Source: Nocardioides daedukensis
GTDB lineage: Bacteria > Actinomycetota > Actinomycetes > Propionibacteriales > Nocardioidaceae
DNA: 64,000 nucleotides
Assembly (NCBI RefSeq): GCF_013408415.1
Contig: NZ_JACCAA010000001.1
Location: forward strand, 2,852,001-2,916,000
Direction: 5' to 3'
In this document: positions 1 through 64,000 of the stretch, one piece after another
How positions within the stretch are numbered: the stretch's first letter is position 1
Layout of the letters: every line of letters begins with the position of its first letter
The notes under the pieces: model-generated
What the model saw: only the letters and a program-made list of their open reading frames with translations
What the model was told of the DNA's origin: nothing
The model's database searches: none
Translations under genes and position numbers: made by a program

Positions 1-2
1 CC

Positions 3-1787
<1,785 letters not shown>

Positions 1788-1838
1788 GTGAGCCGAGTCG
1801 ACGCCCAGGCACATGCGAACCACACCTCGCGCGTGCTG

Positions 1839-1902
1839 CGCCGACCCGCCGTCAAATCGCATTCTGAGGCCAACCGAATGTGAATTCTCGACGGGTCGGC
1901 GG
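1839..1902. repeat. Family-1 intergenic repeat, inverted pair
   Basis: An outward arm containing CCGACCCG followed by CGCATTCTG is matched by an inverted arm containing GAATGTGAATTC and CGACGGGTCGGCGG. The same motifs recur at 3053-3110 and 12408-12546. It lies just after the oxidoreductase gene and at the edge of the decayed JetA-like gene. Confidence 0.7.
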
Positions 1903-1924
1903 GGCGCGCACGACGGCGAGCAGC

Positions 1925-2668
1925 GCCGGGCTCGCCGAGCGTGCCCGGCTGCGCAACAGCTTGGTCTCGCTGTCGCGACTCGGAGTGCTGACGAACCAGT
2001 CCCGCAGGCCCGACCACTGAGCCAGCCATCGCTCTCGTGCCGCGGTCAGTGCACGGTCCGACACGCCGGTCCAGCACCTCCGCAATCGCGGCGCCACGGG
2101 TGAGCAGGTCGCTGATGAACCGCTCGAGATATTCGATGAGCTGTTCCTTGTAGGCCAAGAAAGCGTCCACGTCGGCATCGTGCAGGTCGATGGTCCGCTG
2201 GATCGATCCCATGAACGCCACCTCGTTCTCGGCGAGCTCGACGAACCGCTCCCGCAGGCTGCGCAGCGCTTGGTGAACCTGGGCCTCATCGAGGGTGCCG
2301 TCAACGGCGTGGCGGGCCACCGCGTCGCTGAGCCCGGTGAGCAGCACGACGATGTCCTCGAGTGCCACCGGCTGGAGGGCGCCACGGCTGCCCAGGGCGA
2401 CGTCGTACTGGGCAAGTGCTCTCTCGGCCGCTTCGCCTTCCCGGGAGATCTGGTAGAGCATCCGGCGGCGGTAGAAGTCCTCCAGCGCCGTCACCCGGCT
2501 CGCGTCCGGAAACGCCAGCACGTTGCCCCACGACGGGTCGGCCAGGCGGTCCAAGGCATCGGCGACGGCCTCGCTGGTGAGGGTCGGACCGCCGTCATCG
2601 CCGATGGTGAGCATGATCTGGTCGGGGCGGGCGTGGACCGCGAAGCGCTCCTTCTCGGCCCTCATGGC
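1925..2668 (-). pseudogene. Decayed DUF2397 (JetA-like, Wadjet system) gene fragment
   Basis: In one reverse frame, 2665 to about 2060 encodes AEKERFAVHARPDQI, TALEDFYRRRMLYQISREGEAAERAL, AFMGSIQRTIDLHDADVDAFLAYK and IEYLERFISDLLTR, which match the N-terminal half of DUF2397 proteins, the JetA subunit of one Wadjet class. At about 2060 the similarity moves to another frame (ERWLAQWSGLRDWFV, then LLRSRARSASPALLA) and stops near 1925. The fragment lacks the usual first ~35 residues and roughly the C-terminal half, and carries at least one frameshift, so it cannot be functional. No JetB, JetC or JetD partner is present. Family assignment is from remembered family patterns, not a search. Confidence 0.78.
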
Positions 2669-2737
2669 CCGAGGAGCGCCAAGGGCGCCACGGCGGCCCC
2701 GTCCGGACGACGACAGGCATAGGGGCCGTGTTGACGA

Positions 2738-3018
2738 CAACCCGGGCCACCACGTCATAGTTTCCGGCCGCGCTCGAACGCCGACTGGGGTCGGTCAGGT
2801 TCAGGGTCGCCACAGTTCGCTGTCCAGTAGTCGCGGTCTTGCCGACGCCTTTGGTGCCTTTGAGCGCTATCGCTGCGAGGTGGGGGAAGGAGCTCATCGA
2901 CGACGTCGTCGAGGATCCGGCGGCGATAAGTCGCTATCCGGTCAACCAACAGATTTCCGGCTCTCCAACTAACAGGTCGTCGGGTCCCGACCCACATCGC
3001 GAAGGACACGGAGCGCAT
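2738..3018 (-). pseudogene. Decayed AAA/DUF4143-type ATPase, N-terminal fragment
   Basis: A reverse-strand reading starting near 3018 gives IATYRRRILDDVVDELLP and then loses sense. The similarity continues in another frame from about 2897 with FPHLAAIALKGTKGVGKTAT and TLNLTDPSRR, ending near AAGNYDVVA at about 2738. YRRR..DDLLDELL followed by LPAIALEGAKGVGKTAT is the normal N-terminus of AAA_14/DUF4143 ATPases, including the Walker A motif (KGVGKT). One frameshift near 2890 and loss of everything downstream mark it as a remnant. It abuts the JetA-like fragment, suggesting successive deletions in an old accessory island. Confidence 0.62.
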
Positions 3019-3052
3019 CTCATCGCCGCGGATGCTTCGGTCCGCGCGCACA

Positions 3053-3110
3053 TCTGCGACGGGTCGGCGAGGGTCAGAATGCTTGAGTTCGCGACGGGTC
3101 GGCGCGGGTG
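3053..3110. repeat. Family-1 intergenic repeat, two direct copies
   Basis: Two direct copies of a unit with GCGACGGGTCGGCG lie about 35 bp apart, with AGAATGCTTGAGTTC between them. They end three bases before the stop codon of the acyl-CoA dehydrogenase gene on the minus strand (TCA at 3114-3116). Together with 1839-1902 they bracket the pseudogene island. Confidence 0.7.
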
Positions 3111-3113
3111 CAA

Positions 3114-4268
3114 TCAGGGACGCCCGACGATCTTTCGCCCGATGATCATTTTCATGATCTCGTTCGCGCCACCGAAGATCCGCTGGATCCGCGCGTCCTG
3201 ATAGGCCCGGCCCACGGGATATTCGAGCATGAAGCCATAGCCGCCGTGCAGCTGGAGGCAGCGGTCGATCACGTCGTTCTGCAGGTCCGAGGTCCACCAC
3301 TTGGCCTGGGCGGCGTCGACGTCGGTGAACTCGCCGGCGTTGAAGGACAGGATCGCCTGGTCGACATACACCCGTGCAACGTTGACCAGTGTCTGCATCT
3401 CGGCGAGTTCGAACTGGGTGTTCTGGAAGTCCGCAATCCGCTGTCCGAACGCGCGACGGTCCTTGGTGTAGGTGATCGTCTCGGCCAGCACTGCCTCGGC
3501 AACGGCGACCGCGTGAGCAGCGATCGAGAGCCGCTCGAGGGGGAGCATGTTCTTGAGCTGGCCGAACCCGCCGCCGATCTCGCCGAGCACGTTTTCGTCG
3601 GGGACGAAGACGTCCTCATAGACCAGCTCGGCGGTGTCCTGGGCGTGCAGACCGACCTTCTTCAACTTGCGCCCACGTCCGAAGCCCTCCATCTCGCGCT
3701 CCACCACGAACAGTGTGAAGGCGTTCGGCCCGCCGGCCGGGTCGGTCTTGGCCACGGTGATGACCAGGTCCGAGTTGATGCCGTTGGTGATGAAGGTCTT
3801 TGCGCCATTGACCACCCAACCCCCGGCGACCTGCTTGGCGGAGGTCTTGATGCCCTGCAGGTCCGAGCCGGTGCCGGGCTCGGTCATCGCGATCGCACCG
3901 ATCCTCTCCCCGGCGATCATCGGGGGCAGGAAGCGCTGCTTCTGCTCCTCGTTGCCGATCTCGGCGATGTAGGGGATTGCGATGTCATCCTGGAGTGAGA
4001 ACGACGACGCCAGCGCGGTGGCGTGCACCTTCGCGAACTCCTCGAGGATCACGTTGCGGAAGCGGTAGTCCGCGCCGCCCGCGCCGCCGTACTCCTCGGG
4101 CGCGGCCAGACCGAGCAGGCCCTGCTTGCCGGCGGCGAGCCACACGCCGCGATCGATGATCGCGTCCTCCTCCCACCGCTCGAGGTTGGGCACCACCTCG
4201 CGCTGGACGAAGGCGGCGACGCTCTCGCGGAAGGCTTCGTGGTCGGACGAGTAGAGCGTGCGCTTCAT
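3114..4268 (-). CDS. Acyl-CoA dehydrogenase (FAD), long-chain/isovaleryl type
   Basis: The 384-residue protein starts at MKRTLYSSD (ATG at 4268), which overlaps the stop of the upstream crotonase gene as ATGA. Longer readings into the crotonase gene have no family similarity. Hallmarks are AMTEPGTGSDLQGIKTSA (FAD/substrate loop, about 127-144), FITNG, GRGRKLKKVGLHAQDTAE and RAFGQRIADFQ. The usual medium-chain catalytic Glu near the C-terminus is Gly here (FGGANEI). The base is probably the Glu in LPLERLSIAA (about residue 245), as in isovaleryl and long-chain enzymes. It should introduce an alpha,beta double bond into an acyl-CoA in the cytoplasm. Its exact substrate cannot be read from sequence. 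Confidence 0.93.
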   Translation of the reverse strand: MKRTLYSSDHEAFRESVAAFVQREVVPNLERWEEDAIIDRGVWLAAGKQGLLGLAAPEEYGGAGGADYRFRNVILEEFAKVHATALASSFSLQDDIAIPYIAEIGNEEQKQRFLPPMIAGERIGAIAMTEPGTGSDLQGIKTSAKQVAGGWVVNGAKTFITNGINSDLVITVAKTDPAGGPNAFTLFVVEREMEGFGRGRKLKKVGLHAQDTAELVYEDVFVPDENVLGEIGGGFGQLKNMLPLERLSIAAHAVAVAEAVLAETITYTKDRRAFGQRIADFQNTQFELAEMQTLVNVARVYVDQAILSFNAGEFTDVDAAQAKWWTSDLQNDVIDRCLQLHGGYGFMLEYPVGRAYQDARIQRIFGGANEIMKMIIGRKIVGRP

Positions 4269-5194
4269 CGGGGGTCCTCCAGTGAGGTCGGGTCGAACGT
4301 GGGAGCGGGGAAAGAGCCGAACAGGTCTGGCAGCTCGGTCGAGACGAGGTTGGGGAAGGCCGCCGGTCGCTTCTCCACGAACGACGCGAATCCCTCGGCG
4401 CCGTCGGCGCTCACGCCGCGCAGGTTGATCCCCAGCGACTCGGCCTGGTGGGCGATCATCGGGTGCGAGGCACCCTGCATCCGCCACAGCAGCTGGCGGG
4501 CCAGAGCCGCCGAGACGGGCGCGGTGTTGTCCGCGATCTCACGAGCCAGGGCGTACGCCGTGGGCAACAGGTCCTCGGGCGCGTGCAGGCTCCGGACCAA
4601 GCCGCCCTCGAGTGCCTCGGGGGCCTTGAAGACTCGCCCGGTCAGCACCCACTCCATCGCGGTCTGCATCCCGACCAGGCGGGGCAGGAACCACGACGAG
4701 CAGGACTCCGGGATCACGCCACGCCGGTTGAAGACGAAGCCGAACTTCGCGGTCTCGGACGCGAGCCGGATGTCGGCAGCCAGGATCATCGTCGCACCGA
4801 CGCCGGTGGCCGGACCGTTGACCGCAGCGATGATCGGCTTGAGGCAGTCGAACATCCGCAGCACCACGCGGCCACCGCCGTCCCGCCGGCGTGGCAGCTC
4901 GTCGCCGGGCACGTCGTACTGCGTACCCTCGGGTGCGGTGCTTGCCGTCCGCCAGGCGACGAAAGCATCGCCGGCGTCAACGACGTCCATGCCGGCGCAG
5001 AAGCCGCGGCCGGCGCCGGTGAGGACGACGGCCTTGACCTCGTCGTCGGCGTCGATGCGGTCGAAGGTCTCGATCAGTTCGGCCTCCATCTCGTCGACGA
5101 AGGCGTTGAGCCGGTCAGGCCGGTTGAGGGTGATCGTGGCGATGCCGTCGGCCACGTCATAGAGCAGGGTCTTCGGTTCACTCGGTGCGGTCAT
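4265..5194 (-). CDS. Enoyl-CoA hydratase/isomerase family protein
   Basis: A 309-residue crotonase-fold protein: ITLNRPDRLNAF near the N-terminus, AVVLTGAGRGFCAGMDV (first oxyanion-hole region) and AAVNGPATGVGATMILAADIRLAS (second). It has a longer insertion after GMDV and a longer C-terminal tail than the small crotonase just upstream. It likely hydrates or isomerises an enoyl-CoA. It lies between another crotonase gene (7 bp away) and the acyl-CoA dehydrogenase gene (4-bp overlap), so the three form one operon transcribed away from the TetR gene at 6106. Confidence 0.92.
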   Translation of the reverse strand: MTAPSEPKTLLYDVADGIATITLNRPDRLNAFVDEMEAELIETFDRIDADDEVKAVVLTGAGRGFCAGMDVVDAGDAFVAWRTASTAPEGTQYDVPGDELPRRRDGGGRVVLRMFDCLKPIIAAVNGPATGVGATMILAADIRLASETAKFGFVFNRRGVIPESCSSWFLPRLVGMQTAMEWVLTGRVFKAPEALEGGLVRSLHAPEDLLPTAYALAREIADNTAPVSAALARQLLWRMQGASHPMIAHQAESLGINLRGVSADGAEGFASFVEKRPAAFPNLVSTELPDLFGSFPAPTFDPTSLEDPR

Positions 5195-5201
5195 GAGGGG
5201 G

Positions 5202-6008
5202 TCACCTGTGCTTGTAGTCGGGATCGCGCTTCTCGAGGAAGGCGGCGGTGGCTTCGGGCTGGTCCTCGGTCATCGCGGTGATCACCTGCTGCCGGTTCTC
5301 CATCTCGATGCCGGCGCGCAGGCTCGGCATCTCCAGGGCCAGCCACATGCCCTGCTTGGTCAGGGCGACCGAGGCGGGCGGGTTCTTGCAGATCTCGAGG
5401 GCCTTGGCCAACGCGACGTCCATCAGCTCCTCGCCCGGGACGACGCGGGTGACCAGGCCGATGCGCAGAGCCTCGGCAGCGTCGAACTTGCGCCCGGTCA
5501 GCATCAACTCGTGGGCGTTGCCGGCGCCGACGATGCGGGGGAGCAGCCAGGACGTGCCGATGTCGCAGGCCGAGAATCCGGCCCGGATGAAGGCGACCGC
5601 ATAGACCGACGACTCGGCGGCGATCCGGATGTCGCTGGCCAGCACCAAGGCCAGCCCGCCGCCGGCGGCGGGCCCGTTGACCGCGGAGATGACCGGCTGG
5701 GGGAGGGTGTGCAGCTTCTCGACCAGCCCGGCGATCTCGCGCTGGCGGTCCAGGGTGCCCAGGGTGAAGCCCATCTGCTCGATGCGCTCGGGGTCGCCGT
5801 AGCCGTTCAGGTCCAGGCCGGCACAGAATGCGCGGCCGGCACCGGTCAGTACGACGACCCGCACGGAGCGGTCGGTCGCGATCCGGTCCAGCTCGGCGTG
5901 GAGATCGGTGACGAGGTTGACGTTGAGGGTGTTCAACGCGTCCGGTCGGTCCAAGGTCAGCACCGTGATCCCAGGCAATGGGGTGGTGACCTGCACGAGA
6001 GATGGCAT
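5202..6008 (-). CDS. Enoyl-CoA hydratase/isomerase family protein
   Basis: A 268-residue crotonase: VLTLDRPDALNTLN, VVLTGAGRAFCAGLDLNGYG, and SAVNGPAAGGGLALVLASDIRIAAES, with FLEKRDPDYKHR at the C-terminus. It is the first gene of the minus-strand operon 6008-3114, divergent from a TetR gene across a 97-bp region holding a candidate operator, so TetR control is likely. The substrate is unknown. A role in side-chain beta-oxidation fits the neighbours. Confidence 0.92.
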   Translation of the reverse strand: MPSLVQVTTPLPGITVLTLDRPDALNTLNVNLVTDLHAELDRIATDRSVRVVVLTGAGRAFCAGLDLNGYGDPERIEQMGFTLGTLDRQREIAGLVEKLHTLPQPVISAVNGPAAGGGLALVLASDIRIAAESSVYAVAFIRAGFSACDIGTSWLLPRIVGAGNAHELMLTGRKFDAAEALRIGLVTRVVPGEELMDVALAKALEICKNPPASVALTKQGMWLALEMPSLRAGIEMENRQQVITAMTEDQPEATAAFLEKRDPDYKHR

Positions 6009-6063
6009 CTGGTTCCTCCTCGACGTGAATCCAGTTCTGTCCTACGCTGGATCCGTAAATATC

Positions 6064-6090
6064 ATCTAAACAAACGATCGCTTAAATGGC
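6064..6090. promoter_or_regulatory. Candidate TetR operator in divergent promoter
   Basis: The AT-richer stretch between the crotonase operon and the TetR gene contains CAAACGATCGCTTA (6071-6084), an imperfect dyad centred on AT. A related dyad, TCCGAACGAGCGTTTGGA, precedes the kinase gene at 7483. Position and shape fit autoregulation by the adjacent TetR protein. Binding is inferred. Confidence 0.45.
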
Positions 6091-6105
6091 TAGGGGAGGA
6101 CTGGG

Positions 6106-6741
6106 GTGACTTCCGAACGCACCCAAGACCGCGCCTCGGTGAAGGGCAAGCAGAGGCTCGGCAAGGGCCCGGTGCTCGCCTCGGCGATCCGCAATTTCAC
6201 CGAGCGTGGCTATCACGGGACCTCGATGCGCGACATCGCCCGCGACGCCGACGTCACCGTCGCCTCGATCTATCACCACTTCCCCTCCAAGCAGGAAGTG
6301 CTACAGGAGATCATGGTGCAGACCCTGAGCGACGTGATCTCGGCGACCCGCTCGGCGCTGATGGCCGCCGGTCGCCGACCCAGCGAGCAGCTCTCCGCCC
6401 TGGTCGGCGCCTTCGTCCTGTGGCACACCCGCGAGCGCGAGGTGGCGCTGATCGGTGCCTCCGAGATTCGCAGCCTCGACGCCGTCGGCCGCAAGCTCGT
6501 GGTCACTCTGCGTGACGAGCAGCAGCGGATGTTCGACGACGTCATCGACCGCGGCGTGAGCGAGGGTGACTTCACCACGCCCTACCCGCGCGAGGCCGCG
6601 CGCGCGATCATCAACATGGCCTACTCGATCGCCACTTGGTACAACCCCGCTGGCGATGTCTCTCCCGACGAGATGGCCGAGCGGTACGCCGTACTCGCCC
6701 TCGGCATCGTCGGTGCCCACCCTTCCTCGACCCAGGAGTGA
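6106..6741 (+). CDS. TetR/AcrR family transcriptional regulator
   Basis: A 211-residue TetR protein starting at GTG 6106, with AGGGGAGGA 5 bases upstream. The N-terminal helix-turn-helix is ILA-type: ASAIRNFTERGYHGTSMRDIARDADVTVASIYHHFPSKQEVLQ, about residues 25-68. The C-terminal part resembles regulators of acyl-CoA catabolism but has no diagnostic ligand motif. It is divergent from a crotonase/acyl-CoA dehydrogenase operon and precedes a nitroreductase gene by 4 bp, so it probably represses both directions until an acyl-CoA or steroid intermediate binds. Confidence 0.92.
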   Translation: MTSERTQDRASVKGKQRLGKGPVLASAIRNFTERGYHGTSMRDIARDADVTVASIYHHFPSKQEVLQEIMVQTLSDVISATRSALMAAGRRPSEQLSALVGAFVLWHTREREVALIGASEIRSLDAVGRKLVVTLRDEQQRMFDDVIDRGVSEGDFTTPYPREAARAIINMAYSIATWYNPAGDVSPDEMAERYAVLALGIVGAHPSSTQE

Positions 6742-6745
6742 CCGC

Positions 6746-7405
6746 ATGGAACTGACCGAGATCCTCAACGAGCGCTGGAGCTGCCGCGGGTTCCTGCCCG
6801 ACCAGGTTCCCGAGGAGACGCTGCGCGAGATCTTCGCGCTGGCCCAGCGCACCGCGTCGTGGTGCAACACCCAGCCCTGGCAGGTGCAGGTGCTCAGCGG
6901 CGACCTGCGCGACCGGCTCGCCAAGGAGCTCGTCGAGGCAGTGATGCGGGGCGAGGGCGGCAACGACCTGGACATGCCCGAGCGCTATGTCGGCGTCTAC
7001 AAGGAGCGCCAGCGTGAGGCCGGGTTCGGGCTCTACGGGGCTCTGGGCATCGCTCGTGAGGACAAGGCGGCTCGGGCCGAGCAGATGCTGAAGAACTTCA
7101 CCTTCTTCGACGCCCCGCACGTCGCGATCGTCACCACCGACGTCAACCAGGGCCTCTATGGCGCGGCCGACTGCGGGGCCTATGTCGCCAACCTGCTCAA
7201 CATCGCCCACGCCGCCGGGGTGGCAACGATCCCGCAGGCCGCGATCGCGATGCAGTCGCCGACCGTCCGGCGCGTGCTCGACCTCCCCGAGGAGCGACGG
7301 ATCTTCTGTGGCATCTCCATCGGGTACGCCGACCCGGAGCACCCGGCCAACGCCTTCCGGACCTCACGTGCCCCTGCCGATGACGCGGTCGAGTTCCGGG
7401 CCTGA
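6746..7405 (+). CDS. Nitroreductase family protein (FMN)
   Basis: A 219-residue protein starting MELTEILNERWSCRGFLPDQVPEETLREIFALAQRTASWCNTQPWQV, the standard opening of NfsA/FRP-like FMN nitroreductases (R-x-S-x-R-x-F and N-x-Q-P-W). It continues with AADCGAYVANLLNIAHAAGVATIPQAA and a C-terminal GISIGYADPEHPANAF. The family reduces nitro groups, quinones or enones with NAD(P)H. The true substrate here is unknown; an enone or quinone-like catabolic intermediate is a reasonable guess. It sits 4 bp after the TetR gene. Confidence 0.9.
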   Translation: MELTEILNERWSCRGFLPDQVPEETLREIFALAQRTASWCNTQPWQVQVLSGDLRDRLAKELVEAVMRGEGGNDLDMPERYVGVYKERQREAGFGLYGALGIAREDKAARAEQMLKNFTFFDAPHVAIVTTDVNQGLYGAADCGAYVANLLNIAHAAGVATIPQAAIAMQSPTVRRVLDLPEERRIFCGISIGYADPEHPANAFRTSRAPADDAVEFRA

Positions 7406-7452
7406 TTCTTGCCCAGGCACTCGACCCCCGAGTCCTCGTCGGTTATGGTTGA

Positions 7453-7470
7453 TCCGAACGAGCGTTTGGA
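7453..7470. promoter_or_regulatory. Candidate operator upstream of kinase/ACAD operon
   Basis: TCCGAACGAGCGTTTGGA is an 18-bp dyad with 8-bp arms and one mismatch, ending 12 bp before the kinase start. It shares the pattern AACGAkCGyTT with the site at 6071-6084, so both may bind the TetR protein encoded at 6106. It also resembles the core of the LexA-like box at 44240, which leaves the cognate regulator open. Confidence 0.5.
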
Positions 7471-7482
7471 TTGGAGATCCTA

Positions 7483-8538
7483 ATGAATGACGCCGAGGCA
7501 CCCGCTGGCGAACTGGACATGGTGGCACTGAGCGCCTGGATGCAGGAACAGCTGGCAGATGGACTGGCTGGTGGATTGGCTGGCCCCCTGACCGCCCGGT
7601 TGATCGCCGGTGGCCGCAGCAACCCGACGTACGAGCTGACCGACGGCACACGCGACTGGATCCTGCGCCGGCCGCCCTACGGCGAGATCCTCCAGTCCGC
7701 GCACGACATGTCGCGCGAGGCGACGGTGATGGGTGCCCTGGCCGGCTCCGCCGTACCCGTGCCGCACATCGTCGGGTTGTGCCGCGACAAGGATGTGCTC
7801 GGTGCCGACTTCTATGTGATGGACAAGCTCGTCGGGCGGACGCTACGCACAGCGCAGGACACCGCCACCCTGACTCCCGAGCAGCGCGGTGCCCTGACCG
7901 AGTCGATGCTCGACACCCTCGTCGCCCTGCACGAGATCGACCCTGCCGACGTCGGACTGGCCGACTGGGGCCGCCCCGACGGCTACCTCGAGCGACAGGT
8001 CAAGCGGTGGGCCCGCCAGTGGCACACCATCAAGACCTCCGAGCGCCGGCAGATCGACGAGGTCGTCGAGATGCTGCAGCGCTCGATGCCGATCACCAAG
8101 TTCCCCGGCATCGTCCACGGCGACTACAAGATCGACAACCTCTACCTCGACGCTGACGACCCGACGCGGATCCTCGGCGTGCTCGACTGGGAGATGTCCA
8201 CCCTCGGTGACACCCTCGCCGACCTCGGCACGCTGGTCAGCTTCTGGGACGAGATCGGCGCGTTCCACAACCCGATCACCGCCGGCGCCACCGCGCACGA
8301 GGGGTTCCCCTCCGCGCAGGAGGTCGTCAAAAAGTACGCCGACCGCCGTGGCATCTCGATCGACGACCTCGAGTGGTACATCGTCTTCGCCGACTTCAAG
8401 ATCGCCGTCATCCTCGAGCAGATCCACGCCCGCCATGTCGCGGGAACCACCGTGGGGGACTGGTTCGATGACATTGGTGGCATGGTCGGACCATTGCTGA
8501 ATCGCTCCCACGAGCGCGCGGTCCGCGCTGGACTCTGA
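7483..8538 (+). CDS. APH-fold kinase, ACAD10/11-like (candidate hydroxyacyl-CoA kinase)
   Basis: A 351-residue phosphotransferase of the aminoglycoside-phosphotransferase/choline-kinase fold. The start is ATG 7483, with GGAG 7 bases upstream; TTG 7471 is an in-frame alternative. Key elements are GGRSNPTYEL, WILRRPPYG (nucleotide-binding Lys/Arg region), FPGIVHGDYKIDNL with catalytic Asp214 and Asn219, and LGVLDWEMSTLGD with metal-binding Asp235. The next gene is an ACAD11-like dehydrogenase. In animals ACAD10/11 fuse such a kinase to an acyl-CoA dehydrogenase, and in Pseudomonas LvaA phosphorylates 4-hydroxyvaleryl-CoA. By analogy this enzyme may phosphorylate a hydroxyacyl-CoA before elimination. 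Antibiotic resistance is unlikely given the context. Confidence 0.85.
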   Translation: MNDAEAPAGELDMVALSAWMQEQLADGLAGGLAGPLTARLIAGGRSNPTYELTDGTRDWILRRPPYGEILQSAHDMSREATVMGALAGSAVPVPHIVGLCRDKDVLGADFYVMDKLVGRTLRTAQDTATLTPEQRGALTESMLDTLVALHEIDPADVGLADWGRPDGYLERQVKRWARQWHTIKTSERRQIDEVVEMLQRSMPITKFPGIVHGDYKIDNLYLDADDPTRILGVLDWEMSTLGDTLADLGTLVSFWDEIGAFHNPITAGATAHEGFPSAQEVVKKYADRRGISIDDLEWYIVFADFKIAVILEQIHARHVAGTTVGDWFDDIGGMVGPLLNRSHERAVRAGL

Positions 8539-8604
8539 CCACGACTGACGCTCGACACCTGACGCACTGACACCTGATGTATCGGCAACCGGAAGGCACA
8601 TGAC

Positions 8605-9834
8605 ATGCAGGAAATCGCTGGGCTGCAACTGACTCCGTCACCCAAGGCGCAGGAAATGCGCGCCAAGCTGGTCGACTTCATGAACGACGAGGTGTTCCCG
8701 GCCGAGGAGGCCTACCACGCCTACCGCGTCGAGAAGGGCCAGGACGACCACACCCTCCCGCCCGCCGTGGAGGAGCTCAAGACCAAGGCCAAGGCGCTCG
8801 GCCTGTGGAACCTCTTCCTGCCCTCCGAGTCGGGCATCTCGCAGCTCGACTACGCAAGCCTGGCCGAGGTCACCGGCTGGTCTCTCGAGATCGCGCCCGA
8901 GGTGCTCAACTGCCAGGCGCCGGACACCGGCAACATGGAGCTGCTCCACCTCTTCGGCACCGACGAGCAGAAGAAGCAGTGGCTCGAGCCGCTGCTGGCC
9001 GGCGAGATCCGCTCCGCCTTCGCGATGACCGAGAAGAACGTCGCCTCCTCGGATGCCACCAACATCGAGACCTCGATGGTGCGCGACGGCGACGAATACG
9101 TCATCAACGGTCGCAAGTGGTGGACCTCTGGTGCTGCTGACCCGCGCTGCAAGCTCTTCATCGTGATGGGCAAGACCGATCCCAGCGCCGCCAAGCACAC
9201 GCAGCAGTCGATGATCCTGGTCCCGCGCGACACCCCAGGCCTGACCATCGTCCGCGACGTCCCGGTCTTCGGTCGCCACGACCAGCACGGCCACTGCGAG
9301 GTGCTCTTCGAGGACGTCCGCGTTCCGGTCAGCAACATCCTCAGCGAGGAGGGCTCCGGCTTCGCCCTGGCCCAGGCCCGCCTCGGCCCGGGCCGGATCC
9401 ACCACTGCATGCGTGCGCTGGGCGCAGCCGAGCGCGCCCTCCAGCTGATGGTCGACCGGGTCCAGTCGCGCGTCGCGTTCGGCAAGCCGCTCGCCGAGCA
9501 GGGGATGATCCAGCGCGACATCGCCGAGTCCCGCCTCGAGATCGAGCAGGCCCGGCTGATCTGCCAGCACGCCTCCGCGATCATCGACGCGAAGGGCAAC
9601 AAGGCCGCCGCGCCCTACGTGTCGATGGCCAAGGTGACCGTCCCGCGGATCACCCTGGCCGTCATCGACCGGGCCATCCAGGCACACGGCGGAATGGGTG
9701 TCAGCGACGACGTGCCGCTCGCCGCGATGTATGGCTGGCACCGCGCCATGCGGATCTTCGACGGTCCCGACGAGGTGCACCTGCGCACCATCGGGAAGAC
9801 CGAGCTCTCGGCCGCGCAGGAACTGCGTCCGTGA
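8605..9834 (+). CDS. ACAD11-like acyl-CoA dehydrogenase
   Basis: A 409-residue flavoprotein with GGAAGG about 9 bases before ATG 8605. It carries LNCQAPDTGNMELLHLFGTDEQKKQWL, AMTEKNVASSDATNIETS, INGRKWWTSGAADPRCK, GPGRIHHCMRALGAAERAL, and a C-terminal RIFDGPDEVHLRTIGKTEL. The DGPDEVH signature with Asp instead of Glu at the medium-chain catalytic site is typical of ACAD10/11 dehydrogenase domains. It follows an APH-fold kinase gene and overlaps an SDR gene by 4 bp (GTGA). The three probably act on one branched or hydroxylated acyl-CoA. Confidence 0.92.
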   Translation: MQEIAGLQLTPSPKAQEMRAKLVDFMNDEVFPAEEAYHAYRVEKGQDDHTLPPAVEELKTKAKALGLWNLFLPSESGISQLDYASLAEVTGWSLEIAPEVLNCQAPDTGNMELLHLFGTDEQKKQWLEPLLAGEIRSAFAMTEKNVASSDATNIETSMVRDGDEYVINGRKWWTSGAADPRCKLFIVMGKTDPSAAKHTQQSMILVPRDTPGLTIVRDVPVFGRHDQHGHCEVLFEDVRVPVSNILSEEGSGFALAQARLGPGRIHHCMRALGAAERALQLMVDRVQSRVAFGKPLAEQGMIQRDIAESRLEIEQARLICQHASAIIDAKGNKAAAPYVSMAKVTVPRITLAVIDRAIQAHGGMGVSDDVPLAAMYGWHRAMRIFDGPDEVHLRTIGKTELSAAQELRP

Positions 9835-10583
9835 CAGCTGACCTCTCCGGGCAGGTCGCGATCGTCACCGGTGCGACGGCCGGTCTCGGCACCCGATTTG
9901 CCCAGGTGCTGGCCGCCGCGGGCGCGAAGGTCGCGGTGACCGGTCGTCGTACCGACCGGATCGCCGAGGTCGTCGAGTCGATCACCGCAACCGGCGCGAC
10001 GGCGTACGGCGTCCAGCTCGACGTCTCCGACCCGGCCTCGATCGAGGCCTGCCTGAGCGAGGTGTCGCAGCAGCTCGGCACCCCGCAGATCCTGGTCAAC
10101 AACGCCGGCATCCCCGACGCGGCGCGGGCGCACAAGATGTCGCTCGAGCTCGTCGACGCGGTGCTGGACACCAACGTGCGCGGGCCGTGGCTGATGTCGA
10201 CCGGTGTGGCTCGGCAGCTGATCGCTGCCGAGCTGCCCGGGCGGATCGTGAACATCTCCTCGATGAGCGCCTATCACTACAGCGGTGAGGGGGCGGCGCT
10301 CTATGCGACCAGCAAGGCCGCGGTCGCGCGGATGACCGAGACCCTGGCCGTCGAGTGGGCGCGCAACCACATCAACGTCAACGCCATCGCCCCGGGCGCG
10401 TTCGCCTCGGAAATGATGGACGGGATGCTCTCCCGGATGGGCGACATCACCCAGGGCTTCCCGCGCAAGCGGCTCGGCGACCCGGCCCAGCTCGACAGCA
10501 CGCTGCTCTACCTCGTCTCGCCGGACTCGGAGGCCGTGACCGGCACCATCATCAAGGTCGACGACGGCCAGACCCACCGCTGA
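9831..10583 (+). CDS. Short-chain dehydrogenase/reductase
   Basis: A 250-residue classical SDR whose GTG start overlaps the preceding stop. The cofactor motif is TGATAGLGTRFA (about 13-24), then NNAG (about residue 88), the Ser/Tyr/Lys triad in NISSMSAYHYSGEGAALYATSK, and the C-terminal VSPDSEAVTGTIIKVDDGQTHR. It likely oxidises a hydroxyacyl-CoA or a steroid hydroxyl with NAD(P)+. It is the third gene of the kinase-ACAD-SDR run and 25 bp before a luciferase-like gene. Confidence 0.9.
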   Translation: MTADLSGQVAIVTGATAGLGTRFAQVLAAAGAKVAVTGRRTDRIAEVVESITATGATAYGVQLDVSDPASIEACLSEVSQQLGTPQILVNNAGIPDAARAHKMSLELVDAVLDTNVRGPWLMSTGVARQLIAAELPGRIVNISSMSAYHYSGEGAALYATSKAAVARMTETLAVEWARNHINVNAIAPGAFASEMMDGMLSRMGDITQGFPRKRLGDPAQLDSTLLYLVSPDSEAVTGTIIKVDDGQTHR

Positions 10584-10608
10584 TTCCCTGTCACTGAAGG
10601 AGAAACCC

Positions 10609-11648
<1,040 letters not shown>

Positions 11649-11652
<4 letters not shown>

Positions 11653-12395
11653 GCTCGCTGGTGGTCGAGGATCGCGAACACATCCGGATCCTCACCCTGT
11701 CGCGACCGGAGCGCCGCAACGCGATCGACCAGGGGCTGGCCGAGGAGCTCTCGGCCGCCTTCGACGCGATCGAGGCGGACCGTTCGGTGCGGGCTGTGAT
11801 CCTGACCGGCGGGCCGTCGTTCTTCTGTGCCGGCACGGACCTCGCCTCCGAGGCTCCTCCGCGGACGGAGGCCGGTGGGCCCTACGGATTCCTCGCGCGG
11901 GTACGTCGTACCCCGCTCATCGCGGCTGTCGAGGGGTTCGCCTTCGGTGGCGGCTTCGAGTGCGTGCTGGCCAGTGACCTGGTCGTGGCGGCGCAGGACG
12001 CGCGCTTCGCGGCCCCCGAGGTGAAGCGGGGCGTGGTGGCCAACACAGGGGCGCTGTTCCGTGCCGGCGTACGACTGCCGTTCAACGTGGCCACCGAGAT
12101 GCTGCTCACCGGCGACCCGCTGGGCGCCGAGCGGGCACACGAGGTTGGCTTCGTGAACGTGCTCACCGCCCCGGGCGGAACGCTCGACGCGGCGCTCGAC
12201 CTGGCCGGCCGGGTCGGGGCCAACAGCCCCGACGCCGTGTCGATCTCACTCGGTGCGGTGGCGCAGGAGGCCGCCCAGCGCGAGGAGGGTGGTTGGCGAC
12301 TGACCGCGCAGGCGGAAGTGGAGATCGCGCAGTCCCCGAACCGAGCGGAGGGCGTGACCGCGTTCTTCGAGAAGCGCCCGCCCCGCTGGTCCTGA
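11649..12395 (+). CDS. Enoyl-CoA hydratase/isomerase family protein
   Basis: A 248-residue crotonase: ILTLSRPERRNAIDQG, VILTGGPSFFCAGTDLAS, and AAVEGFAFGGGFECVLASDLVVAAQ, where a Glu (GGGFEC) occupies a position used for catalysis in true hydratases. The start overlaps the preceding stop as ATGA. It is the last gene of the 7483-12395 operon. Its 3' end meets a composite repeat array at a convergent junction. Confidence 0.91.
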
Positions 12396-12407
12396 CCCCG
12401 GCCCTTT

Positions 12408-12546
12408 CGCCGACCCGTCGCGAATTGTCGTTCTGACCCTCGCTGACCCGTCGTGAGTTCGCGTTCTGGCTCCCGCTGACCCGTCGCGAGTTCGCGTTCT
12501 GGCTCGATCTTCCGGGCGCAGAATGCGAATTCACGACGGGTCAGCG
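12408..12546. repeat. Family-1 repeat: three 33-bp direct units plus one inverted unit
   Basis: Units at 12408-12440, 12441-12473 and 12474-12506 each begin CGCyGACCCGTCG and continue with GTTCTG-type sequence. An inverted copy at 12517-12546 (AGAATGCGAATTCACGACGG core) can pair with the third unit through a 10-base loop. It begins 12 bp after the crotonase stop. Confidence 0.85.
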
Positions 12547-12552
12547 ATTTGG

Positions 12553-12618
12553 CCCGCAACAACTGGCGGTTCGACGCTCAAGAACTGCAGGTTCGACGCG
12601 CAACAACTGCAGGGTGGT
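12553..12618. repeat. Family-2 repeat: three tandem 22-bp units
   Basis: Units at 12553-12574, 12575-12596 and 12597-12618 follow the pattern CGCGCAACAACTGCAGGTTC plus GA, with a few substitutions. The array ends two bases before the stop codon of the minus-strand thioesterase gene (12621). The same unit occurs at 27455-27617 and 57699-57830 and, in hybrid form, at 16771-16855. Confidence 0.88.
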
Positions 12619-12620
12619 GG

Positions 12621-13142
12621 TCAGTGGGCGGCCATCACGCCGCACAGCGGGGGTTGCCAGTCGACGACGGGTTGATCGGCCAGGACCTTGTCGAGGCCTG
12701 AGGCCACGTCGTCGGGGAACGGCTCGATGCGGCGGGCCTCGAGACTGACGTGGGCGAGCACCAGCTCGAGGGTGTTGGCGACCAGACGCCGGGCCGGATC
12801 GACGAGATAGCAGATCATGTGCGCGGTCTTCGCCGACCGGGCGAGCAGCTGCGGATGTACGGCGATGCTGTCGCCGAGCCTGAGCTCTGCCGCATAGCGG
12901 ATGTGGTGCTCGAGGGTGAAGACCCCGAGACCTCGCTCGGCTCGATAGGCGTCGTCGATGCCGGCGAGCGTGCACAGGTCATCCGCCGCCCAGGAGTTGA
13001 GGTCGAGGTAGTAGCGGATGTTCATGTGGCCGTTGTAGTCGAGGAAGTCCTCGCCCACGCTGGCGGTGCGCGTCGCCGGGATCTGGGTGACCTGCTCATA
13101 GGTGGGCAGGGGGATCCGTGGCGGCGCAGAAGGAGCTGACAT
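12621..13142 (-). CDS. Hotdog-fold acyl-CoA thioesterase
   Basis: From ATG 13142 the protein has 173 residues: MSAPSAPPRIPLPTYEQVTQIP, then VGEDFLDYNGHMNIRYYLDLNSWAADDLC, GVFTLEHHIRYAAELRLGDSIAVHPQLL, and VLAHVSLEARRIEPFPDDVA. DYNGHMN is the active-site loop of the 4-hydroxybenzoyl-CoA/YbgC-like thioesterase group. An in-frame TTG at 13169 would add nine residues. I prefer ATG because a possible -10 (TATCCT) lies about 6 bases upstream of it, which would give a leaderless mRNA. It is divergent from an ACAD gene and probably releases CoA from stalled acyl-CoAs. Confidence 0.85.
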   Translation of the reverse strand: MSAPSAPPRIPLPTYEQVTQIPATRTASVGEDFLDYNGHMNIRYYLDLNSWAADDLCTLAGIDDAYRAERGLGVFTLEHHIRYAAELRLGDSIAVHPQLLARSAKTAHMICYLVDPARRLVANTLELVLAHVSLEARRIEPFPDDVASGLDKVLADQPVVDWQPPLCGVMAAH

Positions 13143-13174
13143 GGCAGGAGGATAGCAATCGGCAGACAAGATCA

Positions 13175-13205
13175 GTCAAGTGAAAATAATGTTAAGGCAC
13201 TTGAC
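13175..13205. promoter_or_regulatory. Inverted repeat in divergent thioesterase/ACAD promoter
   Basis: GTCAAGTG (13175-13182) is repeated inverted as CACTTGAC (13198-13205) across a 15-bp AT-rich spacer. Each arm contains a -35-like TTGACT pointing outward, one per direction. This could be an operator or simply two -35 boxes; both readings fit. Confidence 0.55.
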
Positions 13206-13276
13206 TCACGCCGTGGAATGGCGCAGGCTGTCCGCAACGGCTTCGATCGGGGGCCCGCAGAGAAAGTGATCGCGCC

Positions 13277-14548
13277 GTGTGGAGTTTTGCCAATGACCCC
13301 GAGTTCCAGCCGGAGCTGGACTGGATCGACACGTTCGTGCGCGAAGAGGTGCAGCCCCTCGACTACGTCCTCGGGAGCCAGTGGAACATCCACGACCCCG
13401 AGTTCGAGCGGCTCGTGCGTCCCCTGCAAGCGCAGGTGAAGGCTCGCGGTCTATGGGCCTGCCACCTCGGCCCTGAGCTCGGCGGCCCCGGATATGGACA
13501 GCTCAAGCTGGCCCTGATGAACGAGAAGTTCGGGATGTCCCGGTTCGGTCCGATCGTGTTCGGCGCCCAGGCACCCGACACCGGCAACTCCGAGATCCTC
13601 GCCCACTTCGCGACTGAGGAGCAGAAGGAGAAATACCTCAAGCCGCTGCTCGCCAACGAAGTGGTCTCGTGCTTCTCGATGACCGAGCCGCAGGGTGGCG
13701 CCGACCCGCTCGCCTTCGAGACCAGTGCCGTCCGCGATGGTGACGACTGGGTGATCAACGGCGAGAAGTGGTTCGCCTCCGAGGCAGACGCGGCCGGCTT
13801 CTACATCATGATGGTGGTCACCGACCCCGAGGCCGCGAGCCCCTACAACCGGGCCTCGATGTTCATCATCGACCAGGGCACCCCCGGTCTGGTCAACGTG
13901 CGCAACTACGGCTTCTACGGCGAGCCCGAGGACACCCACGCCCACCTGCGGCTGACCGACGTACGTGTCTCGGCCAGTCAGATGCTCGGTGAGCCCGGGC
14001 AGGCCTTCGCCATTGCCCAGACCCGTCTCGGCGGTGGGCGCATGCACCACGCCATGCGCACGCTGGCCCAGGCCACCCGCGCCTTCGAGATGACCTGCGA
14101 GCGGGTGGTCTCCCGGACCACCAAGGGCGAGCGCCTGGCCGACAAGCAGCTGGTCCAGGCCTCCATCGCCGACACCTGGGTGCAGCTGCGCCAGTTCCGT
14201 CTGCTGGTCCTCGAGACCGCATGGATGGCCGACCAGGGCAAGGACTGGAAGGCCCTGCGCAAGAACGTCTCCGCAGTGAAGACAGTGATGCCCAAGGTGC
14301 TCAACGACGTCGCCTCGCGGGCCCTGCACCTGCACGGTGCGCTCGGCCTCACTCACGAGCTGCCCTTCGCGGAATGGGTGATCAACTCGTTCCACGTCGG
14401 GCTCGCCGACGGACCCACCGAGGTGCACCAGATGGTGGTCGCGCGTGAGGTGCTCAAGGACGTAAAGCCCGAGCCCAACATGTTCCCCAGCTACCTCCGC
14501 CACGACCTGGCCGAACAAGCAAGGGTGAAGTTCGGCATCACCGCCTGA
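13277..14548 (+). CDS. ACAD11-like acyl-CoA dehydrogenase
   Basis: A 423-residue flavoprotein beginning at GTG 13277 (MWSFANDPEFQPELDWIDTFVREEVQPLD), with no clear ribosome site upstream. It has FGAQAPDTGNSEILAHFATEEQKEKYL, SMTEPQGGADPLAFETSAV, GGGRMHHAMRTLAQATRAF and a C-terminal LADGPTEVHQMVVAREVL. Asp again replaces the medium-chain catalytic Glu. A kinase gene of the APH fold follows 54 bp later, repeating the kinase/ACAD pairing of 7483-9834 but in reverse gene order. Confidence 0.92.
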   Translation: MWSFANDPEFQPELDWIDTFVREEVQPLDYVLGSQWNIHDPEFERLVRPLQAQVKARGLWACHLGPELGGPGYGQLKLALMNEKFGMSRFGPIVFGAQAPDTGNSEILAHFATEEQKEKYLKPLLANEVVSCFSMTEPQGGADPLAFETSAVRDGDDWVINGEKWFASEADAAGFYIMMVVTDPEAASPYNRASMFIIDQGTPGLVNVRNYGFYGEPEDTHAHLRLTDVRVSASQMLGEPGQAFAIAQTRLGGGRMHHAMRTLAQATRAFEMTCERVVSRTTKGERLADKQLVQASIADTWVQLRQFRLLVLETAWMADQGKDWKALRKNVSAVKTVMPKVLNDVASRALHLHGALGLTHELPFAEWVINSFHVGLADGPTEVHQMVVAREVLKDVKPEPNMFPSYLRHDLAEQARVKFGITA

Positions 14549-14602
14549 CCACTCGATCCGCCGGCGCACACGCCCTGACAACCCGGAAGGCCATGGAGCA
14601 CA

Positions 14603-15634
14603 GTGGGAGTTGTGGAATCACCCGTCGACCTGGAGGCGCTGGCCTCATGGATGGACAAGCAGTCCCTGGGCAATGGCGAGATAGAGGTGCTCGGCCCACT
14701 CGGGGGCGGCACCCAGAACATCATCCTGCGGTTGCGCCGTGACGGGCGTGACTTCGTCCTGCGCCGCGGACCGGCCAACCTGCGTGCCAAGACGAACTCC
14801 GCCCTGCTGCGGGAGATGCGCGTCCTCTCGGCCCTCGCTGCCAGTCCGGTCCCGCACCCGGCGGTGATCGCCACCTGCGAGGACGAGACGGTCCTCGGCG
14901 GCGCGGTCTTCTATCTCATGGAGCCGGTCGACGGCTACAACCCCAGTGAGCAGGCGCCCGTCGGCGACCGCGACCGACTGCGCCACATCGCCTTCTCGTC
15001 CGTGGACGCCATCGCTGCGCTGGCCGCGGTGGATCACGTGGCCGTGGGCCTGGGTGACCTCGGTCGGCCCGAAGGCTTCCTCGACCGGCAGGTGCCCCAG
15101 TGGCTGGGCCAGCTGGAGCGCTATCGCGAGCTGGACGGCTATCCCGGGCACGACCTCCCGGGCGTCGACCGGGTCGCTGACTGGCTCACCGCCAACCAGC
15201 CCGCCGACCGGATCCCCGGCATCATGCACGGCGACTACCACCTCGCCAACCTGCTGGTCTCCCACGAGAGTGGCGACGTCGCCGCCGTGGTCGACTGGGA
15301 GATGTCGACCATCGGTGACCCGCTCCTCGACCTCGGTTGGCTCCTGGCCACCTGGCCGCAGGAGGATCAGCACCTGTTGCTCGGCGACGGCGTACGCGCC
15401 CTGCAGGGCGTGGTCACCCGCGATGAGCTGGTAGCGCGCTATGAGGAGCGTTCCGGACGCCGGGTCGCCGACGCCGAGTGGTACGTCGTACTCGCCTGCT
15501 TCAAGCTCGGCATCGTCATCGAAGGCACCCACGCCCGCGCCACCGCCGGCCTGATGGGCAAGGCGGTCGGCGACCGCATGCACGCCGGCGCCGTCGGCCT
15601 GCTCACCCAGGCCCGCTCCGTCGCGGGCGTCTGA
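14603..15634 (+). CDS. APH-fold kinase, ACAD10/11-like (second copy)
   Basis: A 343-residue kinase related in layout to the one at 7483: LGGGTQNIILRL, FVLRRGPAN, IPGIMHGDYHLANLL with catalytic Asp211, and AAVVDWEMSTIGDPLLDLGWLLATW with metal-binding Asp231. The start is GTG 14603, with GGAG close upstream; GTG 14612 is an alternative. It lies between an ACAD11-like gene and the racemase gene. It is a candidate hydroxyacyl-CoA kinase by analogy with ACAD10/11 and LvaA. Its exact substrate cannot be deduced. Confidence 0.84.
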   Translation: MGVVESPVDLEALASWMDKQSLGNGEIEVLGPLGGGTQNIILRLRRDGRDFVLRRGPANLRAKTNSALLREMRVLSALAASPVPHPAVIATCEDETVLGGAVFYLMEPVDGYNPSEQAPVGDRDRLRHIAFSSVDAIAALAAVDHVAVGLGDLGRPEGFLDRQVPQWLGQLERYRELDGYPGHDLPGVDRVADWLTANQPADRIPGIMHGDYHLANLLVSHESGDVAAVVDWEMSTIGDPLLDLGWLLATWPQEDQHLLLGDGVRALQGVVTRDELVARYEERSGRRVADAEWYVVLACFKLGIVIEGTHARATAGLMGKAVGDRMHAGAVGLLTQARSVAGV

Positions 15635-15680
15635 GTCGCTCCCCAGGTTTTCTGCACGTCCCACCAGCACAGGAGTTGTG

Positions 15681-16766
15681 ATGACCAAGCCCCTCAACGG
15701 CGTCCGCATCGTCGAGCTGGCCGGCATCGGGCCCGGCCCGCACGCCGCCATGATCCTGGCCGACCTCGGGGCCGAGGTGGTGCGGGTGACCCGGCCGGGT
15801 ACGCCGTCCCACCTCACCGCCACCGCGCACACCCTGCGTGGGCGCCGGTCCGTCGTGGCAGACTTGAAGGATGTCGATGACCTGGCCTTGGTGAAGGCCA
15901 TGGTCGAGAAGGCCGATGTCCTCGTCGAGGGTTTCCGCCCGGGTGTACTCGAGCGGCTCGGCCTCGGGCCCGAGGACACCCGTGAGGTCAACCCGCGACT
16001 GATCCACGCGCGGATGACCGGCTGGGGGCAGACCGGGCCGCTGGCCCACACTGCCGGGCACGACATCAACTACATCTCGTTGACCGGCGCCTTGCACGCG
16101 ATCGGCACGGCAGAGCACCCGGTGCCGCCGTTGAACCTCGTCGGGGACTATGGCGGCGGCTCGATGATGCTGGTGACTGGCGTGCTGGCCGCCCTCTTCG
16201 AGCGCGAGCGGACCGGGGTGGGCCAGGTCGTCGACGCCGGCATGGTCGACGGGGCCAGTGTCCTGCTGCAGGGCCTGCTCGAGCTGCGGGACCTGGACCA
16301 GTGGACCGACACCCGGCACGACAACATCCTCGACGGGGCGGCGCCGTTCTATCGGACCTATGCCTGCAGTGACGGGGGTTTCATGGCGGTCGGTGCCATC
16401 GAGCCGCAGTTCTATGCCCTGCTCGTCGAGGGGCTGGGGCTCGAGCTGGAGGAGCTGGCGGACCGTGACGACAAGACCACCTGGCAGTCCCTCTCGGAAC
16501 TGTTCGCGGGTCGGTTCGCCGAACAGTCGCGCGAGCACTGGACCAAGGTCTTCGACGGCACGGACGCCTGCGTGACCCCGGTGCTGTCCTTTGCCGAGGC
16601 GGTCGAGCACCCCCATGTCGCCGTACGCCGTTCACTCGTCGCGGGCGAGATGGCCGGGTCGGTCGTGGCCACCGTGGCGCCGCGTCTCGGCGCGACTCCG
16701 GACGCGGCACCTGCCGGACCCACGACCGAGGAAGCGCTGGCGGACCTGGTCGCCGACTGGTCCTGA
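15681..16766 (+). CDS. Alpha-methylacyl-CoA racemase (CoA-transferase family III)
   Basis: A 361-residue protein starting at ATG 15681 (AGGAG 5 bases upstream; GTG 15678 is less well spaced). It has the CaiB/BaiF fold with GVRIVELAGIGPGPHAAMILADLGAEVVRV, the catalytic pair His127 (TAGHDINY) and Asp156 (LVGDYGGGS), GQVVDAGMVDGASVL and APFYRTYACSDGGFMAVGAIEPQFY. His and Asp at these positions match the racemase Mcr rather than CoA transferases. The enzyme epimerises 2-methylacyl-CoAs such as 25R/25S sterol side-chain thioesters before dehydrogenation. It ends at a hairpin-forming repeat. Confidence 0.92.
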   Translation: MTKPLNGVRIVELAGIGPGPHAAMILADLGAEVVRVTRPGTPSHLTATAHTLRGRRSVVADLKDVDDLALVKAMVEKADVLVEGFRPGVLERLGLGPEDTREVNPRLIHARMTGWGQTGPLAHTAGHDINYISLTGALHAIGTAEHPVPPLNLVGDYGGGSMMLVTGVLAALFERERTGVGQVVDAGMVDGASVLLQGLLELRDLDQWTDTRHDNILDGAAPFYRTYACSDGGFMAVGAIEPQFYALLVEGLGLELEELADRDDKTTWQSLSELFAGRFAEQSREHWTKVFDGTDACVTPVLSFAEAVEHPHVAVRRSLVAGEMAGSVVATVAPRLGATPDAAPAGPTTEEALADLVADWS

Positions 16767-16770
16767 CACA

Positions 16771-16855
16771 CCCGCCGACCCGGCAGTTGTTGACACCTGA
16801 TCGTGTCAACAACTGCCGGGTCGGCGGTGTGGGGCGTCAACAACTGCCGGGTCGG
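16771..16855. repeat. Hybrid family-1/2 hairpin plus third copy at convergent junction
   Basis: A 25-bp perfect inverted repeat (16772-16796 and 16803-16827) with a 6-base loop is followed by a third, partial copy at 16836-16855. The unit starts like family 1 (CCGCCGACCC) and ends like family 2 (GGCAGTTGTTG). It fills almost all of the space between the racemase stop (16766) and the TetR stop (16856), and should form a very stable stem in RNA from either strand. Confidence 0.9.
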
Positions 16856-17650
16856 TCAGGCCTCGGGGTGTCGCTCGTCCATGATCCGTCGGGTCTCGGG
16901 GGAGAGGTCCGCGCCGAGGATGGCCGCCGCGAGGTCGACCAGTTGGGCTGCGAAGAGCTCACCGCCGTGGTCGACACCCATGCGGGCGCGCCGCCCCAGC
17001 TCGAGGTGCACGAACCGGATCGCGGCAAACCTGCGGTGCAACGGAGGGCCCGCCGTACGCGGGGGCATCAGCTCTTCGATGAGCGTCGACCACCGGTCCA
17101 GGCTCCCGTCGGGGTCATAGACCAGGGCGCCCAGCGCGTCGTCGGGGTCGACAAGCGCGTCCGACCGGTTCACGAGCTGGGCTGCAACCTGGAGGAAGTG
17201 CCGGCCCCCCTCGTCGGAGAGCTCGGCGATCAAGGGCGTCACCAGGATGGCCGCGCCCTCGCGCAGGGTGATCTCTCCGCGGGAGAGCAGGTGGTCCAGG
17301 AGCGCGTGGCGGCGGACCGAGATGCGCGGGACGTAGTGATCGACGAGCACGCGCAGCATGCCCTCGCGATCACCGAAGTGATATTGGAGCGCGGTCGTGT
17401 TCTTCTGGCCGGCCTCGCGGGTGATCTCGCGCAGGGACACGCCTTCGAGGCCGCGCTCGGCGATGAGCCGGGCGGCGGCGTTGAGGATGCGGGTGCGGGC
17501 GTCGGGCCCGGCGTTGGCGCGCCCGTTGGTGCCCTTGACTGCGGTCTTCCGGGGTTGGGTGGTGGTCTCGGCCAGGGGGGCGGTGGCCGCCTTCCTGGCC
17601 GGCGCTCCGGCCTTGTTGGCCGGCGTTCTGGCCCCCGAGGAGTTACTCAT
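16856..17650 (-). CDS. TetR family transcriptional regulator
   Basis: A 264-residue protein with ATG at 17650 (MSNSSGARTPANKAGAPARKA). A basic, Ala/Thr-rich leader of about 45 residues precedes the helix-turn-helix: TRILNAAARLIAERGLEGVSLREITREAGQKNTTALQYHFGDREGML. The C-terminal domain is of the TetR_C type with RRHALLDHLLSRGEITLREGAAILVTPLIAELSDEGGRHFLQVAAQLV. It is divergent from the branched-chain-type ABC importer operon and probably represses it. The ligand is unknown. Confidence 0.9.
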   Translation of the reverse strand: MSNSSGARTPANKAGAPARKAATAPLAETTTQPRKTAVKGTNGRANAGPDARTRILNAAARLIAERGLEGVSLREITREAGQKNTTALQYHFGDREGMLRVLVDHYVPRISVRRHALLDHLLSRGEITLREGAAILVTPLIAELSDEGGRHFLQVAAQLVNRSDALVDPDDALGALVYDPDGSLDRWSTLIEELMPPRTAGPPLHRRFAAIRFVHLELGRRARMGVDHGGELFAAQLVDLAAAILGADLSPETRRIMDERHPEA

Positions 17651-17684
17651 GAGTTGGAAGTGTAGGGGGCAATCAGGCCCCTGA

Positions 17685-17746
17685 CAATTAGAATCTGGAT
17701 CAATTGCCAAAAGTCTTGTGTCAGTTGCCTTAATGCGTCTAGCATC
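17685..17746. promoter_or_regulatory. Divergent promoter region of TetR and Liv-type operon
   Basis: CAATT (17685-17689) and AATTG (17702-17706) form an inverted pair across 12 bp, a plausible TetR site. Further on, TTGTGT followed after 18 bp by TAGCAT (about 17716-17745) is a possible promoter for the importer operon. Both are read by eye. Confidence 0.4.
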
Positions 17747-17802
17747 ATATCCACGCCGCCAGATGCGGCGCACGTCACACAGGATCCGAGAAAGGTTCGA
17801 AC

Positions 17803-19020
17803 ATGCTGAACTGGTCTGCAAAGCGCCCGGTGATCGCGGCGGTGGCTGCGATCCTCGCGCTCTCCGCGTGTGGCTCGGGCGACGACAGCGGCGCGACGGG
17901 CAAGAAGGACTCCGACGGGGTCATCACCGTCAAGCTCGGGGTGGTCGGTCCCAAGACCGGACCCGCCTCCCTCTACTACAAGTACATGGACCAGAACTTC
18001 GAGACCTTCTCCGACGACTTCGAGGAGAAGTACAAGGTCCGCTTCGAGATCATCGGCGAGGACGACCAGGCTTCCCCCGAGGAGACCGCCCGCGCGGTCA
18101 GCCGTCTGATCAACGAGGAGGCCGTCCACGCCATCCTCGGCCCGCCGCTCTCCGGCAATGCGCTCCAGGTCGCCGACGTGATCCAGAAGAGCCAGATCCC
18201 GTGGCTGCTGGCCGGCCCGAACGCCGATGAGGCGATCAACTACGACATCCAGCCGAACTGGGCCTTCCAGACCAACTTCACCAACCAGCAGATCATGGAG
18301 ATCCTGGGCACCCGCCTCTTCGCCGACAACAACAAGGTCGGCATCGTCTACTCGGCGGACGGCTTCGGCCAGTCCAACCTGGACCACCTCAAGTCCTGGG
18401 CCAAGGAGAACGGCAAGAAGCTGACCGCCGAGGAGTCGCTCCAGCCCGGCTCGAGTGACGCCAACGCGATCATCAAGCGCTTCAAGTCGGCCGGCGTCGA
18501 CTCGGTGTTCATGGGCATCACCCAGGGTGCCGACACGGCCACCGTGACCCGCGCGATCGAGCAGGCGGGCTATGAGCCCAAGACGATCATGACGACCGGC
18601 ACGATCCTGACCAACTACAAGACCATCGCCGAGCCGTCGCAGTGGGAGAACATCCAGATCGTCGACCCGCGCAACTTCCTCGAGGGTGGCGACAAGGAGA
18701 TCCTGGACGCCGTCCAGGAGGCAACTGGTGAGGCTCCGGCCATCCCGACCAACAACATCAGCACCTACGCGATGCTCGACATCTATGCCCAGGCCGTCGC
18801 CGAGGTCGGTGACGCGAACGACCGTGAGGCAGTGCGCAAGGCGATGGAGGACATCGAGACCGTCCACATCGGCAGCCTGACCATCGAGAAGCCGTTCACC
18901 ACGACCGACCACAAGCTCTATGACGACGACCCGGCCAACTGGCTGACCTACGGCTTCGACGAGAAGTTCAACCTCAAGCTCCTCGGCACCGCCGAGGAGT
19001 GCCTCGAGAAGGGCTGCTGA
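17803..19020 (+). CDS. Branched-chain-type ABC transporter substrate-binding lipoprotein
   Basis: A 405-residue lipoprotein. The signal peptide MLNWSAKRPVIAAVAAILAL ends in an LSAC lipobox (Cys23), followed by an acidic/Gly linker. The mature part is a periplasmic-binding type-1 (LivJ-like) fold: ITVKLGVVGPKTGPASLYY, EIIGEDDQASPEETARAVSRLINEEAVHAILGPPLSGNALQVADVIQ, NNKVGIVYSADGFGQSN and VDSVFMGITQGADTATVTRAIEQAGYEPKTIM. It is the first gene of a complete importer operon. In this acyl-CoA context the ligand may be a carboxylic acid (steroid acid or aromatic acid) rather than an amino acid, which is inference. Confidence 0.93.
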   Translation: MLNWSAKRPVIAAVAAILALSACGSGDDSGATGKKDSDGVITVKLGVVGPKTGPASLYYKYMDQNFETFSDDFEEKYKVRFEIIGEDDQASPEETARAVSRLINEEAVHAILGPPLSGNALQVADVIQKSQIPWLLAGPNADEAINYDIQPNWAFQTNFTNQQIMEILGTRLFADNNKVGIVYSADGFGQSNLDHLKSWAKENGKKLTAEESLQPGSSDANAIIKRFKSAGVDSVFMGITQGADTATVTRAIEQAGYEPKTIMTTGTILTNYKTIAEPSQWENIQIVDPRNFLEGGDKEILDAVQEATGEAPAIPTNNISTYAMLDIYAQAVAEVGDANDREAVRKAMEDIETVHIGSLTIEKPFTTTDHKLYDDDPANWLTYGFDEKFNLKLLGTAEECLEKGC

Positions 19021-19044
19021 CGCCCCGGCGTCGGAGAGACTGAC

Positions 19045-19914
19045 ATGGACGCAGTGATCTTCGGATTGGTGCTGGGAGGGCTCTATGCCCTCCTGGCCCA
19101 GTCCTTCGTGCTCACCTTCATCACCACGAAGACGTTGAACTTCGCGGTGGGCGAGTTCGTCGCCCTCGGCGCGTTCGTCGTGCTGGCCGTGGCCAGTTGG
19201 TCCTGGTTGCCCGCGGCGGGCAAGATCGCGATCGGCTTCCTCGCCGCCGGCCTGGTCGGAGCGCTGGCCTACCGGTTCCTCGTGCTGCCCTTCACCACCC
19301 AGGGGGAGCACGACGTCCGCTGGCTGCTCTCCACGGTGGCGTTGTCCTTCGTCATGCTCAACCTGATCGGCAACGTCGAGGGCCCCTCGCCCCAGCGCTC
19401 CGACACGGGTCGGCTCGGGGGCAGCGTGGAGATCCTGGGCTCGGGGGTCAGCAAGCAGATGCTGCTGATCGCACTGCTCGCCGTGGCGGTCTCGATCGCC
19501 CTCATCGTGGCCTCCAAGAAGACCTCGATGGGTCTGATCATGCGCGCCGTCTCCCAGGACAAGGAGGTCACCTCCCTCATGGGCGTCTCCCCGCACATGG
19601 TCGGCGCGGTCTCCTACCTGGTCGCGATGGGCCTGGCCGGTCTGGCCGGCACGTTGTACGCCGCGACGGTGGGCGCCTCGCCCGTCATGGGCGCCCCACT
19701 CCTGGTCGCCTCGATCGCCGTCGGCGTCATCGGTGGACTCTCCTCCCTGTGGGGTCCGCTGCTCGGCGGGGCGCTGTACGGCGTGCTCAGCCAGGTCGCC
19801 AGCTTCGAATTCGGTGCCATCTGGGGTGAGACCGCGGGTCTGCTCCTGGTCATCGCCGTCCTGATCTGGAAGCCCGAGGGCCTTCTCGGTCGTCGCATGG
19901 AGGTCAAGCTGTGA
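19045..19914 (+). CDS. ABC transporter permease, LivH type
   Basis: A 289-residue integral membrane protein with multiple hydrophobic helices and the LivH/BPD_transp_2 pattern: VIFGLVLGGLYALLAQSFVLTFITTKTLNFAVGEFVALGAFV at the N-terminus, GLIMRAVSQDKEVTSLMGVSPHMVGAVSYLVAMGLAGLAG as the EAA-like coupling loop, and a C-terminal LLLVIAVLIWKPEGLLGR. It is the second gene of the importer operon, overlapping the fused permease/ATPase gene by 4 bp. Confidence 0.94.
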   Translation: MDAVIFGLVLGGLYALLAQSFVLTFITTKTLNFAVGEFVALGAFVVLAVASWSWLPAAGKIAIGFLAAGLVGALAYRFLVLPFTTQGEHDVRWLLSTVALSFVMLNLIGNVEGPSPQRSDTGRLGGSVEILGSGVSKQMLLIALLAVAVSIALIVASKKTSMGLIMRAVSQDKEVTSLMGVSPHMVGAVSYLVAMGLAGLAGTLYAATVGASPVMGAPLLVASIAVGVIGGLSSLWGPLLGGALYGVLSQVASFEFGAIWGETAGLLLVIAVLIWKPEGLLGRRMEVKL

Positions 19915-22001
19915 TCACCACCCAGACATCCACCCCCACGCCGGGCGGTGCGCCTGAGGGCAACGACCCGCACGGCAACAACCCGGACGCTGCTGACAAG
20001 GGTGGGAAGGGCCGCAGGGGCAGCCGCGGCAACAGAGCCACCGGCGCCGCGCGTCGGCGTACCCCCGGTCGTTCTGCCCTCCTGCGCGACATCCTCTTCG
20101 CCGTCGGGGCCTTCGCGGTCGCGATGATCGCGATCCTCCCCGGCCGCGAGGGCGTCGGCACCTCCATCTCCACCATGCAGCTGGTCGCCTCGATGGCAGC
20201 CATGACCGTTGCCGCGGTGGGCCTCAACCTGCTGATGGGCTACACCAAGCTGGTCTCCCTGGGGCAGGGCGGCTTCTATGCCATCGGTGCCTATGCCAGT
20301 GCCTGGCTCGCCCTGGACAAGGGCTGGAACCCGCTCCTCGCGATCGTCGGGGCGCTGGTCATCTGTGGCGTCATCGGCGCCCTCGTCGCGATGGCCACTA
20401 TGCAGATGCGCGGACCGCAGTTCTCCGTGATCACCCTCGTCCTCGCCGTCCTGGTGGAGCGAATCCTCAACGAGGGCAAGGCATTCGGCCAGTTGGCCGG
20501 CTATCCCAACTATGCCCAGCACGGCGTCACCTCGATGCCTCCGATCGAGGTCTTCGGCCATGTCTTCGAGCCGCCGATGATCGCCAACACCGTCGCCACG
20601 GTGATGGTGCCGATCGTGCTGGTCACCGCCCTGGTGGTGATCCTGGCCCGCAACATCGCCCGCTCGCCGTGGGGCAGCTCGCTCAGCGCCATCGGTGAGA
20701 GCGAGATGCTCGCCTCGCACCTGGGCGTCAACGTCTTCTGGCGCAAGGTGTCGGTCTTCGTGCTCGCGTCCGTGCTTGGCGGCCTCGGTGGCGTCATCGC
20801 GGTGCAGGCGTTCTCCCACCTCCAGCCCGAGACCTTCGACATCTACCTGACCATCACCATCGTGCTGGCCGTCGTCTTCGGCGGCAGCGGCACCGTGCTC
20901 GGCCCGCTGGTCGGGGCGGTCGCGGTCGTGTGGCTCGAGCAGTCGCCGATCCTGACCAGCGTCAGCTCCTTCCAGCAGGAGAACATCTCCGAGACGTGGT
21001 ATCTCTCCACGCCCGGCCTGGTAGGCATCCTGTTCCTGCTCACCCTCTTCCTGATGCCGCGCGGCATCGTCGGCAGCGTCGGTCAGCTCGTGCACTCGCG
21101 GATCCGCGGGGGAGCCGGACTGGCGAAGGCGGAGGCGGCCGAGGGCCTGAGTGAGGCCTCGGTGGAGAGCGAGCCGATCCCGGACGCCGACCCCGAGACC
21201 CCGCACGCCGAGGGCGTCGACCCCGACGCGATCCTCGTGATCGAGGGAGCGGCCAAGCACTTCGGCGGGCTCAAGGCCGTCGACGGCATGGACCTGCAGG
21301 TCGCCAAGGGGCAGATCCACGCGATCATCGGTCCCAACGGGGCTGGGAAGTCCACGCTGGCCAACCTGATCACCGGTGTCTACAAGCCCAACGGCGGCAC
21401 GATCTCCTTCCAGGGCAAGGAAATCGGTGGCCTCGCGCCGCACAAGATCTCCCGCAGCGGCGTCGCCCGGACCTTCCAGACGCCCCAGCTCTTCCACGAC
21501 GCCACCGTCCTGGAGAACGTGCTGACCGGCTTCCCTGATACCGGGCGTACGTCGTTGCTCGCCGCAGCGGTCAAGCCTCCGTCGCGCTATCGCCGGGACG
21601 CCGAGATGCGGGACGAGGCAGAGCGGCTCCTCGACCTGGTCGGACTGGCCGACCTTACCGACGTACTCGCTGGCGAGCTGCCCTATGGCAAGCAGCGAGC
21701 GCTCGAGATCGCGCGGGCGCTGGCCTCGTCGCCCGAGCTGATCGTCCTCGACGAGCCGGCAGCCGGGCTGCTCGCCACCGAGTCGGTCGGGTTGGGTGAC
21801 CTGTTGATCGCCTTGCGTGAGCACGGCTATGCGCTGGTCGTGGTCGAGCACCACATGGACCTGGTCGCCCGAGTGGCGGACAAGGTCACCTGCATGGACC
21901 AGGGCCGGCTGCTCTCCCGCGGGACACCCGAGCAGGTCCTGTCCGACGAGGCCGTCATCGCGGCGTACCTCGGCAAGCCACTCGAGGAGGAGCAGGCATG
22001 A
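19911..22001 (+). CDS. Fused ABC permease-ATPase (LivM-LivG)
   Basis: A single 696-residue protein joins two usually separate subunits. After a Gly/Asn/Arg-rich N-terminus, residues about 60-395 form a LivM permease (LVASMAAMTVAAVGLNLLMGYTKLVSLGQGGFYAIGAYASAWLAL, later SAIGESEMLASHLGVNVFWRK). An acidic linker of about 45 residues follows. Residues about 440-696 form a LivG ATPase: Walker A GPNGAGKST, the family loop RSGVARTFQTPQLF, signature ELPYGKQRALEIARAL, Walker B LIVLDEPAAGL and a conserved His in VVEHHMDLV. The start is GTG overlapping the previous stop; the end overlaps livF as ATGA. Confidence 0.94.
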   Translation: MITTQTSTPTPGGAPEGNDPHGNNPDAADKGGKGRRGSRGNRATGAARRRTPGRSALLRDILFAVGAFAVAMIAILPGREGVGTSISTMQLVASMAAMTVAAVGLNLLMGYTKLVSLGQGGFYAIGAYASAWLALDKGWNPLLAIVGALVICGVIGALVAMATMQMRGPQFSVITLVLAVLVERILNEGKAFGQLAGYPNYAQHGVTSMPPIEVFGHVFEPPMIANTVATVMVPIVLVTALVVILARNIARSPWGSSLSAIGESEMLASHLGVNVFWRKVSVFVLASVLGGLGGVIAVQAFSHLQPETFDIYLTITIVLAVVFGGSGTVLGPLVGAVAVVWLEQSPILTSVSSFQQENISETWYLSTPGLVGILFLLTLFLMPRGIVGSVGQLVHSRIRGGAGLAKAEAAEGLSEASVESEPIPDADPETPHAEGVDPDAILVIEGAAKHFGGLKAVDGMDLQVAKGQIHAIIGPNGAGKSTLANLITGVYKPNGGTISFQGKEIGGLAPHKISRSGVARTFQTPQLFHDATVLENVLTGFPDTGRTSLLAAAVKPPSRYRRDAEMRDEAERLLDLVGLADLTDVLAGELPYGKQRALEIARALASSPELIVLDEPAAGLLATESVGLGDLLIALREHGYALVVVEHHMDLVARVADKVTCMDQGRLLSRGTPEQVLSDEAVIAAYLGKPLEEEQA

Positions 22002-22714
22002 CACTCACGGTCGACAACGTGGTCTGCGGCTATGACCGCGCACCCATCCTGCACGGCGTCAGCCTCCACGTGGAGCCCGGCGAGCTGGTCGCTGTCGTCG
22101 GCTCCAACGGGGCCGGGAAGTCGACGCTGGTCAAGACCATCTGTGGTCTGGTCGGGGTTCGTGGCGGTGACCTGACCGACGACGGCCAGTCGTTCGCCAA
22201 GGTCTCACCCGCCAAGCGGGCCAAGGCCGGCATCGTCGTGGTGCCCGAGGGCCGGCGGCTCTTCCCGCAGCTCACCGTGGGGGAGAACATCCAGCTCGGC
22301 CGGCACGCCGCGGGCAAGCGGGCGACCGGGGACGACCCAGTGAAGGACCTGCTCGACGCGTTCCCGATCATCTCCGAGCGCTGGAACCAGCAGGCCAACC
22401 TGCTCTCGGGTGGCGAGCAGCAGATGGTTGCGTTGACCCGTGCGGTCGCCGCCCGACCGCGCTACCTGCTGCTCGACGAGCCGTCGCTCGGGCTGAGCCC
22501 GCTGAAGACGCTGGACGTGTTCCGCCTGGTCGAGCTGGTTCGGGAGCGCACGGGTGCCGGGATCCTGCTGGTCGAGCAGATGGCCGACCAGGCGCTCAAG
22601 GCCGCCGACCGGGCCTATGTGCTCGAGCACGGGCAGATCGCCATGGAAGGCCCGGCTGCGGATGTGCGCGCGTCTCCCGAAGTACGCCGTGCCTATCTCG
22701 GCGTGGCCAGCTGA
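21998..22714 (+). CDS. ABC transporter ATPase, LivF type
   Basis: A 238-residue ATPase: Walker A GSNGAGKST, GIVVVPEGRRLFPQLTVGENIQLG, signature LLSGGEQQMVALTRAVAARPRYLLLDEPSLGLSP with Walker B, and LVEQMADQALKAADRAYVLEHGQIAMEG. Its length and the P-E-G-R-R-x-F-P motif are standard for LivF. With the fused LivMG and LivH it completes a five-domain importer. Confidence 0.95.
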   Translation: MTLTVDNVVCGYDRAPILHGVSLHVEPGELVAVVGSNGAGKSTLVKTICGLVGVRGGDLTDDGQSFAKVSPAKRAKAGIVVVPEGRRLFPQLTVGENIQLGRHAAGKRATGDDPVKDLLDAFPIISERWNQQANLLSGGEQQMVALTRAVAARPRYLLLDEPSLGLSPLKTLDVFRLVELVRERTGAGILLVEQMADQALKAADRAYVLEHGQIAMEGPAADVRASPEVRRAYLGVAS

Positions 22715-22762
22715 GCACATCCCCCACACCTGCCTGACGACCGTTCCCCGGAAGGAAAACCC

Positions 22763-24022
22763 ATGTTCACCCAGACTCCCCGTGCAGCAGAGCTGCACGA
22801 CAAGATGGTCGGCTTCCTCGAGGAGCACGTCTATCCCGCCGAGGCCGTGCACGAGGAGCAGATCGCCGAGATCGGCGCGGCGCGCACCCAGCCGCCGATC
22901 CTCGAGGAGCTCAAGAAGCGGGCCCGCGACCTGGGCCTGTGGAACCTCTTCCTGCCGCACAAGGAGGAGGGCCACGAACCGCTCTCGAACCTCGACTACG
23001 CGCCGATCGCCGAGCTGACCGGGCGCAGCCTGTGGCTGGCCCCCGAAGCGCTGAACTGCTCCGCGCCGGACACCGGCAACATGGAGCTGCTGTCGATGTT
23101 CGGCACGCCGGAGCAGAAGGAGCAGTGGCTCAAGCCGCTGATGGACGGCGCGATCAGGTCGGCCTACGTGATGACCGAGCCACAGGTCGCCTCCTCGGAC
23201 GCCAGCAACATCGAGACCTCGATCGTGCGCGACGGTGACGACTGGGTGATCAACGGGCGCAAGTGGTGGATCTCGGGCGTCGAGCGGGAGACCTGCAAAT
23301 TGCTGATCCTGATGGGGATCACCGACTCCTCGCCCGATGCGCCCCGTCACCAGCGCCACAGCATGGTGCTGATCCCCAGGGACACTCCCGGCGTCACGGT
23401 GCACCGCGACCTGACCGTGCTCGGCTACAACCCGTTCGAGTCCCACGTCGAGATGACCTTCGAGGACGTGCGCGTCCCGGTCGACAACATGATCGGTGAG
23501 GTCGGCGCCGGGTTCGCCATGTCCCAGGCCCGCCTGGGTCCCGGGCGGATCCACCACTGCATGCGGATGGTGGGTGCGGCCGAGCGGGCCCTGGAGCTCA
23601 TGATCGATCGCGTGCAGAACCGGGCCACCTTCGGGACGCCTTTGGTGGACCAGGGCGTCGTACGTGAGTGGATCGCCGACTCCCGGATCGAGATCGACCA
23701 GGCCCGCCTCTACACGCTCTACACCGCACACCTGATGGACACCGTCGGGAACCGCGAGGCTGCGAGCGAGATCTCCGGCATCAAGGTTGCCGTGCCGAAC
23801 ATGGCCGTGCGGGTGATCGACCGCGCCATGCAGGCCTTCGGCGGCGGAGGACTTGCAGGCGACGTACCCCTGGCGAGGATGTATGCCGAGGCTCGCATCG
23901 TGCGGATGGCCGACGGGCCCGACGAGGTGCACCGCCGTGGTCTGGCCCGCACCGAGCTGCGCCGGTTCGCCGCAGCGACGAGCCCTGCGCCGCACGGGGT
24001 GACCGCACACCTGGCCCACTGA
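22763..24022 (+). CDS. ACAD11-like acyl-CoA dehydrogenase
   Basis: A 419-residue paralogue of the protein at 8605: LGLWNLFLPHKEEG, LNCSAPDTGNMELLSMFGTPEQKEQWL, MTEPQVASSDASNIETSIV, GPGRIHHCMRMVGAAERALELM and RIVRMADGPDEVHRRGLARTEL. It lies 48 bp after livF with a good ribosome site (GGAAGGAAAA), so it may belong to the importer operon and act on the imported acid once activated. Its last three codons and stop are the first unit of a 12-bp tandem repeat. Confidence 0.92.
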   Translation: MFTQTPRAAELHDKMVGFLEEHVYPAEAVHEEQIAEIGAARTQPPILEELKKRARDLGLWNLFLPHKEEGHEPLSNLDYAPIAELTGRSLWLAPEALNCSAPDTGNMELLSMFGTPEQKEQWLKPLMDGAIRSAYVMTEPQVASSDASNIETSIVRDGDDWVINGRKWWISGVERETCKLLILMGITDSSPDAPRHQRHSMVLIPRDTPGVTVHRDLTVLGYNPFESHVEMTFEDVRVPVDNMIGEVGAGFAMSQARLGPGRIHHCMRMVGAAERALELMIDRVQNRATFGTPLVDQGVVREWIADSRIEIDQARLYTLYTAHLMDTVGNREAASEISGIKVAVPNMAVRVIDRAMQAFGGGGLAGDVPLARMYAEARIVRMADGPDEVHRRGLARTELRRFAAATSPAPHGVTAHLAH

Positions 24023-24058
24023 CTGGCCCACTGAAGTGCCCACTGACTCGCCCACTGA
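24011..24058. repeat. Four tandem 12-bp copies of the ACAD gene terminus
   Basis: CTGGCCCACTGA at 24011-24022 encodes Leu-Ala-His-stop of the ACAD. Exact or near-exact 12-bp copies follow at 24023-24034, 24035-24046 and 24047-24058. As the unit is a multiple of three, each copy keeps an in-frame TGA. Confidence 0.9.
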
Positions 24059-24109
24059 TCAGGTCGACACCCCGGCTGGTGTCCCAGCCACCCATGGAAA
24101 GGTGACGAG

Positions 24110-25711
24110 ATGACCCTCGCCCGCAATGCCTTCGCGCTCCTGGACCGCACCGCCGAGTCCTATGCCGGCGACCGTCCGGCATACGGCTTCGAGGGTGAAG
24201 TGCGCACCTTCCGCGAGATGCGGGACGCCTCGCTCGAGGTGGCGGCCGGACTCGCGGCCAACGGCGTCGGCCGTGGCGACAAGGTCGCGGTGATGATGGG
24301 CAACCGGTTCGAGTGGGTCGAGACCTTCTTCGGCCTGGCCGCCCTCGGCGCGGTCTGCATCCCGGTCAACGTGCTGCTGACCGGCAAGGAGATCGAACAC
24401 GTCTGCCGCGACAGCGACGCACGGTTCCTCGTCGTCGACGAGATCGGGTCGAAGATCGGGCGCCTCGGGCACAGCTTCGACGCCGTGATCACCGTCGGGT
24501 CCGCTGCGATCGAGGCCGCCGGACGCCGGGTGGAGTACGCCGACCTGCGCGCGGGTCACGTGCTGCCCGCCGACCACGTCGGTCCGGCACTCGAGGACAC
24601 CTTCCTGCTCTACTACAGCTCCGGGACCACCGGGCTGCCGAAGGCCGCCGAGCACTCGCACGACGGGGTGCTGTGGAACGCGATGGGGCAGGTCCAGGGG
24701 CTCGGGCTGACCGGCGAGGACAGATATTTCGTGATCCCGTCGCTCTCGTGGGCTGCCGGGTTCCACAACCTCGTGATCGCGCTGACCTGGGTGGGCGGCT
24801 ATTCGGAGATCCGCTCCACCGGCGGCGCGACGATGGAGAACATCGTCGACTCGATCGAGGCCGGGTCGATCACCCACGTGATGCTGGTGCCCAGCCTGCT
24901 GCGGGAGCTGGTCACGCGACCCGACCTGATGGCGCGGCTGAGTGCGAGCGCGCTGCGCTGGATCGTGACCGGCGCCGAGCCGGTTCCAAAGGCGGTCATC
25001 GAGACGGTCTGCCGCGGCATTCCCGACGTGGACGTCTGCCAGGGCTACGGGCTCTCGGAGTTCCCCACGATCTGCACCGTGCTGATGGCCGACGAGGTGT
25101 TCGACCACGAGGGGTCGGCCGGTCGCCCGCTGCCGCACACCGACCTTGCGGTCCGTGACGTCGACGGCGTGATCCGTCGGTCCGGCCAGGGTGAGCTGCT
25201 GATCCGCTCCCTGGCCTCGATGAAGGGCTACTACGGCAAGCCCGAACAGACTGCCGAGGCCTTCCGCGACGGTTGGTTGCACACCGGCGACCTGGTGGCG
25301 ATCGATGAGGACGGATTCATGACCGTGGTCGGCAGGACCAAGGACATGATCATCTCCGGGGGACTCAACGTCTATCCCAAGGAGATCGAGGACGTCATCC
25401 ACCGCGCCCCCGGCGTGCTCGAGGCCGCCGTGGTCGGCGTACCGCACGAGCGCTTCGGCGAGACGACCGTAGCGATCGTGGTCACCGACGACCCGGCCTT
25501 CAGCATCGACGAGATCGAGCGGCTGTGCCTGGAGGAGCTGGCGTCATACAAGCGGCCACGCCAGATCCTGGTCCGTCACGACCCGTTGCCCCGCAACGCC
25601 AACGCCAAGCTGCTCAAGCGCGAGCTCCGGCCCTGGGCCACGGCACAGCTCGGGACGGGGGCTGCCTCGCAGCCGACAGCGCCGAGTGTGCAGGCGGACT
25701 CGACGTCGTGA
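24110..25711 (+). CDS. AMP-dependent acyl-CoA ligase (FadD family)
   Basis: A 533-residue ANL-superfamily ligase. Its motifs are LLYYSSGTTGLPKAAEHSH (phosphate-binding loop, about 164-182), the aromatic QGYGLSEFP (A5-like), GWLHTGDLVAIDEDGFMTVVGRTKDMIISGGLNVYPKEIED (hinge region) and PLPRNANAKLLKREL (catalytic Lys). It is likely to activate a fatty, aromatic or steroid carboxylate with ATP and CoA in the cytoplasm. A ribosome site (GGAAAGG) precedes the ATG. The luciferase-like gene behind it overlaps by GTGA, and the ABC importer upstream suggests uptake followed by activation. Confidence 0.92.
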   Translation: MTLARNAFALLDRTAESYAGDRPAYGFEGEVRTFREMRDASLEVAAGLAANGVGRGDKVAVMMGNRFEWVETFFGLAALGAVCIPVNVLLTGKEIEHVCRDSDARFLVVDEIGSKIGRLGHSFDAVITVGSAAIEAAGRRVEYADLRAGHVLPADHVGPALEDTFLLYYSSGTTGLPKAAEHSHDGVLWNAMGQVQGLGLTGEDRYFVIPSLSWAAGFHNLVIALTWVGGYSEIRSTGGATMENIVDSIEAGSITHVMLVPSLLRELVTRPDLMARLSASALRWIVTGAEPVPKAVIETVCRGIPDVDVCQGYGLSEFPTICTVLMADEVFDHEGSAGRPLPHTDLAVRDVDGVIRRSGQGELLIRSLASMKGYYGKPEQTAEAFRDGWLHTGDLVAIDEDGFMTVVGRTKDMIISGGLNVYPKEIEDVIHRAPGVLEAAVVGVPHERFGETTVAIVVTDDPAFSIDEIERLCLEELASYKRPRQILVRHDPLPRNANAKLLKRELRPWATAQLGTGAASQPTAPSVQADSTS

Positions 25712-26667
25712 CCTCGCGTTATGGGATGACGATCCCGCTCGACGACGTACCCCTCTCGGCGGTGCCCTACGCGGCGCGCGAGCTGGAGGACCTCGGCTAC
25801 ACCGATCTGTGGACAGCTGAAGGGATGGGTGCCGACGGGTTCACGCCGTTGGCCGCCGCGCTCGGGGTCACCTCGTCGGTGCACCTGGGCGTCGCGATCG
25901 CACCGGTCTTCACCCGCGGCCCGGCGTTGCTCGCGCAGACCGCGGCGACGATGGCCGCGATGGCGCCGGGACGGTTCACGCTCGGGCTCGGCGCGTCGTC
26001 GAACGTGATCGTGGAGAAATGGAACTCGATCCCTTTCGACAAGCCACTCTCACGCAGCCGTGACATGCTTCGATTCCTGCGCGCGGCGTTAGAAGGGCAG
26101 CGGGTGGACGAGGAGTTCGCGACCTTCACCGTGCAGGGCTTCCGGGCTGGCGTCGTACCCGAGGTTCCACCGAAGCTGCTGCTGGCCGGGCTGCGCGGCA
26201 AGATGCTCGACCTTGCCGGATCGCACGCTGACGGCGCCGTGCTCAACTGGCTCTCCGCCGAGGACGTCGGCCGGGTCGTGCCCGCGGTGACTGCGCACGG
26301 TGCCGACAAGGAGATCGTCTGCAGGATCCTGGTTGCGCCGACTGCCGATGCGGACCTGGCCCGTGGCGTGGCCCGGCGGCTGATCGCCACCTATCTCAAC
26401 GTGCCCGTCTATCGGGCCTTCCACGCCGACCTGGGGCGTGACGAACTTGAGCCGATGTGGAAGCTGTGGGCCGATGGCGACCGGGCCGCAGCCGTGGAGG
26501 CGATCCCGGACCACGTCGTCGACGAGCTCGTCGTGCACGGATCCCCGGGCGCGTGCCGCGAGCACATCGGGCGCTACGTCGAGCACGGGGTCACCGTGCC
26601 GGTCGCCTCGCTGCTTCCGGTCGGGGTGGATCCACTCGAGGCCTGCCGGGCGCTCGCGCCCTCCTGA
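25708..26667 (+). CDS. Luciferase-like (LLM class) oxidoreductase
   Basis: A 319-residue protein from GTG 25708 (MTSRYGMTIPLDDVPLSAVPYAARELEDLGYTDLWTAEGMGADGFTPLAAAL), overlapping the ligase stop. LLAQTAATMAAMAPGRFTLGLGASSNVIVEKWNSIPFDKPLSRSRDMLRFLRAALEG is the LLM-family core. It probably uses F420 or FMN. It differs in N-terminal architecture from the paralogue at 10609. No substrate can be assigned. Confidence 0.87.
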   Translation: MTSRYGMTIPLDDVPLSAVPYAARELEDLGYTDLWTAEGMGADGFTPLAAALGVTSSVHLGVAIAPVFTRGPALLAQTAATMAAMAPGRFTLGLGASSNVIVEKWNSIPFDKPLSRSRDMLRFLRAALEGQRVDEEFATFTVQGFRAGVVPEVPPKLLLAGLRGKMLDLAGSHADGAVLNWLSAEDVGRVVPAVTAHGADKEIVCRILVAPTADADLARGVARRLIATYLNVPVYRAFHADLGRDELEPMWKLWADGDRAAAVEAIPDHVVDELVVHGSPGACREHIGRYVEHGVTVPVASLLPVGVDPLEACRALAPS

Positions 26668-26695
26668 CCACTCACCACCAACCACAAGGGGAACC

Positions 26696-27454
26696 ATGAC
26701 CGACACCGCATCCACCGAGTTCACGGGCAAGACCGTCCTGATCACCGGCGGCAGCCGGGGGATGGGCGAGCAGATGGCGCACGCCTTCGCCGCACGCGGA
26801 GCCAACATCGTGGTGGCGAGCCGCAAGCTGGAGAACTGCCGCAGCGTGGCCGACGACCTGGTGCGCAAGCACGGCGTACGCGCCTTGCCGGTGGGCTTCA
26901 ACGCCAGCTCGTGGGAGGACTGCGACCGGCTGATCGAGGAGGCGTACGCCGAGTTCGGCAGCGTTGATGTGTTGATCAACAACGCCGGGATGTCGCCGCA
27001 CTACCCCTCGCTCGCCGAGGTCAGCCAGGAGCTGTTCGACAAGGTGATCGCGGTGAACCTGCGTGGTCCGTTCCGGCTCAGCGCCGTGATCGGCGAGCGG
27101 ATGGCCGAGGGTGACGGGGGCTCGATCATCAGCATCGGGTCCATCGAGGCGATCCGTCCGCAGCCCGAGGCGCTGCCCTATGCGGCCGCGAAATCGGGGC
27201 TGCACGTGTTCACCGAGGGCTTCGCGCAGGCATACGGTCCGAAGGTGCGGGTGAACACGATCCAGGCCGGCCCCTTCCTGACCGACATCTCCACGAACTG
27301 GTCCGAGGGGCTGCGTGAGGAGATGGAGGCCAAGGTCGCTCTCGGTCGCTGCGCAGAGGCCGACGAGATCGTCGGCGCCGCACTCTATTTCGCCGGTTCG
27401 GCGTCGTCCTTCACGACCGGTGCGCTGCTGCGGGTCGACGGCGGCTGGAAGTAG
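26696..27454 (+). CDS. Short-chain dehydrogenase/reductase
   Basis: A 252-residue classical SDR: TVLITGGSRGMGEQMAHAFAARGANIVVASRK, INNAGMSPHYPS, IISIGSIEAIRPQPEALPYAAAKSGLHVF (catalytic Tyr/Lys) and GSASSFTTGALLRVDGGWK at the C-terminus. AAGGGGAACC precedes the ATG. It is the final gene of the 17803-27454 series. Its TAG stop is followed directly by a family-2 repeat array. Confidence 0.91.
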   Translation: MTDTASTEFTGKTVLITGGSRGMGEQMAHAFAARGANIVVASRKLENCRSVADDLVRKHGVRALPVGFNASSWEDCDRLIEEAYAEFGSVDVLINNAGMSPHYPSLAEVSQELFDKVIAVNLRGPFRLSAVIGERMAEGDGGSIISIGSIEAIRPQPEALPYAAAKSGLHVFTEGFAQAYGPKVRVNTIQAGPFLTDISTNWSEGLREEMEAKVALGRCAEADEIVGAALYFAGSASSFTTGALLRVDGGWK

Positions 27455-27617
27455 CCGCGAACCTGCAGTTGTTGCGTCGCGAACCTGCACTTGTTGCGCG
27501 TCGAACAGGCGATTGTTGTGGCTTGAACCTGCAGTTGTTGTGGTCGGCGAGCGCAAGACTTGCCGGTTCAATGCGCAACAACTGCAGGTTGGACGCGCAA
27601 CAACTGCAGGTTCGCGG
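27455..27617. repeat. Family-2 22-bp repeat array filling a convergent junction
   Basis: The 163 bp between an SDR stop (27454) and an IclR stop (27618) consist wholly of family-2 units: four forward copies (first core CGCGAACCTGCAGTTGTTGC at 27457-27476), a diverged middle, then two inverted copies. The outermost arms, 27455-27476 and 27596-27617, are perfect 22-bp inverted repeats. No other sequence is present. Confidence 0.93.
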
Positions 27618-28388
27618 TCAATGGGTGAGAAGGGCGGTGGTTTCCAGGGCCGCGCGACGGACCATCGGGGCAAACTTCTCCACGGGGGCGTCAGGACCCC
27701 GTAGCGCTACGGAGATGGCTCCCAGCGGGCCGTGCGGTCCGGTGACCGGGGCGGCGACGGCGCGCATGTCGGTGCGCATGTCCGCGGGGGTGAGCGCGAG
27801 GCCGTGGCGGCGACGGATCGGACCCAGGCGACGGTGAAGCCTGGCCCGGGCCCGCGGCGAGATGGATCCGGGCTCGTCATAGAGGCGATCCACCTCCTCG
27901 GGGTGCATGCAGCCGAGGATGGCCAGGCCGCTGATCGTGCGGTGGGCCCGGATCTGGATGCCGACCCGGGACGGGATGCTGGCCCCGGCCGGACCGCCGA
28001 CCTTGTCCAGGTAGACCACGGCATTGCCGTCGAGCACCACCAGGTGCACCACCGCCGAGGTCGCCAGGTGCAGCTCGTTGAGCACGTTCGCTGCGGCCGC
28101 GCGCAGGTGCGCGTGGTCGAAGACGCGGCGACCGACCGCGTGCATCCGCGGCCCGAGGCGATATCCGCGCTCGTCGTGATCGATCCATTGCATCTCGACC
28201 AGCTGGCGCAGCAACCGGAAGGTGGTCGACCGGGGCAGTCCGGTCAGGCCGGAGACCTCCTCGAGGAAGAGGTGGTCGGGCCCGTGCGTGAACACATCGA
28301 GGATGTCGGTGAGGCGCTCGATCACGCCGGGTCGTGGTGCTGGCGGTGCGAGCTGGGTGGTGGCGGGTTCTGCGGCAAGTGCGGTCAT
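27618..28388 (-). CDS. IclR family transcriptional regulator
   Basis: A 256-residue IclR protein: winged-helix part VIERLTDILDVFTHGPDHLFLEEVSGLTGLPRSTTFRLLRQLVEMQWIDHDERGYRLG (about 22-80) and the IclR effector domain with VVHLVVLDGNAVVYLDKVGG and PSRVGIQIRAHRTISGLAIL. GGAGGG lies 9 bases before the ATG. It is divergent from the FadD19-like gene across 146 bp containing a dyad, so it likely controls that operon. Confidence 0.93.
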   Translation of the reverse strand: MTALAAEPATTQLAPPAPRPGVIERLTDILDVFTHGPDHLFLEEVSGLTGLPRSTTFRLLRQLVEMQWIDHDERGYRLGPRMHAVGRRVFDHAHLRAAAANVLNELHLATSAVVHLVVLDGNAVVYLDKVGGPAGASIPSRVGIQIRAHRTISGLAILGCMHPEEVDRLYDEPGSISPRARARLHRRLGPIRRRHGLALTPADMRTDMRAVAAPVTGPHGPLGAISVALRGPDAPVEKFAPMVRRAALETTALLTH

Positions 28389-28473
28389 CTCGGGGATCCC
28401 TCCAGATTGCCTAAGTGGTGACCTGCATCACAACCTAACACTTGCTTGGCGTCTCCAACCTCCGTTCGACCGA

Positions 28474-28495
28474 CCGGTTCCGTTGGATGAAACCG
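28474..28495. promoter_or_regulatory. Candidate IclR operator
   Basis: CGGTTCCGTTGGATGAAACC plus G forms an imperfect dyad with CGGTT (28475-28479) and AACCG (28491-28495) arms. It lies between the divergent IclR and FadD19-like genes, 40 bp before the ligase start. IclR proteins often bind such short dyads. Cognate binding is inferred. Confidence 0.45.
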
Positions 28496-28534
28496 CACTG
28501 TCGCGGGCACGATGACGATCCGCAGGATGCGGGC

Positions 28535-30175
28535 ATGGCTCTCAACATCGCTGACCTCTTCGAGCACGCCGTCGACGCCGTGCCCGAGCGCCTCGCCCTG
28601 GTCATCGGCGACGACCGGCTCACCTATGCCGAGCTCGACGCCGCCGCCAACCGGGTCGCCCACCACCTGGTCTCTGCCGGGATCCAACCCGGCGAGCACG
28701 TCGGGCTGATGGCGCGCAACACCGTCGACCACGTCGCCGCCATGCTCGGCACCTTCAAGGCCCGGATGGTGCCGATCAACATCAACTACCGCTACGTCGA
28801 GGGCGAGCTGGACTACCTCTTCGACAACTCACGGATGGTCGCGCTGCTCCACGAGGCCCGCTACTCGCCGGTCCTGGACAAGGTCGTGGGCAACCACGAG
28901 CTGCTGCGGCACGTGGTCACCATGCCCGACGGCACCGACGCCGCCCCCACGGCGTACTCCTCGCTCGACTGGACCACCGCCGTCGGCGAGCAGCCGAGCA
29001 CCCGCGGCTTCCTCGACGCGGTCGGGCAGCGCAGCGCCGATGACCTGTACGTCGTCTACACCGGCGGCACGACCGGCTATCCGAAGGGCGTGATGTGGCG
29101 CCAGGAGGACGTATGGCGCACCCTCGGCGGCGGCATCGACTTCGCCACCAGGCAACGGTTGGAAGAGCTCGACCAGTCACGAACGGGTGCCGCCAACCCG
29201 CACCCGCTCACCTGCCTCCAGCTCGGCCCGATCATGCACGCCAACGGACAGTGGGGGATGCTGCTGCGCTTCCTCACCTGCCACACCAACGTCCTGCTGC
29301 CGAAGTTCGACCCGGTCGAGATCTGGAACACGATCGAGAAGGAGAAGGTGCAGACCATCTCCTTGATCGGGGACGCGATGGCGCGTCCGCTGATCGAGGA
29401 GTTCGAGACCGGCAACCACGACGGGAGCACGCTGGTCAACGTCAACAGCGCCGCCGCGATCTTCTCCGTCGAGGTCAAGGAGCGCTGGCTCAACGCCCTC
29501 CCGAACGTGGTCGTGATGGACATCATCGGGTCCTCGGAGACCGGCTTCACCGGGAACGGCCGGGTGGAGAAGTCGAACCTCGCCGACAAGGGCAGCCTGG
29601 TCAACATTGGCGTCGACATGGCGGTCCTCGACGAGGAGATGAACCTGCTCGACCCCGCCACGCACGTCGGCGAGATCGGGTTGATGGCGCGCTCGGGCAA
29701 CATCCCGCTCGGCTACTACGGCGACCCGGAGAAGAGCGCGCGCACCTTTATCACCATCGACGGCACTCGCTATGCGGTTCCCGGTGACTGGGTCCAGATC
29801 GAGCCGGACCTGAAGGTGACGCTGCTCGGTCGCGGCTCGAACTGCATCAACACCGGCGGAGAGAAGGTCTATCCCGAGGAGGTCGAGGTCGCGCTCAAGT
29901 CGCACGCGGGCGTCTTTGACGCCCTGGTGATGGGGCTGCCGCACCCGGTCTGGGGCCAGGAGGTGGCTGCGCTGCTGCAGGCCCGACCCGGCACGGAGCT
30001 CGACTTCGACGACGTCCGCACCCACCTGCGCACCCGCATCTCCGGCTATAAGGTGCCGCGCACGATCCACGTCGTCGACGAGATCCCGCGCCACGTCACC
30101 GGCAAGGCCGACTACAAGACAGCCAGGGAGATCACCGAATCCCTCGCAACGACAGAGAGTGAGACAGTCCAGTGA
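28535..30175 (+). CDS. fadD19: FadD19-like steroid side-chain acyl-CoA ligase
   Basis: A 546-residue ANL ligase from ATG 28535 (AGGA 7 bases upstream); longer readings to 28442 lack similarity. The sequence MALNIADLFEHAVDAVPERLALVIGDDRLTY, INYRYVEGELDYLFDNSRMVALLHE, YVVYTGGTTGYPKGVMWRQEDVWR (about 172-194), IGSSETGF, GNIPLGYYGDPEKSARTF, INTGGEKVYPEEVEVALKSH and the catalytic-Lys region HVTGKADYKTA closely follow FadD19 of mycobacteria. That enzyme adds CoA to C24 branched sterol side chains or cholestenoic acids. It overlaps an SBP lipoprotein gene by GTGA. The symbol is by remembered resemblance, not a search. Confidence 0.82.
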   Translation: MALNIADLFEHAVDAVPERLALVIGDDRLTYAELDAAANRVAHHLVSAGIQPGEHVGLMARNTVDHVAAMLGTFKARMVPININYRYVEGELDYLFDNSRMVALLHEARYSPVLDKVVGNHELLRHVVTMPDGTDAAPTAYSSLDWTTAVGEQPSTRGFLDAVGQRSADDLYVVYTGGTTGYPKGVMWRQEDVWRTLGGGIDFATRQRLEELDQSRTGAANPHPLTCLQLGPIMHANGQWGMLLRFLTCHTNVLLPKFDPVEIWNTIEKEKVQTISLIGDAMARPLIEEFETGNHDGSTLVNVNSAAAIFSVEVKERWLNALPNVVVMDIIGSSETGFTGNGRVEKSNLADKGSLVNIGVDMAVLDEEMNLLDPATHVGEIGLMARSGNIPLGYYGDPEKSARTFITIDGTRYAVPGDWVQIEPDLKVTLLGRGSNCINTGGEKVYPEEVEVALKSHAGVFDALVMGLPHPVWGQEVAALLQARPGTELDFDDVRTHLRTRISGYKVPRTIHVVDEIPRHVTGKADYKTAREITESLATTESETVQ

Positions 30176-31767
30176 GCACCACGATCCGATCTCGTACGAC
30201 GTCCCTCGCCGCGGCCGTGCTGCTCGTCGGCACCCTGGCCGCATGCGCCGGTGACGACAAGGACGACAAGAAGGAAGCCGACTCCTCGATCTTCGAGGTC
30301 GGCCTGGTCGGCGACCAGCCCGAGGGTGACCCGGTCAAGGGCGGACAGCTCCGCGTCTCCACCTTCGGCGAGCTGCGCGACTTCGACCCGGTCGCGCTGA
30401 TTGCCAACGGACTCTCCGGTGGCACCGAGCTCGCGGCGATCTATGACGTGCTGCTGCGCCACGACCCCGAGACCGGGAAGTACGTCGGTCAGCTCGCCGA
30501 CTCCATCGAGGCCAACGACGACGCCACGACGTACACCCTCACGCTGCGCGACGGGGTGAAGTTCAGCGACGGCACCGACCTCGACGCCGACGCCGTGGTC
30601 GCCAGCATCGAGCGCTACTTGAAGAACGGTGGCGGACAGGCCGGCCTGTGGCAGCGCAAGGTCAAGTCGATGAAGGCCGCCGACCCGCTCACCGTCGAGT
30701 TCACGATGGTCGAGCCGTGGCTGGACTTCGAGTACATGCTGGCCTCCGCGCCCGGCATGATCGTGGCCGCATCCGCCGACGCGAAGGCGAAGTTCACCCC
30801 GGTGGGTGCGGGGCCCTACACCTTCGACAGCTATGCGCCCGGCGAGCAGCTGGTGCTCAAGGCCAACCCGGACTACCACGGCGGAGCGCCCGCTCTGGAG
30901 TCGTTGCGGTTCACTCTGATCCAGACCGCGCAGGGCACCCTCGACGTGCTCAAGGCCGGTGACGCCGATGTGGCGGTGCTGCGTGACTCGCACGTGATCG
31001 CGGACGCCGTCGAGTCCGATCTGGGCGGCTCGATGAACGTGGTCAGCCTCGGCGTCGGACTGGTGATCAACCACCGCGAGGGTTCCGTGCTGGCCGACCC
31101 CGACCTGCGGCGCGCCATCGCGGCCGCGCTCGATCCGAAGGTGATCACCGAGCGGACCTACAAGGGCTATGGGATCCCCGGGACCGAGATGTTCCCGGCC
31201 GAGTCGTTGTGGGGACCCACCGACGGGCCCGAGATCGACCTCAAGCAGGCGAAGGAGCTCGTGGCCAAGGCCAAGGAGAACGGCTTCGACGGGACGGTGC
31301 GCTATCTCGGCATCGCGAAGGTCTCCCAGCAGACCGGGCTCTCGATCGAGGCGATGCTCGGCCGGATCGGCATCGAGGTGAAGTCGACCTATGTGCCCGG
31401 CTCGGCGGAGATGATCGAGAAGGTCTTCATGAAGCACGACTTCGACCTGGCCGGATGGTCGTTCGGTACGCCGGACGCTGCGGTCTTCCCCGAGCTCTAT
31501 GACAGCTTCCACTCCTCCTCGCGCTCCAACGCGGGCGGCTATGCCGACACCGAGATGGACGGCCTGATCGAGGATCTCGGCTCGGCGCAGACCGAGGACG
31601 AGCAGACGGAGCTGATCGGCAAGATCCAGGAGCAGTGGAACGAGTCGATTCCCGCGATCGTGTTCGGCGCGCAGCCGGAATATGTCGCGTGGAGCGACCA
31701 GGTCGGTGGGGTCACGCCGCACGTGGACAGCATCGTCCTGCTCGATGACGCCTGGCTGGCGAAGTGA
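30172..31767 (+). CDS. Orphan SBP_bac_5 (peptide/nickel-type) solute-binding lipoprotein
   Basis: A 531-residue lipoprotein with signal peptide and LAAC lipobox (Cys25), followed by an Asp/Lys-rich linker. The family-5 binding fold is clear: VKGGQLRVSTFGELRDFDPV, TELAAIYDVLLRHDPETGKYVGQLADSIEANDDATTYTLTLRDGVKFSDGTDLDADAVVASIERYL, PVGAGPYTFDSYAPGEQLVLKANPDYHGGAP and NESIPAIVFGAQPEYVAWSD. No permease or ATPase gene is nearby. It is translationally coupled to the FadD19-like gene and to a crotonase gene (both GTGA overlaps), which suggests a ligand linked to that pathway. A paralogue is at 40841. Confidence 0.92.
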   Translation: MSTTIRSRTTSLAAAVLLVGTLAACAGDDKDDKKEADSSIFEVGLVGDQPEGDPVKGGQLRVSTFGELRDFDPVALIANGLSGGTELAAIYDVLLRHDPETGKYVGQLADSIEANDDATTYTLTLRDGVKFSDGTDLDADAVVASIERYLKNGGGQAGLWQRKVKSMKAADPLTVEFTMVEPWLDFEYMLASAPGMIVAASADAKAKFTPVGAGPYTFDSYAPGEQLVLKANPDYHGGAPALESLRFTLIQTAQGTLDVLKAGDADVAVLRDSHVIADAVESDLGGSMNVVSLGVGLVINHREGSVLADPDLRRAIAAALDPKVITERTYKGYGIPGTEMFPAESLWGPTDGPEIDLKQAKELVAKAKENGFDGTVRYLGIAKVSQQTGLSIEAMLGRIGIEVKSTYVPGSAEMIEKVFMKHDFDLAGWSFGTPDAAVFPELYDSFHSSSRSNAGGYADTEMDGLIEDLGSAQTEDEQTELIGKIQEQWNESIPAIVFGAQPEYVAWSDQVGGVTPHVDSIVLLDDAWLAK

Positions 31768-32570
31768 GCTCGTTCGTCCTCGTCGACCGGCCGGTTCCAG
31801 AGGTCGCCGTGGTGACGCTGAACCGGCCGGATCGGATGAACGCGATGGCGTTCGACGTGATGGTTCCGGTGCGTGACGCCCTGGTGGAGCTGAGCAACGA
31901 CAACTCGGTGCGGGCCGTCGTGCTGACCGGTGCCGGGGAGGGGTTCTGCTCCGGCGCGGACCAGGAGAACGCCGGTCGTGCTCCGCACGTGGAGGGCCTC
32001 GGACGCCCGGGCTTCGGGCTCCGCTCGCTGGAGCTGCTGGAGGACGTGGTGCTGGCGTTGCGGCGGTTGCACCAGCCGGTGATCGCGGCCGTGAACGGGG
32101 CCGCGATCGGCGGCGGGCTCTGCCTGGCGCTGGCCTGCGACCTCCGGATCGCCTCGAGTACGGCGTACTTCCGTGCGGCCGGCATCAACAACGGGCTGAC
32201 CGCGAGCGAGCTGGGGCTGAGCTTCCTGCTGCCGCGGGCGGTGGGCTCGACCCGTGCCGCGGACATCATGCTGACCGGCCGCGACGTGGGCGCGGAGGAG
32301 GCGGAGCGGATCGGTCTCGTCTCACGGGTCGAGGACCCGGTCGTCGATGCCGCGGTGGAGATGGGGCAGCGGATCGCGGGCTTCTCCCAGCCGGGCATCG
32401 AGCTGACCAAGAGGTCGCTCCATGCCGGGATGGCGGCCTCATCGCTGGAGAGCTACATGCCCTCGGAAGGCCTCGGGCAGCTCTATCTGCGACTGCTCAC
32501 CGACAACTTCGAGGAGGCCACGGCGGCCCGCAAGCAGGGGCGGGCGCCGCAATTCCGCGACGGCCGCTGA
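31764..32570 (+). CDS. Enoyl-CoA hydratase/isomerase family protein
   Basis: A 268-residue crotonase: VVTLNRPDRMNAMAFDVM, VLTGAGEGFCSGADQENAG, IAAVNGAAIGGGLCLALACDLRIAS, LTASELGLSFLLPRAVGSTRAADIML. GTG start overlaps the lipoprotein stop. The C-terminus (NFEEATAARKQGRAPQFRDGR) is typical for EchA proteins acting on bulky substrates. It ends at a palindrome shared with the convergent crotonase gene. Confidence 0.91.
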   Translation: MSSFVLVDRPVPEVAVVTLNRPDRMNAMAFDVMVPVRDALVELSNDNSVRAVVLTGAGEGFCSGADQENAGRAPHVEGLGRPGFGLRSLELLEDVVLALRRLHQPVIAAVNGAAIGGGLCLALACDLRIASSTAYFRAAGINNGLTASELGLSFLLPRAVGSTRAADIMLTGRDVGAEEAERIGLVSRVEDPVVDAAVEMGQRIAGFSQPGIELTKRSLHAGMAASSLESYMPSEGLGQLYLRLLTDNFEEATAARKQGRAPQFRDGR

Positions 32571-32574
32571 GGTC

Positions 32575-32634
32575 CTGGCCGACTAACCGCTGATCAGCGG
32601 TTGGTCGGCCAGTGCTCAGATCAGCGGTTGGCGA
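32575..32634. terminator. Palindrome at convergent crotonase genes
   Basis: CTGGCCGAC..AACCGCTGAT and ATCAGCGGTT.GTCGGCCAG (32576-32615) form a 20-bp stem with one mismatch and no loop bases between the arms. A further copy of ATCAGCGGTTGG (32620-32631) spans the stop codon of the minus-strand crotonase. It probably acts as a bidirectional terminator or RNA 3'-end barrier. Confidence 0.65.
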
Positions 32635-33376
32635 AGGCGTGGATCAGCCCGCGGGCGTCCTCGGTCATCACCGCGCGACCGATGGTCTCGGCCTCGTCGG
32701 CACCGGCCTCGGCTCGGGTGGCCGCATAGGAGTTGCGGATCAACCGGCGGGCCTGGCCCAGGGCGAAGACCGGACCGGCGGCGAGCTGGGTGGCGAGCTC
32801 GGTGGCGCGCGAGGCGTCGCCGACCTCGGTGACCAGGCCCCAGTCCAGGGCCACGTCGGAGCCGATCGGCTTGTTGGTCAGGGCCAGGTGCAGGGCACGC
32901 TGCTGGCCGATCGCGCGGGGCAGCAGCCACGAGCAGCCGACGTCGGGCACGAGACCGACACCTGGGTAGGCGATCACGAACTTGGTGCCCTCGGCGGCGA
33001 CGATCAGGTCGCAGCTGAGCATCACCGACAGGCCGGCGCCGGCGACGGCGCCCTGGACGTGGGCGACGACCGGCTTCTCCAGCGCGGCCAGCTCCTGGTT
33101 GGCGGCATCGAGCTCGTGCGCCAGCCCGACCAGGTAGTCCCGCTGGTCCTCGGCCGACTCGAAGGAAGCGAAGGCGGCGACGTCGCCGCCGGCGCAGAAG
33201 CGCTTGCCGGCACCGGTGAGGAGCACGGCGCGCACCGCGTCGTCGGCAGCGGCCTGCCCGATTGCTGCGCGGAAGGCCTGGGCGGTCGGCATGTCGATCG
33301 CGTTGGCGGCCTCGGGCCGGTTCAGCTCGATGTGGGCGACGCCGTCAGTCACGGCGTACGAGATCAGGTCTGTCAT
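32621..33376 (-). CDS. Enoyl-CoA hydratase/isomerase family protein
   Basis: A 251-residue crotonase: GVAHIELNRPEAANAIDMPTAQAFRAAIGQ, AVLLTGAGKRFCAGGDVAAFASFES, AHVQGAVAGAGLSVMLSCDLIVAAEGTKFVIAYPGVGLVPDVGCSWLLPRAIG. The pattern resembles small EchA proteins of actinobacteria acting in fatty-acid or steroid side-chain oxidation. It is followed downstream (3') by the palindrome at 32575 and lies 83 bp after the start of a hydroxyacyl-CoA dehydrogenase operon partner (33460-34311, same strand). Confidence 0.91.
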   Translation of the reverse strand: MTDLISYAVTDGVAHIELNRPEAANAIDMPTAQAFRAAIGQAAADDAVRAVLLTGAGKRFCAGGDVAAFASFESAEDQRDYLVGLAHELDAANQELAALEKPVVAHVQGAVAGAGLSVMLSCDLIVAAEGTKFVIAYPGVGLVPDVGCSWLLPRAIGQQRALHLALTNKPIGSDVALDWGLVTEVGDASRATELATQLAAGPVFALGQARRLIRNSYAATRAEAGADEAETIGRAVMTEDARGLIHAFANR

Positions 33377-33459
33377 GGATGTTCCTTCGTCAGGAGCGAG
33401 CGTCGTCGCCGACGCGCGCGATCAGGAGCGAACCGAGGTTCGCGATGTGGCGAGGGGCG

Positions 33460-34311
33460 TCAGTTGTAGGTGTAGAAACCGCGACCGGTCTTGCGGCCGA
33501 GAAGACCCGCGTCGACCATCCGGTTGAGCAGCGGGGGAGCGGCATAGAGCGGCTCCTTGAACTCCTCGTAGAGCGACTCGGCGATCGCCTTGGTGGTGTC
33601 CATCCCGATCAGGTCGGCCAGCGCGAGCGGGCCCTGGGGGTGTGCGGCGCCGAGCACCAGGCCGCGGTCGATGTCCTCGGCGGTGGCGAACCCGGACTCC
33701 AGCATCCGGATCGCGGAGAGGATGAACGGGACCAGCAGGGCGTTGACGACGAAGCCGGCCCGGTCCTGGCAGTCGATCGCGGACTTGCCCAGGGTGCCCT
33801 CGACGAAGGTACGGGCGCGCTCGGTGACCTCGGGGTCGGTGACGATGGAGGGGACCAGCTCGACCAGCTTGAGCACCGGGACCGGGTTGAAGAAGTGGAT
33901 GCCGACCACGCTCTGCGGGCGCGAGGTGACCACGCCCAGCTTCATGATCGGGATCGAGGACGTGTTGGAGGCCAGGATTGCGTCGGGGGAGGTGACGATC
34001 CGGTCGAGCTCCTTGAACAGGGCGACCTTGGCGCTCTCCTCCTCGACGATCGCCTCGATCACCAGGTCGCGGTCGGCGAGCTCCTCGAGGTCGGTGACGA
34101 TGCGGATCCGGTCCATCACCGCGGCAGCGGAGTCGATCTTGCCCTTGCTCTCGGCGCGGCCGAGGGACTTCTCGAGGCGGCTGCGGCCGGCCTCTGCGGC
34201 GGCCTGGCTCGACTCGGCAACGATCACGTCGAGGTCAGCGCGGGCGCAGACCTCGGCAATGCCGGCCCCCATCAGGCCACATCCGACTACACCGATCTTC
34301 TCCATGCTCAT
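33460..34311 (-). CDS. 3-hydroxyacyl-CoA (3-hydroxybutyryl-CoA type) dehydrogenase
   Basis: A 283-residue protein: KIGVVGCGLMGAGIAEVCARADLDVIVAESS (Rossmann motif GxGxxG), EDLVIEAIVEEESAKVALFKELDR-like segment, SNTSSIPIMKLG, VGIHFFNPVPVLKLVELVPS with the catalytic His, and DRAGFVVNALLVPFILSAIRMLESGFATAEDID, GPLALADLIGMDT. The length is standard for FadB2/Hbd. It should oxidise 3-hydroxyacyl-CoA with NAD+. A perfect palindrome lies 60 bp upstream of its start and is a likely operator. Confidence 0.94.
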   Translation of the reverse strand: MSMEKIGVVGCGLMGAGIAEVCARADLDVIVAESSQAAAEAGRSRLEKSLGRAESKGKIDSAAAVMDRIRIVTDLEELADRDLVIEAIVEEESAKVALFKELDRIVTSPDAILASNTSSIPIMKLGVVTSRPQSVVGIHFFNPVPVLKLVELVPSIVTDPEVTERARTFVEGTLGKSAIDCQDRAGFVVNALLVPFILSAIRMLESGFATAEDIDRGLVLGAAHPQGPLALADLIGMDTTKAIAESLYEEFKEPLYAAPPLLNRMVDAGLLGRKTGRGFYTYN

Positions 34312-34370
34312 GCTCCCTGCCTGTCAGCTGGTTGACTCACCCGCGGAGGCTCGTGGCTACCGACAGGTAA

Positions 34371-34392
34371 TTTAGTTGGACGTCCAACTAAA
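34371..34392. promoter_or_regulatory. Perfect 22-bp palindromic operator
   Basis: The half-site TTTAGTTGGAC is followed directly by its exact reverse complement, giving a 22-bp perfect palindrome upstream of the hydroxyacyl-CoA dehydrogenase gene and downstream of a thioesterase gene on the same strand. Such perfection in a GC-rich genome, with AT-rich ends, argues for a dimeric repressor site (TetR-like). The cognate protein is not identifiable. Confidence 0.75.
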
Positions 34393-34415
34393 AGTTAGCA
34401 GAGGGCGTCTGGCCT

Positions 34416-35099
34416 CTATTCGCGCGCTCCCGCCGAGTGGGTCGCCTCATGGGCACGCGTCTCGAAGGGCACCTGGATGAAGAGTCCGCGCGCCTCGACG
34501 GTCCGCTCGCCGTCGAGCTCGATCCAGGCCTCGACGACGGTCTTGCGACCACTCTGGCTGGTGATCCGCGAGCCCAACGACAATTGACGATCCAGGGGCG
34601 TACGCCGCTTGTAACGCAACTCGAGTGTCCCGGTCACCGACGGCCTCAACGTCGACTGCACCAGCGCCCCGGTCATGCAGTCCATCAGCCAGGCGAGGGT
34701 GCCGCCGTGCACCGAGTCGGGCGGGCCCTCCTGCAGGGCGTTGATCGTGACCACCGCGTGCGCGGAGTCGCCGTCGAAGTGGATCGCCAGCGGGACCGAG
34801 GCGGGGTTGCCCGCGCTGCGGTGGAAGGGGATGCCGAGTTCGCGGGCCCGGCTGGGTGCCGGATATTCAGAGCGCGGCACCCGCGGTCGGGTCTGCTTCG
34901 CCAGCAGTTCGGTGGCCTCGGCGATCAACTCCTCGGCCCGCTCCCGGTCCTGACCGCCCACCGTCGAGGTGCCGGCAGCGAGCATCAGCGCGCGTACGGC
35001 GTCGGCCAGAGCCACCCGGTCGGGTGAGTCGGCGAAGGTGGGGTCGGTCAGGGTCGGGTCATCTTGGGTGGGATCAGTCGAGCTCGGATCGGCACTCAT
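34416..35099 (-). CDS. PaaI-like hotdog thioesterase
   Basis: A 227-residue protein from ATG 35099 (MSADPSSTDPTQDDPTLTDPTFADSPD); GTG 35105 would add two residues. The N-terminus is a Asp/Pro/Thr repeat. The hotdog domain contains VVTINALQEGPPDSVHGGTLAWLMDCMTGALVQSTLRPSVTGTLELRYKRRTPLD, with the HGG active-site loop. It is clearly paralogous to the protein at 37503 (EGPPDSLHGG, LMDCM, LFIRV). It probably hydrolyses acyl-CoA. Confidence 0.86.
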   Translation of the reverse strand: MSADPSSTDPTQDDPTLTDPTFADSPDRVALADAVRALMLAAGTSTVGGQDRERAEELIAEATELLAKQTRPRVPRSEYPAPSRARELGIPFHRSAGNPASVPLAIHFDGDSAHAVVTINALQEGPPDSVHGGTLAWLMDCMTGALVQSTLRPSVTGTLELRYKRRTPLDRQLSLGSRITSQSGRKTVVEAWIELDGERTVEARGLFIQVPFETRAHEATHSAGARE

Positions 35100-35117
35100 G
35101 AACACACCGTAGGTCGC

Positions 35118-35939
35118 TCAGGCGTGGTCGGGCATGTTGGTCCAGCCCTTGCGATTCACCTTGGCGTACCAGCCCGATGCGGCCAGAGTGCCGCCGTCGA
35201 CAGGGACGGTGTGGCCGGTGATGAACCGGGCCTCGTCGCTGGCGAGGAAGGCGATCACTCCCGCGTAGTCGTCGACGTGACCGAACCGGCCCAGCGGCAG
35301 CCAGGTGCGCAGCAGCTCCGGGTCGCGACCGCGGAGCATGGCCTCGGCCGGGGTCTGCTGGGTGTCGGCGAGGTCGGGTGCGATCGCGTTCACGCGGATG
35401 CCGTGCTGCCCGACCTCGACGGCCAGGCTCTTGGTGAACGCGGAGACACCGGCGTTGTACGCCGTGTAGGGAGCGTGACCCGGGTTGCCGCGGAACGCCT
35501 CGACCGTCGAGTTGTTCACGATCACGCCGTGTCCCTGCTCGACCATCGTGGGCAGGAGCCGGTGCGTCACGGTGAGGACGTGCTTCAGGTTCAGCTCGTA
35601 GAGCCGCTGCCACTGCTCGGGCTTGCTGTGCAGGAAGGACTTCGAGGCGGGCCGCCAGTCGCCGACGTTGTTGACCAGTACGTCGACCCGACCGAGGTCC
35701 GAGACCGTGTCGGCGATGGCGTCGAGTGTCGTCTCGACGGTGACGTCCCCGACGATGACGTGGGCCGTGCCCCCGTCGGACCGAATCTCGTCCGCGGCCT
35801 GCTGAGCTGCTTCGTCGTCGATGTCGACCAGGACCACGGTGTCGCCGTCTCGCGCGAGCCGGCGCGTCGTGGCCCCTCCGATGCCGAGTGCGCCACCGGT
35901 GATGACGCTCACCCGACCGGTTCCGTCCTGCCCGCTCAC
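35118..35939 (-). CDS. Short-chain dehydrogenase lacking the catalytic lysine
   Basis: A 273-residue SDR from GTG 35939, overlapping the upstream stop as GTGA. The cofactor motif VITGGALGIGGATTRRLA and D-I-D after beta-2 suggest NAD(H) use. NNVGDWRP and NNSTVEAFRG follow, and the catalytic region reads YTAYNAGVSAFTKSLAVEVG. Aligned to the usual YxxxK, the lysine position is Asn (AAC codon). The rest, including ASDEARFITGHTVPVDGGTLA, is normal. Either a different Lys works or the protein is catalytically altered. It forms an operon with an NTF2-like and an LLM gene. Confidence 0.88.
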   Translation of the reverse strand: MSGQDGTGRVSVITGGALGIGGATTRRLARDGDTVVLVDIDDEAAQQAADEIRSDGGTAHVIVGDVTVETTLDAIADTVSDLGRVDVLVNNVGDWRPASKSFLHSKPEQWQRLYELNLKHVLTVTHRLLPTMVEQGHGVIVNNSTVEAFRGNPGHAPYTAYNAGVSAFTKSLAVEVGQHGIRVNAIAPDLADTQQTPAEAMLRGRDPELLRTWLPLGRFGHVDDYAGVIAFLASDEARFITGHTVPVDGGTLAASGWYAKVNRKGWTNMPDHA

Positions 35940-36415
35940 CGGAGCACCTCGAGGTGACGCGTGCCGACCGAGCCCACGTAGACCTCTCGGCGAGCGAACC
36001 GCCAACCCTGACTGGTCCGGCGATAGCTGTCGCGGTAGGTGACGGTCCAAGTCAGGTCGCTCGCACGAGGTGACGACTCGTCGGCGAGCTCGAAGAAGTG
36101 GTGCGCCTGGCAGGCGACGCGACCGCTCGCCGTGTCCGGGCCCAGGATGGTGAACACCTCACCGGCTACGGCGTGGAAGGTGCCGCGCACTGCGAGCAAA
36201 GCCTGCATGGCCTCCAGGACACCGTCCCGCCCGACGTGCTCGGTCACCGGGTCGAGGTGCTTGGGCGGTGCGGCCGCGGCGAGGATGCCGTCCTCGGTGA
36301 AGAGCGCGGCGACGGAGTCGAAGTCACGATCATCGACGCCGGCGGCATAGCGGTGGACCAGGTCGCTCAGCGCGGCTCGGTCCGCACAGCCGAGCGTCTC
36401 GGTCCCGGCGGTCAC
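35936..36415 (-). CDS. NTF2/SnoaL-like protein
   Basis: A 159-residue protein from GTG 36415, overlapping the LLM stop. The SnoaL_4-like fold is indicated by ALSDLVHRYAAGVDDRDFDSVAALFTEDGILAAA, GTFHAVAGEVFTILGPDTASGRVACQAHHFF and DLTWTVTYRDSYRRTSQGWRFARREVYV. Such proteins in steroid or polyketide clusters act as isomerases, hydratases or binding proteins. The active-site Asp pair of ketosteroid isomerase cannot be assigned with certainty. Confidence 0.82.
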   Translation of the reverse strand: MTAGTETLGCADRAALSDLVHRYAAGVDDRDFDSVAALFTEDGILAAAAPPKHLDPVTEHVGRDGVLEAMQALLAVRGTFHAVAGEVFTILGPDTASGRVACQAHHFFELADESSPRASDLTWTVTYRDSYRRTSQGWRFARREVYVGSVGTRHLEVLR

Positions 36416-37290
36416 AGGCCGAGCCGTTCGGCGCAGGCGCTCAGCTCGTCGCACGCCTGCGTCAGGTCGGAGGTGTTGCTGGCGGCCAGGACGATCCTGT
36501 CGGCACCCTGGGCGGCCAGCTTCTCGGCCCGGCCCTGGTCAATGCGGGTGACGAGGTGTCCCAGGGACAACTCGAGCGCCTCGGGGTCGCGGCCGGCCCG
36601 CTCGGCCTCGTCGCGCATCAACGCAACCAGCGCGGCGAGCTCCTCGCCGGCGACGCCCAGCGGCTGCAGGCCGTCCCCGTAGCGCCCGGCGCGACGAGCC
36701 GCGGCCTTGCTGTGACCGCCGACGTGCAGCGGGACGCCACCGGCCTGCGCCGGCTTGGGATAGCTCATCGCCCCAGCGAAGTCGAAGAACTCGCCGTGGT
36801 GGTCGACGCCTTCGCTACTGGTGTTGGCCCAGAGCTTGCGCAGCACCTGGAGTTGCTCGTCGGCACGCCGGCCGCGGGCGTCGAAGGGTGCTCCGCAGGC
36901 CTCGATCTCCTCGCGCATCCAACCCATCCCCACGCAGATCCTCAGCCGGCCGCCGGAGAGTCGGTCGATCGTGGCGAGCCGCTTGGCCAGCACGACGGGG
37001 TGGTGGTTGGGCAGGACGAGGACGCCGGTGGCAAGCCCCAGGGTGGTGGTCTGGCCGGCGAGGAAGGCCATCAGGTCCAGCGGGTCCGGGATGTCGAGGT
37101 CGTCGGCCAGCTCCATCTTGCCGGAGGCGTCATAGGGATAGACGCTGGAGTAGCGGCTCATCACCACTGCGTGCTCCACCGCGACCACCGACTCGAAGCC
37201 ACAGGCCTCGACGTGCTGGGCCCAGGCGGAGATCCAGTCCGGGTCAGCGGTGGTGCCAGCGGCAGTCGGGGCGATGACGGCGAATTTCAT
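36412..37290 (-). CDS. Luciferase-like (LLM class, F420) oxidoreductase
   Basis: A 292-residue protein from ATG 37290 (MKFAVIAPTAAGTTADPDWISAWAQHVEACGFESVVAVEHAVV). The family core is TTTLGLATGVLVLPNHHPVVLAKRLATIDRLSGGRLRICVGMGWMREEIEACGAPFDARGRRADEQLQVLRKLW. The pattern is typical of TIGR03619-like F420 oxidoreductases. Longer readings extend into the divergent promoter region and have no support. It heads the minus-strand operon LLM-NTF2-SDR. Confidence 0.89.
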   Translation of the reverse strand: MKFAVIAPTAAGTTADPDWISAWAQHVEACGFESVVAVEHAVVMSRYSSVYPYDASGKMELADDLDIPDPLDLMAFLAGQTTTLGLATGVLVLPNHHPVVLAKRLATIDRLSGGRLRICVGMGWMREEIEACGAPFDARGRRADEQLQVLRKLWANTSSEGVDHHGEFFDFAGAMSYPKPAQAGGVPLHVGGHSKAAARRAGRYGDGLQPLGVAGEELAALVALMRDEAERAGRDPEALELSLGHLVTRIDQGRAEKLAAQGADRIVLAASNTSDLTQACDELSACAERLGL

Positions 37291-37300
37291 GACCGCCACA

Positions 37301-37350
37301 GTGTCGGAGTCGCCACCAGGTGACACGACGGTTCCCGGTGGGCGGGAACC
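37301..37350. promoter_or_regulatory. Inverted repeats in divergent LLM/thioesterase promoter
   Basis: GTGTC (37301-37305) with GACAC (37322-37326), then GGTTCCC (37330-37336) with GGGAACC (37344-37350), sit near the LLM start in the 212-bp divergent region. The second is a 7-bp perfect dyad with a 7-bp centre and is the better operator candidate. The remaining 150 bp show no clear feature. Confidence 0.4.
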
Positions 37351-37502
37351 ACCGCGAAGCCGGGGTGTCAGGCGCACTAGACAGACCTGTAAGGGCGCAG
37401 CGGCCTCGTTGCCGCATGCGCACCCTGCGCCTTGCCCCCTGCACCCGCGCGAACCCTGATCGACCTGACCTGCACAGGACCCCTGCGACACCCGGAGAGC
37501 CA

Positions 37503-38213
37503 GTGACCGCATCAGTGAACGAAGCCGCGAACCGAGCACCCAGCCAGAGCCAGAGCGAGGACCAGAGCCAGAGCGAGAACCAGAGCTCGAGCACCGGGAC
37601 CTGGGCGACGGAGCGCACCCAGGCGACAACGGCCCTGGTCGCAGCCACCCGTTCGCTGATGCACGCCGCAGCGACCACGGACCTCCCGGTCGACGACCTG
37701 GCCACGGCACGGAGGGCGATCGAGAGCGTGACCGCTGAGCTCTCCGCACGAGCGCGGGACAGGGTGCTGCGGATCCCATTCGACCTGCCCGCGCAGGTAC
37801 GGGCTGCCGGGCCGGAGGCTGAGTGGAACACCTATGCCCTGAACCCGTTCGGGATCCCGGTGCGGGTCACCTTCGACGACGAGACCTCCCGGGGAAGCTT
37901 CGTCCCGGGTGCTCTGCACGAGGGCCCGCCCGACTCGTTGCACGGCGGATGGTCGGCACACCTGATGGACTGCATGCTCGGGGGGCTGGTGCAGGCCACC
38001 GGTGCGCGGGCGGTCACGGCCACCCTGGAGCTGAGCTATCGGCACCGGGTGCCGCTGGACAGTGAGGTATCGATGGAGGCGACGATCACCCGCCGCGACG
38101 GCCGCAAGATCTTCGCCGAGGGTTGGATCGAGCACGACGGCGTCCGCTGCGTCGAGGCGACGGCCCTGTTCATCAGGGTCGACGGGATCAGTGTCGACGG
38201 GGTCGCCTCATGA
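37503..38213 (+). CDS. PaaI-like hotdog thioesterase with Ser/Gln-rich leader
   Basis: A 236-residue protein from GTG 37503 (GGAG 5 bases upstream). The N-terminal 35 residues contain a low-complexity Ser/Gln/Glu/Asn run coded by short GAGCCA-type repeats. The thioesterase domain carries HEGPPDSLHGGWSAHLMDCMLGGLVQATGARAVTATLELSYRHRVPLDSEVSMEATITRRDGRKIFAEGWIEHDGVRCVEATALFIRV. It is a paralogue of the protein at 34416. It overlaps the next SDR gene (ATGA). Confidence 0.86.
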   Translation: MTASVNEAANRAPSQSQSEDQSQSENQSSSTGTWATERTQATTALVAATRSLMHAAATTDLPVDDLATARRAIESVTAELSARARDRVLRIPFDLPAQVRAAGPEAEWNTYALNPFGIPVRVTFDDETSRGSFVPGALHEGPPDSLHGGWSAHLMDCMLGGLVQATGARAVTATLELSYRHRVPLDSEVSMEATITRRDGRKIFAEGWIEHDGVRCVEATALFIRVDGISVDGVAS

Positions 38214-39034
38214 CCTACCCACTCACCGGTCTGGACGGCAAGGTCGCGGTGGTCACCGGAGCCGGACGGATGCGCTCGATCGGTCGCCACCTCGCCGTCG
38301 AGCTGGCCCGCGCCGGCTGCGACGTGGTGCTGACCGGCACCGGTCGCGCGCCCGAGCGCCGGCCCGCGGACGAGCAGGAGGCCGGCTGGAACGACATCGA
38401 CTCGGTCGCCGACGAAATCCGCGCGCTCGGCCGTCGCGCCGTACCAGTCGTCTGCGATGTGTCCGATGCCGACCACGTCGACCAGCTGCTGGCCACGACC
38501 CGCGCCGAACTGGGCCGCGTCGACGTACTGGTGAACAACGCGGCGGCCTCCCGGGGCAACGACCGCGGCCCGCTGATCGACGTGGACGTCGAGGACTTCG
38601 ATCGGGTGCTCCGGATCAACCTGCGCGGCACCTTCCTGATGGCGAAAGCCTTCGGTCGGGAGCTGGTCGAGCGTGGTGAGGGCGGCAGCATCATCAACAT
38701 CTCCTCGATCGGCGGCAAGCAGTCCGGCGTCGGCACCGGCGTCTACTCCGCAAGCAAGGCGGGGGTGCAGTCGCTGACCTCGACGCTGGCCAAGGAGCTC
38801 GGGCAGTACGGCATACGCGTCAATGCGCTCTGTCCCGGCGTCACCGCGACCAGCCGCCTCGACGACCTCGACGCGTCGACGTGGGAGACCTACGTGCGTG
38901 CCAACATCCCGCTGGGCCGCGCCGGGCAACCGATCGAAATCGCGCACGCCGCGGTCTTCCTGGCCAGCGACCAAGCGGCATGGGTGAGCGGGCAGTGCTG
39001 GAACATTGACGGCGGGCAGCTGACGATCCGATGA
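38210..39034 (+). CDS. Short-chain dehydrogenase/reductase
   Basis: A 274-residue SDR from ATG 38210. VAVVTGAGRMRSIGRHLAVELARAGCDVVLTG shows the Gly-rich motif with an insertion (RMRS). VNNAAASRGNDRGPL, NISSIGGKQSGVGTGVYSASKAGVQSLTSTLAKELGQYGIRVN and SDQAAWVSGQCWNIDGGQLTIR complete the classical pattern. Its neighbours, a thioesterase and an acyl-CoA ligase both coupled by 4-bp overlaps, suggest an acyl-CoA or steroid alcohol substrate. Confidence 0.91.
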   Translation: MTYPLTGLDGKVAVVTGAGRMRSIGRHLAVELARAGCDVVLTGTGRAPERRPADEQEAGWNDIDSVADEIRALGRRAVPVVCDVSDADHVDQLLATTRAELGRVDVLVNNAAASRGNDRGPLIDVDVEDFDRVLRINLRGTFLMAKAFGRELVERGEGGSIINISSIGGKQSGVGTGVYSASKAGVQSLTSTLAKELGQYGIRVNALCPGVTATSRLDDLDASTWETYVRANIPLGRAGQPIEIAHAAVFLASDQAAWVSGQCWNIDGGQLTIR

Positions 39035-40725
39035 GGCAGACACCAATGACACAGACACAGGCACCCATGACACAGGCACCCAACACACCGACACCACGCG
39101 ACGAGGCGCTGGCACGGCTGACCGCTCCCGGGCAGCGCTTCGAGATCCGGGACGAGCCCGTGCGGGGCGCACAGCTCCCGGTCTTCGCCAACCGGCACCG
39201 GTGCCTGGCCGAGCTGCTCGAGGCCTCACGTCAGCACGGCGACGCCGACTATCTGGTCACCGAGGACGAGAGGCTCTCGCACGCCGATCACTACGCGATG
39301 GTCGCGGCCGTCGCCACGGCCCTGCGCGAGGAGCACGGCGTGCGGCCCGGGGACCGGGTCGCGCTGTGCGGTGCCAACTCGATCGAGTGGATCGTCGGGT
39401 TCTGGGCGACCGTCTCATTGGGAGCGGTGGCGGTCGGGATGAACTCGATGTGGTCCGCCGGTGAGCTCGCTGACGGGGTCGAGCTGACCAGCCCGAAGGT
39501 GCTGTTCGTCGACCGGCCGCGCTCTGCGCTGGTGGGCGAGACGAGTGCACGAGTCGTCGGCCTCGAGCCGGACACCGACCGCGAGGACGACTTGCGCGCG
39601 ATGGCTGCGCGGCACCGCGGCGCGGAGCTGCCCCGAGCCGAGGTCGACGAGGACGACGCAGCGGTGATCCTGTTCACCAGCGGGACCAGTGGCCGCGCAA
39701 AGGGGGCCACCCACTCGCACCGCAACGTGATCGCCGCGGTCTGGTTCCACCTGCTCAACGATGCGATCGCCGCGGAGCTCGGCTTCGCGATGAAGGACCG
39801 CCGCTACCTGCTGGCCACCCCGCTCTTCCACATCGCGGGTCTGCACAACCTGGCTGTCGTCCGGCTGTTCGTCGGCGACACGGCAGTGATCCATCGCGGT
39901 CGCTTCGAGATCGACCGCGTGCTGCGCCTGATGGAGAAGGAGCGCGTCACCAACTGGGGGGCCGTCCCGACGATGCTCAACCGGCTCCTCGAGACCGACC
40001 TGTCCGGCTATGACCTGAGTGCCTTCCGGACGCTCTCGGTCAACAGTGCACCTTCCACTCCCGGGCTCAAGGAGCGGATCCGCGAGCACCTGCCGGTGGC
40101 CGGAGCGAGCCTGGGTACGACGTACGGCCTCACCGAGTCCTCGACCGGCGCCACCCTGGCCACGGCTGCCGACCTGGCGATTGATCCCGACTCGGTCGGT
40201 CGTCCGGTGGTGAACATCGAGGTGCAGATCCGCGCCGAGGACGGCACTGTTGTGGGCGAGGGGGTCGAGGGCGAGGTGTGCCTGCGCGGCGCCCAGATGA
40301 TGTTGGGCTATTGGGCGAACCCGGAGGCGACGGCCGAGTCGATCACCGCCGACGGATGGTTCCGCACCGGTGACCTGGGCTCGCTGGTCAACGGTCACCT
40401 GAGGATCGCCAGCCGGCGGTCGGACCTGATCCTGCGCGGTGCCGAGAACATCTATCCCACCGAGGTGGAGCACCAGTTGATGCTGCACCCGGACGTGGTG
40501 GAGTGCATCGTGCTCGGCGTCCCGGACCCAGACTTTGGGCAGGCGGTGGCCGCGGTGGTCGTCGTGGGGCCGGAGTCGACGGTCGACGAGACCGGGCTGC
40601 GCGAGCACCTGGCCGAGCGACTCGCGCGCTACAAGACACCGTCGGTGTGGCGGATCACCACCGCGGCGCTGCCGCGCAACGCCACCGGCAAGGTGAGTCG
40701 GCGCGAGGTCCGGCTGCAGGACTGA
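39031..40725 (+). CDS. AMP-dependent acyl-CoA ligase (FadD family)
   Basis: A 564-residue ANL ligase. The start at ATG 39031 overlaps the SDR stop; the N-terminus (MRQTPMTQTQAPMTQAPNTP) is repetitive and ATG 39046 or 39067 could be used instead. Core motifs are VILFTSGTSGRAKGATHSHRN, TPLFHIAGLHN, LGTTYGLTESS, GYWANPEATAESITADGWFRTGDLG, RRSDLILRGAENIYPTEVEHQL and LPRNATGKVSRREV. It differs from both other ligases in the window, and its substrate is unassigned. Confidence 0.91.
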   Translation: MRQTPMTQTQAPMTQAPNTPTPRDEALARLTAPGQRFEIRDEPVRGAQLPVFANRHRCLAELLEASRQHGDADYLVTEDERLSHADHYAMVAAVATALREEHGVRPGDRVALCGANSIEWIVGFWATVSLGAVAVGMNSMWSAGELADGVELTSPKVLFVDRPRSALVGETSARVVGLEPDTDREDDLRAMAARHRGAELPRAEVDEDDAAVILFTSGTSGRAKGATHSHRNVIAAVWFHLLNDAIAAELGFAMKDRRYLLATPLFHIAGLHNLAVVRLFVGDTAVIHRGRFEIDRVLRLMEKERVTNWGAVPTMLNRLLETDLSGYDLSAFRTLSVNSAPSTPGLKERIREHLPVAGASLGTTYGLTESSTGATLATAADLAIDPDSVGRPVVNIEVQIRAEDGTVVGEGVEGEVCLRGAQMMLGYWANPEATAESITADGWFRTGDLGSLVNGHLRIASRRSDLILRGAENIYPTEVEHQLMLHPDVVECIVLGVPDPDFGQAVAAVVVVGPESTVDETGLREHLAERLARYKTPSVWRITTAALPRNATGKVSRREVRLQD

Positions 40726-40840
40726 CCCGGTTCTCTCGCTGGGTGGGAGTGACGGTGCGGGTACGGCGTGCGGTTGCTTGGCTGCACGTACAGGGAGACG
40801 CCGACGGGGCTGCTCCCTCCGTATGGAAGGAAGTCCACCG

Positions 40841-42448
40841 ATGCGTGGAGCCACACCCCGCAGCGCGCGCTTGGTTGCCGGTGCCGCCGCTGTCGTGCTG
40901 TCCGTCGGCCTGCTGAGTTCATGTGCCAGCTCCGATGACGACAAGGACACCCCCGGCAACGCCGCAACCTATGAGACCGGCCTGGTGAACATCCCCAAGG
41001 CAGGCGACGTGAAGAAGGGCGGCACGCTGAGCTTCGCCGGTTATGGCGAGCCGGCAGTGCTCGACCCCGCCGAGACCATCGTGGCCGGTTCCACCGGCGG
41101 CCTGGAGATGGCGGCGATCTATGACGTGCTCATGCGCTGGGACAGTGAGGCGAACACCGTCGAGCCTCAGCTCGCGGAGAGCCTCGAGCCCAACGAGGAC
41201 TTCACCACCTGGACGTTGAAGCTGCGCGACGGGGTGAAGTTCAGCGACGGTACGCCGCTCGACTCGGCCGCCGTGAAGTTCAGCCTCGACCGCTATCTCC
41301 GTCTCGGTGCCGACGAGGCGATGCTGTGGAGCAACAACGTCAAGAAGGTCTCGACCCCGGACCCGCTGACGGTCGAGTTCGAACTGAAGACCAAGTGGCC
41401 GACCTTCGACTACATGCTGACCACCGGTCCGGGCATGGTCGTGGCCAAGTCGGCAGGCGAGGGCAAGGGCTTCAAGCCGGTTGGCGCGGGACCGTTCACC
41501 CTCGCTTCGCACGCGCCCAAGGAGAAGATCACCCTCAAGGCGAACCCCAGCTATTGGGACGGTGCGCCGAACCTGGACGCGATCGAGGTCGTCTTCCTCA
41601 ACGACCCGCACTCGACCTGGGACTCCTTCAAGGGCGGAAACGTCGACATGGCGTTCCTGCGTGACCCCGACGTGGTGGACGAGGCTGTGTCGGCGAAGTC
41701 GCCGGGCTACATGAACCTGGTTTCGCTGGGCAACGTGGCGATCATCAACGGCACCAAGGGTCACCCGGGTGCAGACCCGCGGGTGCGCAAGGCGATGCAG
41801 CTGGCTGTCGACGCGAAGGTCGTGATGGAGCGGGCCTATGACGGTGCGGGCGTGCCCAGCAACGAGACGTTCGCGAGCTTCTCGCGCTGGCACACCGATG
41901 TCGACTCGCTGCCCCACGACCCGGAGGCCGCGAAGAAGCTGGTCGAAGAGGCCAAGGCGGACGGGTTCGACGGCAAGATCACCCACCTCGACTCCTCCGA
42001 CCCGGCGTCGAAGGCCACTGCGCTGACCATCAAGGCGTCGCTCGAGGCAGTCGGCTTCGAGGTCGAACTGGACCTGGTCGCCAACATCCAGGAGCAGATC
42101 CAGAAGGTCGCCATTGAGCGGTCGTACGACGTTGCCGGCTGGGGTATCAGCTGGCGCGAGGCCGGCCCCTACGGCCGGATGTTCGCCACCAACCACAGCC
42201 AGGGCAACCTGTCGGCCGGAATGCCGACCTCGCCTGAGATGGACGCCCTCTTCGACGCCTTCCAGGCTGCGGAGTCCGAGGATGACCAGCGCGAGATCAT
42301 GGGCAAGATCCAGGCCGAGTGGAACGAGCTCGTCCCGGCCCTGGTCTTCGCGCCGAGCGCGGAGTTCCTGATGTGGAGCAAGCAGGTGCACGGCGTGGTC
42401 GACTCGACCAACAGCCTGGTCCTGCTGCAGGACGCGTGGATCAGCTGA
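40841..42448 (+). CDS. Orphan SBP_bac_5 (peptide/nickel-type) solute-binding lipoprotein
   Basis: A 535-residue lipoprotein from ATG 40841 (GGAAGGAAG upstream), with signal peptide and LSSC lipobox (Cys28). It has GGTLSFAGYGEPAVLDPAETIVAGSTGGLEMAAIYDVLMRWD, WTLKLRDGVKFSDGTPLDSAAVKFSLDRYL, PVGAGPFTLASHAPKEKITLKANPSYWDGAPNLDAIEVVF and NELVPALVFAPSAEFLMWSKQVHGVV. It is a paralogue of the protein at 30172 and again lies beside an acyl-CoA ligase gene, with no transporter membrane component nearby. Confidence 0.92.
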   Translation: MRGATPRSARLVAGAAAVVLSVGLLSSCASSDDDKDTPGNAATYETGLVNIPKAGDVKKGGTLSFAGYGEPAVLDPAETIVAGSTGGLEMAAIYDVLMRWDSEANTVEPQLAESLEPNEDFTTWTLKLRDGVKFSDGTPLDSAAVKFSLDRYLRLGADEAMLWSNNVKKVSTPDPLTVEFELKTKWPTFDYMLTTGPGMVVAKSAGEGKGFKPVGAGPFTLASHAPKEKITLKANPSYWDGAPNLDAIEVVFLNDPHSTWDSFKGGNVDMAFLRDPDVVDEAVSAKSPGYMNLVSLGNVAIINGTKGHPGADPRVRKAMQLAVDAKVVMERAYDGAGVPSNETFASFSRWHTDVDSLPHDPEAAKKLVEEAKADGFDGKITHLDSSDPASKATALTIKASLEAVGFEVELDLVANIQEQIQKVAIERSYDVAGWGISWREAGPYGRMFATNHSQGNLSAGMPTSPEMDALFDAFQAAESEDDQREIMGKIQAEWNELVPALVFAPSAEFLMWSKQVHGVVDSTNSLVLLQDAWIS

Positions 42449-42507
42449 GGTAGCAATGCTCTGATTCGGCCCGGATGACTAGGCCGGTATGACTCGGCCC
42501 GTCTCGA

Positions 42508-42549
42508 CACTCGAGCCCACTCCTGCACGTGCAGGTGTGGGCTCGAGTG
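42508..42549. terminator. 42-bp near-perfect palindrome (bidirectional terminator-like)
   Basis: Arms CACTCGAGCCCAC-T-CCTGCAC and GTGCAGG-T-GTGGGCTCGAGTG (42508-42528, 42529-42549) pair with a single mismatch. It lies between the convergent SBP lipoprotein and HNH genes. There is no strong T-run, so a rho-independent mechanism is not certain. Confidence 0.7.
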
Positions 42550-42644
42550 ATTTGTAGGTGCCGCGCTGTTCCTGACGCAGGGCACTGCCTGACGACGTGA
42601 TGTTCTTGGCGCTGGGCGTGGCGCGGGGCTGGGCGTGGTCCCGC

Positions 42645-44225
42645 TCAGAAGGGCGGCGGCGCGTCCGGATCCGGCTGCACCTGCCGGTGGCGTCCGGTCG
42701 ATGCCTCAAGCAACTCGGTCTCGTCGATGAGGTCGTTCGGATCGGGCTCCCAGTCATCGGGAGCGAAACAGGGAGTGCCGCGGGCATAGGTCACCTGGGC
42801 CTCGCGTTCTCGCCAGCGGCCAGGTCTGGGTGGTGGTCGGTCCCGCTCGGTTGAGTTCTCGTCGTGGAAGCATCCGGTGTGGTCCTCGACCTCGCCGGGC
42901 AGGGTCACATCCACGGTGCCGAGAGCGTCGCGGAAGTAGTGTCGGCCGCCGGGCGAGCGCCACAGGTGGGCGCCGGCATCGATGATCGTGTAGCTCCAGC
43001 CGCCGAAGGTCTTGAGCCGGTGGTGACGTCGGCAGGTGGCGGCCAGGTTGCAGGTGCAGGTCCGGCCGCCCTTGCCGAAGGGGACGTTGTGGTCGCAGTC
43101 GCAAGCGGTCGCCGGACGTTCGCAGAACGGGAACGAGCAGGTGATCGTGAACCTGGCGACCTGCTGCCTGATCCGGTCGGGGATCTCGTAGCGGTCCACG
43201 GCCTGGTGCTCGCGGTCGTCGATCACCGGAAGCACCGTGAGCGCCGTGTCCTCGCGGCCCAGCCAGTCGCGGATCATCGCCACCGAGACCGGCCGGGCCC
43301 CGCGCTCGAGGCGGGCGACCACCGGGCGAGCATCTGCTGGTTGGGAGGCTGATGGCCGAGAAGCTGTTGGCCGAGAGTCTGCGCAGGTGCACGTGGCGGT
43401 CACTGCGTCCTGGGAGATGTGCACGACGAGCGTGGCCCGCTTGCGGGTCGGCTTCGGCGGCTCGGTCCCCTCGAGCAGGGCCAGGGCGCGAGCGGGGTCG
43501 GCGAGCACACCGACGGCCAGGGCACGACGTACGTCGAGGGACTCCTCGCAGCCGGCGTCCTTGAGCAGGCCCGCCAACCGGGTGATCGTGTCGTTGAAGT
43601 CGAGCGCGTCCTTCAGGTCGGCCTCGATGATGATCGTGGCGACGCCGTTGGCGGAGATCTGCTCGAGCAGCCTGACCTGACGGGCATCGAGCGCAGCGGT
43701 GCGCTCGGCCTCGCGCTCCTCGGGGAACAGCACGATCATCGCCTCGTCGATCAGCTTCTCCAGCTTGAGGATGCCGACCCGGTGCCCCACATGGGCGACG
43801 TGCTCGTCCACGTGTGCGGCCACCTCGTCGGGGCGCCCCATCGTGGCCTGCGCGATGCGCCGAGCGCGCCAGGCAGCCAGGTTGCCGCGCACGACCCGGT
43901 CCCAGGTCAGCGGGCAACGGTGGCGCAGCTCCAGACCGTCCCGCATCAGCGCCTCGCCGGCATTGGGGGCCATGCCCACGGCGAGAGCGAACTCGGCGGC
44001 GGCGTCCCAGTCCACCTGCGGCATCAGGTCGTCGGGGTCGGTCTGCTTGGTCACCGGTCCGGGAAAGGGGAAGACGGACTCCGGATCCGCAGGGTGGGCA
44101 TCGGCCCACTGGGTCGCCCGGACCAGGATCCGGCGCTCCGCATCATCGGCCACCCGGCGCTGCGCGGCAGCGTCTGCGAGGACCGCGTCGGCGGTCTCAC
44201 AGGTGGGGTGATCGAGGAGGTCCAT
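42645..44225 (-). CDS. DUF222/HNH endonuclease domain protein (13E12 type)
   Basis: A 526-residue protein. The N-terminal ~300 residues are the DUF222 helical domain (PQVDWDAAAEFALAVGMAPNAGEALMRDGLELRHRCPLTWDRVVRGNLAAWRARRIAQATMG). The HNH domain near 370-420 has CSFPFCERPATACDCDHNVPFGKGGRTCTCNLAATCRRHHRLKTFGGW, including the DCDH and RHHR motifs and zinc-type cysteines. The C-terminus is Pro/Asp-rich. Such genes are multicopy in many actinobacteria. A perfect SOS-type box 15 bp upstream suggests DNA-damage induction, as known for some mycobacterial 13E12 members. Confidence 0.93.
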   Translation of the reverse strand: MDLLDHPTCETADAVLADAAAQRRVADDAERRILVRATQWADAHPADPESVFPFPGPVTKQTDPDDLMPQVDWDAAAEFALAVGMAPNAGEALMRDGLELRHRCPLTWDRVVRGNLAAWRARRIAQATMGRPDEVAAHVDEHVAHVGHRVGILKLEKLIDEAMIVLFPEEREAERTAALDARQVRLLEQISANGVATIIIEADLKDALDFNDTITRLAGLLKDAGCEESLDVRRALAVGVLADPARALALLEGTEPPKPTRKRATLVVHISQDAVTATCTCADSRPTASRPSASQPADARPVVARLERGARPVSVAMIRDWLGREDTALTVLPVIDDREHQAVDRYEIPDRIRQQVARFTITCSFPFCERPATACDCDHNVPFGKGGRTCTCNLAATCRRHHRLKTFGGWSYTIIDAGAHLWRSPGGRHYFRDALGTVDVTLPGEVEDHTGCFHDENSTERDRPPPRPGRWREREAQVTYARGTPCFAPDDWEPDPNDLIDETELLEASTGRHRQVQPDPDAPPPF

Positions 44226-44239
44226 ACCCCAAATCTAGA

Positions 44240-44255
44240 TCGAACGAGCGTTCGA
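44240..44255. promoter_or_regulatory. LexA (SOS)-type box
   Basis: TCGAACGAGCGTTCGA matches the actinobacterial LexA pattern TCGAAC-N4-GTTCGA exactly and is 15 bp upstream of the HNH gene start on the minus strand. A TetR operator of similar shape (7453-7470) exists in the window, so the reading as LexA rests on the flanking bases and the target gene type. Confidence 0.75.
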
Positions 44256-44317
44256 ACGCAAGGGGTGAATTGCAATCTGTGGAAAACTATTTCCGCAGGT
44301 CAGACTGCATTTTCGGC

Positions 44318-44731
44318 TCAGCCGCGGAGGACCGCGAAATCGCCCAACATGATCTGCATGTCGAAGGCGCGGTGGGTCAGTTGCCACCCGTTCGCGGTCC
44401 GGCGCCAGCGGTCGTCGTACTCGCCCATGCACTCGAAGAACTTGCCTTCCATCGGCCCGATCCCGACGTGGTGGACCCGGGCATAGGTCAGCGAGCGGGC
44501 GGTGGTGTCGTCGACGGTGACCCGGTGGTTGCCGAGCAGGTGCTGGGTGGCGCCGACCCCGTCAAGGTGGGCGCGGGTCTGGGCGACGATCGCCTCCCTG
44601 CCGCGCTTGCCATAGCCGGTGGCATCCTCGACGAACAGTGACCCGAGCAGCGGCCAGTCCTTGGTGTCGAGGGCCAGCGCAACAGTGGCGAGCCGCTCGA
44701 CGATCTCGTCACGCACGCAAGTTTGCGACAT
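44318..44731 (-). CDS. NTF2/SnoaL-like protein
   Basis: A 137-residue protein: DEIVERLATVALALDTKDWPLLGSLFVEDATGYGKRGREAIVAQTRAHLDGVGATQHLLGNHRVTVDDTTARSLTYARVHHVG and YDDRWRRTANGWQLTHRAFDMQIMLGD. It is a one-domain cone fold of the SnoaL_4 type. The start overlaps the SDR stop (ATGA), so it is the last gene of the operon LLM-NTF2-SDR-NTF2. It may be a steroid-binding isomerase or hydratase-like protein; no reaction can be assigned. Confidence 0.83.
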   Translation of the reverse strand: MSQTCVRDEIVERLATVALALDTKDWPLLGSLFVEDATGYGKRGREAIVAQTRAHLDGVGATQHLLGNHRVTVDDTTARSLTYARVHHVGIGPMEGKFFECMGEYDDRWRRTANGWQLTHRAFDMQIMLGDFAVLRG

Positions 44732-45507
44732 CAGTCGTCCAGCTCCGGCTGCCAGGCCACGCCGTTGATGTGGCCACCGCCGTCGGCGAACACGGTGTTG
44801 CCGGTGACATAGCGTGCGCCCTCGCTGGCCAGGAAGATCGCGACCGGAGCGATGTCGTCCAGCGGGTCACCCAAGCGGCCCATCGGGTTCATCCCGTCGA
44901 CCTGGGCTGCGAGCGCAGGGTTGCCGGCCATCACCCGGTCGTACGCCGCGCTCTTGGCGCCGGGCGCGATCGCGTTGACGACCACGCCGCTCGGCGCCCA
45001 CTCGCGGGCAGCGGTGCGGGTCAGCGCGCGCAGGGCTTCCTTGGCGGTGTTGTATTCCAGCGTGCCCACGTGCGCGTTCACGCCGTTCAGGCTGACCATG
45101 TTGATCACCCGCCCCCAGCCCTTGGCCTTCATTCGCGGATAGACCGCCTGCATCGCCCACAACGGACCGCGGAACCCGACCGCAAGAGCGTTCTCGATGT
45201 TGTCGTCGGTCTTGTTCTCCACCCGCGAGATGCTCGCGCGTCCCCAGGCGTTGTTGACGAGGATGTCGACCCCGCCGTGCTGATCGACGGCGTGCTGGAC
45301 CATCGCCTCGACCTGGTCGCGCTGGGAGACGTCGGTCCGGATGAAGCTGCCGCCGACCTCGGCGGCCACGGCGCGGCCCTTCTCCTCGTTGAGCTCGGCG
45401 ACCACGACGACCGCACCCTCGGCGGCGAACCCGCGGGCCACTCCGGCACCGATCCCGTCGCCGGCGCCAGTGATGATCGCGACGCGACCTTCCAGCTGAC
45501 CGGTCAT
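44731..45507 (-). CDS. Short-chain dehydrogenase/reductase
   Basis: A 258-residue SDR: VAIITGAGDGIGAGVARGFAAEGAVVVVAELNEEKGRAVAAEVG, VNNAWGRASIS, NMVSLNGVNAHVGTLEYNTAKEALRALTRTAAREWAPSGVVVNAIAPGAKSAAYDR and ARYVTGNTVFADGGGHINGVAW. Both catalytic Tyr and Lys are present. Both ends are coupled by 4-bp overlaps to NTF2-like genes. It likely oxidises a hydroxyl on a steroid-derived or acyl-CoA intermediate. Confidence 0.91.
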   Translation of the reverse strand: MTGQLEGRVAIITGAGDGIGAGVARGFAAEGAVVVVAELNEEKGRAVAAEVGGSFIRTDVSQRDQVEAMVQHAVDQHGGVDILVNNAWGRASISRVENKTDDNIENALAVGFRGPLWAMQAVYPRMKAKGWGRVINMVSLNGVNAHVGTLEYNTAKEALRALTRTAAREWAPSGVVVNAIAPGAKSAAYDRVMAGNPALAAQVDGMNPMGRLGDPLDDIAPVAIFLASEGARYVTGNTVFADGGGHINGVAWQPELDD

Positions 45508-46010
45508 GCCTTCTCACCCCTCGCGCCCTTCACGAGCAGCTCGGGGGACTCCGCGCGTCCGTCGAGGACCCGACTGGTGCGCTTGGCGACCAGCCACCCC
45601 TCATCGGTGCGGACGAGTTCGAAGTGATGGGCAGTCGCTCGTCGGACCACGAAGTCCGGTGCCTGTTCGAACGCGCCGCCCTTGTTGACCACCATCAGGG
45701 AATGGCAGACCGCGATCGCCTCGTCGCCAGCCAGGGTGACCTTCACTGGGCCGAGGAAGTGCGCGCAGCCACCCTTGATCCAGCCCTGGTGATTGTCCGA
45801 GCGGACCATCGCTCGGAGCTGCTTGCGGCCGTGCATGGTGATCTCGTCGACGTCATAGACACCGTCCTCGGTCCACTGTGCGGCCACGTCCTCGGCTGCC
45901 CCTCCGTCGACGAAGGGCCCGTAGCCAGCGATCAACTCGACGATCGCCTCGCGGTCCTCGAGTTCGCGGAGACGTTGCTCCAGGGCGGCCAGTCGTTCCT
46001 CGGTACTCAT
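45504..46010 (-). CDS. NTF2/SnoaL-like protein with N-terminal coiled coil
   Basis: A 168-residue protein. The first 25 residues (MSTEERLAALEQRLRELEDREAI) have heptad spacing of Leu and should form a coiled coil. The SnoaL_4-like fold follows: ELIAGYGPFVDGGAAEDVAAQWTEDGVYDVDEITMHGRKQLRAMVRSDNHQGWIKGGCAHFLGPVKVTLAGDEAIAVCHSLMVV. It is translationally coupled to both neighbours (LLM upstream, SDR downstream). The reaction is unknown. Confidence 0.84.
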   Translation of the reverse strand: MSTEERLAALEQRLRELEDREAIVELIAGYGPFVDGGAAEDVAAQWTEDGVYDVDEITMHGRKQLRAMVRSDNHQGWIKGGCAHFLGPVKVTLAGDEAIAVCHSLMVVNKGGAFEQAPDFVVRRATAHHFELVRTDEGWLVAKRTSRVLDGRAESPELLVKGARGEKA

Positions 46011-46864
46011 CGGGTCTCCTCCTCGAGCGCGGCCAGCGCCTCGAGCTGCTCGCAGTAGTGGTCGACGGACTCGGCGGCGATGGTGGCGCTGACGATGGTG
46101 GCGCCGGCCGCACGGGTACGGCGTACCTGCTCGATGGTCTTGTCCCGGTTGTCGATCGGATCGAGTGGGCGGCCAGCACCCAGCGCGACCTCGAAGTCGT
46201 CGGGGAGGTCAGCCTTCTCGAGCATCGCGGCGAGCTCGTCGAGCTTGAGGCCGAAGGGGACCCAGCCGTCGCCGAGCGTCGCGGCGCGGCGCAGCGAGCG
46301 CGGTGTACGGCCGCCGATCCACAGCGGGAGCCGCTCCTGGATCGCGTGCGGTTCGACCACGACGTCGTCGAAGTCGAAGTGGGTGCCGTGGTAACTCGGC
46401 TCGCGCTTGCCGAGGCTGGCACGGAGTGCGGCGAGGGCGTCGTCGGCGATCGCGCCGCGCCCCTCGAAGGTGGCGCCGACCAGGTCGAACTCCTCCTTCA
46501 GCGAGCCGACGCCGAGGCCGAGGATCACCCGGCCGCCGCTGATCAGGTCCAGGGTTCCGTAGCGCTTCGCGATCTCCAGCGGGTGGTGGTAGCCGAGGAC
46601 CAGCACCTGGGTCATCAGTCGGATCTGCTCGGTGCGCGCGGCCAGGAAAGAGAGGGTGGAAATCGGATCCCAGTACGTCGCCCCGCGCTGCTCGGCGATC
46701 GCGGTCGGAACCGCCACGTGCTCGCTGCAGGTGAGGTGGTGGAAGCCGAGCCGGTCCGCGGTCGCGGCGATCCGGCTGAGCTCCGCGATGCCAGCCTTCC
46801 CCTCCCACGCGCTGTGTGCGCCGGGATTCGCGGTCACGATCGGGCTGACGATGCCGATCTTCAT
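46007..46864 (-). CDS. Luciferase-like (LLM class, F420) oxidoreductase
   Basis: A 285-residue protein: MKIGIVSPIVTANPGAHSAWEGKAGIAELSRIAATADRLGFHHLTCSEHVAVPTAIAEQRGATYWDPISTLSFLAARTEQIRLMTQVLVLGYHHPLEIAKRYGTLDLISGGRVILGLGVGSLKEEFDLVGATFEGRG. The family and length parallel the LLM protein at 36412, which also begins an operon with NTF2-like and SDR genes, so these two minus-strand operons look like parallel pathways. Confidence 0.89.
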   Translation of the reverse strand: MKIGIVSPIVTANPGAHSAWEGKAGIAELSRIAATADRLGFHHLTCSEHVAVPTAIAEQRGATYWDPISTLSFLAARTEQIRLMTQVLVLGYHHPLEIAKRYGTLDLISGGRVILGLGVGSLKEEFDLVGATFEGRGAIADDALAALRASLGKREPSYHGTHFDFDDVVVEPHAIQERLPLWIGGRTPRSLRRAATLGDGWVPFGLKLDELAAMLEKADLPDDFEVALGAGRPLDPIDNRDKTIEQVRRTRAAGATIVSATIAAESVDHYCEQLEALAALEEETR

Positions 46865-46982
46865 CTGGTCCTCCTGGACGGCCGGGTTGCAGGCTGGGAA
46901 TGCCTGTCAGTCAGCGTCGCAGGGGCGGTGCGGTTGGGTGGGGGCGCTCCCGATCAGCGGAAATGTGCGGGACGCACCAAGG

Positions 46983-47306
46983 TCAGGCAGGCCCGGTCTG
47001 GGTGAGGAGGACCAGCTCGCCGAGGCCGATCAGCGCCGTGGCGATTGCAAGGGCCAGTGCGGCGCGTCCGCCGCGGCCCTTGGGGCGGGTCCGGTGCCCA
47101 GCGCTGTGCCGATAGCGTGCCGCGCTCTCGAAGAAGACCCAGGTGCCGAGGACTGCGGCAACCACGACCAGGGCGAGCACCGGCGGCCCGGACTGGTCTA
47201 CGGCGAGCCGGGCCATGATCGCCGTACCGGCAATCAGGGTCAGTGCGGTGCGTTGCCAAGCCAGGGCGGTGCGCTCGTTGGCGCTTCCCGGGTCGGGCTG
47301 GGTCAC
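46983..47306 (-). CDS. DUF202 family small membrane protein
   Basis: A 107-residue protein from GTG 47306, overlapping the upstream stop. NERTALAWQRTALTLIAGTAIMARLA is the DUF202 signature, and three hydrophobic segments are visible: about 25-42, 48-66 and 86-104. The function of the family is unknown. It pairs with the larger DUF202 gene upstream, a common arrangement. Confidence 0.86.
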   Translation of the reverse strand: MTQPDPGSANERTALAWQRTALTLIAGTAIMARLAVDQSGPPVLALVVVAAVLGTWVFFESAARYRHSAGHRTRPKGRGGRAALALAIATALIGLGELVLLTQTGPA

Positions 47307-47659
47307 GTCAGGCCGATCAGTACGACGATTGCCGCTGCCACCACGACCAGGGTGAAGGTCAGTCCCGTCCCGAACGAGGGCAGCGGCTCGCGGCGGCGCA
47401 TGGCTCGCTCCGCGAGGGCCCAACGGACCCAGGAGGCGACCGAGGTGACCAGGCCGGCGCTCACCAGCAGCACGGCCAGCAGGTGTTGGGAGGTGGCGGA
47501 GAGGGAGAGGTCGACGACGTCCACGGCCACTCCGGCCGCGAGCAGGGCCAGCGAGGTGCGGATCCAGGCGAGGAAGGTGCGCTCGTTGGCCAGGCTGAAT
47601 CGGTAGTCCGGCTCCTCGCCCTCGTCATAGACGAAGGCTGGCCAACGGCTCGAAGCCAC
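47303..47659 (-). CDS. DUF202 (YidH-like) family membrane protein
   Basis: A 118-residue protein: YRFSLANERTFLAWIRTSLALLAAGVAVDVV carries the DUF202/YidH signature (NERTFLAWIRTSLALLA), with three predicted membrane helices, the last near the C-terminus (LTFTLVVVAAAIVVLIGLT). It is predicted to lie in the cytoplasmic membrane; no biochemical role is known. The DUF202 pair seems unrelated to the surrounding catabolic genes. Confidence 0.88.
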   Translation of the reverse strand: MASSRWPAFVYDEGEEPDYRFSLANERTFLAWIRTSLALLAAGVAVDVVDLSLSATSQHLLAVLLVSAGLVTSVASWVRWALAERAMRRREPLPSFGTGLTFTLVVVAAAIVVLIGLT

Positions 47660-47754
47660 GACTCTCCTCTGTTCTGGGCGTTCTCAGGACTTTCGCGAGA
47701 GTAGTCGATCGCCTCGGCCTCGGCCGGGGCTCGCGCCGCTGGAGGCGAAACCAG

Positions 47755-47807
47755 AATGAATTCTAAGAAGTTCTTGCTCGGGTGTCCTCGATCACCTAGA
47801 ATTCATT
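47755..47807. promoter_or_regulatory. Promoter and inverted repeat upstream of second IclR gene
   Basis: AATGAATTCTA (47755-47765) recurs inverted as TAGAATTCATT (47797-47807), a perfect 11-bp pair separated by 31 bp. Within it TTGCTC (47774-47779) and TAGAAT (47797-47802) are 17 bp apart, so the -10 box overlaps one arm. This is a strong case for autoregulation by looping or bridging. Confidence 0.7.
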
Positions 47808-47858
47808 TCAGTTCCGGTGGTTGGCGCAAGTTTCGGTCCGTACAAAGGGAGTCACCTG

Positions 47859-48764
47859 ATGTCTGCAGTTGAGAGTGTCGAGGTTCCGCAGAAGAACGGG
47901 CGCGAGCTGCCCCCGTCGATGGTCGAGCGGATGACGCTGATCCTTGATGCCTTCCGGGGCCCGACCACCCGGCTGACTCTCGAGCAGGTCGCGCGGGCCA
48001 CCCACCTGCCGCGCTCGACCGCCCACCGGATCCTCGACCAGCTGGTCAAGCTCTCCTGGCTCGAGCACACCTCCTTCGGCTACGCGCTCGGCTCCCGCTC
48101 GCTCAAGCTGGGCGACGCCGGCGACCGGGGCAGCAACGACCTGCGCGCCGCGGCCGCACCCAAGCTGCACGAGCTGATGGTCCGCACCGGCCTGGTCGTA
48201 CACCTCGCGGTGCTCGACGACGGCCAGGTCAGCTACCTCGACAAGATGGGCGGCCGCTTCGCAGCCTCAGTCCCGTCCCGCGTCGGCGGCCGTGCCCCCG
48301 CTCACTCGACCGCTCTGGGCAAGGCGATGCTCGCCTGGCTCGAGCCCGAGCTGGTCGACGACATCCTCGCCGAGGGGATGGCCCGGTCCACGGTCAAGAC
48401 GATCGGTGAGCTGACCACCCTGCACCAGGAACTGCACCGCATCCGCCAGCGCGGCGGCATCTCCTTCGAGAAGGAGGAATGCTTCGCCGGCATCGCGTGC
48501 GTGGCTGCGGCCGTCCGCGGCGTCGACGGCCCGATCGGCGCGATCTCCCTGGTCAGCGACACCAAGGCGCCGCTGGAGCGGATCGCCCCGCTGGTCGCCG
48601 CCACCGCTCGCCAGATCTCCCTGACGCTCTCGCCGGAGCTGGCCAACGAACCTCGTTCGCGTCGAGGCCACGGCGCCTCGGCCACTGTTCCAACTCCGCA
48701 GGAGAGCTGGTCCCCGGAGACGCTGGGTCGGCTGATGGCCGTGGGCCAGGGCAGCTGGATGTGA
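47859..48764 (+). CDS. IclR family transcriptional regulator
   Basis: A 301-residue IclR protein from ATG 47859 (AGGGAG 7 bases upstream). Winged helix: PPSMVERMTLILDAFRGPTTRLTLEQVARATHLPRSTAHRILDQLVKLSWLEHTSFGYALGSRSLKLG. Effector domain: TGLVVHLAVLDDGQVSYLDKMGGRFAASVPSRVGGRAPAHSTALGKAMLAWL and FEKEECFAGIACVAAAVRG. A tail of about 45 residues beyond the effector domain (after LSPELANEPRSR) ends SPETLGRLMAVGQGSWM and is longer than usual. Its targets probably include its own promoter and nearby steroid genes. Confidence 0.92.
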   Translation: MSAVESVEVPQKNGRELPPSMVERMTLILDAFRGPTTRLTLEQVARATHLPRSTAHRILDQLVKLSWLEHTSFGYALGSRSLKLGDAGDRGSNDLRAAAAPKLHELMVRTGLVVHLAVLDDGQVSYLDKMGGRFAASVPSRVGGRAPAHSTALGKAMLAWLEPELVDDILAEGMARSTVKTIGELTTLHQELHRIRQRGGISFEKEECFAGIACVAAAVRGVDGPIGAISLVSDTKAPLERIAPLVAATARQISLTLSPELANEPRSRRGHGASATVPTPQESWSPETLGRLMAVGQGSWM

Positions 48765-48795
48765 CGCCTCGTCCTCTGCGACAAGACTGAGGGAG

Positions 48796-48826
48796 CGCCG
48801 CCGGATTCGTACCGGCGGCGTTTCTG
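48796..48826 (+). terminator. Rho-independent terminator after IclR gene
   Basis: CGCCGCCGG (48796-48804) and CCGGCGGCG (48812-48820) form a 9-bp perfect stem with loop ATTCGTA, followed by TTTCTGT. It lies 32 bp after the IclR stop. Confidence 0.85.
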
Positions 48827-48858
48827 TATTTGTGGGGTGCGGCGGCGGCCCCTGGGCT

Positions 48859-49117
48859 CTAACTGATGGGTTGGGGTCGGTGGTGGCGGTAACTGATGGG
48901 TTCGGGGTCCGTTCAGGCTGATTTGGCCGCCCAAGACATCAGTTAGGTGAGCCGGTAGCCCTAAGGCATCAGTTGGTTGGGTTCGGCATCGCTGAGCGGT
49001 AACTGATGGGTTGGGGGACTGATCAGGCTGATTTGGCCTCCCGAAGCATCAGTTAGTCGAGACCGCGACCCCAGGGCATCAGTTAGACGAGCCCTGAGCC
49101 CCAACCCATCAGTTAGG
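48859..49117. repeat. Family-3 repeat array, 30-bp units in both orientations
   Basis: Eight copies of TAACTGATG (or its complement CATCAGTTA) occur. Forward copies start at 48860, 48890 and 49000; reverse copies start at 48937, 48967, 49047, 49077 and 49107. Neighbouring copies in a block are exactly 30 bp apart. A 56-bp segment (48891-48946) is duplicated at 49001-49056 with few changes. The array occupies most of the 371 bp between the convergent IclR and hsaB genes; nothing else is seen there apart from the terminator. Confidence 0.9.
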
Positions 49118-49135
49118 CCGCCAGGGGCCGAAGAG

Positions 49136-49714
49136 TCAGCCCCAGCGGTTGCTGTTCGCCCAGTCCAGACCGGACTCGAGCAGCGCCTGGCCGTCGCGAG
49201 CCTGGTCGACGTGGTCGACGCCGAACTTGCCGCGGTAGAAGAGCATCGGGCGCTCCGGGGTTCCGGGCTCGAGCTCGAGGACCCGGCCGATGACGATGTC
49301 GTGGTCGCCGGCGGTGTGTACGTCGTGCACCTCGGCGTGGACGCGGAGCATCACGTGGGGGAGTGAGGGCGTGCCCCATGCGGAGACGGACCAGTCGAGG
49401 CCGTCGAAGCGCGCGCCGCGGCTGGAGCCGAACCGACCGCAGAGCTCGTCCTGGTCCTCGCCGAGGACGTTGACCGAGAACCGTCCGGTCGCGCGGATCC
49501 GCGGCCAGCTGCGGCCACCGTGGTCGGCGCAGAAGAGGACCAGTGGCGGGTCGAGGGAGACTGAGGCGAACGACTGGCAGGCGAAGCCGACCGGGCCGTC
49601 GTCGTCGAGGCCGGTCACGACCGTTACACCGGAGGCGAAGATGCCCATCGCCCGGCGCATGGCCATCGGATCGACGGCACTGTGCTGCGGGGCAGGTCCA
49701 AGGTCGATGCTCAT
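49136..49714 (-). CDS. hsaB: HsaB-like flavin reductase (steroid ring A monooxygenase reductase)
   Basis: A 192-residue flavin reductase from ATG 49714 (MSIDLGPAPQHS); in-frame starts further upstream extend into the promoter and lack similarity. MRRAMGIFASGVTVVTGLDDDGPVGFACQSFASVSLDPPLVLFCADHGGRSWPRIRATGRFSVNVLGEDQ is very close to HsaB of the cholesterol pathway (GFACQSFA, SLDPPLVLFC). HsaB supplies reduced flavin to HsaA, which hydroxylates 3-HSA to 3,4-DHSA. The gene is split from hsaA (54066) and divergent from hsaD. Confidence 0.88.
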   Translation of the reverse strand: MSIDLGPAPQHSAVDPMAMRRAMGIFASGVTVVTGLDDDGPVGFACQSFASVSLDPPLVLFCADHGGRSWPRIRATGRFSVNVLGEDQDELCGRFGSSRGARFDGLDWSVSAWGTPSLPHVMLRVHAEVHDVHTAGDHDIVIGRVLELEPGTPERPMLFYRGKFGVDHVDQARDGQALLESGLDWANSNRWG

Positions 49715-49844
49715 GGCGCAGATCATCGACAGTGCACCGGGCAGCGAGGAGTGCTGATCCCGGTCAGTGGCAGATCGTGCTGCCAACCGCGCAGCTGCAG
49801 GCGCGTCGGAGCCACGGACTCGGGCAGCGCTCACCCGGCGCAGT

Positions 49845-49899
49845 GCAGGACAGGGGCAGGAAAGGGGCAGGACAGGGGCAGGACAGGGGCAGACAGGGC
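49845..49899. repeat. 11-bp G-rich minisatellite in hsaB-hsaD divergent promoter
   Basis: Four units of CAGGGGCAGGA type, exactly 11 bp long, place GGGG at 49853, 49864, 49875 and 49886; a shorter G3 tract follows at 49896. The plus strand thus reads G4-N7-G4-N7-G4-N7-G4, a formal G-quadruplex motif. It sits between two divergent steroid genes. Confidence 0.9.
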
Positions 49900-49946
49900 C
49901 AGCGCCTCCCGGTGATCGGGATCGCCGCCAGCCCCGCCGGCGCAGG

Positions 49947-49959
49947 GAACCTAGCGTTC
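49947..49959 (+). promoter_or_regulatory. Candidate operator/-10 region directly before hsaD
   Basis: GAACCTAGCGTTC has GAAC/GTTC arms around 5 bp, resembling but not matching the KstR consensus (AAC-N2-GTT). It contains TAGCGT about 6 bases before the GTG start, so the transcript may be leaderless. No better KstR-type site was seen in this intergenic region. Confidence 0.4.
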
Positions 49960-49963
49960 AAGG

Positions 49964-50833
49964 GTGACTGATGAGCTGACCCGCGAGGGCACACTGCGAG
50001 AGCTGCAGACCGAGCACGGCGTGCTCCGCTACCACCAGGCGGGTGACCCCGATGCCCCGCCGCTGGTCCTCCTGCACGGCTCCGGCCCCGGAGTGACCGG
50101 GTGGCGCAATTATCGCGGCAACCTGGCCCGGTTCGCCGAGCACTTCAACACCTACATCCTCGAGTTCCCCGGCTTCGGCGTCAGCGACGACACCAAGCTG
50201 CACCCGATGGCCGCCGCGCTGCCGTCGGTCTCGGCATTCCTCGACGGCATCGGCCTCGAGAAGGCCCGGATCATCGGCAACTCGATGGGCGGCGTGGTCG
50301 CCACCCGCTTCGCGATCGCCAACCCCGACCGGGTCGAGCGCCTCGTGACGATCGGCGGCATGGGCCGCAACATCTTCAGCCCGTCCCCGGGCGAGGGGAT
50401 CAACCTGCTCACTGACTTCGTCGAGGACCCGACCCGCGAGCGACTCATCGCGTGGCTCAACTCGATGGTCTTCGACCAGTCCCTGGTCACCGAGGAACTC
50501 ATTGAGGAGCGGCTCGCCCTCGCCCTAGAGCCGGAGACTCTGGCCGCCTCGAAGCGGATGTATGGACGTGGTGTCCTCCAGGCGATGGCGAAGGCAGCCG
50601 AGAAGTCGAACGAGGCGCCGTACTGGGCGATGCTGCACAAGATCACCGCGCCCACCCTGCTCACCTGGGGGCGCGACGACCGAGTCAGCCCGGTCGACAT
50701 GATGCTGCTCCCGATGCGGACCATCGGGCAGGTCGAGGTGCACGTGTTCCCCAACTGCGGCCACTGGGCGATGATCGAGGCGAAGACCGCCTGGGAAGCC
50801 ACCGTCATCTCCTTCCTGACGCGGGAGGCCTGA
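49964..50833 (+). CDS. hsaD: HsaD-like 4,9-DSHA hydrolase (meta-cleavage product hydrolase)
   Basis: A 289-residue alpha/beta hydrolase from GTG 49964. LVLLHGSGPGVTGWRNYRGNL gives the oxyanion loop, IIGNSMGGVVATRFA the nucleophile Ser107, LLTWGRDDRVSP the acid Asp (238 or 239), and FPNCGHWAMIEA the catalytic His267. This matches C-C bond hydrolases of aromatic catabolism (BphD/HsaD). HsaD hydrolyses the ring-cleavage product 4,9-DSHA. It starts the plus-strand steroid operon. Confidence 0.88.
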   Translation: MTDELTREGTLRELQTEHGVLRYHQAGDPDAPPLVLLHGSGPGVTGWRNYRGNLARFAEHFNTYILEFPGFGVSDDTKLHPMAAALPSVSAFLDGIGLEKARIIGNSMGGVVATRFAIANPDRVERLVTIGGMGRNIFSPSPGEGINLLTDFVEDPTRERLIAWLNSMVFDQSLVTEELIEERLALALEPETLAASKRMYGRGVLQAMAKAAEKSNEAPYWAMLHKITAPTLLTWGRDDRVSPVDMMLLPMRTIGQVEVHVFPNCGHWAMIEAKTAWEATVISFLTREA

Positions 50834-50834
50834 G

Positions 50835-52505
50835 ATGAGCACGGGCACGCAGGACTTCGACGAGGAGTTCGACCTCGTCATCGTCGGCTCCGGCGGCGGC
50901 GGGATGACCGCGGCCCTGGCCGCAGCCGAAGAGGGCCTGAGTGTCCTCGTGGTCGAGAAGGCGAAGAAGTTCGGTGGCTCCACCGGCATCTCCGGCGGCG
51001 GCGTCTGGATCCCCAACAACCCGACGCTGCGTCGCAGGGGCCACGACGACTCCCGGCAGTCGATCCGCCGCTATCTCGACCTGCTCACCGAGGGCCGCGT
51101 GCCCGGTGAGCGCCTCGACGCCTTCATCGACAACGGTCCCGCGACCATGGAGATGCTGGACAAGTCGAAGTGGATGAAGTTCGACTGGACCAAGGGCTAC
51201 GCGGACTACCACCCCGAGCTCGAGGGCGGTCGACCGCTGGGCCGATCCATCGAGCCGAAGCCGTTCAACACCCGCAAACTGCGCGAGGACGAGCAGTTCC
51301 AGCGTCCCAACAGCATGAAGGGCCCGCTCGGCCTGTGGGTGACCAGCAAGGACTACCACGACCTGGCGATGGTCAAGCGCACCTGGCAGGGCCGCAAGGC
51401 CTCGCTGGTCGCGGCCTGGCGGGTCTTCTCCAACTTCTTCGCCCGCCGGCACATGGCGACCGGCGGCCGCGCACTGGTGGCCCGGATGCGGATGGCGCTC
51501 AAGGACGCCGGAATCCCATTGCGCCTGCAGACCGCGATGACCGACGTGATCACCGAGGACGGCCGGGTCACCGGCATCGTCACCCAGGTCCGCAGCAAGA
51601 CCGGCGACGGCGAGGTACGCCGGATCCGGGCGCGCAAGGGCGTCCTGCTGGCCTCCGGGGGCTTCGACCACAACCCGAAGATGCGCGAGCAGCACCTGCC
51701 CGAAGGCGGGCGGGCCAACCACAGCCTGGGTGCCCGCGAGAACACGGGTGACGGGATCCTGCTCGGCCAGCAACTCGGTGCCGCCATCGACCTGATGGAC
51801 GACGCCTGGTGGATGCCGTCGGTGGAGCACCCGATGGGCGCCACCATCCCACTCGTCTCCGAGCGAGCCATCCCCGGCCACGTCATCGTCTCCGGCGACG
51901 GGAAGCGGTTCACCAACGAGGCCTCGCCCTATGTGAACTTCGTCCACGACCAGCTCGAGGGCAAGCACCTCCCGGCCTGGTTCGTGATGGACTCCCGGGC
52001 CCGCGCCCGCTATCCGTTCGCGCAGATCCTGCCGGGCGCACCGATCCCGAAGGCCTTCTACGAGAAGGGGATCGCGTACAAGGCAGAGACCCTCACCGAC
52101 CTGGCAGCCGCGATCGGCGTACCGCCCGAGACGCTGAATGAGACCGTCACCCGGTTCAACGGCTTCGTCAAGGACGGTGTCGACCTCGACTTCCGCCGCG
52201 GCGAGAGCGCCTATGACCGCTACTACGGTGACCCGACGTTGCAGAACCCGAACCTGGACCGGGTCGACAAGGCGCCGTACTACGCGTTCCAGATCGTCGT
52301 CGGCGACCTCGGCACCAAGGGCGGCCTGGTCACCGACGAGCACGCTCGCGTGCTGCGCGAGGACGGATCGGTGATCGAGGGCCTCTATGCCACCGGCAAC
52401 GCCACCGCCTCAGTGATGGGCAACGAATATGCCGGGCCCGGCGCGACGATCGGTCCTTCCATGGTGTTCGGCTACGTGGCGGCACGCCACGCGGCTGCCA
52501 ACTGA
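50835..52505 (+). CDS. kstD: 3-Ketosteroid delta-1-dehydrogenase
   Basis: A 556-residue flavoprotein. It has the FAD-binding dinucleotide fold LVIVGSGGGGMTAALAAAEEGLSVLVVEK and KFGGSTGISGGGVWIPNNPTLRRRG. The segments GRPLGRSIEPKPFNTRKL, LGAAIDLMDDAWWMPS, RRGESAYDRYYGDPTLQNPNL and YATGNATASVMGNEYAGPGATIGPSM follow; Tyr532 in the last segment corresponds to the catalytic C-terminal Tyr of KstD1. The enzyme inserts the C1-C2 double bond in ring A. It begins one base after the hsaD stop. Confidence 0.9.
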   Translation: MSTGTQDFDEEFDLVIVGSGGGGMTAALAAAEEGLSVLVVEKAKKFGGSTGISGGGVWIPNNPTLRRRGHDDSRQSIRRYLDLLTEGRVPGERLDAFIDNGPATMEMLDKSKWMKFDWTKGYADYHPELEGGRPLGRSIEPKPFNTRKLREDEQFQRPNSMKGPLGLWVTSKDYHDLAMVKRTWQGRKASLVAAWRVFSNFFARRHMATGGRALVARMRMALKDAGIPLRLQTAMTDVITEDGRVTGIVTQVRSKTGDGEVRRIRARKGVLLASGGFDHNPKMREQHLPEGGRANHSLGARENTGDGILLGQQLGAAIDLMDDAWWMPSVEHPMGATIPLVSERAIPGHVIVSGDGKRFTNEASPYVNFVHDQLEGKHLPAWFVMDSRARARYPFAQILPGAPIPKAFYEKGIAYKAETLTDLAAAIGVPPETLNETVTRFNGFVKDGVDLDFRRGESAYDRYYGDPTLQNPNLDRVDKAPYYAFQIVVGDLGTKGGLVTDEHARVLREDGSVIEGLYATGNATASVMGNEYAGPGATIGPSMVFGYVAARHAAAN

Positions 52506-52518
52506 CAGGAGCATTGCA

Positions 52519-53961
52519 GTGACCCACACCGAAACGACGTACGACGTCATCGTGGTCGGCACCGGCGCCGCCGGCAGCACCGCTGCCATCGCGGCCCACG
52601 ACGCCGGGGCCTCGGTCCTGATGCTCGACAAGGCCTCCGAGTCCGAGGCCGGCGGCAACAGCCGGGTCTCGGGTGGTGGCTGGGCCGTACTGGATGACGA
52701 GAAGCTCGCCGCCACGTTCCTGCGGGCCATAAGCGGCGACTTCGCCCTGGCCGAAGATGTCATCGAGGCCTGGGCCCACGAGGTCGTGCAGAACTCCGCG
52801 TGGATGGAGTCGATCGGCGCCGACGTGCAGGTGTGTCCCGGGTTCCACACCCGCGCCGAGCACCACGACGCCGAGGCCAGCGAGACCTACAAGTGCATGC
52901 ACGCTGTCGGTGGCACGCTCGGCGGCTTCGCGTTCTTCGACGCAATGCGCAAGGCCACCAGCGACCGTGGCATCGAGATCCACTTCGACTCGCCGGTCAC
53001 CGAGCTGGTGCGTACCGGCGACGTCGTCACCGGTGTCCGGGTCGAGACCGCAGACGGGGTGCGGGAGTACGCCGCCCGCGGCGGCGTCGTTCTGGCGACC
53101 GGCGGGTTCCATGCCAACCGGCAGATGGTCAACGACTACCTGCGCCTGCCCTCCGCGCCGATCTGGGGCACTCCGCACAGCACCGGCGACGGGCAGCGGA
53201 TGGCGCAGGCGATCGGTGCCGACCTGTGGCACATGGGCAACATGATGACCCAGATGGGCATCGACACCGACGGCTGGGGCACCTATCTTTCACTGTTCTC
53301 CGCGAACAGCTTCCTGCATGTCAACGACGATGGCCGCCGCTATCGCAACGAGGTGATCCCGGGGCGCCACGGCCACGTGGTCGACGGCCACGGTGTCGAG
53401 CTGCACCCACTGCACGGCGCCACGATGATCTTCGACGAGCCGATGCTCACAGCCGGCCCGCTCGGCGCCGGACCCGAGCTCCTCAACGTGGGTTGGGGAC
53501 TGCTGATGGCGGGCGTGGCGTGGAGCAAGGACAACACCGCAGAGGTCGAGAGCGGGAAGATCGTCAAGGGCGCGAGTCTCGAGGACCTGGCGGCGAAGAC
53601 GGGATTGGATGCCGAGAACCTGCGGTTCGCCGTGGAGACGTTCAACCGGTCCGCAGTGGCCGGCACGGACCAGGTCTTCGGTCGCGACCCGAACCGGATG
53701 ACACCGCTGGACCTGACCGGTCCGCTCTATGCGTTGGCGGTGACTCCGATGCTCGGCTGGTCCAACGGCGGGCCGCGTCGTGACGGTCGGGCCCGGGTGC
53801 TCGATACCGGACACGAGGTGATCACCGGACTCTATGCAGCCGGTGAGGTGAGCTCGACCTACAGCTGGGGCAAGGACGGCGGCTTCCACATCGCCGACGC
53901 GCTCGCCTTCGGTCGGATAGCCGGCCGTGAGGCCGCAGCCCGCGCGGTTCCGCCCGCCTGA
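52519..53961 (+). CDS. KstD/fumarate-reductase-like FAD dehydrogenase
   Basis: A 480-residue flavoprotein from GTG 52519 (CAGGAG 7 bases upstream). DVIVVGTGAAGSTAAIAAHDAGASVLMLDKASESEAGGNSRVSGGGWAVLDDE is the FAD_binding_2 start. GVVLATGGFHANRQMVNDYL, HGATMIFDEPML and GLYAAGEVSSTYSWGKDGGFHIADALAFGRIAGREAA follow. It lacks the YPGPG motif of true KstD, so a related desaturation or reduction of a steroid or ring-degradation intermediate is likelier. Confidence 0.83.
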   Translation: MTHTETTYDVIVVGTGAAGSTAAIAAHDAGASVLMLDKASESEAGGNSRVSGGGWAVLDDEKLAATFLRAISGDFALAEDVIEAWAHEVVQNSAWMESIGADVQVCPGFHTRAEHHDAEASETYKCMHAVGGTLGGFAFFDAMRKATSDRGIEIHFDSPVTELVRTGDVVTGVRVETADGVREYAARGGVVLATGGFHANRQMVNDYLRLPSAPIWGTPHSTGDGQRMAQAIGADLWHMGNMMTQMGIDTDGWGTYLSLFSANSFLHVNDDGRRYRNEVIPGRHGHVVDGHGVELHPLHGATMIFDEPMLTAGPLGAGPELLNVGWGLLMAGVAWSKDNTAEVESGKIVKGASLEDLAAKTGLDAENLRFAVETFNRSAVAGTDQVFGRDPNRMTPLDLTGPLYALAVTPMLGWSNGGPRRDGRARVLDTGHEVITGLYAAGEVSSTYSWGKDGGFHIADALAFGRIAGREAAARAVPPA

Positions 53962-54065
53962 GGAGTCCCACCTCCACCCGATCCCGATCACCGGGAGGTG
54001 GCCGGACAACGACGCATTACCGACGTGAACTTGACGCAGACCACGCGCACAGAGAAGAGACCGAC

Positions 54066-55250
54066 ATGACCAACCCGGTGCTGGACTTCATCGAGGAGCA
54101 CGCCGACGAGATCGCGGCCCTCGGCCCCGAGAACGAGAAGCTCGGCAAGCTCACGCCGCGTGCGGCAGAGATCCTGAGGCAGAGCGGCGTCATCAAGATG
54201 CTCCAGTCCGCGAAGTACGGCGGCTCCGAGGCGCACCCGGCGGAGTTCGCCAAGACGGTCATGCGGATCGCCTCGCTCGACGGCTCGTCCGGATGGGTCT
54301 CCGGCATCGTCGGCGTGCACCCCTGGGAGATGTCGATGATGCCGGCACAGCTCCAGGAGGAGATCTGGGGCGAGGACCACGACACCTGGATCGCCTCGCC
54401 CTATGCCCCGATGGGTGTGCTGCGTCCGGTCGAGGGCGGCTACATCTTCAACGGGCGTTGGCAGTTCTCGTCCGGCACCGACCACTGCGACTGGATCTTC
54501 CTGGGCGCGTTCCTCGGTGACGAGGACGGCAAGACGATCATGCCGCCGAAGAACTACCACGTGGTCCTGCCGCGCTCCGACTACGAGATCGTCGAAGACT
54601 CGTGGGACGTCGTGGGCCTGCGTGGCACCGGCTCGAAGGACGTCATCGTCAAGGACGCCTTCATCCCCGAATACCGCGTCGTCGAGTTCGGCCGGTTCCT
54701 CAACGGCTCCCAGCTGGCCGACTCCGGCCAGACCGACCCGTGCTTCGGGATCCCGTTCACCACGGCATTCCCGCTGGGCATCACCTCGGCCGTGATCGGC
54801 ATCGCTGAGGGCGCCCTCAACGCCCACCTGGCCTACCAGAAGACCCGCGTCCAGATCACCGGCACCAAGGTGAAGGACGACCCCTACGTGCTGTTCGCGA
54901 TCAGCGCGGCCGCCGAGGAGATCAAGGCATCGCGCACCGCGATCCTCGACAACGTCACGTTCTTCTACGACAAGGCAAAGCGTGGCGAGGAAGTCACCTT
55001 CGAGGAGCGCGCCGCATCGCGTCGTACCCAGGTCGCCGCCGCGTGGCGCGCAGTCCGGGCGATGGACGAGGTGGTCGCCCGCTCGGGCGGCAACGGCATG
55101 CGGATGGACAACCCCATTCAGCGGTTCTGGCGCGACGGCCACATGGGCCTGGCGCACGCGATCCACGTGCCCGGCTCGGTGTTCCACGCCGCGGCGCTGC
55201 TCGACATCGACGTGACGCCGCCTCCCGGCCCGATGCTCTCGATGATCTGA
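54066..55250 (+). CDS. hsaA: HsaA-like flavin-dependent monooxygenase, oxygenase subunit
   Basis: A 394-residue protein of the acyl-CoA-dehydrogenase fold, class D monooxygenases. KMLQSAKYGGSEAHPAEFAKTVMRIASLDGSSGWVSGIVGVHPWEMSMMP, YIFNGRWQFSSGTDHCDWIFLGAF, WDVVGLRGTGSKDVIVKDAFIPEYRV and ARSGGNGMRMDNPIQRFWRDGHMGLAHAIHVPGSVFHAAALL match HsaA. With HsaB it converts 3-HSA to 3,4-DHSA. hsaC follows 37 bp later. Confidence 0.9.
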   Translation: MTNPVLDFIEEHADEIAALGPENEKLGKLTPRAAEILRQSGVIKMLQSAKYGGSEAHPAEFAKTVMRIASLDGSSGWVSGIVGVHPWEMSMMPAQLQEEIWGEDHDTWIASPYAPMGVLRPVEGGYIFNGRWQFSSGTDHCDWIFLGAFLGDEDGKTIMPPKNYHVVLPRSDYEIVEDSWDVVGLRGTGSKDVIVKDAFIPEYRVVEFGRFLNGSQLADSGQTDPCFGIPFTTAFPLGITSAVIGIAEGALNAHLAYQKTRVQITGTKVKDDPYVLFAISAAAEEIKASRTAILDNVTFFYDKAKRGEEVTFEERAASRRTQVAAAWRAVRAMDEVVARSGGNGMRMDNPIQRFWRDGHMGLAHAIHVPGSVFHAAALLDIDVTPPPGPMLSMI

Positions 55251-55287
55251 CCCACCCCACCTGCTCGCACGACACGAAGGACGACCA

Positions 55288-56205
55288 ATGACCGACATCC
55301 GCGGACTGGGCTATCTCAAGGTCCAGAGCCAGGACATCCCGCGTTGGCGGGAACTTACCGTCGACTGCCTCGCCATGCAGGAGACCACCGGCTCCGACCC
55401 GGACGGCCTCTACCTGCGGATGGATGAGCGGGCCGCGCGCCTGGTCGTCGTACCGGGCGACTCCGACCGCGTGCTCGCCGTCGGCTGGGAGGTGCGCGAC
55501 CAGTTCGCGCTCGCCTCCGTCGGCCGCGCGGTCGAGGCCGCCGGCTACGGGGTGAAGATGCTGGACCAGGACGAGTGCGACGAGCGTCGGATCGAGGCCG
55601 GGATCCGCTTCGACGACCCGGCAGGCACGCCGGTCGAGGTCTTCTTCGGCCCCGTCCTCGACCACAGCCCGGTTCTCACCGGCCACGGCCAGCAGTTCAT
55701 CACCGACGGGCAGGGGATGGGGCACGTCGTGCTGCCCACCACCCGGCCCGACGAGACCGTCGCGTTCTACACCGAGGTGCTCGGTTTCCTGCCCCGTGGT
55801 GCGATCCGGATCGGCGGCCCGACCTCGCCGCCGCCGGTGCGCCGGGTGCGGTTCATGGGTGTCAACCGTCGCCACCACAGCCTGGCCGTCTGCCCGGCCC
55901 CGCACGGTGAGGCACCCGGCCTGGTGCACCTGATGATGGAGGTCGACTCGCTCGACGCCGTCGGCCGTGCGCTGGACAAGGTGAACAAGGCGGGCTTCAC
56001 GCTCTCCTCCACCCTGGGTCGGCACACCAACGACAAGATGGTCTCGTTCTATGTCCGCGCGCCCGGTGGCTGGGACCTGGAATATGGCTGCGAGGGCATG
56101 CTCGTGGACGAGGAGCACTACACGGCCGAGGAGATCACCGCCGACTCCTACTGGGGCCACGACTGGTCCGGCTCCGAGCCGCTGGCTGCGTTCACCACGC
56201 CGTGA
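55288..56205 (+). CDS. hsaC: HsaC-like extradiol dioxygenase (iron-dependent)
   Basis: A 305-residue two-domain vicinal-oxygen-chelate dioxygenase. RGLGYLKVQSQDIPRWRELTVDCLAMQ opens it as in HsaC. The iron ligands are His146 (QGMGHVVL), His214 (LVHLMMEV) and Glu265 (DLEYGCEG). LGRHTNDKMVSFYVRAPGGWDLEYGCEG and SYWGHDW near the C-terminus are family hallmarks. It meta-cleaves 3,4-DHSA to 4,9-DSHA, the substrate of HsaD. Confidence 0.92.
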   Translation: MTDIRGLGYLKVQSQDIPRWRELTVDCLAMQETTGSDPDGLYLRMDERAARLVVVPGDSDRVLAVGWEVRDQFALASVGRAVEAAGYGVKMLDQDECDERRIEAGIRFDDPAGTPVEVFFGPVLDHSPVLTGHGQQFITDGQGMGHVVLPTTRPDETVAFYTEVLGFLPRGAIRIGGPTSPPPVRRVRFMGVNRRHHSLAVCPAPHGEAPGLVHLMMEVDSLDAVGRALDKVNKAGFTLSSTLGRHTNDKMVSFYVRAPGGWDLEYGCEGMLVDEEHYTAEEITADSYWGHDWSGSEPLAAFTTP

Positions 56206-57719
56206 CATCCAGCGACCCCGCCGGGACTGACGCCGGGACTGGCCCACGGCCTACTGGTGCGCCGGTCCCGGTGGCCGACGTCGAGTTCGACCACGAGGTC
56301 GACGTCGTCGTGGTCGGCTTTGGCTGTGCCGGAGCGGCCGCTGCACAGGCAGCGGCCCTGGCCGGCGCCTCGGTGGTTGTGCTGGAACGCGCCTCCGGCC
56401 CGGGCGGATCCTCGGCACAGTCCGGGGGTGAGCTCTATCTCGGCGGCGGGACCGCTGTGCAGCAGGCGTGCGGCTTCGCCGACGACGCGGACAACATGTT
56501 CGCCTATCTGGCCTCGGCGCTCGGGCCCAACGCCGACCTCGACAAGCTGCGGCTCTATTGCGACGGCAGCGTCGAGCACTTCGAATGGTTCCGCGAGTGC
56601 GGGGTGGAATTCACCGAGTCGCTCTATGACGCGCCGACCTGGATGCCGCCCACGCAGGACGGGCTGATGTGGCTGGGCGAGAACGCCTGGCCCTACACCG
56701 AGCAGGCCCGACCCGTTCCCCGCGGCCACCGGCCCTCGACCGAGGGCTGGGCCGGTCACACCGTGATGGCGGCGCTGGTCGCTGCGGCCGGCTCCGCCGG
56801 AGTCGAGACGCACGTGGACACCCGCGCGACCTCACTGGTCGTGGACGGGGACGAGGTCGTCGGGGTGGTCGCGCGGAAGTTCGGTGAGAGTGTCAGCTAT
56901 CGCGCCCGCAACGGCGTCGTGCTCACCACGGGTGGTTTCGTCGACAACGAAGACATGCTGGCAGACCACGCTCCGGCGCTGCTCGGGCACGGCAAGGTCA
57001 GTGATGGGCTCGACGACGGCTCCGGCATCGCGCTGGGCCAGTCGGTCGGCGGTGCGATCCGCCGGATGGCCTCGATCGAGGTCGCCTACACGGCGCTGCC
57101 GGCAATGCTGGTGCGCGGGATGCTGGTCAACGGTCTCGGCCAGCGCTTCATCAACGAGGACGCCTATCCGGGCGTCTTCAGCCACGCCGCGTTCCACCAG
57201 CCCGGCCCGTGCTGGGCGATCGTGGACGAGGCCGGTCTGGAGTCGATCCCCGAACAGGACCTCTGGGGTGTGCGGCCGCAGCACGCCGCCGAGACCCTGG
57301 CCGAGCTGGAGATCGACCTGGGTCTCCCGATCGGTTCCCTGGAGGCAACGGTCGGGCTCTACAACCGGCACGCCGCCGACGGCGTGGACGGGCTCTTCCA
57401 CAAGAACCCGAAGTGGGTCCGGACCCTCGAAGGTCCCTGGGCCGCCGTCGATCCCCGGCTCGGCTTCGCGCCGGCCGGGAGGACCGGCCAGACACCGGGC
57501 AGCGGCTTCTCCGGGTTCACCCTCGGTGGATTGAGGACCAGCGTCGACGGGGAGGTCATCTCCCTGGCCGGGGCACCGGTCCCCGGTCTCTTCGCCGCCG
57601 GACGGGCTACTTCCGGCATCCACGGTGACGGCTACGTGTCCGGTACGTCGCTGGGCGACGGCACCTTCTTCGGCCGCCGCGCAGGGCGGACCGTCGCCTC
57701 GCGAACCGGCAGTTGTTGA
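56202..57719 (+). CDS. KstD-like FAD dehydrogenase with repeat-encoded C-terminus
   Basis: A 505-residue flavoprotein from GTG 56202, overlapping the hsaC stop. VDVVVVGFGCAGAAAAQAAALAGASVVVLERASGPGGSSAQSGGELYLGGGT is the FAD fold; later segments are NGVVLTTGGFVDNEDML, GQRFINEDAYPGVFSHAAFHQ and LFAAGRATSGIHGDGYVSGTSLGDGTFFGRRAGRTVA. The Tyr of YPGPG is not conserved in the same context. The final residues (SRTGSC) and the TGA are coded by the first unit of a family-2 repeat, so the original end may have been altered. Confidence 0.85.
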   Translation: MTSSDPAGTDAGTGPRPTGAPVPVADVEFDHEVDVVVVGFGCAGAAAAQAAALAGASVVVLERASGPGGSSAQSGGELYLGGGTAVQQACGFADDADNMFAYLASALGPNADLDKLRLYCDGSVEHFEWFRECGVEFTESLYDAPTWMPPTQDGLMWLGENAWPYTEQARPVPRGHRPSTEGWAGHTVMAALVAAAGSAGVETHVDTRATSLVVDGDEVVGVVARKFGESVSYRARNGVVLTTGGFVDNEDMLADHAPALLGHGKVSDGLDDGSGIALGQSVGGAIRRMASIEVAYTALPAMLVRGMLVNGLGQRFINEDAYPGVFSHAAFHQPGPCWAIVDEAGLESIPEQDLWGVRPQHAAETLAELEIDLGLPIGSLEATVGLYNRHAADGVDGLFHKNPKWVRTLEGPWAAVDPRLGFAPAGRTGQTPGSGFSGFTLGGLRTSVDGEVISLAGAPVPGLFAAGRATSGIHGDGYVSGTSLGDGTFFGRRAGRTVASRTGSC

Positions 57720-57830
57720 GCGTCGAACCTGCAGTTGTTGCGCGCTGAACAGGCAATTGTTGAGCGTCGAACCGGCAGTTGTTGGTCGTCGAGCCTGCAG
57801 TTGTTGCGCGCCGAACAGGCGATTGTTGAG
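57699..57830. repeat. Family-2 repeat: six tandem 22-bp units
   Basis: Units run exactly at 57699, 57721, 57743, 57765, 57787 and 57809, each close to CGTCGAACCTGCAGTTGTTG plus two bases. All are in the same orientation. The first overlaps the end of the flavoprotein gene and supplies its stop codon; units 3 and 6 share the variant GAACAGGC(A/G)ATTGTTG. The next 114 bp to the HsaA-like stop (57945) show only a short AACGG/CCGTT dyad. Confidence 0.92.
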
Positions 57831-57944
57831 GTTCTAACGGATCACCCGTTGTGGACCCAAACCGCGGGCGTACGCCGACTGGCGGGGCGCCCGCGTGCGT
57901 CGTGCGGCCGGCACGGGCTGAGCACCCTGCCGGGCGCCCTCGAC

Positions 57945-59111
57945 TCAGATCAGGTTGTCCTCGACGGTGATCCCGAACGCACCCTTGCCGTGCAGCGCGA
58001 GGGTGCGTTCCACATCGTTGGCCACGTGCACCGAACCCGCGTGGGCATCGCGCCACGCGCGCCCGATCGGGTTGTCGCGGCGCAACGAGTTGCCGCCGGC
58101 GGTCTTGAACAGGATGTCGATGGCGGTGAGTGCGCGCTCGGTCCCGCGGACCTGGTCGCGACGGGTGCGCAGGCGCAGCTCCATCGGGATCTCCGCACCG
58201 GCCGAGGCAGCGGCGTACATCTCCGCGATGTTGCGGTCCATCTGCAGGATCGCGGCGTCGATCTCGGAGGACGCCCGCGCCACGGCGATCTGGGCGAACT
58301 GGTCCTCCGCGAAGCGGCCACCGCCGAGGCTGAGCCGCATCCGGTCCGCCATCGCGTCGACGTACGACGTGAGCCCGCCGGCCACGGTGCCGAGCAGGGG
58401 AGCGGTGACCGTCGTGGTGAACAGCGCCCCGAACGACATCCGGTAGAGCGGGCCCTTGTTGACCTTCTGGCCCGGGCCCTCGAGGCGGGAGTGCACGAAG
58501 TTGCGCAGGCTGCGGTGGGCCGGGACGAAGACGTCGTCGACGACCACGTCGTTGCTGCCGGTGCCGCGCAGGCCGATGGTGTCCCAGACGTCGAGGACGG
58601 TGACCTCCGAGCGGGGGACCAGGGTGGTGATGAAGTCCACCGGCTTGTCGTCGGCGTCCACGGCGAGCGCCCCGAGCAGGACCCAGTCGGCGTGGTCGAT
58701 CCCGGAGGCGAAGCTCCACCGGCCGTTGAGGCGGTAGCCCCCATCGACCGCGGTCAGCTTGCCGATCGGCGCATAGGAGGAGGCGATCAGGGCGTTGGAG
58801 TCGTCGGCCCACACCTCGTCCTGCGCAGCCTTGGGGAAGATGCCGAGCTGCCACGGGTGGACGCCCATCACCGAGGCCACCCATCCGGTGGAGCCGCAGG
58901 CGCCGGCGATCGCCCGGACCGACTCGTAGAACTCGATCGGGTTCCGCTCGAGCCCGCCGCACCGCTTCGGCTGCAGGAGCCTGAAGAAACCGGCCTCGGT
59001 GAGCTCGGCGATGGTCTCGGCGGGAACGCGACGAGCCTCTTCCGTCTCCACCGCACGCGCGGCGATGATGGGGAGGAGGTCACGGACGTTGTCGAGCACC
59101 TGATCGTTCAC
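57945..59111 (-). CDS. Second HsaA-like flavin-dependent monooxygenase
   Basis: A 388-residue protein from GTG 59111 (MNDQVLDNVRDLLPIIAARAVETEEARRVPAETIAELTEAGFFRLLQPKRCGGLERNPIEFYESVRAIAGACGSTGWVASVMGVHPWQLGIFP). Upstream readings run into the kshA promoter and lack similarity. It retains FASGIDHADWVLLGAL, WDTIGLRGTGSNDVVVDDVFVP and DNPIGRAWRDAHAGSVHVANDVERTL. It is a paralogue of hsaA (54066) and may act on a different phenolic seco-steroid. It is divergent from kshA. Confidence 0.88.
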   Translation of the reverse strand: MNDQVLDNVRDLLPIIAARAVETEEARRVPAETIAELTEAGFFRLLQPKRCGGLERNPIEFYESVRAIAGACGSTGWVASVMGVHPWQLGIFPKAAQDEVWADDSNALIASSYAPIGKLTAVDGGYRLNGRWSFASGIDHADWVLLGALAVDADDKPVDFITTLVPRSEVTVLDVWDTIGLRGTGSNDVVVDDVFVPAHRSLRNFVHSRLEGPGQKVNKGPLYRMSFGALFTTTVTAPLLGTVAGGLTSYVDAMADRMRLSLGGGRFAEDQFAQIAVARASSEIDAAILQMDRNIAEMYAAASAGAEIPMELRLRTRRDQVRGTERALTAIDILFKTAGGNSLRRDNPIGRAWRDAHAGSVHVANDVERTLALHGKGAFGITVEDNLI

Positions 59112-59187
59112 CCGGTCACGATGCAGTTTCCAGCCTCGCAACAGTGGGCGGTCTTCCGATGAGTGGGACTGCCGAGCCCCAGGGGAA

Positions 59188-59232
59188 GGGGTGCCATTGA
59201 CACTCGAATGAGAGATGGTCGTAGGGCACCCC
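59188..59232. promoter_or_regulatory. Inverted repeat flanking the kshA promoter
   Basis: GGGGTGCC (59188-59195) and GGCACCCC (59225-59232) form a perfect 8-bp inverted pair. Between them lies TTGACA (about 59197) as a -35 candidate and a second small dyad, CATTGACACTCGAATG. No canonical KstR site is visible. Confidence 0.5.
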
Positions 59233-59259
59233 CAGCCCGAACTTGGACGGAGACATGTC

Positions 59260-60426
59260 ATGACTGCAGTCGAGGACGAAGTCCGTCGCATCGAAGCCGA
59301 TGCGGCACCCACGCGATTCGCCCGCGGATGGCACTGCCTGGGCCTGGCCAAGGACTTCCAGGACGGAAAGCCGCACCAGGTCAACGCCTTCGGCGAGAAG
59401 CTCGTCGTCTTCTGCGGTGAGGACGGCAAGGTCAACGTGCTCGACGGCTACTGCCGGCACATGGGCGGCGACCTGTCCCAGGGCACGGTCAAGGGCAACG
59501 AGATCGCCTGCCCGTTCCACGACTGGCGCTGGGGTGGCGACGGCAAGTGCAAGGCAATCCCCTATGCCCGCCGCGTCCCGCTCCGTGCCCGCACCGCGTC
59601 CTGGCCGACGATGGTCCAGGACGGCATGCTCTTCGTCTGGAACGACCCCCAGGGCAACCCGCCCCCGGCCGACGTGACGATCCCCAAGATCGACGGCGTC
59701 GAGGACGAGGGTTGGACCGACTGGCAGTGGTACTCGATCAAGATCGAGGGCGCCAACTGCCGCGAGATCGTCGACAACGTCGTGGACATGGCGCACTTCT
59801 TCTACGTGCACTACTCCTTCCCGACCTACTTCAAGAACATCTTCGAAGGCACCACCGCCACTCAGTTCATGAACGGTGAGGGCCGCGAGGACGTGATGCG
59901 CCCGCAGAGCGCCGGGAGCAACGCGCCCAAGGCGACCGGCAACTCCTCGGTGGCCTCCTACCACGGCCCGTCCTTCATGATCGACGACCTCGTCTACCAC
60001 TACGAGGGCTACGACGTGAAGAGCGTGCTGATCAACTGCCACTACCCGGTCGACGAGAACTCCTTCGTCCTGCAGTACGGCATCATCGTCGAGAAGCTGC
60101 CCGGCATGGACGACTCCGAGGCCGACGCGATGGCCCGCAAGATGGGCGACTTCATCAAGATCGGCTTCGAGCAGGACGTCACGATCTGGAAGAACAAGGC
60201 CCGGATCGACAACCCGCTGCTCTGCGAGGAGGACGGGCCGGTCTACCAGCTGCGTCGATGGTACGAGCAGTTCTATGTCGACGTCGAGGACATCACTCCC
60301 GAGATGACGGACCGCTTCGAGTTCGAGATCGACACCAGCCGCCCGAACGAGGCATGGAAGGCCGAGGTCGCGCAGAACGTCGAGGCCCGCAAGCAGGCAT
60401 CCGCCGAGCAGGGCCAGACGGTCTGA
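59260..60426 (+). CDS. kshA: 3-Ketosteroid 9-alpha-hydroxylase, oxygenase component
   Basis: A 388-residue Rieske oxygenase. The [2Fe-2S] ligands are Cys65 and His67 (YCRHMGGDLSQG) and Cys84 and His87 (CPFHDWRWGGDGKC). The mononuclear iron site is His179 and His184 (NVVDMAHFFYVHYSFPTYFKN) with Asp306 (GFEQDVTIWKNK). RGWHCLGLAKDF opens as in KshA. With a reductase (KshB, not in this window) it 9-alpha-hydroxylates 3-ketosteroids, opening ring B after delta-1 desaturation. It is followed by a one-base-overlapping small gene. Confidence 0.93.
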   Translation: MTAVEDEVRRIEADAAPTRFARGWHCLGLAKDFQDGKPHQVNAFGEKLVVFCGEDGKVNVLDGYCRHMGGDLSQGTVKGNEIACPFHDWRWGGDGKCKAIPYARRVPLRARTASWPTMVQDGMLFVWNDPQGNPPPADVTIPKIDGVEDEGWTDWQWYSIKIEGANCREIVDNVVDMAHFFYVHYSFPTYFKNIFEGTTATQFMNGEGREDVMRPQSAGSNAPKATGNSSVASYHGPSFMIDDLVYHYEGYDVKSVLINCHYPVDENSFVLQYGIIVEKLPGMDDSEADAMARKMGDFIKIGFEQDVTIWKNKARIDNPLLCEEDGPVYQLRRWYEQFYVDVEDITPEMTDRFEFEIDTSRPNEAWKAEVAQNVEARKQASAEQGQTV

Positions 60427-60785
60427 TGGCTGTCCGTCCCGACAACCGTCTCGATGACGGCCCGATGCAGCCGGTCGAGTGCTCGGCCTGCGGGGCCTGC
60501 GTCCTGGTCCGCAAGAGCAGCTGGGAGCAGACCTCGCTGCAGTGGTCGGCGCAGGCCATCGAGGCCTGCGTCGAGCGGCGGGCCGCCTCCCCGCGGTCGG
60601 GTCCCAACGGTGCCGCCTTCTCCGGTTGCGCGTCGCTGCGTGACTCGGTCACCGCAGCCGTGAACCGCGGCGACGTGGTGGTCCAGATCGAGGACCCGCT
60701 CAAGACGAACCCCGAAGCGATGGCCGGTGGCACGGGTCATGGACATGGTCACGGCCATGGTGGACAGGAGCACGCACACGCATGA
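60426..60785 (+). CDS. Cys/His-rich small protein coupled to kshA
   Basis: A 119-residue protein; ATG 60426 overlaps the kshA stop by one base. It contains VECSACGACVLVRKSSWEQTSLQW, i.e. C-x2-C-x2-C at about 19-25, with further Cys near 48 and 68, and a C-terminal tail GHGHGHGHGGQEHAHA. The Cys motif could hold iron-sulphur or zinc; the tail should bind metal. No family name is assigned. Its position and coupling suggest it serves KshA, for example in electron transfer or metal supply. It also overlaps the next SDR gene (ATGA). Confidence 0.8.
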   Translation: MAVRPDNRLDDGPMQPVECSACGACVLVRKSSWEQTSLQWSAQAIEACVERRAASPRSGPNGAAFSGCASLRDSVTAAVNRGDVVVQIEDPLKTNPEAMAGGTGHGHGHGHGGQEHAHA

Positions 60786-61591
60786 GCAACAACATCACCG
60801 TCGAGAAGTACGGCCCCTGGGCGGTCATTGCCGGCGGCTCCGAGGGCGTCGGCGCATCGTTCGCCGACCAGCTCGCCGCAGCCGGACTCAACCTCGTCCT
60901 GCTGGCCCGCAAGCCGGGCCCGCTCGAGGAGACCGCCGAAGCAGTACGACGTACCCACGGCGTCGAGGTCCGCACCCTGTCGGTGGATCTGACCGAGCCC
61001 GGCGCAACCAAGCAGATCGCCGAGCTCACCGAGGACGTTGAGGTCGGCCTGCTCGTCTTCAATGCCGGCGCCAACACCTATGGCCACGAGTTCGTCACCG
61101 GTGACCTTGACCGGTTCGGCAAGGTGATCGAGCTGAACATCAACGCACAGCTCGCACTCGTGCAGCTCTTCGGCGCCCCGATGAAGGAGCGTCGCCGCGG
61201 CGGACTCCTGCTGGTGGGCTCGCTGGCCGGCTTCCTGGGATCGGCGCAGATCAGCATCTATGCCGCGGTCAAGGCGTTCTGCCGGATCTTCGCCGAGGGC
61301 CTGTGGGTGGAGATGCGTGAACACGACGTGGATGTGCTCGAGTTCGTCCTCGGCGTCACCCGGACCCCTGCGATGGCGCGCGCCGGCTTGAACATGGACA
61401 TGCCCGGCCTGCACGTCTCCGAGCCCGAGGACGTGGCTCGCCAGGCATTGGCCGCGCTGGGCAACGGCCCGGTGCAGGTCGCCGAGGGCAACGAGAAGGG
61501 CGTCGAGATCCGCTCCGGGGTCGACCGGACGAAGCTGGTGCTCGGCGCCTACGAGGCCTCGAAGAAGATGCTTCCGCCGAGCTCGAAGTAG
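60782..61591 (+). CDS. Short-chain dehydrogenase/reductase
   Basis: A 269-residue SDR: WAVIAGGSEGVGASFADQLAAAGLNLVLLARKPG with an AGGSEGVG cofactor motif, VFNAGANTYGHEFV, LLLVGSLAGFLGSAQISIYAAVKAFCRIFAEGLWVEMREHDVDVLEFVLGVTRTP. Catalytic Ser, Tyr and Lys are present. The long substrate region resembles DltE/17-beta-HSD12-like SDRs. It is the third gene of the kshA operon and may be a hydroxysteroid dehydrogenase. Confidence 0.88.
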   Translation: MSNNITVEKYGPWAVIAGGSEGVGASFADQLAAAGLNLVLLARKPGPLEETAEAVRRTHGVEVRTLSVDLTEPGATKQIAELTEDVEVGLLVFNAGANTYGHEFVTGDLDRFGKVIELNINAQLALVQLFGAPMKERRRGGLLLVGSLAGFLGSAQISIYAAVKAFCRIFAEGLWVEMREHDVDVLEFVLGVTRTPAMARAGLNMDMPGLHVSEPEDVARQALAALGNGPVQVAEGNEKGVEIRSGVDRTKLVLGAYEASKKMLPPSSK

Positions 61592-61599
61592 TCCACACT

Positions 61600-61639
61600 G
61601 CACAAGGACCCCGCGGCCTCGGCCTCGGGGTCCTTGTGC
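61600..61639. terminator. Bidirectional terminator hairpin
   Basis: GCACAAGGACCCCG (61600-61613) and CGGGGTCCTTGTGC (61626-61639) form a 14-bp perfect stem with a 12-base loop. It lies 8 bp after the SDR stop, between convergent genes. Confidence 0.85.
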
Positions 61640-61693
61640 GTGGGTGGTCCACCAACGAGTCTGCGGACGGGCCCATCGGCACGGCCGGCTGCC

Positions 61694-63202
61694 TCAGGCA
61701 AGCAGGTGCTTGACCGCCCGGCTCGCAAAGACCATCGCGGTGCCGATCGGAGCGCCCGGCCCGGGGTAGTGCTTCCCGGTCATCGACGCCGACGTGTTGC
61801 CCGCGGCGTACAGCCCCTCGATGGCTGAGCCGTCCTCGCGCAGCACCCGCGCGTCGACGTCGGTGACGAGTCCGCCCTTGGTGCCGAGGTCGGAGAGCAG
61901 CAGCCGCGCGGCATAGAACGGACCCTGCGCCACGGGCACCAGGACGGGGGATGCGAAGTACGTCGCGAACTCGTCCTTGCCGCGGTCGAAGTCCTCGTCG
62001 TCGCCAGCCTCGGCGAACCCGTTGAACCGTTCGACGGTGCTCACCAGGGCGTCGCCGGGGACGCCGATCTCGTCGGCCAGGGCCACCAGGGAGTCCGCGC
62101 GGGTCCAGGTCCCGGCCGCGAGGTGGTCCTCGGGGTCGCCCTCGGGGATCGCGATCGCGGGGATGTGGCCCAGCGAGGTGTTGTCGAAGATCACGTACGA
62201 GGGGATGCGTGCGGGGTCGGCGGCCATCTGTCGCCCCATCTGGTCATAGGGCAGCGACTCGTTGGCATAGCGCGTGCCGTTCTGGTCCACGATGAGCCCG
62301 CCGCGGAAGCCCAGCGTGAACGCGGCCGAGCCGTCCGGGTGTGCGATGCCGGGAGTGAACCAGGCCTGGTCCATCAAGTCGGTGGCAGCGCCCAACGCGA
62401 CCGCAGCCGCGATCGGCTCACCGGTGTTGCTGCCCTCGGGGGCCATCGTCCACGCCGCATTGCCGGGGACACCGTGCCGGGCGCGCTCCTCGTGGTTGCG
62501 CTCGAAGCCTCCGGCGGCGAGGAGTACGCCGTCGCGCGCCGCGAGGCGGACCCGCGCGCCGTTGGTGCCGTTCCCGGCCACCCCGACGACGCGACCGTCC
62601 TCGGTGATCAGTTCGTCGACGGCCACACCGGTATGCACGGTGCCGTTGCCCGTGGCGTCGAGAGCCAGCAGGAAGCGGCCGATGTAGGCACGACCGGCAG
62701 CCAGCGGCTGGCCGAGGTGGTGCGACTTGCCGACGCGCTCGCGGTCGACCGGTGGGCGGACCAGGTCGAGGCGCTCGCCGATCTGCTCCAGAGGCAGCGG
62801 CGTGGGCACGAACGAGCGCCCGCCGGGCACGCGGCCGGGCCGCTCGAAATAGTCCGGGAAGGCCTGGAACTGGAACTCCAGCAGAGGGTCTTCCTCCAGC
62901 TTTGTCACCAACTCCGGTGACTCGGTGAGGAACGCCTCGAGTTTGACCTGGTCCGGCTCGTCGAGGAGTGCATTGAGATAGGTGCGCGCGGATTCAGTCG
63001 AGTCGACCAGGCCGGCCCGCTCCTGCACGACGGTTCCCGGGAGCCAGGCAGCCGCGCCGCTGTAGGCCGTGGTACCTCCGAGACGATCGGTCTTCTCGAC
63101 CACGGCGACCTTCTTGCCGGCCTTCGCGGCCAGGTAGGCACCGGTCATCGCGCCGGCTCCGGAACCGACCACCACCACGTCGTACTCTGCATCCCAGGTC
63201 AT
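61694..63202 (-). CDS. KstD-family 3-ketosteroid dehydrogenase
   Basis: A 502-residue flavoprotein: YDVVVVGSGAGAMTGAYLAAKAGKKVAVVEKTDRLGGTTAYSGAAAWLPG, LGAATDLMDQAWFTPG, YANESLPYDQMGRQM, FYAARLLLSDLGTKGGLVTD and LYAAGNTSASMTGKHYPGPGAPIGTAM. Tyr479 in HYPGPG is the conserved KstD-type Tyr. It is therefore a second true KstD-like enzyme, shorter than the one at 50835, perhaps with different steroid preference. It is divergent from kstR. Confidence 0.9.
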   Translation of the reverse strand: MTWDAEYDVVVVGSGAGAMTGAYLAAKAGKKVAVVEKTDRLGGTTAYSGAAAWLPGTVVQERAGLVDSTESARTYLNALLDEPDQVKLEAFLTESPELVTKLEEDPLLEFQFQAFPDYFERPGRVPGGRSFVPTPLPLEQIGERLDLVRPPVDRERVGKSHHLGQPLAAGRAYIGRFLLALDATGNGTVHTGVAVDELITEDGRVVGVAGNGTNGARVRLAARDGVLLAAGGFERNHEERARHGVPGNAAWTMAPEGSNTGEPIAAAVALGAATDLMDQAWFTPGIAHPDGSAAFTLGFRGGLIVDQNGTRYANESLPYDQMGRQMAADPARIPSYVIFDNTSLGHIPAIAIPEGDPEDHLAAGTWTRADSLVALADEIGVPGDALVSTVERFNGFAEAGDDEDFDRGKDEFATYFASPVLVPVAQGPFYAARLLLSDLGTKGGLVTDVDARVLREDGSAIEGLYAAGNTSASMTGKHYPGPGAPIGTAMVFASRAVKHLLA

Positions 63203-63364
63203 CTGACACCTCTCGGGTCATTGGCACCCGCGCCGATCGCGTGGCCGGGTCACAGCCCACCGCAGCTGGCCGCGCCGGACCAGCCCGGTCTCGCTGAGCG
63301 GTAGGCTGCCGCGCATCGGAGCCCACCCTCGGACGAGCATTGACCAACCGATCGAGGGGGAGAA
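63203..63364. promoter_or_regulatory. Divergent promoter region of KstD-like gene and kstR
   Basis: The 162-bp intergenic region must hold promoters for both genes. A TAGGCT (63302-63307) is a weak -10 candidate for kstR. A canonical AAC-N2-GTT KstR dyad was not found by eye, so autoregulation here remains unproven. Confidence 0.3.
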
Positions 63365-63973
63365 GTGCCAAGAATCGCCGAGGTCCGGCTGCCGGCCCAG
63401 CCGAACTCACCGCAGCAGCAGGAGCGGGTGAACCGGATTCTCCGTGCTGCCGCGCGACAGGGGGCCGCCCACGGGCTCGAGCGCGTCCAGATGCAGGAGA
63501 TCGCCAAGGAGTCCGGTGTCGCGATCGCCACCCTCTATCGCTACTTCCCCTCGAAGATGCACCTGTTCACCGGCGTGATGCGGATGCAGATCGGCCGGAT
63601 CGGTGCCGAGGTCTCACAGCCCGCCGACGGCACGGATCCCGTCGACGCGGTGACCGACCTGATGCTGGCCGCGACCAAGCGGATGCTCGACTCCCCGAAG
63701 CTGGCCCACGCGATGATGACCTCCAACAACGCTGCCTTCCATGCCACGGAGGCCGGCGCGCATGAGACCCACCTGGCCTTCAAGGGGCTGATCCTGCGGG
63801 CTGCAAGAATCGCGGAGCCGACCCCGCGCGACGAGCAGCTGGTCCGGCTGATCGAGCAGTCGTGGTTCGGTGCGCTCAACTCCGCACTGAACGGTCGCAC
63901 CACCCGGGAGGAGAGCGAGGACGACATCCGGCTCTCATGTCGGCTGCTGCTTCCCGCCTGGTCGGAGCGTTGA
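63365..63973 (+). CDS. kstR: KstR-like TetR repressor of steroid catabolism
   Basis: A 202-residue TetR protein from GTG 63365 (GAGGGGGAGAA upstream). The DNA-binding part NRILRAAARQGAAHGLERVQMQEIAKESGVAIATLYRYFPSKMHLFTGVMRMQIGRI closely resembles KstR (VQMxxxAxxxxVAxxTLYRYFPSKxHL). C-terminal segments LVRLIEQSWFGALNSALNGRTTREESEDDIRLSCRLLL also fit. In mycobacteria KstR is relieved by a 3-oxo-4-cholestenoyl-CoA-type ligand. Placement beside a KstD gene supports the call. Confidence 0.87.
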   Translation: MPRIAEVRLPAQPNSPQQQERVNRILRAAARQGAAHGLERVQMQEIAKESGVAIATLYRYFPSKMHLFTGVMRMQIGRIGAEVSQPADGTDPVDAVTDLMLAATKRMLDSPKLAHAMMTSNNAAFHATEAGAHETHLAFKGLILRAARIAEPTPRDEQLVRLIEQSWFGALNSALNGRTTREESEDDIRLSCRLLLPAWSER

Positions 63974-64000
63974 CGAACCCCTGCCAGTGAACCGTGCTCG

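Follow-up and report, generated by a model that had tools for sequence, protein, structure and literature searches.

The 163-bp spacer between the convergent genes for a short-chain dehydrogenase (SDR) and an IclR-type regulator in Nocardioides daedukensis is probably a gene-less, i.e. non-autonomous, copy of a REP/RAYT-like repeat system that is built on an unrelated nuclease. The spacer lies in the window analysed here, a 64-kb stretch of the genome designated G000, and is composed as follows.

26696–27454, + strand: SDR gene, host flank outside the element; its TAG stop ends at 27454
27455–27617, no strand assigned: whole two-sided element, filling the convergent SDR/IclR spacer (163 bp)
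27455–27457: CCG, left edge of the element
27455–27476, + strand: left terminal inverted repeat, CCGCGAACCTGCAGTTGTTGCG
27458–27545, + strand: forward array of four 22-bp units, the first beginning 3 nt past the SDR stop
27546–27548: GGC centre between the forward and inverted arrays
27549–27614, − strand: inverted array of three 22-bp units, the first beginning 3 nt past the IclR stop
27596–27617, − strand: right terminal inverted repeat, the exact reverse complement of CCGCGAACCTGCAGTTGTTGCG (22/22)
27615–27617: CGG, right edge of the element
27618–28388, − strand: IclR-type regulator gene, host flank outside the element, convergent with SDR; its stop codon starts at 27618

As the initial annotation had described, 22-bp units occupy this spacer from stop to stop, to which we add the three trinucleotides; the order is CCG, four forward units, GGC, three inverted units, CGG. 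The described succession of forward copies, a diverged centre and inverted copies was recovered as well, the diverged unit (27549–27570) being the inner member of the inverted array that adjoins the GGC centre, and so was the perfect 22-bp inverted pair at the spacer ends. A repeat search of the spacer returned 64-nt arms with 83% complementarity, and an Rfam search of the 64-kb window gave no match. Chance is excluded as a source of the repeats, since the 22-bp core motif, for which 0.03 occurrences are expected in the window, has 17 matches there, and the exact core occurs 70 times in the 3.81-Mb genome against once for the reversed pattern.

The spacer is one of ~30 loci of the 22-bp family in G000, where 38 arrays with 156 units were examined. 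Placement was assessed for 53 arrays read in the window and at 42 loci, 38 of these arrays being in G000 and the others in the congener G003 and in Nocardioides sp. Soil797, relative to genes called by a simple codon-usage script whose start codons are approximate. An array start between −3 and +5 nt from a same-strand stop codon was found for 32 of the 53 (one at −3, the others at 0 to +5), and seven further arrays reach back 18, 40 or 62 nt into the gene, a TGA within the unit serving as the stop. Other arrays lie just past a terminator-like tail or upstream of a divergent gene, at 17–90 nt from its start codon. Arrays begin, in other words, at a functional boundary and point inward to non-coding space; CCG often precedes the first unit, and many arrays in G000 are one-sided. 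A stricter rule, by which an array follows a stop codon in the direction of transcription, was dropped because arrays also lie after terminators and upstream of promoters. Likewise discarded were tRNA 3′ ends as anchors, an idea that came from gaps of 70–77 nt beside arrays: no tRNA occurs there, and these gaps precede the start codons of divergent genes. In G118, which has a different unit and is one of the genomes compared here with G003, G080, G105, G113, G154 and G158, 20 of 30 arrays are downstream of a same-strand stop, 18 of these within 27 nt. As a separate observation, a transposase-like gene has seemingly inserted inside a 22-bp element (L017:3367–4614) and another stands beside the parent of the 31-bp family described below, downstream of the nuclease gene (L141), as if the arrays were safe landing sites for such genes.

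Further arrays in the window comprise other members of the 22-bp family as well as two sister families.

12410–12545, no strand assigned: 33-bp sister family, three forward units and one inverted, in the same convergent spacer as the next array
12552–12617, − strand: 22-bp family, three inverted units that directly adjoin the stop of gene 12621–13142 (− strand)
16777–16854, no strand assigned: 31-bp sister family, one unit forward and two inverted, with convergent genes on either side
57702–57833, + strand: 22-bp family, six forward units, made up of a 66-bp block and its duplicate

The genome holds three unit families (22, 31 and 33 bp), and each of them has a flanked nuclease homologue of its own; the parents of the 33-bp family, which has 60 copies versus none in the control, and of the 31-bp family are encoded at G000:C1:997424–998371 and G000:C1:3721663–3722526, respectively. 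Two of the families share the convergent spacer 12396–12620, the 33-bp units extending from the left gene end and the 22-bp units from the right. At the rightmost array, gene 56271–57719 runs into the first unit and takes its stop from the TGA inside it; L015, L019 and L045 show this −18 overlap as well. An additional inverted array family with periods of 30 and 110 bp (TAACTGATGGGTT / CATCAGTTA) fills the intergenic space at 48860–49118, with no parent nuclease identified for it, and positions 49845–49902 hold ~5 copies of an 11-bp tandem repeat, GCAGGACAGGG.

The single candidate parent of the 22-bp family is the gene P0003 beside map in G000, flanked on each side by a five-unit array facing inward, with CGAACCTGCAGTTGTTGCGCGT as its own unit. 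Its 317-aa product joins an AbiEi-like DNA-binding domain to a DUF559/Vsr-like nuclease: it matches the PADLOC AbiEi profile (2.5e-11, residues 21–205) and Pfam AbiEi_1 (5.8e-07) as well as DUF559/MTES_1575, and a PDB profile match to I-Bth0305I (3r3p) is weak (E 0.016). Residues E200, D232, E243, D245, H250 and D258 are conserved in 52–58 of 58 homologues, with E200, D232, H250 and D258 nearly invariant among these proteins. Judged from ORF lists alone, the nuclease is the single gene between the arrays of the map element in both G000 and G003, and no AbiEii (DUF1814) toxin gene lies there. Only G000, G003, G105, G154 and G158 (5 of 211 congeners) have an orthologue with 60% identity or more, the next homologue having 54%. 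The association between parent and arrays is strong. G000, G003, G154 and G158 (182, 23, 10 and 32 unit-core matches, respectively) are the only genomes of the genus with at least 10 matches and all four carry such an orthologue; G105, the fifth carrier, has a diverged 22-bp unit at map and Ino1. Given that no nuclease homologue was found in the phage collection and that plasmid matches are distant, the parent looks chromosomal and mostly vertically inherited.

Arrays also accompany more distant nucleases. Among 47 homologue loci, chosen by similarity to P0003, tandem arrays flank the gene on both sides at 22 and on one side at 14, while any comparable tandem repeat was present at 6/24, 2/25 and 5/26 control loci; homologues below ~36% identity to P0003 mostly lack arrays. 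Periods span 20–35 bp, being mostly 22 bp and otherwise 20–26 or 31–35 bp. Left and right units of the same element, compared in inverted sense, match at 0.80, as against 0.48 (sd 0.09) between elements. A logo of thirty-one 22-bp units retains a shared CGARnnG and carries 14.5 bits of information, versus a maximum of 9.6 in 200 shuffles given the same treatment. Unit similarity tracks protein similarity (Mantel r 0.48, 0 of 2000 permutations), a correlation for which shared ancestry alone could suffice. The pairing of unit and nuclease also had predictive value: the unit beside the G118 homologue pointed to ~80 extra copies scattered over that genome, giving 89 matches in G118 versus 6, 4 and 7 in three congeners, with reversed-pattern controls of 1–3. 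Of the homologues sampled across the class, those from other families are in some cases array-flanked (e.g. L201, L203 and L207) and in many not. The units of these three loci share GTGATCATGCAC at periods of 22 and 32–33, hinting that one core may exist at two unit lengths. At L230, in G080, more than ten 22-bp units lie on one side only, downstream of the nuclease gene; the same genome has a second, 62%-identical homologue with a different unit.

Orthologous sites differ among species in the presence of arrays and in their units. At the Ino1/aminotransferase junction, arrays separate the Ino1 stop codon from a hairpin terminator in G000, G003, G154 and G158, each genome having a unit consensus of its own; in most other congeners the stop is followed by 15–35 nt and the hairpin, without arrays. 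The native terminator stands between the two Ino1 arrays; therefore, arrays can arise independently. At map, many congeners have a convergent P450 gene 10–30 nt downstream and no arrays, the same gap in G003 holds arrays and one gene, and G113 has a 54%-identical homologue at this very site, with a different unit. Between G000 and G003, orthologous arrays resemble one another less (0.64–0.67) than do arrays within G000 (0.75), most units lying nearer to the consensus of their own species. Either the units have been rewritten in concert across each genome, or insertions have recurred independently at the same places. The SDR/IclR junction itself was absent among the 25 best IclR loci of relatives, the closest IclR protein having 57% identity.

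We weighed several other accounts of these arrays. They could serve the host as operator or boundary sites of the AbiEi-nuclease, in autoregulation, defence or the insulation of gene ends, and have been spread by selection rather than by selfish copying. Upstream arrays at most ~150 nt from the nuclease start codon, as in AbiEi autoregulation, would suit this, as would the position of arrays at the edges of transcription units in two or more species and the intact, conserved nuclease. We nevertheless consider it unlikely, as arrays are patchy among close species, most congeners lack them at the orthologous Ino1 and map sites, and the adjoining genes seen here (SDR, IclR, map, P450, Ino1) share no role. 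It is improbable that the inverted arrays, where convergent genes end, terminate transcription in both directions or stabilise mRNA. A 201-nt RNA spanning the spacer folds at −114 kcal/mol (z −9) and stop codons precede most arrays, but a search for an intrinsic terminator (GC hairpin plus T tract) found no match in 27300–27800, the Ino1 array is followed by a separate hairpin terminator in four species, and many arrays are one-sided, upstream of promoters or past existing terminators.

The initial annotation had attributed the junction to rewriting by repeat expansion, rather than to simple insertion of an element. Part of this view stands: nothing resembling a classical transposon with a target duplication was seen, higher-order repeats of 66 and 44 bp attest to local duplication, units in orthologous arrays are species-specific, and unit identity within arrays (0.751) is marginally above that between arrays (0.744). 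Expansion of a pre-existing spacer as the sole origin is, however, contradicted and, as a full account, very improbable, because the unit recurs at ~30 unrelated loci with a defined common outer end (CCG|CGAAC), units of one array are hardly more similar than those of different arrays, the same 22-bp arrays flank the parent gene, and orthologous map and Ino1 sites are array-free. Least credible is a classical transposon or MITE mobilised by a standard transposase of DDE or HUH type, with the AbiEi-nuclease as a mere passenger: terminal inverted repeats and gene-less derivatives would fit, but the nuclease is the only gene between the arrays at map, unit sequence follows nuclease sequence, target duplication was not seen, and the transposase-like genes noted at two loci seem to have entered existing arrays later.

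The preferred reading, a gene-less copy of a nuclease-based repeat system, draws on likeness to several known systems. REP units are imperfect palindromes tagged GTAG or CGTC, REPINs are mobile REP doublets, and RAYTs, the REP-associated tyrosine transposases, belong to the IS200/IS605 type. RAYT genes are flanked by inverted REPs, a dispersed intergenic repeat often found directly past the RAYT stop codon (PMC2817692). The present system shares with REP/RAYT a cognate gene flanked by inverted repeat copies (as at map and in the 47-locus set), gene-specific repeat families, inverted doublets and a mainly chromosomal location. It differs in its enzyme, which combines AbiEi with DUF559/MTES_1575, in units that are mostly tandem direct repeats starting with CGAR rather than hairpin palindromes and measure about two or three helical turns, in an inversion that lies between arrays and not within the unit, and in its occurrence in Actinobacteria. 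The MIRUs of mycobacteria are likewise short actinobacterial intergenic repeats adjoining stop codons, oriented with the upstream gene; they are set apart by description, differing in length and sequence, and to our knowledge have no nuclease parent. With AbiE type IV toxin-antitoxin systems the nuclease shares the related AbiEi DNA-binding domain and, as candidate sites, repeats close in length to the ~23 bp of AbiE, yet here the map arrays enclose no separate toxin gene, the protein ends in a C-terminal nuclease domain and the candidate sites form multi-copy arrays scattered over the genome. I-Bth0305I, a free-standing EDxHD homing endonuclease with a long target, couples a Vsr-like catalytic domain to a DNA-binding region (PMC3943268), as the present nuclease may do, but homing endonucleases act at one allelic site, while the arrays are dispersed at non-allelic gene ends.

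AbiEi and Rv2827c bind 23-bp repeats near their own promoter (PMC7319586), which makes one protein per 22-bp unit a reasonable inference. Each unit would then be one putative binding site of the AbiEi-like domain, and a spacing of about two or three helical turns could let monomers align along an array. The nuclease may cut at, or beside, arrays, and the ensuing repair may copy units to other gene-end sites and homogenise them; the system would thus work as REP/RAYT does, with an unrelated enzyme. Arrays would persist where they are least harmful, i.e. past stop codons, past terminators and upstream of promoters. Some points count against this account. Movement has not been seen, nor has a target-site duplication at map or Ino1, although replacement of the spacers there extends right to the stop codons. 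The many one-sided arrays are unlike a simple transposon bounded by terminal repeats, the two Ino1 arrays stand on either side of the native terminator, the parent looks chromosomal and mostly vertical, and the match to I-Bth0305I is weak.

Open-access papers, to which our search was confined (subscription papers and preprints lay outside it), contained no description of the system or link between AbiEi-DUF559 proteins and repeats, none treated AbiEi together with DUF559, and the paper returned for DUF559 with tandem repeats was unrelated in content. More tentatively, the system may represent a new class of actinobacterial selfish repeat system, in which AbiEi-fused nucleases recognise helix-phased tandem arrays of 21–35 bp, disperse them to gene ends and rewrite all copies in a genome as protein specificity drifts, each lineage having its own cognate families. 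It would offer a candidate explanation for many unexplained intergenic repeats in high-GC bacteria and a candidate role for AbiEi-DUF559, an abundant uncharacterised protein group, and would be an independent instance of REP/RAYT logic with an unrelated enzyme. Dozens of natural protein–site pairs with divergent specificities make the pairing of unit and protein testable, and genome-wide concerted turnover could show how such repeats are copied.
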